64,000 nucleotides of DNA, taken from positions 300,853 through 364,852 of the forward strand of contig NW_014577112.1 of the NCBI RefSeq assembly GCF_000485595.1. The letters are read 5' to 3'. The position numbers were made by a program, and so were the translations under genes. Below, in pieces: positions 1-64,000 of the stretch. This DNA is from Priapulus caudatus. Taxonomy: Eukaryota; Priapulida; Priapulimorpha; Priapulimorphida; Priapulidae. Under the pieces are notes generated by a model. That model was not told the origin of the DNA and did not search any database. It saw only the letters and a program-made list of their open reading frames with translations. The number at the start of each line of letters is the position of its first letter. Within the stretch, counting starts at the first letter, position 1.

Positions 1-14
1 TGGTGGTGGTGGTA

Positions 15-47
<33 letters not shown>

Positions 48-68
48 ATGATGTTGGTGGTGGTGGTA

Positions 69-101
<33 letters not shown>

Positions 102-445
102 ATGATGTTGGTGGTGGTGGTAGTGGCGGTGGTGTTAATGGGGGTGGTGGCGGTGGCGGTGGTGGCGGTGGCGGTGATGATGTCGGTGTAGTAGCGGTGT
201 TGGCGTTTGCGGTAATGATGTCGGTGGTGGTGGTAGTGGCGGTGGTGTTGATGGCGGCGATGGCGGCGGTGGCGGTGATGATGTCAGCGTAGTGGCGGTG
301 GTGGCAGTGGTGGTGATGATGTCGATGTAGTGGCGGTGGTGGCAGTGGTGGTGATGATGTCGATGTAGTGGCGGTGGTGGCAGTGGTGTTGATGATGTCG
401 GTAGTGGTGGTGGTGTTGATGGCGGCGGTGGCGACGCTCATGTTA
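1..445. repeat. GGT/GGC/GAT-rich minisatellite in SLC17 intron 4
   Basis: Degenerate 3-, 6- and longer-unit tandem repeats of TGGTGGCGG and TGATGATGTCG type run up to about 30 bases before E5 of copy A. Open reading frames through it are Val/Ala-rich by composition only. The same block precedes E5 in copies B and C. Confidence 0.85.
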
Positions 446-473
446 ATAAAGGTTGCTGGGCGCTTGCTTACAG

Positions 474-729
474 GTTGCCAGATTGGTAATGTCATCACCC
501 TGCCGCTTGCTGCATTACTGTGTGACTACGGCTTTGACGGAGGCTGGCCTTCGATCTTCTACGTACTTGGTAGATGTCCATAGCATTATTAGTAGACAAT
601 TTATTACTAATTCCGTGTTTTTTACAGGGTTCCTAGTAGTTATTTTGATGCATGGAACTGTAAAAATAGCTGGCAATCCCTCATAAAATTCGCAATGGCG
701 CTCGCCCCGGCCGATTATATGTGCTCTCT

Positions 730-789
<60 letters not shown>

Positions 790-3700
790 TCTCTTTATCT
801 CTCTTCCTCTCTCTCTCTCTCTTTCTCTCTCTCTCACTCTCTCGCTTTCTCTCCCATTTTTACCCTCCCTTTTTTCTGTCTCGCTCTCCCTTAATATATC
901 TATGAATTAATTAATCAATTAATCATTTTATAATAACCATATGGGGTTACAGTTATCAACACTGCGGCAACTTGACTGCTTAATTATTACTGATAACTGA
1001 TCGTAGTGTGGTGATTGCTGTGCAGGGCTTTTGTGTGTAGTCTGGTGTGTAGTTTGGCTGCTCGTCGCAGCGGACACGCCTCACTCTAGTCGCTGGATCT
1101 CCCACGACGAACGCCACTACATAGAACACAGTTTGGCCGGCCAGATGTCGCACAAAATGAAGGTGATAAAGACCGATTGAGGAATGCGATGAAATAAAAC
1201 CGAGTTCGAGAATGACGATATAACTCCGATTTCGATCATATAATAAGTACGCGATTGCGACTGCGTGTTTAAAACGTACCGTGCAGTAGTAGGCAGAATT
1301 GTTGTCAATAAAATATCTGTGTTAATTAAAGAATCAAAGCACTCCTTGGCTAACGATATGGACGTCAAAGAGAGTGTGGGCCATCGTTGTTGCTCACACC
1401 TGTGCGAACTGGGGCACCTACACATTGCTCACCAACATCCCCACCTTCATGAAGGAAGTGCTCAAGTTTAACATCAAAGCCGTGAGTGTACTCGTAACTG
1501 TGTCCAAAATAGAACTCATACAATGTGTCGAGAATGGGCATGAAAATCGTTTCTTTGAATGTGGGATTGTTTAGTTGGGTTTTCTTGTTCGCAGAATGGC
1601 GCTTTCTCGGCCATCCCTTATATTGGTTACTGGGTGGGAATCAACGCTGCTGGCTTTGGTGCGGACGCGTTGAGAGCGCGAGGCTGGAGCACAACAATTG
1701 TGCGAAAGCTATTCCATTCATCGTGTGAGTATGCAAAACGCACAGCTTTTTGGTCATCTATAATCGGGACTTGATTATCGTCACAAATCGTTCAGAATTG
1801 TGGACCGATTAGTTGCCTTGACGTTAAATCACTATAGGCGCAACTGTTATAGACCTTTACACACCTAATACCAACAAATTAGCAATCTACATAAGTATTA
1901 TTAGTAAACAAAGTATACAAAGTAATACTATAATAACAATAACAACAACAGAAGATTATTACAAGACATTCGTTTAACCATTCGTGAATAATAAAGAGCC
2001 AGCATACTGTATACACCATCTTTTTCGCGTACAGATATTTTCGCGAATTCAGACTTGACGGACAATTTCGCGAGTGGTTAATTTCGCGGTCGGTCAATTA
2101 TGAATTATTCGGTATTATTCAGTATATATAAACTATTCGCGTGTTGTTATTTTCGGGGACGCGTTCGCGATTTTCGCGAAAATTAAACCAAATATACAGA
2201 AATATACAGTAACTTAGAGTAAAAATGTCGATATTAGGTATATGTACCCCCTACACGTTAACCCTACACGTTTGCTAAGTTACGGCTACAGTCATCTAAT
2301 CAAAATCTGTACCACAATATATTATTTTACTTTTCGTCAGCTATGGTCTTGGGAAGTATATTCCTGATAGTGACAGTCTTCCTGGATTGTACGCGGCCAT
2401 ATTTGGCTGTAGCGATTCTCACCGTGGCTGTCACCTTTAAGGCCCTACAATTTGGAGGTAAGCACAAGTATGGAGATGAACCTAAACGAAGCACAGTCGC
2501 ACAGTTTACCAACAGCGTAATGAAAGCGTGATGGAAATGAATGGGATGGAAAGCTATGATAGCATAAGTTAGTAGTTAATTTGAATTTTTACTGAGTGCA
2601 ACCTCCATCCGCCTCTTAGATTATTTCCTCGCACCCTTCACATAATTTTAGGGGGCGAGGGGGAACCTGAAGGAATGGCACTTTAAAGAATTGTTGCGTG
2701 AAGGAGGCATGAAACGATAATGAATGGTGGTCTATTTTTAAACATTTCCATCTGTCACGATGTTGTTTTATCGTCATAGGCTTCATTGTCAATCATGTTG
2801 ACATTGCCCCTAAGTACGCTGGAATTTTATTTGGCATCTCGAACACGTTCGCTACACTCTCCGGTATTTTCGCCCCGCTCGTGGTCGGGAAAATCACCAC
2901 CGAGGTGAGTTTCATTCATTTTATTGATAGCTTAAAGATTGATAATCTAAAATGAAATTGATAGCGCTGTGTACTGCGCATAACGCTCCGTGTAGTGGCA
3001 TGATATTGACCTAGCTCACTATGTATGATATAAGGAGTAAAACAAGTGTTAAAGTAATCATCAAAAAAATCATCAAAATCTTTATTCATGGCGTTGTTTT
3101 AGGGCTTTGTCGTTAAACCATGTAGTTTTTCCATTTTTCGCAAATTATTTACTATTATATAAGTTTTTATAACATGTTTCTAAACAATCATATATATGGC
3201 GTAATGCATTAATTATATAGCTTGTTTTGGCTGAATCGTAAATAACCAAAACGAAAGGAGAGTCTTTAAAACGATGGGGCATAATGAACATGCTTTAGCT
3301 TGTTACTGGGGAGCATCTCTTCGTCAGTTTTCCCTCTCTATTTTCCACAAACATCCTCTAGCCTGTGTCATTCATCATCTACAGGGTACACAGAAACAGT
3401 GGCAGACGGTATTCTTCATCACTGCAGCCATCATGATAAGTGGCGCCATTTTCTATGACGTATTTGGCACAGGAGAGCTGCAAAGTTGGGCCACAGAGCC
3501 CGAAGAAGCCGAGTCAATATCTGGGAACGACGAGGAAGAAAAGGCAAGATAGAATATTTTACTTTATTATGACCCTCGTGATCCAACTACCCTCGAACTT
3601 CGCACGGGTGCATATTCGGTTCATTTCAAAAGTCAATTCGCTTATTTCTTCAATTCGGCCGTGGCATGCGTCTATAGTCACGTAACCACACTACAGACAC

Positions 3701-3839
3701 ACAAAATTATTTCCACTTAAGCACCCTTGATAACCTGCGCATGCAAAAACCTTTAGCAACAACTTTCTTTGCCTACTTACAGGCAGAAAACACAGAGATG
3801 GTGGGGATCGGTAAACCTGGCGTTTCGACCAAGATGTAG
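474..3839 (+). CDS. SLC17A5-like: SLC17 (sialin-like) anion transporter, copy A, 5' end off window
   Basis: The eight exons, E5 to E12, are 474-569, 1026-1162, 1332-1481, 1595-1724, 2341-2457, 2780-2904, 3385-3543 and 3783-3839, and all phases join. The product is the C-terminal two thirds of a major-facilitator SLC17 transporter. Recognisable blocks are [20 protein letters not shown] (E5), [16 protein letters not shown] and FMKEVLKF (E7), [20 protein letters not shown] (E8), [19 protein letters not shown] (E10), and [14 protein letters not shown] followed by GELQSWA (E11). This order matches vertebrate sialin (SLC17A5), a proton-coupled exporter of sialic acid and related anions from lysosomes or vesicles; substrate here is inferred only. 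The last intron uses a GC donor (see findings); reading through it stops after three codons. E6 reads LLCVVW where copy B reads LFGVVW. E1-E4 lie before the window. All exons are open, so this is the cleanest copy. A paralogous SLC17 subfamily is possible. Confidence 0.88.
721..870. repeat. CT microsatellite in SLC17 intron 5, copy A
   Basis: A nearly pure (CT)n run becomes interrupted toward its 3' end. It lies between E5 and E6 and recurs at the same place in copies B and C. Confidence 0.9.
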
Positions 3840-3849
3840 ACAACCAACA

Positions 3850-4740
3850 ACGCTCTCACCATGTGCTGCCAATCTTCAAAGAAATGGCTCGAGCAACAGG
3901 CGGCAGATATGCACACTGTCGCTGTGCAGCGTGTAGCATCGGGATGTTAGCATAGTATAGAATATTACAATAAAATAGACAGTAAACTATATAGCAAAGT
4001 ATGTGGCGTAATAGTGGGATTTATCATAGTGTATTCGCGTAGACGCAAAAATGGTGAAGATGGCTGTATCAGTATCGCAATTTCGCGTCGGGCTTTTAAC
4101 AGATGCGTTTCTATTGATGGTGTTATATATGATATATAAATGTGTTAGTTTATAGTTTATCCATTATCGTCTCGTAGTAAAATGTTGTTTATCTGACGAA
4201 TGTGCTGGTGCTATATCACGGCGGGCTTCAATTAGTAATTAAGATAGCTAATTATGCAATTGATGAGATCGGATACTTTAAAAGGACGCTCAGCTTAGTA
4301 ATATTCAGACTACCCCAGTCTGGTCCAGTAAAAAAGCCCAGTGTGTAGAAAAATAAACTTGGGAAGTGTAGACATAGTCCTACATGACAATGGTTATTAT
4401 AGCATTCGATGTGGCTGGGCCAATAGAATGATCCCAACGTCCCATGTAGATATTCTAAGCAAGTAACCAACGATTCCTCCAACAACTTCCATGATGTGTC
4501 ATCGGTAATTTATGAAATCAGCCTGGGCATGTACGTCCCCTGTGATATTCATATGTACAGGCACCCACTACAGACGTAACCGTTTTCTCTCCAACTTGCA
4601 CTCCAACAATTCGATACGAATGTCGGCCAGATGATTACAGTTCTTTCGTCGCGTTCGCTGGGTACGATAATTCATAGTCCGGCAAACAGGTTGTAACAAC
4701 CAAGTTGTAATGTCTGTTCAATGGCAACGCTATCGCATCT
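3850..4740. other. SLC17 copy A 3' flank, no gene seen
   Basis: This is single-copy-looking AT-rich DNA after copy A. It contains the candidate polyadenylation signal near its start. No exon of a known family was found on either strand. Confidence 0.5.
3969..3974 (+). promoter_or_regulatory. candidate polyadenylation signal of SLC17 copy A
   Basis: A canonical AATAAA hexamer lies about 130 bases after the copy A stop codon. The distance and strand fit a 3' end signal, but no transcript data are available. Downstream U-rich sequence is weak. Confidence 0.4.
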
Positions 4741-4752
4741 ACGTATATTCGC

Positions 4753-4829
4753 TAGATACAATAATGTAACCCAAACCCAAGAGGATAGGGGTCCTATCCT
4801 CTTGGGTTTGGGTTACATTATTGTATCTA
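4753..4829. mobile_element. perfect palindromic MITE with 8-bp target duplication
   Basis: The 77-base element begins TAGATACAATAATG and ends with the reverse complement of that sequence. The arms are about 37 bases with a three-base loop and no mismatch. The sequence ATATTCGC flanks it on both sides (4745-4752 and 4830-4837). An 8-bp duplication with TAG...CTA ends fits hAT-type mobilisation. Confidence 0.85.
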
Positions 4830-4837
4830 ATATTCGC

Positions 4838-4909
4838 TAGCTCTAGAACTATAGCCCTTCGCTCTGCCATCTGCTTGTGGCAGAGCAAAGGGCTAAAGTT
4901 CTAGAGCTA
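4838..4909. mobile_element. hairpin MITE, TAGCTCTAGAAC family, copy 1
   Basis: Two 32-base arms (TAGCTCTAGAACTATAGCCC at the left end) surround an 8-base loop, with two mismatches between arms. It abuts the preceding palindrome, separated only by that element's target duplication; a partial TATTCGC recurs on its right. Further copies are at 22055 and 22224. Confidence 0.85.
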
Positions 4910-5596
4910 CGTATTCGCCTGAGGATCAATCGCACGTTTAGCCTGGTTATTGCCACGGACTTCGTAACGACGATCATTCATATAACATGTGCCATATATA
5001 ACATGTGCGAGTAAAAGACAAACCTACGGTGACGAATGTAAGACGACATTGACCGTCGGGACCCGCGCCACGGTCCACCACACAGGCACTTGGAGCGTCT
5101 CAATAAAAAAAACCTAAATAAACACGAAATGTATTTACTACCAAAGTGTTAATGTTTCTCTATACTCTCTTTCGCCTGTTATTGCCGATAATTTCCTGTA
5201 AGTGCCGTTCAAATGCTCCTCTGCAACACACAGGTACAACACACCTGCGGAGCACTACGCACACATCCCATAGCGCGCCAGTTGCAGCGCGCGATGAAGT
5301 GTTTTCTCTGCTGACGTCACGGGCAATGTTCAAGGCTGTAAATTCCCACATACGACGTCTGACACTCTGGTCTCACCTTGTCTGACTTGCTTGTTGCGCT
5401 CACTGCGGATGCGTAGCTGTCCAGTAACGACGGTAACACGTGCGGTGGCAGCGCGGTCACGTGCTTATTAAATAGACGTTGTTCAATTGGGTGCGGCAGT
5501 CATCGTGAAACTAGGTCGCTTCCAAGATCGGTGAATATTACACATGCAATGATTGTAAGCATGTCGCTGTACGTGTGTGCGTGATACACGCACATA

Positions 5597-5614
5597 TGTG
5601 TGTGTGTGTGTGTG
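5597..5614. repeat. GT microsatellite
   Basis: A short pure (TG)n run in intergenic sequence, with related TGTGCG sequence just upstream. Confidence 0.7.
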
Positions 5615-5720
5615 GGAGAAGAGTATCCGTGGGGAAAGAGTCATGCCGTATAGTGGCGAATGACCGCTTGTTTTTCTCACCGAGAACAGATATTGCGGCC
5701 ATATACAAAGCCGTCTAACC

Positions 5721-6245
5721 AAATTTGAAGATGATCCGAGATCGGGTAAAAACTGCCCACCAGGTCACTGCGACTTTTATTTCACCTTTACCTTGACCTT
5801 GATCATATTTCATATATAACTCGGCCCCTAATTGACCTAGTGTGACCAAACTTGGTCTACTTACACATCTTGGGGAGAAGGTGGCAGCGTACCAAAACCA
5901 GGTCACTGCGACCTTTATTTGACCTTTACCTTGACCTTGATCATATTTCCCTTTCGCTCTCTAACTCAGCCCCTAATTGACCTAGCGCGACCAAACTTGG
6001 TATGCTTACACATCTTGGGGAGAAGGTCTGTCGCATACCAAAACCACCACTGCCCTTGACCTTAGTTAGACATTCACCGTCGACTTACATTTCCTCTTCG
6101 GCCTCCTAGGGTAACCAGATTCCATATACTTGCACATCTGAGGCACACCAGCTGTCTAGCAAACCTTTGTCTTTGCGACTTATTTAACTTTACCTGCCTT
6201 CTACGTCCTTACATATTCCATTTATACTAGATCACGGGGAATACA
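5721..6245. repeat. dispersed repeat block, clean copy
   Basis: The block contains two internal direct repeats with the words GACCTTTACCTTGACCTTGA and ACACATCTTGGGGAGAAGG. It matches 20065-20640 along its length, but the later copy has many one-base indels. No open frame of interest. It is probably a transposon remnant upstream of the shared SLC17 5' flank. Confidence 0.7.
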
Positions 6246-7090
6246 TGTAGTTGGCGACAACTGCTCGTTTCTAGTTTTTTAATCTATTTGATTATTTTTT
6301 ATATATTTTGTAATCGGGGTTCGCGCATGCCCAATATATCTGCCGAATTATATATAATTGCGACTCACAATATATGGCCACACGCGTTCGTGTACCTTTC
6401 GACGAAAAAGCGCAGATTTATACTCGATTCTTTCACTGTCGATTCGGCTATAGCTCGGATTGTAATTATAGCTCGCAGGTCTAAAGGTGCTCATCAACGT
6501 GCATGCACGAAGCGCTGCTGGTAGCGGGTGGGCGGTATGCCTTGCAATATACACGTTGTCGACGGAGGGAGCGTGATCATTTGAATTTACAAACGTTGGG
6601 GGGAAGCACGTGGTCTCTCGAAAAAAATGCACGAAACTCCTCGTGGTGTTTATATATGATCAGTTGAGTTAGTTGTTCCATGCACCGTTCCTGCCAGTTC
6701 TGCTGCTACTCCTGCCACAAATACGGAGTCAATCGTGTGACTCAAACGCTTGGTCGCGAACGCTGCACTATTCGGTGTTAAGGAAGCAACACGAAGGTAT
6801 ACATTTAACGAGTGGTTAGTCTAATTATCAACTGCGCACGTATGACATCGAACGATACATGGCGCGGGCGCGCATAAATCACAACTGATAGACAGACATA
6901 ACGGAAGAACCGTTTGCTTTGCTGTATATACGCCCTTTTGCGCATATCGTGGTTTCGTGGCAGGCGAACGTCAACTTCCTACCTAGATAAGTTTTTACTG
7001 TTATCCCAAGCACATAGTAACGTAGGGAAGCGCACGCGTCGGCGCGCGCTGTCTCTCTATTTCAGGTGAGGGTGCAAGCGAAAACCAACC
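6245..7090. repeat. SLC17 5' flanking block, copy 1
   Basis: This segment recurs at 11580-12540, 20640-21620 and 31080-31770 with differing numbers of indels. In the 20.6 kb copy it runs directly into SLC17 E1, so it is the upstream, possibly promoter-containing, flank of the transporter gene. Here no E1 follows within 2 kb; a minisatellite does instead. Confidence 0.65.
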
Positions 7091-7105
7091 GCGTACAGAA
7101 CATTG

Positions 7106-7305
7106 CAGCTAAAGAAGCTACAGAGGGGAGGACAGGGACAGGAGGGGAGCAGCCTGCAGCGTCGCAGCTAAAGAAGCTACAGAGGGGAGGACAGGGACAG
7201 GAGGGGAGCAGCCTGCAGCGTCGCAGCTAAAGAAGCTACAGATGGGAGGACAGGGACAGGAGGGGAGCAGGCTGCAGCATCGCAGCTAAAGAAGCTACAG
7301 AGCGA
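7106..7305. repeat. 59-bp minisatellite, about 3.3 units
   Basis: Units start GCAGCTAAAGAAGCTACAG and end CTGCAGCGTC, with only a few substitutions between units. It is G-rich on the + strand and not seen elsewhere in the window. Confidence 0.85.
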
Positions 7306-7319
7306 ACCTTGCAGGCTGA

Positions 7320-8640
7320 GGAGGGCAAGCTAGAGAATACTACGGGGACAATTTACCGTATGCGAACGGCCGGGGGACGAAGCTAGCAAGCATACATACG
7401 CAAACAACACGAACTGCCTTTGCATAAAACCGTACGATTTGCGTATAAAGGTAACGATAACCATGTTTATGTGACGAAATGATGATTGTGATGATGTGAC
7501 AACTTGTGATATTTTAGACTGTCTTCTGAGTCTGATTGTGTTCGTTCGTGTGGACAACAATCACTGGTCGCCGTTTAATCCCACGCACACGGCCAGTACC
7601 AACAACGAAAATAAATTCTTAAGACACTGTTGTTACTGATAAATAATATTATTGCCAATGTATTAAACCATATATTACATAGCACATGAAACAAAACATA
7701 ACCAACCATTGCTTTCATAATTAATTACGTGTTCTATATTCAGAATCAACTACAGTTTTGTAAGGTATTGATGGCATTCAACTCCCCATTTTGTATACAA
7801 AATATTACATCAAAGGAATACAAAACTACCCACAAACACGTACAAGAAATCACCCTATTTTATATATGAGGTCATCAAACCTAGACAATATATAAGGACA
7901 TTCTCTAAGAAAATGGTCAAAATCAATTACCTACAGTAACAGTGTGAAGACATTTTAGTCGACACACCATCAATTGCACGGATAAACGATAATTGTGGAA
8001 AAAATATAGGGTAGAAAACTATCGAAACCTTTCAATGGTGACTAAAAGGTCTTTTTTCTTATAAACACAAAAGATACGAAGATCTTCGTAGTATTTACAG
8101 TGCACATAACATTACAGTTGCACATAACAACCGAGGATTCTCTGCTAAGCTACTAGAAATCTTTCTGCTATAATCATTCCGGTCACATGTCGCTGCTTCA
8201 ATATACGTTAAAGTTTACTCGGCGACAACGTGAAGCTGCACATATTCACTAACTGTGAAAACACAAATGCTAGTACGTACCCCGAGCATAAAGACCTGTT
8301 CTTAGTACTTCCTGTGTTATGTTTGGCTCTTCTAACACGAAGCTTTGTGGTGTTTTAAAATGGGCCTTCTTCATTCGAAGAACGGAATTACGATTCGAAA
8401 ACGAATAAGAAATACGATGCTAAATTAAGAACTTTCGTGAACGAAGCTCCAACTGTTCCACACAACCATGATTGGCTTGGTTTACATTAATTGAAATACA
8501 TGGCGTAACCTGACGCGTAATCACTGAGACTATGAGTATGATGCCCCGCGTGCATTCAGTTGCATTTACCCTACGTACCACGCAGCACTCACACATCTGA
8601 CCCCCATGCACCACGTGTCCCATCTCTTATGACATGATGA
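7320..8640. other. intergenic sequence, nothing recognised
   Basis: AT-rich DNA without convincing exons, tandem repeats or paired inverted repeats on either strand. Confidence 0.5.
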
Positions 8641-8649
8641 CTGATGACC

Positions 8650-8716
8650 TCACATAGAGTGGATGTTGACCCGATGACCTCACACACACTGGATGTTGAC
8701 CCGATGACCTCACACA
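8650..8716. repeat. short remnant of the 30-bp TGGATGTTGACC minisatellite
   Basis: About two units of the sequence GTGGATGTTGACCCGATGAC are present. The same unit forms a nine-unit array at 31771-32042. Just after it begins the flank shared with copy C. Confidence 0.8.
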
Positions 8717-9201
8717 AGGGCAGGGCCGTAGCCTGTGTGTGGGGTGGGGGGGGGGTAAAGAGGTAGCTGCCCCTTAGATTTTGGAGCAAAATTAAAAAAT
8801 AATCTTAACTAATAATCATTAATAATCATAACGTGATTTTTTTGGTCACATATCCGTGAAAGCCTTGGCTCAGACCCACCCCTACCATGGGAATTTGCTC
8901 AGCCTACGACCTTGGTGGGCATATTCCCTTCTTCTTCCCCGCTAGACACGGTCCTGCGGAAAGTAATGATATTTTTTAGGGCCATGGTCATTCGAAAAAT
9001 ATTTAAGCAACCCTTCGCAAAATTTCAATCCATGTCTATATCATGAGTAACCCCATTAGCAATGACATAAACTATGGAAGTCGTTTTTTTGCTATTAGCT
9101 ACGTGCGTGTTTGCTTCATTCGAATTTTCCTAGTCGTGTCATTTGATAATAAGCAATATAACTTAATATATGGGAATTTTAAAATCATTACTTTTTGTCA
9201 G
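8717..9201. repeat. 5' flank of the E9-E12 module, duplicated at 28204
   Basis: From the GGCAGGGCCGTAGCCTGTG word onward this matches 28204-28698 up to E9. The later copy has numerous one-base gains and losses. No upstream SLC17 exons are in either. Confidence 0.75.
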
Positions 9202-10563
9202 CTATGGTCGGGGCAAGTGTATTCCTGATAGTGACAGGCTACCTGGATTGTACGCGGCCGTATTTGGCTGTGGCGATTCTCACCGTGGCTGTCACCTTTT
9301 CTGCTCTTCAGTATGGAGGTAAGTACACCTAAAACACAGTTCTACTATTTCCGAAGAGCTGTGTTATTAGGAAATGGAAGGAAGAATGAAATATTAGAAG
9401 ACTACGAATTAAAAAAAAACGAGGACAGACAACAAGAAAAAAGAAACGAAGTAATGGTGGCATAGATGAAGTCGCAGTGTGGGTGATTAGTAGCGTGAAG
9501 AATTATGTAGGAAAGCGTACTATGTAGGAAGAACGAAATGGTAATGTATGATGTTCTATTCTTAACTCTTTACATCTGTAACATTGTTGTTTTATCGTCA
9601 CAGGCTTCATTGTCAATCATGTTGACATTGCCCCCAAGTACGCCGGAGTGTTGTTTGGCATCTCGAACACGTTCGCTACACTCTCTGGAATCTTTGCTCC
9701 ATACGTGGTCGGTCAAATCACCACAGATGTGAGTTCCCTGAACATTGGTAACACGCGTGTTAGATCTACAACCTAAAGTAGGGTTTATTGTTACGTGTAA
9801 AACTATGGCGCATTTTAATCACTTTTGTATAAGTAAAAATCTACTTTTTATTGTCACTGTTTTTTGATTATCTGAATCAGTTTGCAATGTTTTATTGTAC
9901 ATATTATTGTCTATTGTTATGTCTTTATGTTTTTGTAATATTTACACGATATGTTTTAGTATTAACCCTGGTAGATAAATAGAACTTGGTCTGAAATATA
10001 CAGACTTCAGTTGCTCACTAGAGAACATGCAATGACTCGCATACGAGTAAGCCTCCGTCAGTTTCTCTCCCGTGTTGTTGCAAAAATCCACTAGCCTATG
10101 TCATCCTCCACAGGGAACACAGCAACAGTGGCAGACGGTGTTCTACATCACTGCCGCCATCATGGTAGGCGGCGCCATCTTCTATCTCATATTTGGCACA
10201 GGAGAGCTGCAAAGTTGGGCCACAGAGCTCGATGAAGCCGAGTCAATAGCTGACTTCGTCGACGAAGATAAGGCAAGATAGAACTCTTCACATTTTGGTT
10301 TTTAGTTGAGCACATACATGTGCGTGCTTGCCCACGTGTGTGCTCGTTCGCATATAAGCAAGAGCACGTAAACTCTAGCTTTACGTAACAGTATGGGCGC
10401 TATAGTATAGTATATATTGAGAATTTATCTAGAGGGACAGCTTGAAACGTATGGTTATAATGATCTCTTAAACAGCTACTTTACCTACTTGTAGGTGGAA
10501 CACAAGGAGATGACAAAGACCAGCAAGCCTGCTGCTGAAAACACCGTTTCAACTAAGATGTAG
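9202..10563 (+). CDS. SLC17A5-like: SLC17 (sialin-like) transporter, copy 2, only the last four exons
   Basis: The exons are 9202-9318 (E9), 9604-9728 (E10), 10114-10272 (E11) and 10495-10563 (E12). Lengths of E9-E11 (117, 125 and 159 bases) equal those of copy A, and all phases close. The protein has [53 protein letters not shown] and GELQSWA, then a C-terminal exon ending STKM, as in copy A. I found no E1-E8 in the 5.2 kb between copy A and this copy, so it is a truncated paralogue or a misjoined piece of another copy. Its intron and flank sequences match copy C, which carries many single-base indels, so copies 2 and C may be one locus assembled twice. The last intron again has a GC donor (AAG then GCAAGA). 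Confidence 0.85.
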
Positions 10564-10934
10564 CCAATGACTTTTTCACAGTATATATTCTCTCGTCAAA
10601 CTCGCGTGTTATCAACGTTGAAACATATCTAGATTGGAACATGACATCATAATTTTTTCCCCATACTCGTAGACGGGCAGAGACAAGAATATTGTCATCG
10701 CCCTACATCGTGCGAATGCCAACACAGGCATCTGACACGTTAACACTTCTGACACGTTTACATGAGTTTGTAGAATGATATCATATGCATGCATCTGATC
10801 GGTGTATTCGTCGTAATGCGTTGTAAACATGTAAAACTAAAGTGTAGAGCTAAGTTTTGTTTCCGTGTTTGTTACTACCTAAGAAAGAAAGAAAGAATAG
10901 AAACATATCGTTCACAACCAGGCTATGAGTTTAT

Positions 10935-10940
10935 AATAAA
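10935..10940 (+). promoter_or_regulatory. candidate polyadenylation signal, SLC17 copy 2
   Basis: AATAAA lies 372 bases after the copy 2 stop codon. Another AATAAA occurs near 11385. Neither can be chosen without transcripts. Confidence 0.3.
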
Positions 10941-11576
10941 AAACGCCATTCTCGGTGCAAGTGTGGTGGTAAAAGATAAATAGACTCAAAGCAAACTGGC
11001 TAATGCCGTTTTGCGCGCAGCGTGGTCTGAGCAACACGGGATGCGTGATTGTACCTCCATACATTCCTTGCCCCTCCAAGATTCTATATATTATATAGAC
11101 TTAAAAATATGGCTGCATTAGTATGGGGGGGCTGGTGAGCGCTTTTGTTTGATTGTTGCATTCTTGACAATTGGCAATCGGCGATTCCTGCGGTTATGTA
11201 TATATGCAAAACTAAATGCTTTAGTTTAAAATATGTATTATGTGTTGTTCGACCAGCAAATGTGCTGGTGTTAAATTTTGTATATGAAGTAGGTGATATC
11301 TATAAAAGACGGACTGTTCAGTAATATTCGAGCAGTGGCAGTCTGACTGAAAAATAATGTAGAAAATGTTTCAATAAAAAGTCAGAAAATAAAGCTGTTT
11401 ACCTCGTGTTTCTATGTATTTTATGTTGGTGAACAAAGAATCGAAATATATTCATAGACAATGTGGAAACAGCCGTTTGTTCAGTCGTTTGCGATATCGA
11501 TGTGCTGCGCTTTCAAATCATTTTATGTAAAAAGGCGCAATATAAATTATTAAAAAAAATATATATATAAGCAGTC

Positions 11577-12544
11577 CTAAAGACAGAATGGGAAGATTTG
11601 CCAATTGTAGCAGGCGGCCAGATTTGTGTGGCTGGGCATACGCAATTCCAGTTCTGTCGCCGGCTGCAGGTCGCGCGACTTTCCTCTATATTTTGTAATC
11701 TGGGTTCGCCGCAAGCGCCAACTATATCGGCCAGAAAGGAACTCACAATTTATATGGCCTAACACGCGTTCGTGGTCTTTGTCGACGACAAAGCCGCAGA
11801 TTGCTATACTCGATTCTTTCACTGGTCATCGCCTTATACTTGATTCATAATTATACTCGCAGTGTCTAACTGGGTGTTTCATCAAACGTGCATGCACGAG
11901 AGCGGCTGTTGGTGGGGCGGAGAAATGCCTTGAAAATAACACGCTTGTCGACGAGGGGAGCGCTGATCATCTTGAATTTACAAACGTTGGAGGGAAGGCA
12001 CGTCGGTCCTCTCGAAAAAAATGCACGAACCTCCTCGTGGTGTTTATATATGATCAGTTGAGTTAGTCTTTGTTCTATCGGCCACCGTTCCTAGCATTCT
12101 AGCGTTGCATTACTTTGGTCTTCGACTCCCTGCCACAAATACGGAGCAATCCGTGTGGACTCGACCTGTTCGGTCGAGCGAAACGCTGCACTAATTCGGT
12201 AAGAGAAGCAACACGAAGGCTATACATTTAACGAGGTTAGTCTAAATTATCAACTCGCGGCACGTAATAACATCGAACGATACAGTGGCGCGGGCGCGCA
12301 TAAAAATCACAACTGTATAGACAGACAATAGCACGGAAGAATCGTTGGCTTTGCTGTAATATACGCCCTTTTGCGATATCGTGGTCGTGCAGGCGAACGT
12401 CAACATTCCCACCTAGATAACTGTTTTACTGTTATCCCAAGCACATAGTAACGTAAGGGAAGCCGCAACCGCGTCGGCGCGCCGCTGTCTCTCTATTTCA
12501 GGTGAGGGTGCAAGCGAAAACCAACCGCGTACAGAGGTGCATAG
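11577..12544. repeat. SLC17 5' flanking block, copy 2
   Basis: It repeats 6245-7090 and 31080-31770 with moderate indel noise. It ends in a GA-rich tract that also precedes E1 of copy C, then stops at a 25-base gap. Confidence 0.65.
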
Positions 12545-12744
12545 GCGAGTCAGTATATATATATATAGAGAGATGTGTGTGTGTGTCTGTAAGAAAGAAA
12601 TAGGAGGAGAGAGAGTGAGAAATAGAGTGGTAGAAAGAGAGAGAGAGAAAAAAAGTTAAAGAGAGAAAGAGATAGAGAGAGCGGGAAGAGAAGAGAGCGA
12701 GAGACAGTCAAGAAAGACAGAGGAGGACAGACAAGGGCAAGATC
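12545..12744. repeat. GT then GA-rich low-complexity tract
   Basis: The tract matches 21610-21835, where it lies immediately upstream of SLC17 E1. The gap at 12745 therefore truncates the place where E1 of copy B would be. Confidence 0.7.
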
Positions 12745-12769
12745 NNNNNNNNNNNNNNNNNNNNNNNNN
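12745..12769. other. assembly gap (25 N)
   Basis: A run of 25 N. Sequence on its right is unrelated to the continuation seen at 21835, so the join is doubtful. Confidence 0.98.
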
Positions 12770-13610
12770 AACTCGAGTTACCCTAATGTTTTTCGTGGAC
12801 ACCCATATGTACTTCGAGTTATCACGTGTCCATTTGTACTTCATATAAAAAATAGGTTTTTAGCCCTTGTAGTTATGGTAAAATTTCATTGACGAAATAA
12901 CTAATGCTAAGATACCAAAAAACAGCCCCCAAATATATTCGCCGTCTCCAGTCGGGGGCAAATGTAACACGTGTTACAATTGGCTTTGCATGTATAAAAA
13001 AGTATGTGTTTTTAAAAAATGTGGTTTTGTTTATAAAGGCAAAAAAAGTAGCCTATCTATAAGCTCAGACATGCGAAACTACATACTTGATGAATTAATG
13101 GGTCTGTAAATATGCTCTTTTGTTCACCAAGGCAATAAGTAGCCCCAGTTATATATTGTTTATTCATATTAAATGGAGTCAATACGCATTTGTCATAGTT
13201 TTTTTTATTAAAAAAATTATTATTATTGTGGTTTCTATAAATTGCTAGTTTAAATTGTTGAAAAATCTGTCCAACGTGCACCTTAATAAAAAATATAAAA
13301 AATCGTTTCTGAGATATGATTTTTGGTAAAATTGTATGATTTACAATTGCCCCATTGTGTGATTAAATTGCCCGTGTTTGTGTTTTGCATTGTAAACACT
13401 TGACTTCCAGTTTGAAATGATAATGCTCAAATATACTTGTTTTTACTTAAACCCAAAAACTATGTCATAATTTCGAAGCAAAGATAATGCCCATCTTTAG
13501 ATTTCATATACCTGAGTAAGTATTTAAACTATGATTAAAGTTGTTATGTCAGATTTGAAAAAAGTGGGTTACAATTGTCCCGGTCTTCCCGCTACCCACT
13601 GCCGTACGCA
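12770..13610. other. AT-rich sequence, nothing recognised
   Basis: No exon of SLC17 or another family was found. It does not match the E1-E3 region of copy C and ends where similarity to 24420-24700 begins. Confidence 0.5.
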
Positions 13611-14011
13611 CGTGCCGTTTTCCATGACAGATAGGATTCGTTGTATAAATATCGATATAGTGTAAGAGCCGTAGTTAATTTACATAGGGAGTGAACATAA
13701 ATAAAAATCCGGTTTTATTCCACTGCCTAATTATAAAATAATTATAAAATACTAATTATTTATTATGAATATGTATACTATTTTTATTCACTCCTAATTA
13801 TAATAATAATTTTTTTAAAAAAATACATAATATTATTATGATATGTATATTTTTATTCACTCCTAATTATAAATAATATAAGTACATAATTATTTATTAT
13901 GATATGAGTAACCTATGAATCCAATAAACGAACATTGTGAAAATAACTAGCCTGTAAATTAAGACGCATGGTGTTTAGGCCTGACAATGCGGTCCGTTTC
14001 TGTTGCGCTAG

Positions 14012-15020
14012 GGTGCCGTGTTCCCAGCCATGCACACAATTTGGTCGCATTGGGCAACGCAACGCTAGTAGAAGGAGTAAACTTGTGGGCTTCACTTATG
14101 CCGGTGAGTCTCTGATGGTGCCTTATCACAATACCTATACAATTTGCGCGACTTGTTTAGGACTGCCACGATGGTAGTATTTCTGATAAAAGTGTATAAT
14201 ATTGGTGGTGGTGGTGATGTTGTTGTTGATGTGGCGGTGGTGGCGGTGGTGGTGATGAATGTCGTGGTGGTGTAGTGGCGGTGTGTTGAGCGCGGTTGAG
14301 TTGATGCGGTGGTGCGTGGCGGTGAGATGATGTCGGTGTAGTAGCCGGTGTGCGGTGCGTGTATGATGTCGTGTAGTAGCGGGCGGGTGGTGGCGGTGGC
14401 TGGCGGTGATGATCGTCGTGTGGTGTAGTGGCGGTGGTGTGTATGGCGGTGGTGCGGCGGTGGCGGTGATGATGTCGCGTAGTGGCGTGGTGGCAGTGGT
14501 GGTGATGATGTCGATGTAGTGGCGGTGGTGGCAGTGGGTGGTGATGATGTCGTGTAGTGCGGTGGTGCAGTCGGTGGTGATGAATGTCGATGTCCGTGGT
14601 CGGTGGTGGCAGTGGTGTTGATGATGTCGGCGTAGTTGGTGTGTGTTGATGCGGCGGCTGTGAACGCTCATGTTTAATAAGGTTGCTAGGCGCTCTGCTA
14701 CCAGTTGCCAGATTGTAATTTCATGCAACCTGCGCTTGCTGCATACTGTGTGCACGGCTTTTGACGGAGGCTGCCGTCAGTGCTTCTACGTACTTGGTAG
14801 ATGTCCATAGCAACTATTAGTAGCCATTGTATTACAAATTCCGTTTTTACAAGAGTTTCCTGTAAGTTTTGTTTTGATGCATTGGAACTGTAAAAATAGC
14901 TGGCTATCCTCGTAAAATTCGCAATGGCGCTCGCCCTGGACGATTATATGTGTCGCGGCGCTCTTCTCTCTCTCTCTCTCTCACCCCTCTCTCTGTCTCA
15001 TCCGTCTCGTCTCTCTCTTT

Positions 15021-15061
<41 letters not shown>

Positions 15062-15111
15062 CGTCTCGTCCGTCCCCCTGCTCTCTCTGGCTCTCTCTCT
15101 CTCGTTCTCTC

Positions 15112-15176
<65 letters not shown>

Positions 15177-16761
15177 TCTCTCTCTCTCTCTCTCTCTTTC
15201 TCTTTCTCGCGTTCTTTCTCTCTGTTGCTCTCTCTCTCTCTTTCTTCTTCTTCTTCTTCTTCTTCTTCTTCTTCTCTCTCTCTCTCTCTCTCACTCACTC
15301 TCTCTCTCGCTCTCTCTCACTCTTTTTTCCCTTTTTTCACCTTCCCCTTTTTGTGTCTCGCTCTCTATGAATTAATTAATCAATTAATTATTTTATAACA
15401 ACCATATGGTTACAGTTATGAACACTGCAACAACTTGACTGCTTAATTATTACTGATAACTGATCGTAGTGTGATGATTGTTGTGCAGGGCTTTTTGGTG
15501 TGGTCTGGTGTGTAGTTTGGCTGCTCGTCGCAGCGGACACGCCTCACTCTAGTCGCTGGATCACCCACGATGAACGCCACTACATAGAACACAGCTTGGC
15601 CGGCCAGATGTCGTACGAAATCAAGGTAATAAAGAGCGATTGAGGAATATGCGATGAAATAACCGAGTTCGAGAATGACGATATAACTCCGATTTCGATC
15701 ATATAATAAGTACGCGATTGCGACTGCGAGTTTAAAACGTACCACGCGCAGTAGTAAGCAGAATTGTCAATATAAGATCTGTGTTAATTAAAGGATCGAA
15801 GCACTCCTTGGCTAACGATATGGACGTCAAAGAGAGTGTGGGCCATCGTTGTTGCTCACACCTGTGCGAACTGGGGCACCTACACATTGCTCACCAACAT
15901 CCCCACCTTCATGAAGGAAGTGCTCAAGTTTAACATCAAAGCCGTGAGTGTACTCGTAACTGTGTCCAAAATAGAACTCATACAATGTGTCGAGAATGGG
16001 CATGAAAATCGTTCCGTTGAATGTGGGATTGTTTAGTTGGGTTTTCTTGTTCGCAGAATGGCGCTTTCTCGGCCATCCCTTATATTGGTTTCTGGGTGGG
16101 AATCAACGCTGCTGGCTTTGGTGCGGACGCGTTGAGAGCGCGAGGCTGGAGCACAACAATTGTGCGAAAGCTATTCCATTCATCGTGTGAGTATGCAAAA
16201 CGCACAGCTTATTGGTCATCTGTAATCGGGACTTGATTATCGTCACAAAATGTTCAGAATTGTGGACCGATTAGTTGCCTTGACGTTAGAGAAATAGGTG
16301 CAACTGTTATAGACCTTTGCACACCTAATACCAACAAATTAGCAATCTTATATAAGTATTATTAGTAAACAAAGTATACAAAGTATTACTATAATAACAA
16401 TAACAACAACAGAAGATTATTACAAAACATTCGTTTAACCATTCGTGAATAATAAAGAGCCAGCATACTGTATACGCCATATTTTTCGCGTACAGATATT
16501 TTCGCTAATTCAGAATTCGCGAGTGGTTAATTTCGCGGTCGGTGAATTATGAATTATTCGGTATTATTCAGTATGAATTATTCGCGGGGACGCGTTCGCG
16601 AAATTCGCGAAAATTAAACCAAATATACCGAAATATACAGCTTATACAGTAACTTAGAGTAAAAATGTCTATATTAGGTACTAGCAGGACACCCGGCGTT
16701 GCCCGGGAAATAAAGCGCTCAGTTGGTGACCACTTGGTTGAAAGAGAAATACCCAAAAATA

Positions 16762-16799
<38 letters not shown>

Positions 16800-18337
16800 G
16801 CTAGCTAGCTAGCTAGTATATAGAGTGGCCGATATTGATTTGAATCGAGAACAGACGAACAGAGAAACTTTCACAAATATGTATTAGATATGTACCCCTA
16901 CACGTTTAACCCTACACGTTGCTAAGTTACGGCTACTGTCATCTAATCAAAATGTGTACCACAATATTTTATTTTACTTTTCGTCAGCTATGGTCTTGGC
17001 AAGTATATTCCCTGATAGTGACCGTCTACCTGATTGTACGCGGCCGTATTTGGCTGTGGCGATTCTCACCGTGGCTGTCACATTTTCTGCTCTTCAGTAT
17101 GGAGGTAAGTACACCTAAAACACAGTTCTACTATTTCCGAAGAGCTGTGTTATTAGGAAATGAAAGAAGAATGAAAGATTAGAGGACTACGAATAACAAA
17201 AAACGAGGAAAAACAATAAGAAAAAAAAACGAAGTAATGGTGGTATAGATGAAGTGGCAGTGGGGATGATTAGTAGCGTGAAGGATTATGTAGAAAAGCG
17301 TACTATGTAAGAACAACGAAATGGTAATGTATGCTGTTCTATTCTTATTCTTTTACATTTGTAGCATTGTTGCTTTATCTTCACAGGCTTCATTGTCAAT
17401 CATGTTGACATTGCCCCCAAGTACGCCGGAGTGTTGTTTGCATCTCGAACACGTTCGTACACTTTCTGAATCTTTGCTCCATACGTGGTCGGTCAAATCA
17501 CCACAGATGTAAGTTCCCTGAACATTGGTAACACGCGTGTTAGATCTACAACCTAAAGTAGGGCTTATTGTTACGCGTAAAACTATATGGCGCATTTTAA
17601 TCACGTTTGTATAACTAAAAATCTACTTTTTATTGCCACTGTTTTTTGATTCTTATCTTAATCAGTTTGCAATGTTTTATTGTACATATATTGTCTATTG
17701 TTATGTCTTATGTCTTTGTAATATTTACACAATATGTTTTAGTATTAACCCGGTAGTTAAATAGAACTTGGTCTGAAATATACAGACTGCAGTTGCTCAT
17801 TAGAGAACATGCAATGACTCGCATACGATAAGCCTCCGTCAGTTTCTCTCCGCGTTTGTTGCAAAATCCACTAGCCTATGTCATCCTCCACAGGGAACAC
17901 AGCAACAGTGGCAGACGGTGTTCTACATCACTGCCGCCATCATGGTAGGCGGCGCCATCTTCTACTTCATATTTGGCACAGGAGAGCTGCAAAGTTGGGC
18001 CACAGAGCTCGATGAAGCCGAGTCAATAGCTGACCTCGTCGACGAAGATAAGGCGAGATAGAACTCTTCACATTTTGGTTTTTAGTTGAGCACATACATG
18101 TGCGTGCTTGCCCACGTGTGTACTCGTTCGCATATAAGCAAGAGCACGTAAACTCTAGCTTTACGTAACAGTATGGGCGCTATAATAGTATATATTGAGA
18201 ATTATATCTAGAGGACAGCTTGAAACGTATGGTTGATGATCTCTTAAACAGCTACTTTACCTACTTGTAGTGGAACACAAAGAGATGACAAGGACAGCGA
18301 GCCTGCTGCTGAAAACACCGTTTCAACTAAGATGTAG
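14012..18337 (+). CDS. SLC17A5-like: SLC17 (sialin-like) transporter, copy B, lacks first three exons, frame-damaged
   Basis: Exons are about 14012-14103 (E4, GAVFPAMHTIWSHWA), 14705-14796 (E5), 15489-15625 (E6, [20 protein letters not shown]), 15794-15943 (E7), 16057-16186 (E8), 16988-17104 (E9), 17387-17508 (E10), 17894-18052 (E11) and 18270-18337 (E12). E6-E8 are clean and nearly identical to copy A. E4, E5, E9, E10 and E12 carry single-base gains or losses. E9 has one inserted and one lost base that compensate; E10 is 122 rather than 125 bases, with three separate one-base losses. Exons and introns from E9 onward resemble copy 2 rather than copy A, so copy B looks like a hybrid of the two. 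The damage fits sequence error better than pseudogene decay because introns show the same indels. E1-E3 would be expected near the 25-base gap at 12745, after which the sequence differs. Confidence 0.82.
14195..14660. repeat. GGT/GAT-rich minisatellite, copy B
   Basis: Same array as at the window start, between E4 and E5, with extra one-base gains and losses. The 206-codon minus-strand frame through it, rich in His, Thr and Pro, is compositional and not a gene. Confidence 0.85.
14961..15360. repeat. CT/CTT microsatellite, copy B
   Basis: Long interrupted (CT)n with an internal (CTT)n run, in the intron between E5 and E6. It creates long spurious Ser/Leu and Arg/Glu frames on both strands. 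Confidence 0.9.
16680..16886. mobile_element. short element present in copy B and absent from copy A
   Basis: About 200 bases interrupt otherwise aligned intron 8 sequence of copies A and B, between ATTAGGTA and TATGTACCCC. It contains GGACACCCGGCGTTGCCCGG and a tail of (ATCT)n then (AGCT)n. The CCCGGCGTTGCCCGGG core is GC-rich and palindromic. Flanks ATTAGGTA and TATTAGATA may be an imperfect target duplication. Confidence 0.65.
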
Positions 18338-19330
18338 CCAATGACGTTTTCACAGTATATATGCTCTCGTCAAACTCGCGTGTTATCAACGTTAAAACAT
18401 ATCTAGATTGGAACATAACATCATAATTTTTTTCCATACTCGTAGACGGGCAGAGACGAGAATATTGTCATCGCCCTACATCGTGCGAATAAATGCCAAC
18501 ACAGGCATCTGACACGTTTACATGAGTTTGTAGAATGATATCATATGCATGCATCTGTTCGGTGTATCCGTCGTAATGCGTTGTAAACATGTAAAACTAA
18601 AGTGTAGAGCTAAGTTTTGTTTCCGTGTTTGTTACTACCCTAAGAAAAGAAAGATAGAAACTATATGGTTCACAACCAGGCTATGAGGTTATAATAAAAA
18701 ACGCCATTCTCGGTGCAAGTGTGGTGGTAAAGATAAATAGACTCAAAGCAAAACTGGCTAATGCCGTTTTGGCGCGCACGTGGTCTGAGCAACACGGGAT
18801 GGCGTGATGTAGCCTCCATAGCATTCCTTGCCCCTCCAAGATTCGTATATAGACTCTAAAAATATGGCTGCATTAGTATGGGGGCGGGGTGAGCGTTTTT
18901 GTTTGATTGTTGCATTCTTGACAATTGGCAATCGGCGATTCCTGCGGTTATGTTATATATGCAAACTAAATGCCTTTAGTTTATAAATATGTTATTATGT
19001 GTTGGTTCAGCGACCAGCAAATGTGCTGGTGTTAATATTCTTGTATTACGGAAGTAAGGTGATACCTATAAAAGACGGACTGGTCAGTAATATTCGAGGG
19101 CAGTGGCAGTCTGACTGAATAAATAATGTAGAAAATGTTTCATAAAAGTCAGAAAATAAAGCTGTTTACTCGTGTTCTATGGTTTTTATGTTTGGTGACA
19201 AAGAATCGAATATTCATAGACAATGGTGAAAGCAGCCGTTTGTTCAGTCGTTTGCGATATCGATGTGCTGCGCTTTTAATCATTTTATGTAAAAAGGCGC
19301 AATATAAATAAAAATAATAATAATAATAAT
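18338..19330. repeat. SLC17 3' flank of copy B, repeated at 10564 and 30071
   Basis: Sequence after copy B matches the 3' flanks of copies 2 and C for about 1 kb, including GGCAGTCTGACTGAA, with small indels. It contains no coding exon. Confidence 0.7.
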
Positions 19331-19574
19331 AAATGTATAACAGTCATAGACAGAATTCGGGAAGATTTGCCAATGTAGCAGGCGGCCAGATATGCGTGCT
19401 GGGCATACGCTCTCCCAGCTGGATCGCGGGCTATCATGATCGCGACTTTCCTTATTGTTATCTTCCCCAGAACGAAGTTCGTGGGGATACTATGTGTTTG
19501 CATCGTTCGCGCCGACCGCCGCCGCCGCCGCCGCAGAGATTTCTTGTGAACGCTCTACCGGCTGCAGTTCTTCT

Positions 19575-20088
19575 CGGATCATCTTCAAATTTCGCATGAA
19601 GGTGCGTTACCGTAAAGCGAATACGGCTATCGTTTTTGGTGTGGGCGGAGTCATCGTTGTCATGGTAACAACATTTTTTGTCCGAAATATCTAGAACCTG
19701 TAACTTCTGCACTTTTTAACCCGCATTGTCATGAAATTTATATTTAAATTATATTTAAATTTAAATTTAAAAATTTAAAAATAAAAAATTTTAATTTAAT
19801 ATTTGTATTAAAAAATTTGTATTTAAATTTATATTTAAATTTATGATTGTCATCAAATATATATATCTATATACATATATGTATATAAATATATAGGACA
19901 TGTTATATCGGCCCTGAGTGTGCCAAATTCCATGACAATCGTGATAAAACAGCACAAGTTACAGTTCTACCAATTTTCCACAAAAATGTTGTTACCATGG
20001 CAACGATAACTCCGCCCACACCAAAAACTATTGCGCGTCTTCGCTTTACCATAACACGCACCTTCATACCAAATTTGAAGATGATCCG
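19575..20088. mobile_element. long inverted-repeat element with arms over 100 bp
   Basis: The left arm (19575 to about 19690) reads CGGATCATCTTCAAATTT and includes TTTTTGGTGTGGGCGGAGT. The right arm (about 19970-20088) is its imperfect reverse complement, ending AAATTTGAAGATGATCCG. The centre is AT-rich TATTTAAATT repeats. No transposase frame is present, so it would be non-autonomous. The equivalent clean block at 5721 contains only the outer right-hand word. Confidence 0.75.
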
Positions 20089-21620
20089 AGATCGGGTAAA
20101 AACTGCCCACCAGGTCAGGTCACTGCGACTTTTATTTCACCTTTACCTTGAGCCTTGATCCATATTCATATATAATCTCGGCCCCTAATTGACCTAGTGT
20201 GACAAACTTGGTCTTCACTTACACATCTTGGGGAGAAGGTGGCAAGCCGTACCAAAACCAGGTCACTGCGACCTTTATTTTGACCTTTACCTTGACCTTG
20301 ATCATATTTCCTTTTCGCTCTCTAACTCAGCCCCTAATTGACCTCAGCGCGCACCAAACCTTGCGGTATGCTTAGCACATCATTGGGAGAAGGTTCTGTC
20401 CCGCTACGCAAAACCACCACTGCCCTTGAACCTTACGATTTAAGACATTTCACCGTCGACTATCATTGTCCTCTTCGCCTTGCTAGGGTAACCAGATTCC
20501 AGTGTTATACTTGCACATCTTGAGGGCACACCGCTGTCTAGGCAAACTTGTGGTCTTTGCGACCTTAGTGTATAAACTTTACCTGCCCTTCTATTCGTCC
20601 TTACATATCCATATTTATACTACGATCACGGGAATACAGTGTAGTTGGCCGACGAACTGCGCTCGTTTCTAGTTTTTCTTAAATCTCTATCTTGAACTTT
20701 ATTTTTATCATATATTGTTGTAATGGGGTTCGCAGGTCAGCTTATTGCCGGCAAATATATCTGCCGAATTTATATATAAATTGTCGATCTCACAATAATG
20801 GGCCACACGCTCGTTCGTTGTACCTTTCGACGAAAAAGCGCATGTATTTATACCTCGTCATTCTTCACTGTCGAATGTCCGGCGATATGCAGGCTCGAGG
20901 ATGTGTAAATATATAGGCTCGCAGGTCCTAAAGGTGCTCATCACGCTGCATGCACGAAGCGCGCTGTCGGTGAAGGTGTGGAGCGAAGGTAATGCTTGCA
21001 ATATATACACTGTTGTTCGACGGGAGGGAGCGTGATTCTTTTTGCAATTGTACCAAACGTTGGGTGAAGCATCGTCGTCTTCTCTCGAAAACAAATCACG
21101 GAAACATCCTCCGTGGTGTTTGTGTATATCATGCAGCAGTTGGAGTTAGATTGTTCCATGCACGCGTTCCTGCCATTTCTGCTGCTACTCCTGCCACAAA
21201 TACGGGAGGTCACTATCGTGTGAGCTCGAACGTGTGGTCGCGAACGACGGCAACTATCCGGTAAAGCGAAGCCAGAAACAATCGAAGGCAAACATTTTAA
21301 CGAGTGGTTAGTTGAATTATCGAGACTGTGAGCTTCACGTATACATCGAAAACGTACATGCGCGCAGTGGCGGCATTAAATCCAGCATGATAGAGAAGAA
21401 TAGACAGACATAACGCAGAAACCGTTGTGCTTTGGCTGTAGTTAGCCCTTTTGCGCATACGGGTCCTCGTGGCAGGCGAACTGTGTGCAACTCCTACTAG
21501 ATACTTTTTACTGTTATCGCCAGAGCACATAGTACGTAGGGAAGCGCACCGCTCGGCGCGCGGCTGTCTCTCTATTTCAGTGAAGGTGCAAGCGAAAGAC
21601 TCAACGCGTACAAGAGGTGC
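20089..21620. repeat. error-rich copy of 5721-7060 (repeat block and SLC17 5' flank)
   Basis: It aligns along its length with 5735-7060 but with frequent one-base insertions, several per 50 bases in places. It leads into SLC17 E1 of copy C. Confidence 0.75.
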
Positions 21621-21938
21621 ATAGGCGGCCAGTATATATATTATAATATAGAGAGTGGTGTGTGTGTGTCTTAAGAGAGAAGAGGGCAGAGCATGAGTGA
21701 AGAAATTAGAGTGGTAGAAGAGAGCAGAGAGAGAGAGAGAGAGAGAGAGAAAGTTAAAGAGAGAAAGAGATAGAGAGAGCGGGAGAGAGAGAGAGACAGT
21801 CAGAAAGACAGAGAGGCAGACAGAGGCAAGACGCGCGAGTGACGGAAGACGTAGCGCACAGCCGGGACAGATTGCTGATTATATACGTACGGCGCTCGGA
21901 CGTGAGGACAAGAACGGGTCTGGATATAAACGGTGGAC

Positions 21939-24900
21939 ATGGAATCGTCATCTGCTCGCTCCTCACGAGGCAAGACGTCTGCGATCATACACAGTCCGCG
22001 CTCCGTCATAGACGCCGAGGGAAATGTCAGCTACTGTAAGTATATGCACTTACTTAGCTCTAGAACTATAACCCTTCTCTCTGTCACAGCCTGTCAGCCT
22101 GTGGCAGAGCGAAGGGCTATAGTTCTAGAGCTAACACTCACTGTGGTGGTGAACGGGAAGGTCAATACACTGCTCTGATTAATCACGATTACGGCGAAGG
22201 TCACAGTTAGAGTGAGGTTCGGGTTAGCTCTAGAACTATATAGCCCTTCGCTCTGCCATAGGCGACAGGTCTGTGGCAGAGCGATATTAAGCGCTATAGT
22301 TCTAGAGCTAGGTTCGGGTAAGCCCGACGAGGCTGTGCGACTGATTGTCTATACAAGGGTCTTCTAACCCTAGCAAGACCGTTTCTTGGAGCTAAGTTCG
22401 GGTATGGTCAGAACTATAGTTACCTAACCTCAACGCGTAATTCTAACCCAAGCCAAACAATAACCACTTAACCATGATCACAGATCTAGCTTGAACCCTT
22501 CTCTAGCTCCACCTTGACCATAACTATATATGACCTTGGCGCGTAATGAAAACCTTATGAGGGATGGGGATGTATAAAAGTATATGAGAGAAAGGAGAGA
22601 GCTTTATTGCAGTTACCGGGCGATGTGATAAAGATAGGCGACAAAAAGAACGCTTGCGTCACTTATTTTTCATATATGATTAGGAAGGCAGTTATTCTAT
22701 TCTATTCTAGTATATTGTAATATATTATATTATATTATATTGTAAGATATTATATTATATTTTATTGTAATATATTATATTTTATTTTATTATATTATAT
22801 TATATTATATTCCATATTCTATTCTAGTCTAGTCTATATACTAATCTATGATGTACTATACTCTTCCGTTGTATGCAGTTCTATTGTCAATTATACCGTG
22901 GATAATAGTGTGTAGGCCTACTCTCTGTGGCAAGATTTCCTTTGGTTTAAAAATATGCCCCGCGAATGGCCATGACGTCAATGGCGATCAACAGGAAGTT
23001 CGTGGAATAGAATTTTGACCCTGCTCACGAGGCCACGAACAGGCACTCGATGGCTGTGTGTGTGTGTGTGTGTGTGTGTGTCGTGTCGCGTGTGGCGGGT
23101 GACGTGCGCGTGCACGTGCGTGCGCGTGCGCGTGTGTGTCTGTGTATGTGTGTGTACGTGCGTCTGCGCGCTCACATGCACTCTCCATGCACCCTCCGAC
23201 CCGCGTAGAAGAGTAACGACACTATTATATATGTTTTTTGCCGCCAAAAGTATTCAACTGTTAAAACACACACAGTTACTTTGTTTCTAGCGTGTGCGGT
23301 TACGGGGCAACAAAAAAGAAATAGAAAACGCAAGCGTTGTTATAAGCAGAGAACGTTACATAACTCACTCAAATTAGAATAAATTGGCTATATATAAATT
23401 TTTATTAATAATGATATAGTAATAAAAAATCTAATTAGCAACAATATCTGTAAATAAATTTTAGAATATTTTTAATTAAATATTATTAACATATGGTATA
23501 AATAATAGTTTGATATCAGTATATCATTATAATAATAATAATAAATTGCTCATACATAAATATTTGAATAAGGAGTGAGGGGCAAATCGATAAATTGAGA
23601 TGAAGAGGAGAAAATAATTAAGGTACGATGTTGTCTCTCTTCTCTCACCTTCTCCTTAATGCCTGATTTTTTCCCAACTAATTCCATCTCTCTCTTTCTA
23701 ATATCTGTTATCTCTATATTCGCCCGCAGATCCTCTCTGGGGTTCTCAGCGCATGATCCTCGCAGTCATCGTTTTCTTCGGATTTGTCACCGCTGTATGC
23801 TCTGCGCATCAACCTCAGCGGTTGCTCTCGTCTGCATGGTGTAACTACACGGCCATCGACATGGCCTCACAAAATGGAATACGTCGGACTTCCATACGTC
23901 AGGCAGCTGACGTTGACAAGTGCGCAAGTGGAGGAACAGAAGACAAAGAGACTCGAGGTCATGCGCGTTCCACATGAACATTCCGTTTGTCCCGCTAATA
24001 TATGTATGTAGGTGTGTGGAGAGAAAGCGCTATGTAACCATAGGCGCACGCAGTGGTATGACGAAATCACATGACGATTTCCAGAATTTATATAGAGATA
24101 AGATTTGTCGATTGCGCTAATATATATTGGTAACATGCGTTTTCATCTCACCTAGGATGGGCCCGTTCCTGTGGGAACAAGCACACATAGGCTTTGGATT
24201 CTGGGTTCGTTCTTCTGGGGCTATACCTGGTGACGCCAGATTCCGGCGGCTGGATTCTTGAGCGCTAACGGAGGAAAGCGAAGTGTTCGGTTACGCCATG
24301 CTACTGAACGGCCATTGCGACGTTGCTCACAACCTCTCGTGGCCCGTAAGGCAATTGGAATGTGCTGGTATTCCTGCGCATCGTGCAAGGTCTGGGTGTA
24401 GGCTGCGGCCAATGTAGTCTGCCGTACGCATGCCGTTTCATGCGGACAGAATAGGACGTGTATAATTATCGATAATTAAGAGTTTAGTTTAATTACATAG
24501 GGAGTTGAAAATAAATAAAACCGTTTTATATCACATCCATAACTTATAATAATATAAAATACATAATTATTTATTATGATATGTAACTATTTTTATTCAC
24601 TCCTAATTATAATAATATAAAATACATAATTATTTATTATGATATGTAACTATGAATCATAAAGGAAATTGTGAATAATAATAGCACTGTAAAGACGCAT
24701 GTGTTAGGCCTACATATGGCGTCGTTCTGTTGCTAGGGTGCCGTGTTCGCCAGCCATGCACAACAATTTGGGTCGCGATTGGGCACCACCGGCTAGAGAG
24801 GAGTAAACTTGCTGGGCTTCACTTATTGCCGGTGAGCTCTCTGATGGTGCCTTATCACAATACCTTATACAATTTTGGGCGACTTGTTTTCAGGACTGGC

Positions 24901-26305
24901 GCCAACGATGGTAGTATTTCCTGATATAAAAGTGTAATAATATTGGTGTGCTGTGGTGATGTTGTTGTTGATTGGTGCGTGGGCGGTGTGTGATGATGTC
25001 GGTGGTGGTGGTAGTGGTAGTGGCGTGGTGTTGATGGCGGCGGTGATGTTGATGGCGCGGTGGCGGTGGTGGCGGTGGTGGCGGTGTGGCGGTGGCGGTG
25101 ATGATGTCGGTGTAGTAGCGTGGTGGCGGTGGGCGGTGAGATGTCGGTGTACGTAAGCGCGTGTGCAGTGGCGGTGATGATGTCGGTGTAGTAGCGTGGT
25201 GGCGTGGCGGTGATGATGTCGTGTAGTAAGGCGGTGGTGGTCGGTGGCGTGATGATGTCGGTGTGAGTAGCGGTGGCGGTGTGTGGCGGTGGTGGTGATG
25301 ATGTCGGTGGTGGTGGTAGTGGCGGTGGTGTTGATGGCGGCGGTGATGTTGATGGCGGGCGGTGGGCGGTGGTGGCGGTGTGGCGGTGGTGGCGGTTGCG
25401 GTGATGATGTCGTGTAAGTAGCGTGGTGGCAAGTGGCGGCTGATGAATGTCGGTGTAGTAGGGGGTGGTGGCGGTGGTGGCAGTGGGTGATGATGTCGGT
25501 GTAGTAGCGGTGGGGCCGGTGGCGGCTGATGATGTCTGGTGTAGGTAGCGGTGGCGGTGGTGGCGGTGGTGCGGGATGATGTCGGTGGTGTGGTATGTGG
25601 CGGTGGTGTTGATAGGCGGTGGTGGCGGCGGTGGCGGTGATGATGTCGGCGTAGTGGGCGTGGTGGCAGTGGTGGTGATGATGTCGATGTAGTGGCGGTG
25701 AGTGGCAGTGGTGGTGATGATTGTGGTGTAGTGGCGGTGTGGCAGTGTGGTGATGAGTCGATGTAGTGCGGTGGTGGCAGTGGTGTGATGATGTCGGTGT
25801 AGTGCGGTGGTGGAGGGTGTTTGATGAATGTCGGTAGTGGTGTGGGGTTGCAAATGCGCGGTGGTGACGCTCAGTGTTAATAAAGGTTGCTGGCGGCTTG
25901 CGTTACAGGTTTGCAGATTGGTAATGGTCATCACCCTGCCGCTTGCTGCATTACTGTGTGAGCTACGGTTCTTTGACGGAGGCTGGCTTCGATCTTCTAG
26001 CGTACTTGGTAGATGTTCCTAGCACTATAGTAGATCATATTTTATAAAAATTCCGTGTTTTACAGAGTTCCTGTAGTTGTTTTGAATGCATGGAACTGTA
26101 AAATAGGCTGGCTACCTCGTAAAAGCGCATGGCGCATCGCTGCCTGGACGATTATATGTGTGCGCGCGCTCTCTGGCGCGTCTCTCTCTCTCATCTCTCT
26201 CTCTCGTCTCATCTCTCTCTCTCTCTCTTCTCTCTCTCTCTGCTCTCTCTCCTCTTTTTTCTCTCTCTCTCCTCTCGTCTCCGTCATCTCTCTCTTCTCT
26301 CTCTC

Positions 26306-26338
<33 letters not shown>

Positions 26339-29300
26339 GTCTCTTTCTCTCTCTCTCCGTCATCTCTCTCTCTCTTCTCTCTCTCCCCTCTTCTCGCTCG
26401 CTCTCGTTCTCTCTCATCTCCTCTCTTCTCCTCTTCGGCTCTCTCTCTCTCTCCTCTCCTCCCTTTTCTTTCCTTGNNNNNNNNNNNNNNNNNNNNNNNN
26501 NNNNNNNNNNNNNNNNNNNNNNNNNNNNNNNNNNNNNNNNNNNNNNNNNNNNNNNNNNNNNNNNNNNNNNNNNNNNNNNNNNNNNNNNNNNNNNNNNNNN
26601 NNNNNNNNNNNNNNNNNNNNNNNNNNNNNNNNNNNNNNNNNNNNNNNNNNNNNNNNNNNNNNNNNNNNNNNNNNNNNNNNNNNNNNNNNNNNNNNNNNNN
26701 NNNNNNNNNNNNNNNNNNNNNNNNNNNNNNNNNNNNNNNNNNNNNNNNNNNNNNNNNNNNNNNNNNNNNNNNNNNNNNNNNNNNNNNNNNNNNNNNNNNN
26801 NNNNNNNNNNNNNNNNNNNNNNNNNNNNNNNNNNNNNNNNNNNNNNNNNNNNNNNNNNNNNNNNNNNNNNNNNNNNNNNNNNNNNNNNNNNNNNNNNNNN
26901 NNNNNNNNNNNNNNNNNNNNNNNNNNNNNNNNNNNNNNNNNNNNNNNNNNNNNNNNNNNNNNNNNNNNNNNNNNNNNNNNNNNNNNNNNNNNNNNNNNNN
27001 NNNNNNNNNNNNNNNNNNNNNNNNNNNNNNNNNNNNNNNNNNNNNNNNNNNNNNNNNNNNNNNNNNNNNNNNNNNNNNNNNNNNNNNNNNNNNNNNNNNN
27101 NNNNNNNNNNNNNNNNNNNNNNNNNNNNNNNNNNNNNNNNNNNNNNNNNNNNNNNNNNNNNNNNNNNNNNNNNNNNNNNNNNNNNNNNNNNNNNNNNNNN
27201 NNNNNNNNNNNNNNNNNNNNNNNNNNNNNNNNNNNNNNNNNNNNNNNNNNNNNNNNNNNNNNNNNNNNNNNNNNNNNNNNNNNNNNNNNNNNNNNNNNNT
27301 AGGGGGTATCTCAGAAAGATTTATGTAATAAATTCTTCGTTAGTAGACCTACGTTTATTATTAGCAGAGCGCCCTAGCCTGTAGAGTTAAAAACTCCTAC
27401 TTTACTCTTCCGTCTTATCCCTTGCGCTCCCCTTGTCGCTCGCCCTTAGCCTCCTCTTCTTTCTACCGCCCTCAGCTATCTTGCCTGCCGCCTATCCGCA
27501 GTCTCCACCCTCTGCATCCTCCAGGAAGCCTATAATTAATTGCAGTTTTCGTCAGTCCATAACTGCACGCCGAAAACCGGCTCGCGCATGCGCAAATAAC
27601 TTTCGAGAAAAATATTATTTTTGCAACTATTCTGGCATTTAAAATGAAGAGGAGTCTATTCTAGCATAGATTATGAAAACATTCTAGCAAGTAGAACCTC
27701 ACTTTAAAATAGGAAGACGACCTTGCAATGTAAAAACCCCGCTGCGTATACCAGTGCAATACCACAATCTGGCTATACGTTAGTAAGGCTAGCGGTCATG
27801 CGCAAATATCTCACCAGAGAGTTATATTTTGATGATAGTATTTAATATTCTCAAGGGGTATCTCAGCATCAGATTTGTGTAATAAATTCTTATCAGTAGA
27901 CGTGCATTTACGAATTAGGCAACGAGTGCGCCTAGCATGTAGGGTGCAAAACTCCTACTTTTACCCATCCCGTCTTATGCCCTGGCCTCCTCCAGCGCTC
28001 TCTTAGCCCCCCTCTTCTTCTAACCGCCCTCAGCTACTTCGCCTGCTCGCCTATCTTCTCAGTCTCACCCCTCTCATACTACATTAAATCTAGAATTATC
28101 GTAAATATTAATATAATCCATACTTATAAATCTATAAATCTAAAATTATGCAGCTTTTGTCAGTCCATACAGCTCGTTCTGAGTTGCCAAGGCGTCATGG
28201 TGGGGCAGGGCCGTAGCCTGTGTGGGTGGGGGGGGGGGGTAAAAGAGCAGCTGGCCCCTTAAGATTTTGGAGCAAAATAAAAAAATAATCTAACTAATAC
28301 ATTAAATAATCATAACGGATTTTTTGGTCACATATCCGTGAAAGCCTTGGCTAGACGCCACCCTACCCATGGGAATTTGCTTCCAGGGCCTACGACCTTG
28401 GTGGCATATTCCCTCTTCTTTTCCCCGCTAGACACGGTCCGTGCGGAAAGTAATGATATTTTTAGGGCGCATGGTCATTCGAAAATTTATGTTAAGCAAA
28501 CCCTTCGCAAATTTCAAAATCCATGTCTAAATACATGAGTAACCCCATTAGCAATGACATAAACTAGTGGAAAGTCGTTTTTTTGCTAATTAGCTACGTG
28601 CGTTTTGCTTCATTCGAATTTTCCTAGTGCCGTGTCCATTTGATAATAAGCAATATAACTTATATATGGGAATTTTAAAATCATTACTTTTTGTCCAGCT
28701 ATGGTCGCGGCAAGTCTAAATCCTGATACGTGAGCGTGCTACCTGGATGTGTACCGGCCGTATTTGCTGTGGGCGATTCTCACCGTGGCTGTCACTTTTC
28801 TGCTCTTCAGTATGGAGGTAAGTACGACCTAAAAACACAGTTTACTATTTCCGAAAGAGCTGTGTTATTAGAAATGGAAGAAGAATGAAAATATTAGAGA
28901 CTACGAATTAACAAAAAACGAGGACAAGACACAAGAAAAAAAAACGAAGTTAATGGTGGATAGATGAGAGTGGCAGTGGGTGAATTAGTAGGCGTGAAGA
29001 ATTATGTAGGAAAGCGTAACTATGTAGAGAACGAAATGGTAATGTATGATGTTCTATTCTTACTCTTTACATCTGTAGACATTGTTGCTTTTATCTCACA
29101 GGCTTCATTGTCAATCCATGTTGACATTGCCCCACAAGTAAACGCCGGAGTGTTGTTTGGCATCTCGAACACGTTCCGCTACACTTCTGGAATCTTTGCT
29201 CCATACGTGGTCGGTCAAAATCACCACAGATGTAGTTCCCTGAACATTGGTAAACGCGTTGTTAGAATCTTACAACCATAAAGTAGGTTTATTGTTACGT

Positions 29301-30070
29301 GAAAACTATGGCGCATTTTTAATCACTTTTGTATAATAAAAATCTACTTTTTATTGCACTGTTTTTTGATTCATCAATCAGTTTGCAATGTTTTATTGTA
29401 CATATTATTTGTCTATTGTTATGTCTTTATGTGTTTTGTAATATTTACACATATGTTTTTAGTATTAACCGCTGGTAGTAAATAGAACTTGGTCCTGAAA
29501 TATACAGACTCAGTTGCTCACTAGAAGAACATGCAATGACTCGCATACGAGTAAGCCTCCGTCAGTTTCCTCCCGTGTTGTTGCAAAAATCCACTAGCCT
29601 ATGTCATCATCCACAGGAACACAGCAACAGTGGCAGACGGTGTTCTACATCACTGCCGCCATCATGGTAGGGGCGCCAATCTTCTATCTCATATTTGGCA
29701 CAGGAGAGCTGCAAAGTTGGGCCACAGAGCTCGATGAAGCCGAGTCCAATAGCTGACTTCGTCGACGAAGAATAAGGCAAGATAGAACTCTTCAACATTT
29801 TGGTTTTAGTTTGAGCACATACATGTGCGTGCTTGCCCACGTGTGTGCTCGTTCGCATATAGGCAAGAGCACGTAAACTCTAGGCTTTACGTAACAGTAT
29901 GGGCGCTATAGTATAGTATATATTGAGAATTTATCTAGAGGGACAGCTTGAAACGTATGGTTATAATGATCTCTTAAAAGCTACTTTACCTACTTGTAGG
30001 TGGAACACAAGGAGATGACACAAAGACCAGCAAGCCTGCTGCTGAAAACACCGTTTCAACTAAGATGTAG
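21939..30070 (+). CDS. SLC17A5-like: SLC17 (sialin-like) transporter, copy C, with start exon but a gap and many indels
   Basis: E1 is 21939-22035 (ATG to a GTAAGT donor; cytosolic N-terminus MESSSARSSRGKTSA, no signal peptide). E2 starts at 23730 and encodes the first membrane helix: RMILAVIVFFGFVTA, then ALRINLS and ALVCMV once inserted bases are skipped. E3 is 24156-24397, with LGSFFWGY and VLVFLRIVQGLG. E4 is 24737-24831, with a WAPPLERSKL-like block in broken frames. E5 is 25909-26008. E9-E12 are 28699-28817, 29102-29231, 29616-29776 and 30000-30070. E6-E8 are absent; an 823-base N gap sits exactly where they belong. Nearly every exon has one or more one-base insertions or deletions, so no continuous frame exists as given. 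E1 phase (one base over) joins E2 correctly. This is the only copy showing the true N-terminus. Confidence 0.8.
22055..22133. mobile_element. hairpin MITE, TAGCTCTAGAAC family, copy 2
   Basis: The arms read TAGCTCTAGAACTATAACCC and its near complement. The flanks CACTTACT and CACTCACT may be an 8-bp duplication with one mismatch. It lies in SLC17 intron 1 of copy C. Confidence 0.8.
22224..22310. mobile_element. hairpin MITE, TAGCTCTAGAAC family, copy 3, with exact 8-bp duplication
   Basis: Same arms as at 4838. GGTTCGGG flanks it exactly on both sides (22216-22223 and 22311-22318). This copy identifies the element's boundaries and an 8-bp target duplication. Confidence 0.87.
22693..22835. 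repeat. TATAT/TATTC simple repeat
   Basis: ATTCT then TATAT pentamer repeats with drift, in SLC17 intron 1 of copy C. Confidence 0.85.
23055..23170. repeat. GT/GC-rich microsatellite
   Basis: (TG)n followed by degenerate TGCGTG repeats, forming alternating purine-pyrimidine DNA. The Cys/Val and His/Thr frames here are compositional. Confidence 0.85.
24945..25860. repeat. GGT/GAT-rich minisatellite, copy C (largest)
   Basis: The array between E4 and E5, twice as long as in copies A and B. The 359-codon minus-strand Thr/His/Pro-rich frame is an artefact of the repeat. Confidence 0.85.
26175..26476. repeat. CT microsatellite, copy C, ends at gap
   Basis: Interrupted (CT)n at the position equivalent to 721 and 14961. 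The assembly gap begins inside or just after it. Confidence 0.88.
26477..27299. other. assembly gap (823 N)
   Basis: A run of 823 N. In copies A and B the distance from the end of the CT tract to the end of E8 is about 0.85 kb, so the gap could hold the missing E6-E8. Confidence 0.98.
27303..28190. repeat. tandem duplicate of a roughly 550-bp unit
   Basis: The segment from GGGGTATCTCAG through the CTCCTACTTT and CCGCCCTCAGCTA words at 27303-27560 recurs at 27853-28090, followed in each by GTCAGTCCATA. The second unit has more single-base differences. No coding potential seen. Confidence 0.7.
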
Positions 30071-31770
30071 CCAATGACTTTTCACAGTATATATCTCTTC
30101 GTCAAACTCGCGTGTTATCAACGTTAAACATATCTAGATTGGAACATGACATCATAATTTTTCCCCATACTCGTAGACGGCAGAGACGAGATATTTGTCA
30201 TCGCCCTACATCGTGGCGAATATGCCAACACAGGCATCTGACACGTTAAACTTCTGACACGTTTACATGAGTTTGTAGAATGATATCATTATGCATGGCA
30301 TCTGATCGGTGTATTCGTCGTAATGCTTGTAAACATGTAAAACTAAAAGTGTAGAGCCTAAGTTTTGTTTCCGTGTTTGTTACTACCTAAGAAAGAAAGA
30401 AAGAAAGAAAGAAACTATATCGTTCACAACCAGGCTATGAGGTTATAATAAAAAACGCCATTCTCGGTGCAAGTGTGGTGGTAAAGAATAAATAGACTCA
30501 AAGCAAACTGGCTAATGGCCGTTTTGCGCGGCACGTGGTCTGAGCAACACGGGATGCGTGATGTACCTCCATAGCATTCCTTGCCCCTCCAAGATTCGTA
30601 TATAGACTCTAAAAATATGGCTGCATTAGTATGGGGGGGGGGTGAGCGTTTTGTTTGATTGTTGCATTCTTGACAATTGGCAATCGGCGATTCCTGCGGT
30701 TATGTTATATATGCAAACTAAATGCTTTAGTTTAAAATATGTTATTATGTGTTGTTCGACCAGCAAATGTGCTGGTGTTATATTCTTGTATTACGAAGTA
30801 GGTGATACCTATAAAAGACGGACTGGTCAGTAATATTCGAGCAGTGGCAGTCTGACTGAATAAATAATGTAGAAAATGTTTCATAAAAGTCAGAAAATAA
30901 AGCTGTTTACTCGTGTTCTATGGTATTTTATGTTTGGTGAACAAAGAATCGAAATATTTATAGACAATGTGAAACAGCCGTTTGTTCAGTCGTTTGCGAT
31001 ATCGATGTGCTGCGCTTTTGATCATTTTATGTAAAAAGGCGCAATATAAATATATTAAAAAAAATATATATATATAACAGTCCTAGACAGAATTCGGGAA
31101 GATTTGCCAATGTAGCAGGCGGCCAGATTTGTGTGCTGGGCATACGCAATTCCAGTTCTGTTCGCCGGCTGCATGGTCGCGACTTTCCCCTATATTTTGT
31201 AATCTGGGTTCGCGCATGCCCAATATATCTGCCGAAAGGACTCACAATTTATGGCCACACGCGTTCGTGTACTTTTCGACGAAAAAGCGCAGATTTATAC
31301 TCGATTCTTTCACTGTCGATTCGGCTATAGCTCGGATTATAATTATAGCTCGCAGGTCTAATGGTGTTCATCAACGTGCATGCACGAAGCGCTGTTGGGT
31401 GGGCGGTATGCCTTGCAATATACACGTTGTCGACGGAGGGAGCGTGATCATTTGAATTTACAAACGTTGGAGGGAAGCACGTGGTCTCTCGAAAAAAATG
31501 CACGAAACTCCTCGTGGTGTTTATATATGATCAGTTGAGTTAGTTGTTCCATGCACCGTTCCTGCCAGTTCTGCTGCTACTCCTGCCACAAATACGGAGT
31601 CAATCGTGTGACTCGAACGCTTGGTCGCGAACGCTGCACTATTCGGTAAGGAAGCAACACGAAGGCTATACATTTAACGAGTGGTTAGTCTAATTATCAA
31701 CTGCGCACGTATAACATCGAACGATACATGGCGCGGGCGCGCATAAATCACAACTGATAGACAGACATAA
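30071..31770. repeat. SLC17 3' flank then 5' flank block, copy 4
   Basis: The first kilobase equals the 3' flanks of copies 2 and B. From 31080 it equals the 5' flanking block at 6245 and 11577. The similarity stops at ACAGACATAA, where a minisatellite and then CRAMP1 begin, so another transporter copy is announced but not delivered. Confidence 0.7.
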
Positions 31771-32042
31771 AAGTGGATGTTGACCCGATGACCTCACACA
31801 CACTGGATGTTGACCCGATGACCTCACACAGAGTGGATGTTGACCCGATGACCTCACACACAGTGGATGTTGACCTGATGACCTCACACAAAGCGAATGT
31901 TGACCCGATGACCTCACACAAAGTGGATGTTGACCTGATGACCTCACACAGAGTGGATGTTGAGCCGATGACCTCACATAGAGTGGATGTTGACCCGATG
32001 ACCTCACACATAGTGGATGTTGACCTGATGACCTCTGTTGAC
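31771..32042. repeat. 30-bp minisatellite, nine units, downstream of CRAMP1
   Basis: Unit AGTGGATGTTGACCCGATGA plus CCTCACACAC repeats at an almost exact 30-base period. The period is a multiple of three, so both strands show long repeated frames; these are not genes. It ends about 84 bases beyond the CRAMP1 stop codon and may lie in its 3' untranslated region. Confidence 0.9.
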
Positions 32043-32125
32043 CCGACGACCTGACCCAGAGCTTTGACGACATCGACGCATGCGTGCCCGTCTGTCCGAG
32101 CGCGCGCGCTGCTGCGTCCGTTCCT

Positions 32126-35100
32126 CTACGTTTTCTTCGAGCTGCTGTCCATCGCGATCTGCGCGGCGAGATCGGCGAACTTCGCCGAGTAGTCAATGCT
32201 GTTCTCTAGCAGAACAGAGTGCAGCGCGGTGTTGAGCGACGTCTCAACCTGCGGGAGCGGCAAAAACACAACGTCAGTCGCTTGCGAGGGCGATTCTTAG
32301 CGCAAGACGCAAGTTTTGCCCTGGGGATTTCTTTTTGATGAAAGATTAATTAAATTAATTTTTCACAATTGAATTAAAGGGCACCACTGCGAGTTGGAGG
32401 TGCAGTAAGGCAAAACATTTCTTCCAAAATAAAATCAAAATCAAAGCAAATTCACAGGAAGCAGGAAACCCTTTTTTATCGATGCTTTTTTAATAAGGCA
32501 CAGGGAGGGAGAATTTTATACACAGCGTGTAACTCGTGGGAAAAAGCGCCGAGGCAAACCAGGTCGGGCAGCCACCGCGGCTTCCTGATTGCTATAACGA
32601 CCATCGCCACGGCAAGTCGGCAACTAACGCGCCGAGTCGCGTACGAGACTTAGTGAGGCGTGGACTCACCCCGGTGTCTAGTTGGGCGAGACGACTCAGT
32701 ATGGAGTCTCGCGACGACTCGTTGACGCCGGCTGACATGCCAGCGCCCTGGCTCTTCTCACCGCACTTCTCATCCTCGAGTAGATTGCTGAACGAGTAAC
32801 GTGCCTCCTGCAACACAGAGCACCAGCTTTAACGAACTATGCAGACCGTGATGCCCAGCGGTGACAGCAAACTATCATCTAACATAGGAAGCGATATTCA
32901 GCAGCATGATTAAACTACCCTCCGACACAGTGTGCGATATTCAGCCGTGTTACTACACTACACAAACGAGCGATACACGGCAGAGTAATTGAACTACGTA
33001 TACGCAGCCTGCATTATGCAGCAGTGCTATTAAACTACAGCACATGCGAGAAAAAGCAGCATTATTAAACTACCCATCTACACAGTCTTTTACCTACACA
33101 CAGCATTAATTACCTACGCTCCTACACAGCACGAAAAACACACTACTGTTACTTCACTACGCTTCTACAAAGCCGTCTACCCAGCCTTCTACACACAGCA
33201 CTGTTAATAAACCACGCTCCTACCCCCCCCCCCAACCACACACCCGCCCACACACATCACTCACACTCACACCCACACACATCACTCACACACACCCTGC
33301 TATATAAAGCACACACACACCCACACACACCCTGCTATATAAAGCACACACACACCCACACACACACACACACACACCACTCACACCCACACACATTACT
33401 CACACACACCCTGCTACATAAAGCAGCGGCCTTTGTGTTTCGCATACACGCATCCGACTCACCTCTCCGGCTAGCCATGGGTGCAGGTCATCGGACCTGT
33501 AGAGGCCCTGCGGTAGACTAGCTATGCCAGCATGGCCATTCGGATAGACCTTGATGCTCTCGTCACTGCCCTGGCTCAGGAAACCTACAAGAAGCACGAG
33601 AATGCACTGAAATAGCTGTTAGGAAAAGAACTACAATCTGGCACAACCGGCAGACCCTTGACACTTAGTTGGCATACGGATGAAAACCATATATGCATTA
33701 AATTACATAAGATATGAACAATCATAATATTTCTTGCATTCACGTTATTGCTCTTGCTATCTGTCTTATTGCAATCGATTAACAATGACACCAGCTACTC
33801 TTATGTCACTGAAAAATTCGCTCTCAGGGAGAAGGCAAGGAGAAGGGCAGCAGGAGCTGGAGAACGGGTGTGAGCGTGCATGAGGGAGGGACAGGGAGAG
33901 GAAGAAATCGTCACCAACCTGAGAAGGAAGCGTCTCCGAGAGCGTAATCGATGAGTTTCTCCGTCGTGTCCATGCCGGTCGGCATCAAACCTACGATAAC
34001 GAGATAGAAAACGATAAACAGATAAACGATAACGATAGCAGATAACGAGTGAGGCAGGATCGCCGTCGCGCGCTACACGCGGATGTCGCGCAACACCCTC
34101 TAACACCCAGCAAAGCTAGACGACAACGACGTAACATGCACACTCCTATCCCGCCTGCGTCTAAATCAGGGGTTCTCAACCTTTTTTGAGTCATGGAAGA
34201 CTTTGAGAATCTTGTGAAAGCTACGGACCCTTCCCCAGAAAAATGCGCATAAGCACATAAACACAATAATATTTATGCCCCTGGTTCAAAGGACCCCTAA
34301 AGCCCATCCATGGACCACAGGTTAAGAACCTCTGGTCTAAATGGTCACCAGTTGCAAAATAAAGCGAGGGGGGGAATCGCACTTCGGGTCGAAAACGATA
34401 GTTAGACAGTATGTCGGTGAGCTTAACTTAACTGTAAACACGACGCGCTTTTAAAGTTACGCCACGAAGAGTGAGCGCAAGGCCTGGTCTACCAAGGACG
34501 CTGGTTCTTCCCGAATCTACTGCCACGCAGACTGAGAACGTGACGTAGCGGTGCACATAGTCGCGACGCTCCCCGCGGCGCGTGCGGCTACGCACACACT
34601 CACTCACCGTCATTCGACTGCAGCGATATCTCAAACAGGGAAGACATGCTCGGCGGGGAAACGCCGGGCACCTGCGTGTGGTCCTTCATTGGCGAGGCCT
34701 GGCGGGGGGAAGCGGAAACGAGAGCTCCTCCACCTAGCATCAGCACGGCGCCGGCCTGCTGTTGAGGAAACAACTGCAGGTTAGCATTGTCGGCGTTCAT
34801 GCGAGAAAGACGGTGCAACGCGTTTCTTTTAGTTAGTCGTCACTGGTTTCCGAGAAGGCTCCACCCACGGTGGATTTGGCAATCCTACGGGAATCTCACG
34901 TACCTGCCGTACGAAGGTGGTGCCCTCTGTGTTGTCAGATTCCGAGCGCAGCGGCGGCGATTTCCCGGACGCGTCGACGACTGCAAACAGGAACGAGACG
35001 CTTTTTTCTACTGACGTCGCCCGTCTTTTAATTCCCTCGCACAATTCAGCGATAAACTAGATCGACAAACATTCAGCAAACTTCGCTACCGCAGGTAGGA

Positions 35101-38100
35101 CACACACACACTGTTATTAATCACTCAGCTCTTATCTCCGCATTTACAACAGTCCAACATTTACAGGTCACACACATTATTTTTTTCGTTTTCGCTCTAC
35201 GCGGAAGAGGAACCTTACCACTGCCATCCATCGCCTGCGCCGTGGTAACCGCTATCGAGAGAATGTCCGATGGCCGCGTCGTCATGGCAACTAAACCTGC
35301 TAGAAGGTGCATGCGAGTCAGTGAACGTGACGGGTATCTGGGATTCACGTGGCAGAATCTCAATTGCAGAGATGTGGAGGACGGTTTCCATAAAACCCAA
35401 AACATAATAAACGACATTGCACGCTGAACCCCCTCCTCCCCCTACCTTTCGGCATACCCTTCTCCCGTTGGCGTTGCGCGGTGACCCCCTCCCTCCTACT
35501 CCTCCCCCTACAGACACACTGCAACCCTTTTCCCTCATCTTTCCTTTCCCTTCCCCCCCGCCACAATAGCTGCTTTCCTTCCCCTCCCCCTACAGATACA
35601 CTGCACCCCACTCCCCCGCCCACACAATGATCCCTCCCTTCCTTCCCCCCATCTCCCTACAGATACACTGCACCCCACTCCCCCGCCCACACAATGATCC
35701 CTCCCTAGCTGTCCCTACCCCGCCGTGGACACCACACACGTACCTGAGGACACGGGTACGGGCGGGAGCGACGACGAGGCGGGCGCGGTGGTGGCGCCGG
35801 CGATGCTCACGACCGGCGCCGGCACGATGACGGCGGGCAGCGCGACCCCGCGCGCGACCCCTCGCTGCTGCGGCAGCGGCACGAACGACCCCGTCGCCGA
35901 CATCGCCGCGTTGTTCGGCACGATCGCCCACGACATCATGTGACGCATCGGCGCCTCGGCCTTCGGCATCAGCGTCCGCTGCGAGCGAGTAGAAGAGACA
36001 ATGTCAGCAATGTGACGCGGCGACGGACGATCGGGGCAACCGCGAGGATGGCGACCGTCGTAGCAAACCGATCATGCATATCGCGGCAGGAATAGGACCA
36101 GCTATACGTCGCATTTCTCGCGACGTCGCCAGAAAAATGATTTGTTTGTCTTAACAGCTGCAAAATCATCGAGTGATTTGTGGTGACGGCAGCAAAATTT
36201 ATTGTTTTGTCGTGACGCGGACAAAGCGTATGGTGTATTTTGTGGACATGTGTGAAGAAGAGGCCTGGACAGCCTCTACGGGGCAAAGCTCAACTGAGTT
36301 TCCCCACGTGGATTTAGCTTGCTGGTTGGATGTTGCCATTGTATATATAACTAGAGCACTCGGAGAGAACAGACCTCAGCCAAGGCAGCTCAATTCTGTC
36401 ACTGTAAAAAATTTAATTAATTAATTGGATCCAGATCACGACCAAAATGTAATAAATTCTAAGTTACCCCATTTTTGACCTATGCTGAAAATGTTATTAA
36501 TTAATTAATTAATTAAATTAATTAATTGGATCCGGATCACCACCAAAATGTAATCAATTCTAAGTTACCCCATTTCTGAGCTATCCTGAAAATGTTATTA
36601 ATTAATTAATTAATTGGATCCGAATCACCAGCAAAATCTCATCAATTCTAAGTTAGCCCATTTCTGACCTATCCTGAAAATTTTATGACAATCCGTCCAT
36701 AACTTTTCCAGTTAGGCTGTACACAAACAAACCCACAAACCAACAAACACACGCCGAACAAACACACACCGGTGAAAACATAACCTCCTGCCAACCCCTT
36801 GGCGGAGGTAACAAACAGATATTGATATTCAGCCATCCTAAATTCAGTACAAGGCAGCTACGGCAACCATTTAAAAAAAATAACAGTTAGGCAATCGCCT
36901 CTGATCTCTGACATGGGTGGTAGAACTCCCTTGCCCGCTGTTACAGACACTATTCGAACTACGACTTTCGAGACTACCGCTAAGACCGACTCTCCGTTGC
37001 AGACGACCCCCACAGATGGCAGCACGCCTACCTGCACGACCTGCACGCGTGACGGCTTCCGCTGGCCCATCTTCGTCACGTTGCGACTGCGCTTGCCGAG
37101 CAGGCCTAGCTGCTCCATGAACGCCTGACTCTGCCTCGGCGGCGGTGCGTCCGGCCCCGGCGCGACGACGCGCGGCGCCGCGCGCTGCCGGCTGCTGTTA
37201 GGCGGCGCCACCGTCGGCACGGCGAACACCGGCTGCTCGGGCGGGGCGACGGCGAGGAGCGACGGCGGTGGCGGCGCGGCGACGGCCGGCATGGCGGGCT
37301 GCGGCAGCGTGTCGGCGACGTCGGCGGCGGCGACCCTCACGGCGACGACGCCAGCCTGACGACTGCTCTTCGGCGTGATGGGGCTCTGCATGCGCACAGC
37401 GCCGGCCCGGGGGGTGGACGAGCGGGGCGTGGCGGGGCTGCGCGCCCCCGGGGTGCGGCTCGAGGGTGGGGTTGCGGCCTGGCTCAGCGGGAGGGCACCG
37501 CAACGGCACGGCGATGCCGAGTTGCCTCCGACCTGCTGCAACTGCGAAGGAGACCGCAAAGTGAGGAGTAATATTAGCAGACTTTCTCTGTGTGCGCACA
37601 CGCTCTCTCTCTCGCTCTATCTATATATATCCCTTCTCCTCTCTCTTTCACGCACGTGTGCACGCACGCACATACTCACGCATTATACACACACGCTTTC
37701 TCCCCCTGCTCTCTCTCTCTCTTGCTCACACACTCTGTCTCTCTCTCTCTAGCTCACACACTCTGTATCTGTCTCTCTCTCTCTCTCTCTCTCTCGCTAA
37801 CACACTGTCTCTCACCCTCATTCCTCTGCAAACAAACACACACACACACAATGAACTAACAGTTCCTCCATAGGGTCTGGTCTTGCATACGTGCCCAGGA
37901 TGGACAGGCTATGATAACTTTGCGCGCATGCGACGTCCCGGAGTCGCGCGCCGACTCACCTGCTTCTGCTTGGCAACTGAGAACTCGGTGCCGGCGAGTA
38001 GGAGGAGTTTCTCGAGTGCCTGGATGAGTCGCTTGGCAGACGCCGTCGCCGCGTTGTCGGGGCTCACCCACTCGTACTCCAGCACTATCACCTCAGGACT

Positions 38101-41100
38101 GTTCAGCTGCGAAAAAGAGGAGGAGTGACGCGATGCACGGATCGCTACGGCTGACAACGCGCGACTATGCCTTGCACGACGATGTTGCGCAGTACACTGA
38201 TTCAATGCCGGCGTAGCCGTTCATGAATACTGAGCAATTGAACTATCACCTCCGGACTGTTCAGCTGCGAAAAAGGCGGCGTGAGCAGGGTGTTAGCCAG
38301 GTAAAAAATCAGGGAGTCTCACCTTCTGAGCAAAGCGAGGATGCTGCAGGCGCAATAAGAGGGAGGGCCTTACCTTAAAATGAAGGAAATTTAGTCTGAA
38401 ATGCCAAAAAAGACAGGACTCTGATATGATTTTATATTCTTATAAGCACTGTTGTCAGTTATACAAGGTGTATAATATATAAAATTGGGCCGCCCTCATG
38501 CCGTGTCTATCAAATTTCATCCGTCTCATCCAAGAATAGGCCGTCCAAAAGACGGGTAGACGGGTCTCTGGCTAACACACTGGATGCAAGTGACGCAATA
38601 CACGGATCGCTACGGTTGAGAACGTGCGACTATGGGTTGCACGACAATGCTGTGCAGGACACGGATTCAATGCCGCCGGTTCATGAATCGCGAGCAATTG
38701 TACGTTAATCTTACTGTAATCACTCGGATATAACATCTCTGTTCACGTATGTATCGGCGTGGATGCATACTCGAAAACATTCACGTATAAAAAATTCTTA
38801 TAAGCTTTCACAGCCTGTAGACAATGAGGTGATATCGCGACTGCATCTGACACACGCGTAAATGGGTTCACTATACATTTCTAGTAACATTTCTGTGCGG
38901 ACTCAAAGGCACGCACACGATGAAACTAGTCTGACGCCCGATTCGAAAGCCGCGAATGCTCACCATGAGGTAGAGTTCGCCGATGGTGAGTTTGCCGGCG
39001 TCTGCGGCGGTCCAGCCCTGCCGGATGCGCTCCTCACTCATCAACACCTGCCGCTGCTGCGCGTTCCTCCCCCGCCTCCTCTTCGCGCGCACGTCCGCCT
39101 TCTCCCGCTCCTCCTCCTGCTGCCCCTCCTCGCTCTCACTGCTGCTCTCTCGCAGCTTCTCCTCCTCCACCTCCGACTTGTACGACCTCTGCGGCTCGGG
39201 GAGCACGCCGGCGAGGAGGCCTTCCTTTCCCTTATCTCCCTCGTCCGACGACACCGCATCCACCTGACCGCCGCCAGCATCCTCCGACAGCGTCCGCTGG
39301 TACACCGTCTCCGTGACGACGGACCGCCGCACTCCATCTGCAGCATCCGGCCGCGACTCGCCCTCCCGCCGGCAGGATGACGTCGTTTCCGCGGCAACCG
39401 GCTGCGCTCCCCGCTCGCCGGACGTCTCCGCGGCGACGGCGACATCCCCCCCGTCGCTCGCAGTCGCGCGCGCGTCGCAGCCCGGCTTCCCGCTCTCCCC
39501 GCCGGGTTGCGCGCGACTCGTCCTCGCCTCCGCGGCATCGGCGACAGCGACAGCCTCCTGGTCGCACCTGCCGCTGCCGTCCCTGCACACGTCCTGCTCG
39601 GGTTTGCCGCGCAGCACCTTGCGCCGGTAGCTGGTCAGCGTGACGTCGCGCGTCGTGTGCTGCTCGTACGGCTCGACGCTCAGCGCGGACATGCGGAGGT
39701 CGCGCGGCGGCTTCAGACGGATCACCTTGTCGTTGTCGGGCGCCGAGTCGCCGAGCTGCTTTCTCTGTGAAGAGCAGACGTGACGAGAGGGGTGAGGTAG
39801 CCGAGGGAGAGGGGGAGGGACTCAAGCGAGAGGTTCGATTCGCTACTACCCAGCCGTCGATCGCAAATGTAGTACGATTCGATAACGGACTGCGCCAAAA
39901 ACGCTTTGTGAGAGGTTCTTCGAGAGTATTTCTAGAGATGCCATAAATCATAGATTTTTCCCCTTTTTTTTTATCAACAATACGACTTCTTACATTACTT
40001 CCACAGCACGATTACCATTCGATTGGCTCTCCCATCCAACCTCCCTCCCACCCCAACCTCCTCTTCCTCCCACACCTCCCTCCAACCCCACCTCCTTTTC
40101 CTCCCACACCTCCCTCTTACCCCACCTCCTACTTTCTCCCATATCCATTTCCCACTCTCGCCTCCCCCCCCCCCGCACCTTCAAACAATGCTCACCAGCT
40201 TGGAGTAAGGCGACCGCCACTTGTTCTGCAGGAACGTCGTGAGGGCGCTCAGGCGTTTCTGCGCGGCGACGGTGATGCGGGCGCACGGGTTCTGCGCGAG
40301 GGCGTGCACGCGCGAGAACGCGGCGTTGTCGTGCGGTCGCAGCGTCACGACGATGCCGCTGGGAAGACGCGGTGGCTCCTCCTCCTTCGGCTCTGCGGAC
40401 GTGCACAAACAACAGTTACGGCCGCACGGAAGGCCTAAAAAAAGACGTTTGTTTCCGCTGACCAGACCGAGTCCATTTTAAACTGCCGTGTTGAAACTTT
40501 TTATTGTGATCGGCAAAAAAAATTACAAAATATATATTTTAAACATATTTTTTTTAAATAAATCCCAACGTGATATCGATCGGTGAATGCATTGATTTGA
40601 CTTTGAAGTCATTATATGGGCTATTATAAGTATAAAACAAGTATTGTTAAAATACAAAAAAAAGTTTTGCCTGCCTACCCTGTCCAATTTTTTTCCAGCT
40701 CGTTAGCGGAAACAAACGTCTTTTTTTAGGCCTAAACAACAGTTACGGACACGCACAAACAACAGTTACGGATGCGCACAAACAATAGTTACGGACGCGC
40801 ACAAACAACGGTTACGGACGTGCACAAGCAACAGTTACAGACACGCACAAACAACAGTTACGGATGCGCACAAACAATAGTTACGGACGCGCACAAACAA
40901 CGGTTACGGACGTGCACAAGCAACAGTTACGGACACGCACAAACAAGTTTACGGACACGCACAAACAACAGTTACGGACGCGCACAAACAACAGTTACGG
41001 CCGCACGTAAACAACAGTTTTCCCGGCCCCATCAAATTTTGAGATTCTGAGAATCGAAAACGAAAGTTTTCTCAGACGACAAAGCCTGAGTTATAGATGC

Positions 41101-44100
41101 TCACCAGCAAGAGATATGTAAGCGCACAACAGTTACTCACACGCACAGACAAGAGCTAGGGATGCATGGAAAACATGTCTTATGGATTTTTACAAACAAC
41201 AGTCACGAACATGTACAAACAAGAGTATGACAAGTTGTATGAACGTACAATAACAACAGTTACGGACAAGTACAAGCAAGAGTTATGGGCCTGCGATAAC
41301 AAAAGTTATGGATGCGATAACAACAGATATGGACGTGTGCAAACAAGAGATAGCTACGCACGATAACAGAAGCTACGATACGATTGCTTCTAATGGAACC
41401 AAGCCCTCGTGGTGCGATTCTCACAAAACGGAACGCTCAGCTTCCATGGCGTCATCACGCAGACCCGGCTTATACATATACACACATTTTTCAGTCGTAA
41501 ATTTGTAAATACCGTCGATGTTGTTGAGTTTCTTCAGAGCGCGACAGAGCGGCGTCTTTATCCGTATGTTCTTCGCACCGTTCTTTCCCTTCACTTTCAT
41601 GCGAACCGTCGTCACGCTAAGGAACAAGAACGCCGGCTTAAGATGAGAGTCGGTCGCACACACAGCCACACATCAAAAGTCATCGTGTGGAAAGACATAG
41701 CATGAAGTGATAATACAGATACGATACATTTCGTAGATTTGTCTTCGCTTCACTGTTTTGCTGCCGGCAATGTCAATAGCTTACATATGCACTGCAACAA
41801 TCTTATCCATGTTTGTGGGAATAGAATGCAATACTTACCCTTTGTTAATAAGATCCTGCAATTTCTGTGCATTCTTCTCTGTAAGCCCTGAACAAGAATT
41901 AAAATTGCGATGCCATCAAACATAACTATAAATAATGATTACGCATCACAACAGTCACTTGTTCTTAAGAATATAAAACATGGATGTAATCGCAATTTTG
42001 CACATCCAGTACATTTTTTACGTGCAAGCAATCTTCTTTGTCCTCCTCCTCAGTCTACTCTCCATCCCTCCATATCCTCCTTTATCTCTGCCATTCTTCC
42101 TCTCCTTCTCCCTCAAAGGGAGTAAAGTCATACTTACTGCCTCCCACCTTTCTACGCAACACTCCGTAGTTGATCAGTGCATACAACTCCTGCGTCTGCT
42201 TCTTTATGTCTAACAAAACAACAAAGAAATCATAGTCAGGGAGCAGCAAATAGAATTCCAAAAAATCCATAAAGAATCAGAAAAAGATTCAGAATCATTG
42301 GCTATAGCAAGCAAACTCACCATCTCCAAAGTCTAGATGCTTGGATATCTTATGCCATTCCCTATAGTAGAACCCCCGCACTTGGTCCTTGTCCTTTGGA
42401 GGGACGGGTGGATCACCGCCACGCTTCTTGTGTTTTGACGCTATGTAGTTCTGAATAGCGTCAAAATCTTTGCCGTGCTGCAGAGGAAACGACTGCACTT
42501 TTACCAGCCTGTGGTGGGCCTAACTATGAATGCTGCCATGTGATATTCCCTCTCATATCAGATATGCCCCTGCTAGTGCTAATAATGTCTACATTTTGCA
42601 CGATGCTAGACGTGGATCAATTACCCAGGGAAAAATTATAGTTAGCTTGGCACTGACTACACCATGTGTGATATATTGTTACATTACATAACTATTCACA
42701 ATGCATCTTAGCAGTGTTTTAACGTCGTGGTAACAACGTCGTTGTTATTAATTGAAACTACGTACACTGTATGCGTATGCATTCTGCTACAATATTGACT
42801 GGTATTGCGTACCTCATACAAAGCCTCGAAGAATGTGTTCTTATCATCCGAGGTCCATAGTTCCCAGGATCGTCTTGCTTTAACCTCTGGTGTTCCAGTT
42901 GGTACCGGCTGAGAACTAGTCTTAGCTACATAAGCAAAAAAAACGTGTGTAAACATTATTTACGATCTTCATTGTACAGACTATATATATAGTGCTACCT
43001 CGATAAATCACACTCAGAAGTATAATCACAAATAAATGCAGAATTACACGGCAACTTCGAGTAGGAAGAAATATGCCATGTATCTAGCTTTTCGCTGCTC
43101 ACTGGTGCTTTCCAATAGCTACCTAGTGCAGATGCAGAGGTAGTATGTGTTATATTGCACCAAAAACACAATATATGTGCACACCGAAAATAAACATATA
43201 AAGACAGAACACCCACACAAACATACACTTCAGCTCAGAATACATCCAAGAAAGCCTGAGTCACAAAAACCGAGTTAACCACACATGCTAATCCTGTTAC
43301 ATGGTGACATTAACAAGAAGACTTAAACTCAAAAGAAATACACAACTAATGACTGAGCAAAACCAAAACTCGAATCACGCGCGGTAGCGTCGGGAATTGA
43401 CGAAGAATATAGCAAATGTAAAAGCTTATATGCACTATTCACATCATTAGTTATCACACTGTGTCATTACATTCACAATTATCATGCGTCCATCTAATAA
43501 AACCCAACAAATGTGGTTACTGGATTTTTTGGCGGGTGGTGCCGATGGGGGCGTCGAATCCCGTTTTCGTCTTGCCGTTCTTCCACTTGATCGGATGGAC
43601 AAAGTGACGGGTGGTGGTGATGTCTCAATAGGCAGCTTGCTCCCCACCTGCTTTGACCGAGTATCATGGCTGTGAGGATTGTTTCCTCCTTCTGCATTGA
43701 TCATTGTTGCTACTGACACAGGAGCAAGTTCTACGAGCTTCCCCATGGATGTGGCTTCCTCTTCACAACTGCAACAGAGATTTGAGGAATTTAGAATTTA
43801 TACTAGAAAATATGGCATGTTTATTAACGGCTGGGAGCACAGGATTGGTCGATTGTGTCCACGGTAGTAGCGATGGTTCAAGGATAGAGAACATGGGTCC
43901 CAATAAAACCAATGTCATTTACATCAATATAAATATAATATTATATCAATATAATAGGTTAGGGTTATGGTTAGGGTTAGGGTTAGGGTTAGGCACATTG
44001 ATTTTATTGGGACCCATGCTCTCTATCCTTGGGCCGTAGCGATTTCGATCAGTAACATTTTGTCACTAGCCCTCTGCCTCGTCTGTGTTTATGAAATGAG

Positions 44101-44377
44101 CAAATCACTTTATGTGCGGTTATCTTAATATGCTCGACTTTTCCTGATTTATATCAAGAAGTCATTAAATGATATGGCTAAAAGCGCAATGTTACAGAAG
44201 GTACAGTACGTGGAAAACATTTTACGGGTTTGAACATTGGAAATAACAAAGATGGCGGGGACGGTACTGAAGGAAAGGAAGCCGAGAGCAATGATTTTCA
44301 TAGCCATCAAATTACCAGTTTTGGCATTCTTGTGCCCTTTCTTCTTCAATTGAGACGGTCCTCTTGCGCTTTACCAT
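32126..44377 (-). CDS. CRAMP1: CRAMP1 (protein cramped homologue), complete, 19 exons
   Basis: Exons in order are 44377-44316, 43768-43521, 42925-42813, 42477-42321, 42209-42138, 41887-41839, 41616-41513, 40392-40196, 39764-38964, 38106-37960, 37541-37032, 35978-35744, 35296-35219, 34980-34904, 34758-34608, 33990-33919, 33584-33463, 32807-32670 and 32248-32126. All use GT-AG and the phases sum to 1152 codons (1151 residues; human protein about 1270). Exon 1 starts MVKRKRTVSIEEERAQECQ. The SANT domain spans about residues 124-193 (WELWTSDDKNTFFEALYE, HGKDFDAIQNYIASKHKK, GFYYREWHKISKHLDF). Other family blocks are PLCRALKKL, AFSRVHALAQNP (exon 8), GWTAADAGKLTIGELYLM (about 584-601), VFAVPTVAPPNS (exon 11) and ENSIDYSAKFADLAAQI at the C-terminus. 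Residues 335-601 include a long Glu/Arg-rich low-complexity region. Cramped is a nuclear chromatin protein, Polycomb-linked in flies and tied to linker-histone gene expression; that role here is inferred from homology. Confidence 0.94.
33232..33420. repeat. CA-rich microsatellite, CRAMP1 intron 17
   Basis: (CA)n and CACACC repeats include three copies of a longer ACCCTGCTAYATAAAGC word. It lies between CRAMP1 exons 17 and 18. Confidence 0.85.
34167..34334. mobile_element. hAT-type MITE with exact 8-bp target duplication, CRAMP1 intron 15
   Basis: The 168-bp element starts CAGGGGTTCTCAACC and ends GGTTAAGAACCTCTG. Both flanks are GTCTAAAT (34159-34166 and 34335-34342). CAGNGGTTCT termini and an 8-bp duplication are the hallmark of hAT non-autonomous elements. 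It has no transposase frame. Confidence 0.93.
35430..35710. repeat. C-rich low-complexity with local tandem copies, CRAMP1 intron 12
   Basis: CCCTCC-type runs and two near-identical copies of the CCCTACAGATACACTGCACC word about 60 bases apart. Frames on either strand are compositional. Confidence 0.7.
36405..36815. mobile_element. retroposon-like repeat with three internal copies, CRAMP1 intron 11
   Basis: Three tandem units of TTAATTAATTGGATCCRGAT followed by CACCAAAATGTAATCAATTC lead into ATCCGTCCATAACTTTTC, AAACAAAC repeats, and a tail ending AACCTCCTGCC...GGCGGAGGTAA. I recognise this ending as a repeat tail common in invertebrate genomes; I cannot assign a clade. No coding frame remains. 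Confidence 0.65.
37600..37850. repeat. CT and CA microsatellite, CRAMP1 intron 10
   Basis: Mixed (CT)n and (CA)n tracts upstream of the exon 11 splice acceptor on the minus strand. Frames are compositional. Confidence 0.85.
38244..38275 (-). pseudogene. copied 5' edge of CRAMP1 exon 10 with its splice acceptor
   Basis: 31 of 32 bases repeat the first 20 bases of exon 10 and the preceding TTTTTCGCAG acceptor (original at 38087-38118). It lies 138 bases upstream of the real exon in transcript order. It has no matching donor, so it is a decoy or fossil. Confidence 0.75.
38592..38705. repeat. diverged copy of 38125-38240 in CRAMP1 intron 9
   Basis: Shared words include CACGGATCGCTACGG and GTTCATGAAT, with scattered substitutions. 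It forms a local duplication with the sequence flanking exon 10. Confidence 0.7.
40432..40732. mobile_element. MITE with 28-bp terminal inverted repeats inside a minisatellite
   Basis: The left end reads GGCCTAAAAAAAGACGTTTG and continues TTTCCGCT; the right end is its exact reverse complement. The 301-bp AT-rich interior has no frame. ACAAACAACAGTTACGG minisatellite sequence lies on both sides, so the insertion split the array. The whole lies in CRAMP1 intron 7. Confidence 0.88.
40733..41010. repeat. 22/23-bp minisatellite, CRAMP1 intron 7
   Basis: Units of ACGCACAAACAACAGTTACGG type, about twelve copies, with degenerate continuation toward 41360. A single further unit lies on the far side of the MITE at 40400. 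The repeated Thr/Asn/Ser/Tyr frame is compositional. Confidence 0.88.
43875..44035. mobile_element. telomere-repeat-bearing MITE, copy 1, CRAMP1 intron 1
   Basis: The 161-bp element has about 41-bp imperfect terminal inverted repeats containing CAAGGATAGAGAACATGGG and TCCCAATAAAA. GTAGCGAT flanks both sides exactly (43867-43874 and 44036-44043). The interior has an AT-rich stretch then four to five TTAGGG units, one variant (TTATGG). No coding frame. A second copy is at 61398. Confidence 0.92.
44249..44257 (+). promoter_or_regulatory. AAAGATGGCGG motif near CRAMP1 5' end
   Basis: An AAGATGGCGG word, resembling the YY1-type element often found at metazoan core promoters, lies about 120 bases from the CRAMP1 start codon on the opposite strand, within intron 1. 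Function is inferred. Confidence 0.3.
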
Positions 44378-46868
44378 TTGCCTGACGCCGATGCAAACTT
44401 ACGTGACTGCAAAAGTTCGCCTTGCGCGTAAATAATTCATTCACACGGAAAGGTAAACAATCACCTACACGGAATCAAAGTTGTCATCGGGGGAAGTTCG
44501 CGCGTCAGTATCGCAACGCCCTCTGGTAGCTAGTTTTTAGAAACGCGCAAAATATGTTGGCTTTGACCCATGTCCCCAATAATCTCCCTTATAATTGCAC
44601 AAGCAGAGAAATTTATTTACAATTTCGTAGCTCGACTTCCAGAGTAATTAAAAATATCCTTCACACTGATGCAGCTAATAGATGCTTACAATATAAACAG
44701 TACATTCACTGTAGAAGGTTTAGCTATCTATTAATACAATAATTCAAGTTCAAGTTCAAGTTCAAGTAAAATTTATTTTCATCGGTATATAAATAATGAA
44801 CATTATTAACATATTAAGCTAAGAGCTTATAATAATAATAGCATGTATAAGGATAACAATGCACAACATTGCAAAAAACACGAAATAACAGTGATTAATT
44901 TAGTTTATTAGTAATTAACACAACAACAGTTGTATTGTATACTACTACACAGAATGAGATACCACGCTTATAACAATATTAAATACGCAATTTAAACTTT
45001 AAATAACAATCTATTGATTTACCGGTGTGGTATAAACACAAAATTGTACGGCTCTTCTGATTACAGGATTTCACTAACGTCACAAAATCAGGGGAAAAAA
45101 ATCAAGTCCTACTCGATTCTTATAAAAAAAACTATTGCCTGATTTTTCAATAGGAACACCAAGTGTTGTCAAATAAGTGTTTACATAGAAAATTTTAACA
45201 GCATGATTGATCAACGCGATCCGCGAATTTACCATTCGTTGTAACGCAACTTAGACGGTTACAAATATATTTTAAATGAATAACAAGCAACTGTGGTATA
45301 TAGTGTAAATGTATGTGTACATAATTATTACTAGCATGTCCAACAGATCTTATTTCATCACGGCATGATTAGGACAGTTCTTGAGGTCTAACACCCTCTG
45401 ACAACAACGCTCTAACACGATATTAAGATTGCAGGTTACCATCACTGTCAACAACAAATCTAGGTTTCTTACGCAGAGTATACACTACTAACTACACACA
45501 CTTACACTTCAAAAGTGCGAACACCTACAAACATCAGCTACTATGTTGAAGGCGACTAGTTGCTCTAATGTTCTAGCATAGTGCTATTTTTTAGATTGCG
45601 TGACTAGAAGCAGCTTTTACTATTTCTCACTGCTACTCTCACCTGGTAGTGAAGATTTTCTAAATCGATGTACTTGCAGTAAACCACCTGCTGAACAGAT
45701 TACTATAAAACTAACAGAGCAAACGATGACAAGGAGCAAGTGCCTGCGGATACACTCGCTCCATTACTGGCCACCTACTGACTGACGAATGCAGCTATTA
45801 TTACATCCCGCAAAATGCAGTGAAACAGTTCGAGAATTTACGCAGACACGTTAACTGCTCTTCATTTTCAGACATTCCAATAGATGAAAATGACCATCTG
45901 AATCAACAAACCGTTGTCTGTACAGCCAAACTCTCTACTATAGATGTTCATGATACATGACTATAACGATCAGTCTACTGCTGCAGTATCCAATCACCAT
46001 ATGGTGGATGCGACGAAGATGATTAAGTCATTGAAATAAAATATGAGATTTATCAAAAATTAACTAGAAAAAAACACAATAGCAGATTAGCTCTGATTAA
46101 AGTGATTACGTCACGAATTTCTAGCACCATCAAGTAGTATATTTGTGTGTTATTTGTACAAAATAAAATGTATGAAAATACAATTAGTGTTTCTGATTAC
46201 TTTTCATGCTTATATACCTTCTTTATATGCCCTAATTTGCCGATGAAAACCGAGAGACGCCAGTATCTGAACAGTACTGGGGGAATAGTGTTAGACAACA
46301 GAAATTCAAATCGTCTAGATTTTTGCAAATTTAACCAACGTAAAAACATTTTTATCAGGTGAGAGTTTGAGGATATATTTAGTAACGTTAGTTCTTACTT
46401 TTAATGTAAAAAAATGGCAATTTTGTTTATACAAATTTTACCAAGAAAATTCGTGACGTAGACAATTTAAATGGTAGATCATGGATCCTGAATCGTCAGC
46501 TCAACCTCTATGACATGCCCTTCTCACACGGACAACATGATAGTTACAACCCGTACCTACCATTATACGACAGTCGACATTGAGCAGAACACGCCACATA
46601 ACATTAATGGCTTAATATAGTAATACAAGCTTGCGAAACACTCACTCTTACTCAAAACTTTGTCGTTCAATTCCATGAAAGATGCTATAGCTAATCAGTG
46701 GGGAAATCACTACGTGCTTTCTTCTCCAACATGAATGTGACATACGCTCTATCCACCGTCAAAAGAAAAACCTTTTGTTATGTTAAAAGCAACTGTCTCC
46801 CTCATTCCCATCAGCTTCAGCAAGATTTCGACAGATGTACGCAGTCGTTCGCTTGCACTTTTGAGCAC
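44378..46868. other. intergenic region between CRAMP1 and SLC25A10
   Basis: It presumably contains the CRAMP1 promoter (both genes read leftward) and the SLC25A10 3' end. A (TTCAAG)n run is at 44743-44767, and a repeat block at 46104-46400 recurs at 53760 and 57318. No other exon was found. Confidence 0.5.
46104..46400. repeat. dispersed repeat, most complete copy
   Basis: The first half (CGTCACGAATTTCTAGCACC onward) matches 53760-53895. The second half (GAGAGACGCCAGTATCTG through GTGAGAGTTTGAGGATATAT) matches 57318-57450. This copy joins the two halves, giving the order of the parent element. Confidence 0.75.
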
Positions 46869-49800
46869 CTATTCAGCCCGGTAGTAGCCGAAGGTCGTTC
46901 TAAGCTGCTCGAAGAATATGAAGGTAAGGATCGTCTGTGGAGCAAGTCTGACGAATGCCGGGATGTAGCCCTGCAACAGAATTTGTTTTTTAAAATGGCA
47001 TTACCTATTACATTGCTGCGCAGAACACGACAGGCAAAATCGGTGCACATAAACATGGACAAAAGTGCCGTCAGCCATAGATGTGGCACCGATGTAGCAT
47101 ATTAAAACCTCAAGCAAGAAACTAGTGTCACCAGCAAACAACTGCCAAACAATGCAATTTTGTCGCAACATATGTTGGAAAAGAGGATTATTGCTGACAG
47201 CCATAAACACTGTCAGTCACACGCTTTAATAAACATTGACACAACATGACCATGATCTGTTATCATTGATATTGATAGTCGTCGAATAACACTGGAGTAT
47301 CACTGTGTTACGATTCAGATGAAATGTCAGCAGCATCTTAATAGTGAAGTGCAAAAGAGATCGTACCTTGTAGAATGCTAGTGGTCCCTGCTTTGCGGTC
47401 ACAGCTATACAGTGGAACACACTCTGCAAATGTAAGATGTTCGCATACAACACAGTGCCAAGAGAATGCCATCACTTTGGGTATTTGAGCAGTAATGCTT
47501 TGAACAGCGGAACCTATATGTGTTCAGCCTTAATCACCTCACTGTTGTGATTGTAAGAATGCGGTACATACCCGATACTCTCCTGGTTTAGCACTCATCA
47601 CACGAGTCTTTAACACATCTAGAGGCTGAGTGATCGTTGTGGCAGCCAGGCCCTGCATTAACAACCCAAAGCAGGTAGTGAGAAACCATATGCAGCAAGA
47701 TTTGCAAAACAAGCATCATCAAAGATGTGGGATTGTCAAATTAGGATATTGCGTAGAAAACACGTAGACTATAATAATTTGTATTTCCATATAGAAAGAT
47801 ACGTATGATCGTGTTCCTGCCTATGTTGTTACTAGTCAAATTAATGTACAAACACTTTATTTTTATGTTATGTTCAAGAACTTCCAATACGTTTTTAAAA
47901 GTTAAATTGCCTATTTTACATCTTCGAAAGCACTATCAGGGAGAGGTTCTGGAATGTATTTGTCCTGATAGTATCTAATGTTAATGCCAAAAAACAACAA
48001 AAACCTTTAACTTGTGATTTTTAGTTTGCACATTAAATTCCAAACACGTGTTTTTCTCATATATAGAGCATACCACACATTTACTAATACGTGATTGCTA
48101 AGATAAGAAATGAAAGTGTCAATGACACTATAGCTCACCTTGGGTGTGATAGAACAGAAGAGGGAGATGATATTTAAAATTTGGTAAGTGTTTCATTTAT
48201 GATGGACCAAAATGTGATCAAATGTCCTTATTCCCTGTTTTATACTAATAGAAATTTCACTGTTTTGTTTCAAGGTTAGTTTTGATGCGAAAATAAATGT
48301 TTCAGATCTGAAAGTCTGAAATCTGGGCGAGAGATGGCGCTACGCCTAAATGGTCACCATTTTGGTTTTGGATTATCGCGCAAATAAAAGCAATAAAATA
48401 TTCCAGTCAAATTACTGTAAGTATGATTAGGTAGGTAGGTAGGTAGGTAGGTAGGTAGGTAGGTAAATTTAACAAAATCGAATGAATCTAGATGGCCATT
48501 TTCTGTTTTGCCAAAAAGTCAGCGTGGCTCGAAAGTAGGATGACTGGCATGCTCCAAAATAGGACGTTCAAATCCCTCCCATAGGAGTAACAACTGTATG
48601 CAGTTTGAAACATGTGGGTCAAACGGTTCTTGAGTTATTGTTGACCGTAGGCAGACTATGAAGTGCATAGTAAAATTGGCAAAATCTACCTACTTTGCAT
48701 AATTAAAAACAAATATTAAACCCCGTGTGATGTTTTGGGGCCAGTCCTTATTCATTCACATACCAAAAATGAGCAATATTCGTTGAACCTGAACCGACTT
48801 ATGGCCATTTCCATTTTTGCCAAAAAGTGGGCGTGGCTCAAAAGTAGGTCAACTGGCGTGCTCCAAAATAGGACGTTCACATCTCTCCCATAGAAGTAAC
48901 AACTATATGCAATTTGAAACAGGTGGGTCAAATGGTTCTTAAGTTATCGTTGACCGTAGCCAAATGTTGACGGACGGACGGACGGACGGACAGACGACGG
49001 AAGACACCCCATGGCAATAGCTCATCTTGACGATGTCAATGTGAGCTAAAAACCACGTAAAATCACCAATATCAGTCAAAATCATGCCACCGTAACAAAC
49101 TCACAGCAAGAAGACTGGAAACAAAGTGTGCTCCAATGTTGTCGTTCATGTATTTCTCTCCGACCAAAACCTGCTTGATCTGGTCATAAAATGCAATCTG
49201 TGGACAGATAAAAATATTCAGCAATGAAATTGTTCTTTACGTTTTATAATACTAATGTTAGGAAATGAAGAGAAAAACCCAAAAAATTCCCAAGAGAGAA
49301 GCAATGTATCTCAAACATTCTATATGTATTGTGAGTGTAACCCAACACATGACTGACTAAACTAACTATCTGAACATACAAGAAAGTGCAATCACTAGCT
49401 AAGAAAAGCAGTGCACAATACTGTGTTATAATAAATGCAAATTACAAGTAAAGTAAAAACAGTGAAGGTTGCCTGCCCCTTTAGTAAGCATTACGCCAAA
49501 ACTCAGGGGACCAAATCCAAAATGAAATTTTCTTTACTCCTTCTCTGTCTTTTTTCTTTCTCACTCTCACTCTCGGTCTCGCTCTCTCGTTCTCGCCCTT
49601 GGCCTCAGCCTCGCTCTTCGCTCTCTTTCCATCTCGCTGTCTCATACACACATCTCTCTCCCTTTCCATCTTGGTATCTATCATTCTTCCTATCTCCCTT
49701 CTTTCACTACTCCTCCGATCTCTTGCCCATTTGCCATGTTGTTATCTGTGTCATGCAAGGTAAAGGCACTTACCTGACCAACAGTCATCAGGACAGCCCT

Positions 49801-52571
49801 CGATGTGGCCATTGATGCACCCGAAAATAGACTGGTGAAACCTTCCTCGCAGTAAACTCGCCATACTCCATCTAAAGCATGCTTGTAACTGTTGACAAAA
49901 ACCATCGGTGTAGCCAGGTTAAAATTATTGAAACAATTGAATTATTGAAAACACAACAGTGTATGTGCAGACACTGTAGAAGAGTAATACTGCCTGTAAA
50001 ACTAACCTAGATATATCTGTAAAAACTCGCAGGCAGATGTTTTACTTATCAGTCAGCAGTGCAATAAGATTAATTTACATAATAACAAGTTCATTAAAAT
50101 ACTAACTTTCTCCTTAGTGCTTTTTCTATTTTCATGTCATTTTGCATTCTGAAAGAGAAAAAGGGTGCATTAATACAGTTAATAACACATTTTATGCCAG
50201 ACCATATAAAAAAACACAATAAACAGTGTTTATTGGTAGAAATCAAGATCTGTCTTTTTCCGAACACAGGATGAGCCTATATAGACGTATTCACTCTCAC
50301 TTTAACAGATCATTTGCCAAATTTTTTTTCTCAATATATATTGTTCAATATATATTGTTAATATATATATATATATTATTCTCAATATAATATGTTGTTT
50401 CCAAAGACCAAACAAAATCTGATAAACTTTAATCATAAAGTCAGGTTACTTTAAACTGATTGTATAAATGTGTAAATTGTGCCTACCAAAAATCAAACGC
50501 GTTTTACTAGCTGGGTGACTGTAAACTTCGACCGTCACATAAAGACAATTAGGTCTCGCTGAAGAAATCTATACTAGATGCCCAGAACTCATAACGCAGA
50601 CAAACCTGTGGCATCTGCCACTCACCTAACGTTGACCATATCACCTGGAGTGCCTACAAAGCCACCCATGGCTCCAGCCGTTCCTGCTATCAATATCTTC
50701 ATGTAGAACGGCAAGGGCTTTGTTTTGTCGTCCTGTGAGTTGATCCACGTCTGTTTTGCGACTTCATAAACACCAAAGCGTGTTGTGGAGTACGTGAGCT
50801 GAAAATGGAGAATTCGCTGTCAGACCAAAAACCTGCAAACTCTTTGCATATTAAAAATGCAGCATCAACATCATGTATTTGTGCTACCACAGTGCCAACA
50901 CGGAAAGGCACCTCATTCGTCAATGTTTTCAAAATAACCAAGTGCTTTTAATGATGATAGCTAATTGCAAGTTATGAAATTGTGCCCTAAAATCACATCA
51001 ACAAGGTTACAATGGTGTAAATTCATGTGCTTTATCATTTTCATTTCAGAGAAGATTACTTTTATTTGAGGAACTTCCGCGTGACAGAGCTCCATGTGTT
51101 ATACCTGCCGCAACAATGAAGCTGTCAGGCCATTGTAGAGGCCACGGACCCCCTCGTTCTTTACGACCTTGACTGCCATCCCAGTAAGAGTAACTTTGCC
51201 CTGATGAGGAGTCTGAAGATGAACCTTTAGAAAACAAACAGATTGCAGATTATAGGGGCGTGCATTTCACAACTTTTTGCTACTAAGACTAAATCAATGC
51301 ACCAATGATTCCAAGTAATAAACGAATGCTCGCAGACGAGTATGCACCTGAGAAGGGAATGAATTTATAGGAAGGGATCTGGAGATCACAGGCTTTTCAT
51401 TGACGATTCTGCTCTGCATCGCTGAAGTTTACTCTATGTCACCGATGTGAGGTCAGTACATTTTCATTGGATTAACTGCAGTGATTCTGACTAAGATTAG
51501 TGCCTACAAAGAAAAAACATCAAAACTATGTACAAAGGTGAAACTACCGAAACGATATAATTAACTTTATTAAACAATCATTTCAAGTGACAGTTGACTC
51601 TTTTACCAAACATTTGACACATTAATAAACTCTAGCTAAACTAACCGCATGCCTTATAGCTATCTTGGGACTACTTGATAAAGATTTGTTGGATTGTATT
51701 CCTGAGGTGTTATTAATGTAGAAACCATAAATTGTCATTAAATAATTTTAGTCCAACCATTGCTGCAGGTAAGCATGCGATTTGCAGAAAAATGTATACA
51801 AGGGTCGAAATAAGCGACTGAAAAATCGGGGCCATCAAATAATCAGGAGGTGTGGACCATCTCTTTTTTCTCCTTATTTCTACTCCTGTTATATATTGCT
51901 ACATTTTTTCATATGGGAATCTGTATAAATGATCAAGATATAATTTAAAATCCACCCTCGAAATTCAATACGATGAACACGTATTGATTAAAAGGCACGT
52001 TGTATACAATGTTGCTTCGCTGATTGACAATCATATATATATTAAGTCAGAGCACCTACTTTTGGAAGTTATTTTTAGATTTAGGGCAGATGTACCTTAA
52101 GCAGGTCCAGAGGATGAGTGCAGCATGCTGCACCTGCACTTGCACCTCCGCCAAAGTACCATCGTGCTACCTTGTCCTCCTTCCTTCTCACTACCGGTAC
52201 CACCTTTGCTGAAGCTTCCTGAAAAGGGCAAGTGCACTCCACTTGTTAATTAGAGAAATTTTACATACTGACTGATTGCTGTATCCCCATAACCTCATAA
52301 GATTAATTATAATATAACTCATATACAACAATATTTAATATTTAATATTATATGTTATTAATATTAAAGCCATTATTTCGAAACAAATTTCCAACCAGTC
52401 TCGTGTTTTCCCCAATTATGTGATACTATGTGTATAATTGCTCTATTATGCTTACCGTTATTACATGAGTAACAGCAACTGTCTAGAGTAACGCTAACAT
52501 GTCTTAGAACCTTCGTACTAGGCTATTATCACTAAAACATGCACGATTTGAGTTTTGACTACTGCCGCCAT
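46869..52571 (-). CDS. SLC25A10: SLC25A10, mitochondrial dicarboxylate carrier, complete, ten exons
   Basis: Exons in order are 52571-52563 (tentative), 52218-52096, 51224-51105, 50798-50626, 50148-50107, 49888-49774, 49197-49105, 47652-47572, 47423-47367 and 46970-46869. Phases close and give 304 residues (human 287). The three carrier signatures are PLDLLK (39-44), PGDMVN (about 135-140) and PLDVLK (235-240). Family blocks include ARWYFGGGASAGAACCTHP, LYNGLTASLLRQ, RRNYKHALDGVWRVYCEEG, LFSGASMATSRAVLMTVGQ and ILTFIFFEQLR before the stop. The carrier exchanges malate or succinate for phosphate, sulfate or thiosulfate across the inner mitochondrial membrane. Exon 1 encodes only MAA; it is proposed because exon 2 lacks a Met and the human protein begins MAAEA. 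Exons 5 to 10 are firm. Introns carry GACG-tailed repeats and microsatellites. Confidence 0.94.
48428..48466. repeat. GGTA microsatellite, SLC25A10 intron
   Basis: About ten perfect TAGG/GGTA tetranucleotide units. Confidence 0.9.
48488..49055. mobile_element. repeat with two internal units and a GACG/hairpin tail, SLC25A10 intron 7
   Basis: A unit containing GCTCCAAAATAGGACGTTCA and CAAAYGGTTCTTRAGTTAT occurs at 48488-48660 and again at 48790-48960. It is followed by (GACG)n, then a short stem-loop and GTGAGCTAAAAA. The same tail architecture is seen at 57058 and 60137. Confidence 0.75.
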
Positions 52572-52872
52572 TTCTTGCGAATCACGAACTATTTCGCAAT
52601 TGCGTGAGATATCGGCCAATTTAAAAATAGAAATCGAGTAAACTACACAGAATCATGTGCATTTTTGTTTGAATTAGGTGCACTAATGGTGCACTTGTAA
52701 CTTGTTGGTGCACCAAGGTGCAATTTGCAAATTAATTCCCGCTATAATAAAATATTATGCATTAGGTGTTACGGCACGTTCAATTCAAATTTTCTAGGCT
52801 ATAACAGCATGAATTTTGAGTGTTTTCCAAGTTGGTGCAATCAGTAATATATCCGCTATGAGGTGAGACTAT
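52572..52872. other. SLC25A10 upstream region
   Basis: It should hold the SLC25A10 promoter. I see no clear core element. Small repeats of GGTGCAC type occur near 52685-52720. Confidence 0.4.
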
Positions 52873-53190
52873 ACTTTGCTATATTTATTCACTATATTAA
52901 AATCCTACTGCTTCAGCAATTTTAACTACTGCCCCGCCGTTTGGCTCTGCACTACACAGGAAAACATTAACAAACTCGAACAAATACAGAGAAGAGCACT
53001 CTGCTTTGTCGTTGGTCATGGCTACCACACCTACGAAGATCTTCTAGACCACACCAATCTTTCTAGCTTAGGACTGGGGCAAGGTAGGACCATCGCTACA
53101 GAAGTGTACAAAGATAATACATGGGCAAAGCCCAACCTATACAAAGACTCTTTTCAAATACTCATGCACACCTTACAATCTTCCAAATAA
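52873..53190 (+). pseudogene. LINE reverse-transcriptase C-terminal fragment
   Basis: A 105-codon frame includes FSNFNYCPAVWLCT, INKLEQIQRRALCFV, YEDLLDHTNLSSLGL and TIATEVYK. This is the typical thumb and connection region at the 3' end of non-LTR retrotransposon ORF2 proteins (CR1/L2/Jockey style). No endonuclease or YADD core is nearby, so it is a 5'-truncated dead copy. AT-rich sequence to about 53750 may be its 3' end. Confidence 0.82.
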
Positions 53191-53759
53191 AAACTGTCTC
53201 GCTCTTCCCGACTACAGATCAATAGCTCATAGAAAGAAATCGTTTCGGTATCATGACGCTTGGCTATGCCGCTATGGAATAAACTATCCCCAACATCCGT
53301 CAGACTAGAGAACTCAAAACCTTTAAAAGGCTCCCAAGGTCGTGGTCAGGTAAATCATGAGGATGTGAGATGTGCGCTGTGGCCATATCAATATCCTGAT
53401 TGAATGTGTGCTCGCTGTATGAAAACACTTATTCCAGCCAAATTGCTTACAATTTTTTTGGTCCACCTTAAACCCTGCCTTTATCTTCGTGTGTTGCACG
53501 CATGATATGGTTGTTGACCACAGCAACGTATTTCCTCAGTACAATTTTTGTTTTAATCGACTCATAGTTTTAGCATCCTTGTGTGGTCATTCTTTTTATG
53601 TGTTAGTATTCGTGTGTTCTCGACTCTCATATGTGTACGTCAGTTGCCTTTCCTAGTTGCTATGGTTTTTATGTTTAGTGTCGCCTTGTACAGCCTAATG
53701 TTATTATGATATGGTGTACGTGATTTAGTTTTAGTAAAGGTACATACACTTAAACAGTC

Positions 53760-53895
53760 TACGTCACGAATTTCTAGCACCAGCAAGTAGTATATTTGTG
53801 TGTTATTTGTACAAAATAAAATGTATGAAAATACAATTAGTGTTTCTGTTTACTTTTCATGCTTATATACCTTCTTTATACTCCCTAATTTGCCG
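53760..53895. repeat. dispersed repeat, partial copy of 46104
   Basis: About 135 bases match 46104-46240 with a handful of substitutions, then diverge after AATTTGCCGGTG. Confidence 0.8.
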
Positions 53896-54400
53896 GTGCA
53901 TTCGATGTAAACAAACGCTCGACGAAAACACAACCGCCATTAATTCGAAACTGTTGCGTGGCGCCCAGACGCAGCTAGCCGATATAGCGAACATCTGCGG
54001 TAAACGAGGCATTGGCAAAATTATTGTGGCAACCATGGAAATTCCTTGTAAACTTAAGCGGGAGTTTCTCATATAATCTTCTTTCTGTTTTTTTCTCCTT
54101 CGTTTTCTTTCCGATGCACTGAATTGAACTGGTCTGCCCACCATTGTTTATCGTTTAGTTGATCTAGCCAGGATCTAGCGTGAAGGGGGATGTCGCAAAC
54201 ATTTTTGTTGGCAGAAATTAAAACAAGTGCCGCGGAGCGACAGCGCTCATCTAACGTCTACTGCGGTGACTCTGTGGTGGAGTGGTGGGATTCTAGTAAA
54301 CCCTGTTAGTCCCAAATGTGTTCACACATACAGCGCCAGAAACAGTGGAGCGAGGCGGGACAGAGAGCCAAACGCGTCAAGAGGAAGGTGTCTGGATCGT

Positions 54401-54504
54401 ATGACCCACCAGTTGCCACGGAGAGCGCGCGTTATAGGGTCGTCGAGATTTAAAGATGGACTCCCATCGTACGTAGAGCAACAACTATTGCAAGAACAGA
54501 ATAG
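54401..54504 (+). CDS. possible orphan first coding exon, unknown protein
   Basis: ATG followed by 34 codons, reading MTHQLPRRARVIGSS then FKDGLPSYVEQQLLQEQNR, ending in a strong AG then GTAAGC donor. The composition looks protein-like and the segment is GC-rich among AT-rich neighbours. I do not recognise the family and found no second exon before the repeats that follow. It could be chance. Confidence 0.3.
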
Positions 54505-54769
54505 GTAAGCACTCATCGCCTTTACCTACGCAGCCTACAGGCTGGCACAGCGAGCTGCCGAACCTGTAACCAATTAAACGCAGCGCAAAAACTACACAGT
54601 AGCCACCAGACACATGCACTGGCAGTAGCCACTGGCAGTGGCATCACGTACATGTAACATACTGACAGTACAGAATGCCATAGAAATTATACCGATTAAG
54701 CCGCATAAAACCTTCTTTAACCAAAATGTAGCTTTTGAAATTTCACTGTGACATTGAAGGCCTATACAT

Positions 54770-57032
54770 CCAGGCAATGTATAGATCTACTAGCAACCGC
54801 GGCAGTCAAATTCTTTTCTACAGACAGTCAACAAATCCATGTTACCCTCCTCTTCGAGGGTCAAAAGGTTATCTGACACTTGCTCTTGCAGCATCTCCAG
54901 CAGAAGTAGAATTTCAGCGGTCCTTTCAATAATGCCATACCAAAATGCTAGTCCACCCGCTGAACACAAAAAAGTTTTTCACTCTGCTCCGTCAACGCAT
55001 GGTCCTGCCGAAATGTGTAAAATCTGCCGGCCCATTGACGGCTTGACTCCCAATTCCGCACAGACTACACGAGGCACTGGTCCGAGCCGTTAAGAAATTG
55101 TGCGGCGCAATTCTGCATTCCTCCTATACCTTAAGTTAAGGGAGAATGTCCCTTCCTTTTACACGCTCTGACCTTTGATCCTTGACGCGCCCAGCTTCGA
55201 CACCCAACTGTTTGCGGTATTACGCCCCGCACGTCCCGAAATCGTGACCGTACGTCGAGCGCTGTTTAGATTGTGCCCAACTGTTGACGACGGACGCGAC
55301 GACGCCGCCCACGACCTCATCGCGATCTACCCCACCCGCCCCACCCGCTCCGCACCTCCTGCACTATCGCACGACAGCTACACACACCACAAATAGCTTT
55401 CGCAGTTTTTATATTATAATTTTTCAACATACTCATCATGAAGCATATATTATTTTTATTTTTCCTATATTCTACTACGTACCGCCCTAACCCACAAACT
55501 CCCCCAACCCAGAACACACTGCTTTGGGCAGCCACCTTCGTCGCACCCATACACCAATCACGACTGCCACACCCCCGACCGCACAGCGACCAGGCAGCAA
55601 CGCGAGAGCACGGCGCACGTCATCCTGTCAGCACGTACCTGGGCGCTAAATCACCGTGTTAATACACGCCGACTTATTCAAATCGTCAAGACTTTTTCCG
55701 CACCCACACTCACACAACACGCTCAAAAACATCTTTACTCACCGCGTCGCACCGCACGCCCTTGAGCGACTATACTTTAGTACACATTAGTCCACTCCAT
55801 TCTTGACTGCTAAAACTTCTGTAGGCTCTTCACTCCATACCACATTCCAGCGCCAGATTCGCTCCCGCCGCTACCAACACCTTTACACGCGCGCCACCAA
55901 TTCTTCGCCTCAGCTGTCCGAGCTCACTAAATCAATACACATCCTGCGCACTCTCGCCACAGTGCGCCATGCCTTATTCCGCCACCACCAGCCTCGCCAC
56001 GCCTCTCACCCACTGCCATCGCCGCACGCGTTTGCACCGGGCTTTCCTGCCTACACGACTGACCGGCCTACCCACCGCCGAGCACTCCACCCGCGCCTTC
56101 CCACCTCAACTCACCTACCACGCCTCGGCCTTTAGAACAATAATATGCATTAAGCGAGTGTAACACCTGTTCAACAAACCCTTGCTCTTTCGGCCAATTG
56201 CAACTGCCAAACTGCTACGGCCCTCACACTTCCACACAGGCTACCTCGGCCCCCTCTAAATCACATCAGCAAACAGCAGTTCAAGCCCTGTCTAACAGTC
56301 AACAAATGCGCATGTTTCACCCTCCCTCTTGAGGTCAAACGCGTTATCTAAGACACTACTCCTTCAGGCAGCGTCAAAAATTGGAAAGCACATTTCATCG
56401 GTCCTTTCCAGATAAACCGTGATAAAAAATGGCTAGGTCAGTGCGAAAAAACAAGCTCTTTTTCACTCTGTCCGTTAGCCATGCCTCCGAAAATGTGCTG
56501 ATATCTGACCTTCCGCTCACTGCTTTGACCGGCCTCCAATTTGGCGGCACTGGTGACTGGCGTTTCCTGCCCATCCACACTCACTACACCGCAATATTTA
56601 AAGCAGCATAGCGTCGCGCGCTTCCTACGCACTTGTCGCCGCCACATCTCGTATTTACCTCTATACTAGCTAAGGCACTTAATCAGGCCCCATCGATTAC
56701 TGCACCGATTTTAAGAATGTCGCTCAGCGTCAACTGCAGCTTTGTGTACCGTTAATCAAGTACATTACTTATCAGCGAACACGCGTACTTAGTTTTTGTC
56801 CATATCACTGCTCGGCTTACTAAGAAGATCTCTAATTGAACATCCGCAGTCCGACGAAATCAGCTTGACCTGACTGGTTTCCACAGTCTTCAAAACGATA
56901 CCATTCGAAACGGCTGTGAAGTACCAGATTTATAGTCCCACGCGACATTTCTCGCACCGCATCATTTCCCCCCCGGACCGCCCCACCCCGCCACGCCAAT
57001 GGTAGCGATACACCGAGCAACCCCGCCGATAC
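54770..57032. repeat. error-rich duplicate of 57058-58360 repeats
   Basis: The segments share long runs with 57115-58360, for example TTCACTCTGTCCGTTAG and GCCGACTTATTCAAATCG, but with frequent inserted bases, mostly C. Several Pro/Thr/His-rich frames are by-products. It ends at a 25-base gap. Confidence 0.75.
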
Positions 57033-57057
57033 NNNNNNNNNNNNNNNNNNNNNNNNN
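57033..57057. other. assembly gap (25 N)
   Basis: A run of 25 N separating an error-rich repeat copy from a clean one. Confidence 0.98.
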
Positions 57058-58360
57058 GACGGACGGACGGACGGACGGACGATCATGCGATTCTACAAGC
57101 TGCATCTGACTATGTCAGATGAGCTAAAAACACAAATAGCATTTCGCAGTTTTATTTATAATTTTTTCAAACATACTACACATGAACATATATTATTTAT
57201 TTTTCCTATATTCTATATAGCTAACACAAATCAAAACAGAAACTGTTTGGGCACCACTTTGTGCACCATACACAAATCACGATGACATCGACCACAGCGA
57301 CCAGTGCAGCAACCGAGAGACGCCAGTATCTGTACAGTACTGGGTAAATAGTGTTAATAACACCGACTTATTCAAATCGTCAAGATTTTTGCAAATTTAA
57401 CCAACGTAAAAACATTTTTATCAGGTGAGAGTTTGAGGATATATTTTAGTAACATTAGTACTAACTTTTGATGTAAACTTTTGTAGGTTTCAACTATAAA
57501 TTTCAGGAGATTCGTGACGTAAACACTTTAAGCGACAATTTCGCTCAGCTGTGAGTATTAAATTAAACACATCTGCATTGCAAGTGTGCATGTTTATTCG
57601 AAAAGTGCCAGTTCACCCCCATGCATGAGTAATGGGTTGCACCGGGGTTTTTGCCTACATTTCGGATGACGGTAGCCACGCGAGCATTCAAGGTTCTATT
57701 AATATACAGACTGCTTTAGAAAATAATATGATTTAAGGAGTGTAAACCTTGTTCAACAAACTTTTGTCTTTGCAATTGAACTGCAAATGTAGCCTCACAT
57801 CCACACAGGTATGGGCTCTAATAATAGCAAAAGCAGTTCAGCCCTCTGTTAACAGTCAACAAATGCATGTTTAACCCTCCTCTTGAGGGTCAAAAGGTTA
57901 TTAGACACTTACTCTTCGCACGTCAGTGGAAAGCACATTTCATGGTCCTTTCAATAAAGTGATAAAAATGGTAGGTCAGTGCTGAAAAAAAAAAGTTTTT
58001 CACTCTGTCCGTTAGGCCATGTCCTCAGAAAATGTCTGATATCTGACCTTTCCCTCACTGCCCTTTGACCCGTGGCCTCCAATTTTGCACTGGTGATGGG
58101 TTTCCTGCCCATCACACTATACACCGAATATTAAGAGCATAGGTCGAGCCGTTTAGATTTGTGCCGCAATTCCGTATTTCCTCCTATACGTTAAAGGCAT
58201 AATAGGCCCATCGATTATGCAATTTTAACGAATGCTAGAGTAACTGGCACTTTGTGTAGTTAATAAGTACATTACCTTATAGCCAAACGCGTATATAGTT
58301 TGTCCAAGTATACAGCTGCTGTTACTAAGAAATGTCTAATTGAAATCCGCAGTCCACTGA
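57058..58360. repeat. TE-derived repeat block with GACG tail and hairpin
   Basis: It starts with (GACG)n and GCATCTGACTATGTCAGATG AGCTAA-type end sequence. The 57318-57450 part matches 46250-46390. The 58195-58350 part recurs inverted at 59836-59990. No intact frame. Confidence 0.7.
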
Positions 58361-59835
58361 AATATGTTGACTGGACTTGCTCTCTACACCGATTTCAAAA
58401 CGCAGGTACTTCCGAACACGGGTGTGATACAGATTTATATCCACCGACATTTTCCGGCACGCATGCAGTTTTCGCTCGGCACGCAAGAACAGCACGCACG
58501 CACGCCCCGCAACACCGCACGCGCGCCCGCAATGCTGCGATCAGTAGAAACACCGGACGACGTACTAAGAAACCATAGAGACTCTCTTTCACAAGTTGCG
58601 CTCAACATGTGTTCTTATATAAAATGGTGCTTAATGAAACTTAGGCGGCTCAAACAAGCGGCTATAAATAGGTTCTTAATTGTTTGCTACTTTTAATATG
58701 TATAGCGTTGAAACGCTGCTGGGGCGTAGTGACTGTGATGCATGTGTTACGCAGTACAGTGAGTGTTATGTGTAAGGTGCTCTCATATGAGACGAGAGCC
58801 TCTAGTATATATCGTGGCACATGTTTCGTATCTCTTGTTCTGGTTGAGATGTCCATACAAGATCCATGTAGCAATGGCATGCTTACACGTTAACACAGTT
58901 AATCGAGCGTGTTCCTTCTTATGGTCGGGTTTTTATGTACATAATAGTAAACCACTACACTGACAAACGCTACACTCGGCTGTCTCAATAATCAAATAGA
59001 CACGCAGCGGCACGCGTGCGGGCATTGGTTATTGTTGAGCATTGGCATTGGCATTGGCATTGGCATTGTCATTGGCATCGATATTGTTGAAGCTCGTCTT
59101 TTTTATTTTACCTGTGTTTCTTTTTAATGGTCTTCATCTGGCCATGCGAAATAATTAAGAACGCTTGTCCCCATGTTAAAAACATGCTTTAGCCCTAAAA
59201 CCGGTTCTTGATGTAAAGGTTTTTGGGCTAGAATGGGCGAAGTTTAGGGCAGGGGCGTTAAGCATGGTGGTCTGTTAAAATCTATGGGTTTAATACGCGG
59301 AGGTGTTTGTATACGCTGTAGGTGCAGCAGGTTACGGTGTCCGCGTAACTGTATACCGTAGACACGTGAGTTCTGATTGTAATGAACGTGGAGATCCAAT
59401 CGGTTACGAATCAGCGGAGCGCTCGCTGATAATACAGTCGGCTGTGTTGGGGGGGACCAACGCTATGTGGGAGGATCGCGGAACGTCACACGGCCGACAG
59501 ACTAAAACAATGGAAAGCAAGGACCGGCACTACGGCGTATTTACTACGTATATTGGGTCAAACGAATAACGCTGTTCTAAAATTGAAGACATGTGGGAAA
59601 CGCTAGCCGTTCAATTAGCACGGCCACGGTTATTTACCTTTCGTGCTGCAATACCGAGAAATATACACCCAGAGATATACATTCTACTAGCTCATTAGTC
59701 GTATATAAGCATCCCGGGACAAACAATTCTCTGCTAAACACCCGTAGCAACATGTGACGTTGCCTAACCGAATTCGAGGCTATTTTGCTTGGCAACCAAT
59801 TTAGCGTTGGCGCCAGATTACTAGATTTACGGATT
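58361..59835. other. intergenic sequence with a hexanucleotide microsatellite
   Basis: (ATTGGC)n lies at 59038-59075. The 88-codon frame at 59303-59569 has no family resemblance. Nothing else recognised. Confidence 0.5.
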
Positions 59836-60210
59836 TCAATTAGACATTTCTTAGTAATTAGCAGTGATATTGGACAAACTAATACGCGTTTGACTATAAG
59901 GTAATGTACTTATTAACTACAGAAGGTGGCCGTTACTGTAGCATTCGTCAACTTTGTATAATCAATGGGCCTATTATGCCTTTAAGTTAAGGGGAAAATA
60001 TTCCCCCTCCGTTGACACATCTTGACCTTTGACCCTTGACCCCCAAATTGGTCATCCCGAGTCCTTTTCACGATCCCCCCCACGTCCCGAATATCGTCAC
60101 CGTATGTCGAGCGGTTAAGATTTGTGCCCAACTGTTGACAGACGGACGGACGCACGGACAATCATGCGATTCTACAAGCTGCATCTGACTTCGTCAGATG
60201 AGCTAATAGT
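59836..60210. repeat. inverted copy of 58195-58350, then a GACG/hairpin tail
   Basis: 59836-59990 is the imperfect reverse complement of 58195-58350. 60000-60210 carries CTTGACCTTTGACCCTTGAC, then (GACG)n, the GCATCTGAC...GTCAGATG stem-loop and GAGCTAA. Confidence 0.75.
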
Positions 60211-60489
60211 AATAAATAAGTAAAATGAATAAATAGTTAGAGCCCACGTTTTAGTAGCTACGACTACGAGTTCTTGCAGCATTAATCCTTTGCTAGTAAC
60301 AGTTGCTTGTAAGTTGTAGTTGTAGGCTATGATTTTAGATGTGTAATTGATACTACCAATTCATTATTGTAAACAACTTTTTTAAGTTCGGTTCATTGAG
60401 TGATTGACATTGTGCCTATCTCAGCTATCTGTACGGTGAATACATCGATATAATTGAAATCGTTAATTGATTGGTGGTCAGTATAATAG

Positions 60490-60678
60490 TAGCTCTAGTG
60501 TAGTAACTATAGCCCGCGTACAGTTGCAGCTGCAAGTACTTAGCAGTACTTAGCCCCGGTACATAGCTAGTAGTAGTAGTACTAGAGCTAAGCCAGCGGC
60601 AACAGTACGCAGGCTATATTACTACTACTACTAGTAGTAGTACTAGTACTACCGTAAGTGCCGTGGTCACTAGAGCTA
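60490..60678. repeat. compound palindromic element related to the TAGCTCTAG family
   Basis: It starts TAGCTCTAGTGTAGTAACTA and ends CACTAGAGCTA. The interior holds nested inverted repeats including (TAG)n/(CTA)n and GCAAGTACTTAGCAGTACTT. No 8-bp flanking duplication seen. Confidence 0.65.
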
Positions 60679-61042
60679 GGTGGTTAGACTTGCCTGAGAC
60701 ATTGTAATTGTATATCGTACTTGATGTTTGTGCTTCACAAATAAAATAACGGAAAACTAAAATTTGATAACTCAGTCCTCAGGCTCAAGCTCAGATACAG
60801 CTGAGATATGAAAGCCACGGCCACGAGACGACCTTCCCAAGGATGAACACAGTGTTTGGCCTAGAACCCTTGCTCTGCTTGGACCTTCCCTATGGCGATT
60901 ACAAGTGAGCATGCTAGTTTTAAAAAGCGACATCTGGTGTTAGTACGCCATGTGCCGATTTTGACTCACCTGTCTTTATGCTACGATTCTATAATTAATT
61001 TCCAGTGCAAAGTATTGTTTTAGTAAGGAGGCAGTCTTCAAT

Positions 61043-63389
61043 ATGAGTTACGATAGAGCACCGCCAGATATTCATGGCATGGTTTCACTGAAGGTCGATA
61101 ACTTGACGTACAGAACAAGTCCCGAAGATTTGCGGCGGTCATTTGGCAAATATGGCGAAATTGGTGACATTTATATTCCCCGGGACCGGTTCACGCGCGA
61201 AAGCCGAGGCTTCGCTTTTATCAGGTTTATTTTCGAAGTTATAGTGAATCTAAGTATTTCATATTATATATGCATTATTGTAATCCCATACGTTAAAGTT
61301 GCGTATATGTTATCGCGTATTTGCCTTTGTTTAAGTAATTACTAATACTAATAGTAATACTAATACTAATAGTAATACTAATACTAATACTAATAGTGGT
61401 TCAAGGATAGAGAACATGGGTCCCAATATAACCAATGTCATTTACATCAATATAAATATAATATTCTATCAATATAATAGATTAGGGTTAGGGTTAGGGT
61501 TAGGGTTAGGGTTTAAGGCACATTGGTTTTATTGGGACCCATGTTCTCTATCCTTTGGCCCTAATAGTAATACTAATACTATTACTATTATTAGTAATAG
61601 TAAGGCAGTGGCTACGGGTACGGTAGCCGTATCTTAATGTCTCGAGGCTACGGGTACGGGAGTCCATTCGCTTTCATACTTAACGAGACAAAGATGGCGG
61701 CGGTGGCGCCAGATTTCGAAATAACGTCTTGGGAAATAAATTCACGATTCGAGAGTTTAGATGAACTAGAACCCTAACCCTAACCCTAAATCTTACCTTA
61801 ACCATAACCCTAAACCTAACCCTAATCCTAACCCTAACCCTAACCCTAACCCTAACGCCAAAAAGGGGCTTCAACGACCGACGGCTACAGGGTTCTCCCC
61901 AGGATGAAATTCAAACAGGGGGGAGGGAAGGGGGAGGGGGGGAAACAGGGGGGCGTGTTTTTTACCGTACCACTAATTAATGCGTAAAATCGCCACCACA
62001 CCATAGACGGTATTTGGGGTTCTTGTATATATAAGATAGCCGAGTCGGTGTACAGTTAGTGTTAGGTGTGGGACAGGTTGACTTTTTGTACTTGTGTATT
62101 GTCTGCAGTGCATGCGTGGTACTGTGAAAATACACGCGCCGGGTGTCCTAGTCGAATTGTACTTCTTGACGATCGATTCCCGCGCTGGCAAACTTTTATT
62201 GTGGTGGAATTTAATCGGGGCGGAGGTAATTTAAACGGGGCGCAACGATTGAAACGGGGGAGTTTTCCCGAACGGGGCGTATTACTAATACTATATTACT
62301 AGTAATAGTAATACTATGTATGTTTGAACACCGCATAGTCGCATGTCACTGTCATTGTAATGGGTGTCACGTGCTAGAGACGAGCTAGTAAGAGTCCAGC
62401 CCATTTAACCAGTGCCATACTATGCTATTAAATGGTATATGGGCTCGCCTATGGGTGTCTCGGCTAACATCCATGATAGTTTTACCTGTTCCATGGGCTT
62501 TCATTGTGTTGTGCAAATTTTCATGCAAAATTGGCTAGACTGAAAATTGACTCGATGACAATGACTGAAAAATTGACCAGAAATTTTTGTGCAGTTTATA
62601 TTAAGTTATCCGTTTTCTATTGTTTGTTTCTGTCCTTGTCTCATAGTTCGGTCAAGATTTTAGTAAACTTAAATTTTGAGTAAATGCAACTTTGTAGCAA
62701 CTTAGCAAGTGTGTCAAAAGATTATAAGGTTGCCTGATAGACATTCTTACTACGTCGGAAAGATTGAAAAAAATGTTAGGTACAAACTAGGAAATAAACA
62801 TCTATATCATTTGCATAACATGTAAAATTTAATCTCAGGTTCTACGATAAACGGGATGCAGAAGATGCAATGGATGCGATGGATGGACGATCATTAGATG
62901 GCAGGGACTTGAGAGTAGCGATGGCACGCTATGGTCGACCAGATGAGAACCGATCGCGCCACCGGGGCGGTGGAGGCAGGCGTGGCAGTTCACCAAGACG
63001 AAGGTGAGTTGATTTAATAATCTGTATCGGCGAAGCTAATGTAATTGAATTCTATTTTCATGATAACGTCTGTATTCCTACGCGCACGCATCCTAATTAC
63101 TCCCCATACTCCGCCCCCGACAGTAGCGTCGATGGCAGCATTGTGCTCCTCGTTTGCTGCCATTGTCGCGCTTCTCTCTTGCAGGTCGTATTCTCGTTCT
63201 CGCTCGCGATCCCGCTCGCGGTCCCGATCACGCTCTCGCTCGCGATCAAAGTCGGCGAAGAGAGAGCGCCGTAGATCGACGAGGAGCCGCAGCAAGTCGA
63301 CGAGCAAGTCGCCGCGAAAGGTCAAGACGCCGAGCAAGTCGAGGTCGCGGTCTCGTTCCAAGTCTCGATCGAGGGAGAAGTCGACTTAG
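61043..63389 (+). CDS. SRSF2: SRSF2-type SR splicing factor, complete, three exons
   Basis: Exons 61043-61224, 62839-63003 and 63185-63389 give 183 residues (human SRSF2 221). An N-terminal RRM covers about 14-92, with RNP2 LKVDNL (16-21) and RNP1 RGFAFIRF (55-62), the latter split by intron 1. A Gly/Arg linker ([14 protein letters not shown]) leads to a C-terminal RS domain of Arg-Ser and Lys-Ser dipeptides ending SREKST. SR proteins bind exonic enhancers through the RRM and recruit spliceosome components through the phosphorylated RS domain in the nucleus. The [15 protein letters not shown] start and the short RRM-only plus RS layout fit SRSF2 rather than SRSF1 or SRSF3. An AG at about 61003 upstream of the ATG could be the acceptor of a 5' untranslated exon. 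Intron 1 is filled with repeats. Confidence 0.93.
61398..61560. mobile_element. telomere-repeat-bearing MITE, copy 2, SRSF2 intron 1
   Basis: A 163-bp element with the same inverted termini as 43875 and exact CTAATAGT flanks (61390-61397 and 61561-61568). The interior has five TTAGGG-type units. It inserted into a TACTAA simple repeat. Confidence 0.92.
61694..61777 (+). other. 27-codon frame at an AAAGATGGCGGCGG site, ending in telomeric repeat
   Basis: ATG in an AAAGATGGCGGC context is followed by [19 protein letters not shown] and then ESLDELEP. The stop codon is supplied by the first CCCTAA units of the adjacent tract. Protein-like composition, but no homologue recognised; may be chance. 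Confidence 0.25.
61768..61856. repeat. interstitial telomeric tract (CCCTAA)n
   Basis: About fourteen CCCTAA units with variants (CCATAA, CCTAAA). Orientation is opposite to the TTAGGG units inside the nearby MITE, and no inverted termini surround it. Confidence 0.9.
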
Positions 63390-64000
63390 GCGGCCGATTC
63401 TGCGCTCGCTCGCAGTTGCGGGTTTTTCTGCTCGGGACGCCGCTGAGGATCACGTGGCATGGAGAGCTTCTCCTCGTCCACATATATTGTAAGAGTGTTT
63501 GTACGAATGTTTTATCGTTGCGTTGGCTACGGCGATGCGGGGCCTTCATGTTTAGGTGTATTTAGTCGGAACTGTCGTGTTGTATCAGTGGGCCAGTGTC
63601 TCGCGTTAAGACAGTAATGGATCGTACGTAGCCAAAATATTCAGTGGGAAAAGTGTATCTTTTCATTTTCCGAGACATTATCTGTTGCGATTCACCTTTG
63701 TGGTCATCTCTAAGCAAGCAACGAGAACAAATTATCTACCTGTCATGAATAGGTGAAAAGCTTACGCAAGTGTTTCATATGGAATGTGTTCATGGTGTTA
63801 GCGTTAGTTAATTGTGTGCATTTTAATGGGACATCTAGATTGGTGTGCTATTTTGGGGAGGGGGGGGGGTTGTGTGATGAGATATAATATATCTGAGCTA
63901 CATGGTTTAAGTTTACTTTAGGACAACAATTTTCCTGTTGTGATTACCTAAAAGTTGAAGTTGGCATGTTGCATTTTTATCAAAATTTATTTTTTGTGAA
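63390..64000. other. SRSF2 3' region
   Basis: Probable 3' untranslated and downstream sequence. No AATAAA was seen before the window end. A G-rich run is at 63857-63871. Confidence 0.45.

Follow-up and report, generated by a model that had tools for sequence, protein, structure and literature searches.

The 64,000-nucleotide stretch of Priapulus caudatus DNA analysed here (the window) raises the question of how short arrays of TTAGGG, the ancestral animal telomere motif, came to lie within it. Where telomeric repeats lie inside chromosomes, they are commonly attributed to past chromosome fusion or to the repair of breaks. In the window TTAGGGTTAGGG occurs 11 times against a mean of 0.01 after shuffling, five of the 11 lying within a CCCTAA array at 61770-61856. 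That TTAGGG is the telomere repeat of this species is an assumption, since only one array of at least 20 units was found (on contig C1451); no terminal TTAGGG array was identified in the assembly.

Two repeat-bearing elements in the window

Two arrays of the window belong to a pair of miniature elements (MITEs) of one family, named family A in this work, and a third to an unrelated MITE (f2) beside the second element. The features are the following, in window coordinates.

43867..43874, no strand: left 8-bp target-site duplication of element 1, GTAGCGAT, read from the sequence
43875..44035, plus strand: family-A MITE element 1, 161 bp, read from the sequence
43875..43915, plus strand: left terminal inverted repeat (TIR) of element 1, about 41 bp, starting GGTTCAAGG
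43916..43956, plus strand: AT-rich internal stretch of element 1, found again in most other copies
43957..43993, plus strand: TTAGGG array of element 1, including one variant unit TTATGG
43995..44035, minus strand: right TIR of element 1, minus-strand start GGCCCAAGG
44036..44043, no strand: right 8-bp duplication of element 1, GTAGCGAT
61390..61397, no strand: left 8-bp duplication of element 2, CTAATAGT, within a TACTAA microsatellite and weak alone
61398..61560, plus strand: family-A MITE element 2, 163 bp
61482..61513, plus strand: TTAGGG array of element 2
61561..61568, no strand: right 8-bp duplication of element 2, CTAATAGT
61604..61888, minus strand: truncated f2 MITE with end GGCAGTGGCTACGGGTACGG, unrelated to family A and carrying the repeat
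61770..61856, minus strand: telomere-type array of f2, CCCTAA on the plus strand

An earlier interpretation made without database searches (the sequence-only reading) had described two elements of 161 and 163 bp with inverted ends of about 41 bp, each flanked by an exact 8-bp duplication of its own and holding four to five TTAGGG units between an AT-rich stretch and the right end. All of this was confirmed: GTAGCGAT flanks element 1 and CTAATAGT flanks element 2, and the exact units number four and five, respectively. The inverted arms measure 46 nt at 87% identity in element 1, a few flanking bases included, and 36 nt at 97% in element 2; a pairwise alignment of the two elements shows 7 substitutions and one 2-bp indel between them. 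The duplication of element 2 is weak on its own because CTAATAGT recurs in the adjoining microsatellite (three times in the 77 bases to its left), and the case for an 8-bp duplication rests on the family-wide count given below. The account of the two arrays therefore stands, and what it missed is that other MITE families also carry the repeat, the f2 array being situated about 200 bp from element 2.

Elsewhere in the window, two separate arrays of nearly the same 30-bp tandem unit, TGGATGTTGACCC..GATGACCTCACACA, are found at 8643-8716 and 31772-32035. Long imperfect GGT/GGCGGTGGT and CT arrays occupy 14203-26469 and are followed by an assembly gap at 26477-27299.

Family A across the genome

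The sequence-only reading had proposed searching the whole assembly with the terminus. The family-A ends are GGYYCAAGGATAGAGA, and a 26-nt core of the inverted end was used, with up to two mismatches, on 385,217,808 bases in 2952 contigs; it matched at 673 sites and its reversed control at none. Copies were considered two-ended when their ends lay less than 700 bp apart, and 71 distinct copies of this kind were extracted, 137-292 bp in length with a median of 182. Twenty-nine were from a whole-element search with a query that included the array (L001-L030), and 42 from L031-L100, where all but L100 were at sites on the end-only list, for which the array was no criterion. Single-ended sites (L070, L079, L089, L092, L095 and others) and end pairs more than 700 bp apart (L061, L062) were excluded. 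Outside the array, over about 125 bp, the median distance to the consensus was one substitution in 67 copies, a sample in which young copies are over-represented, the loci having been selected for close similarity. By the same choice, old or array-less family-A copies may be under-sampled. Short, bounded by TIRs and present in many similar copies (71 two-ended copies, 673 end sites), family A has the properties of a MITE. Searches of public viral and genome contig collections gave no matches to the element.

The array is a constant component of these copies. At least one exact TTAGGG is present in all 71, with a range of 1 to 11 exact units, and no copy without TTAGGG, which the sequence-only reading would have taken as a sign that the repeats are incidental, was found in this close-match sample. 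Family A thus has one internal array site across loci in 71 of 71 copies. Both borders were read by script in 60, where the array follows the AT-rich block and precedes the right end, and in the remaining 11 a border motif differs. A pattern for the right-hand array junction matched at 279 genome sites (reversed control 0). The variant unit TTATGG is found in 53 of the 71 copies and TTAGAA in 30. As different loci share mutated units, the array was inherited with the element, in agreement with the claim that it travels with a transposable element. The sequence of the copies shows that transposition has spread the array together with its element; the evidence for mobility is structural, since no transposase or autonomous element with family-A ends was found in the loci examined.

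Target-site duplications were tabulated by length, as the sequence-only reading had suggested, and at the nominal ends of the 71 copies 8 bp was the sole length to stand out, as is consistent with a MITE and with the claim of 8-bp duplications. An exact 8-bp duplication is present in 22 copies and one with a single mismatch in 9 more; at lengths of 4-7 and 9-12 no exact duplication was found. The first bases agree in 47 of 71 copies at length 8 versus 15-24 at other lengths. When the ends were allowed to shift by up to three bases, the longest exact duplication was of 8 bp in 16 copies, 9 in 4, 11 in 2 and 5 to 7 in 16, and no exact duplication of at least 5 bp was present in 33. Tandemly duplicated right ends, placed 78 bp beyond the first, explain part of the missing duplications. 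Nine of the copies have GTTAGGGC or ATTAGGGT as their flank because the second tandem right end comes next, which lowers the duplication count; in L017 the 8-mer just outside the outer right end, ATAAATCT, is identical to that flanking the left end.

Four family-A copies are nested in elements of another family (f3), and excising the element plus one 8-mer bettered the f3 alignment in three of the four (L072, L068 and L028 in favour of the empty-site model, L005 against). This is a partial test, as exact 8-mers flank the element on both sides in L072 and L005 alone.

Some structural variants were also noted. A subfamily has the right end tandemly duplicated, 78 bp apart (L017, L033, L053, L074 and others), and a variant with a different interior (L031, L066, L090) retains a degenerate array. 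In L070 a lone 38-bp end (626-663) lies between exact 8-bp duplications (TGAACTCC), and was probably left behind by an imperfect excision or by gap repair.

As to superfamily, the sequence-only reading called the ends hAT-like and held that Merlin fits less well. The ends of hAT elements are of the CAG type, and the second and seventh bases of their duplications are T and A, respectively. Family A shares an 8-bp duplication with them, but its ends begin 5'-GG, and among 31 duplications the second base is T in 12 and the seventh is A in one. The hAT label was rejected on these grounds, and it is improbable that these are hAT MITEs. TIRs of 24-462 bp, a conserved terminal GG and duplications of 8-9 bp are assigned to Merlin in PMC8101967, and family A, with its GG, TIRs of about 41 bp and 8-bp duplications, suits Merlin at least as well. 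Judged by its ends, Merlin would be the best fit.

A Merlin transposase with family-A ends was not found. The Merlin transposase domain PF12762 (IS1595-type) has 11 matches in the genome, and no family-A end was detected in flanks of up to 1.5 kb around any of the 11 (longest exact match 11 bases). The autonomous element with the same ends, for which the sequence-only reading had advised looking, was absent from the loci examined, which comprise the 100 end sites listed among the 673. An outer end joined to an altered inner end was found once, in the known copy L010, which has a small deletion. Two candidates for autonomous elements, L061 (2.8 kb) and L062 (2.5 kb), both TIR-bracketed, were rejected, as they hold long inserts inside a MITE; that of L062 splits the internal block itself, and by eye no transposase was recognised in the open reading frames of either. 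The Merlin-type (IS1595) transposase domains of L101-L111 are in several cases in open frames, and their own ends were not found.

Other repeat-bearing MITE families

Wherever the surroundings were recognisable, arrays of the collected loci not belonging to family A lay within other elements. These are, with duplications read by eye, f2 (end GGCAGTGG; 8-bp duplications in L080 and L092), f3 (end GCACGAAGGGTCGTTGTCG; 9-bp duplications in L017 and L084) and f4 (end GCTCATAGGGTCTATGTCCCC; duplications in L021 and L085). The families f5 and f6 have ends related to GGTGCAAATCCACTTTA and arrays on both arms. Families A, f2, f3 and f4 have one internal array each, and both array flanks differ between families.

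Junction patterns were composed of one TTAGG or TTAGGG plus family-specific sequence, with one or two mismatches allowed. For the right-hand junction they matched at 1927 sites for f4, 523 for f3 and 333 for f5 (up to two per element), with no match for any reversed control; the patterns need one unit only, so these counts refer to borders and not to full arrays.

A second sample was taken from perfect arrays. The sequence (TTAGGG)4 has 3916 matches in the genome (reversed control 1). Among the matches listed, the first 100 rows were grouped by eye and gave 42 places. Of these the first 22, on contigs C1 to C4, were taken; one coincides with the f4 element L031, and the remaining 21 fall in 20 sampled regions. 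By BLAST and reading, partly by eye, 17 of the 20 regions lie in MITE-type elements of eight families. Family A accounts for none of the 20. The most frequent is f4, in eight regions (L114, L115, L116, L120, L122, L125, L132, L133); f3 is present in L124, f5 in L121, f2 in L127 and an f3/f4 chimera in L126. Assigned by eye are f8 in L129, with two arrays, f10 in L130, f11 in L131 and f9 in L118 and, through its right part, in L128. In L117 and L123 the array is at the 3' side of tRNA-like SINE sequence (by eye), and L119 adjoins an assembly gap.

In 12 of the 20 regions versus 65 of 342 controls the array is enclosed by inverted arms, and arms together with an exact duplication of at least 8 bp near the outer ends are present in 8 of 20 versus 1 of 342; ends were movable by up to 14 bases, and the controls paired the flanks of different loci, with L119 omitted. 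Array flanks are repeated elsewhere in the collected loci in 16 of 20 regions versus 22 of 199 random 80-mers of the window, where some matches include residual TTAGGG and the collected loci are a non-random sample of the genome.

An insert of about 85 bp (CCGACCAGGCTCTCC...) is located inside the TTAGGG arrays of two different MITE families (L084, L086), and related sequences are found in L030, L063, L072 and L089. This insert is possibly an element preferring TTAGGG arrays.

Apparent chimeras and the origin of the arrays

Family A is very probably a young, high-copy MITE family whose ancestral copy already bore the array, which was spread by transposition and subsequently modified by slippage or exchange. 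In the ancestral MITE a TTAGGG array would have separated the AT-rich block from the right end. Acting in trans on the 41-bp ends, a transposase would move the whole unit, leave 8-bp duplications and in this way spread the array, whose length may later have been altered by slippage or unequal exchange.

For the presence of the repeat in several families, apparent chimeras joined at the array are of interest. L126 has f3 ends and an exact 9-bp duplication, TAAAGTGGG, with f4-like blocks (by eye) on both sides of the array, and its left flank matches 13 other loci; with such ends and duplication the chimera itself seems to have transposed. L022 is composed of a family-A left half, the array and an f12 right half that is also found in L040 and L002, and no matching duplication was seen. 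A 12-nt block, TTTTTGCATCAT, lies beside the array in f5, in L128 and at the second array of L129 (by eye, with no chance baseline), and in L128 and L129 an f5-type right border, again by eye, is present in other elements. In the junction table, 24 of 149 arrays have neither side recognised, and among those with both sides recognised 64 of 65 have the same family on both; the single mixed array, L086, is an insert inside an array. L022, L126, L128 and L129 were not scored as mixed because at least one side matches no signature of the table. Exchange at arrays is supported by few cases.

It is possible, with some doubt, that the array was captured once and then passed to other families by template switching or gene conversion. 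L126 and L022, which unite parts of two families at the array, and the recurrence of TTTTTGCATCAT point to such transfer. Against it, A, f2, f3 and f4 differ on both sides of the array, which is unexpected unless the array alone moved, and the arrays with both sides recognised are unmixed in all but one case.

Internally deleted elements commonly arise when repair that follows excision is aborted. If telomerase extended excision breaks repeatedly, internally deleted MITEs with the array at the junction would arise in separate families, an explanation we hold only tentatively. It agrees with the single internal array of families A, f2, f3 and f4 and with the telomeric repeats inserted at breaks that are described for human and primate interstitial arrays in PMC6410037; on the other hand, no parent element was found that marks the array as a deletion junction, and the arrays on both arms of f5 and f6 require extra steps. 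The short primate arrays resemble the present ones and differ in being separate insertions, where here the arrays are copied by transposons, and according to the same paper interstitial telomeric blocks in heterochromatin may have originated through transposition by mobile elements. By analogy, primate-type insertion at repaired breaks would be a likely route for first capture. Penelope-like elements associated with telomeres, as presented in PMC4522978, are likewise mobile elements linked to TTAGGG, but they are retroelements of subtelomeric regions that bear the repeat at the 3' end, whereas the present arrays lie inside dispersed DNA MITEs.

On the reading we prefer, TTAGGG entered MITEs, was spread by transposition and at times lends homology to exchange. 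Excision breaks could have been filled with telomere-type repeats through telomerase or a telomeric template, giving the first capture, and arrays in many families could then have offered a common homologous stretch at which templates are switched while gaps are repaired. In a bolder version, most interstitial TTAGGG arrays of this genome would form a network of unrelated MITE families in which the array is both healing patch and swap hinge, a proposal which we advance as conceivable rather than probable.

Tandem repeats in MITEs are not in themselves new. Insect MITEs with hitch-hiking (GTCY)n microsatellites were reportedly described by Coates in 2011. In PMC6947457 such insect elements are similar in that a microsatellite is carried by MITEs, and differ in the motif. 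The Xstir and miDNA4 elements of Xenopus, in PMC12628747, are also short and non-autonomous with an internal tandem array of varying length, and its reference list includes Donax trunculus MITEs carrying a satellite or tandem repeat. In distinction to Xstir, miDNA4 and the Donax elements, the present unit is the 6-bp telomere motif, it is carried by several families of one genome, and there are a few apparent chimeras. These precedents, and the differences in array length among copies predicted by slippage, are compatible with microsatellite hitch-hiking, by which a TTAGG-like stretch in each MITE grew by slippage, its identity with the telomere motif is coincidental and telomere biology plays no part. 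This is rather unlikely, as one hexamer is found in several families with unrelated ends, and the same 6-mer expanding independently so often needs a common cause. Less likely still is a functional array selected in several families, for example by binding a telomere-repeat protein that aids replication, chromatin or transposition, since despite the recurrence across families and the lack of array-less copies among the 71, the range of 1 to 11 exact units and the many variant units leave no tight constraint visible.

In the titles and abstract openings of the open full-text literature, a field outside which subscription papers and transposon-database reports mostly fall, we recognised no description of TTAGGG-carrying MITEs. 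Relative to the known MITEs with other tandem repeats, what differs is the telomere motif across several families. With about 3,000 array junction sites in transposon families, such repeats are not usable as marks of chromosome fusion in a genome of this kind. The many-family pattern and the apparent chimeras make it testable how MITEs originate and change by aborted repair after excision. If the array does act as patch and hinge, telomere-type repeats would help to make and reshuffle non-autonomous transposons.
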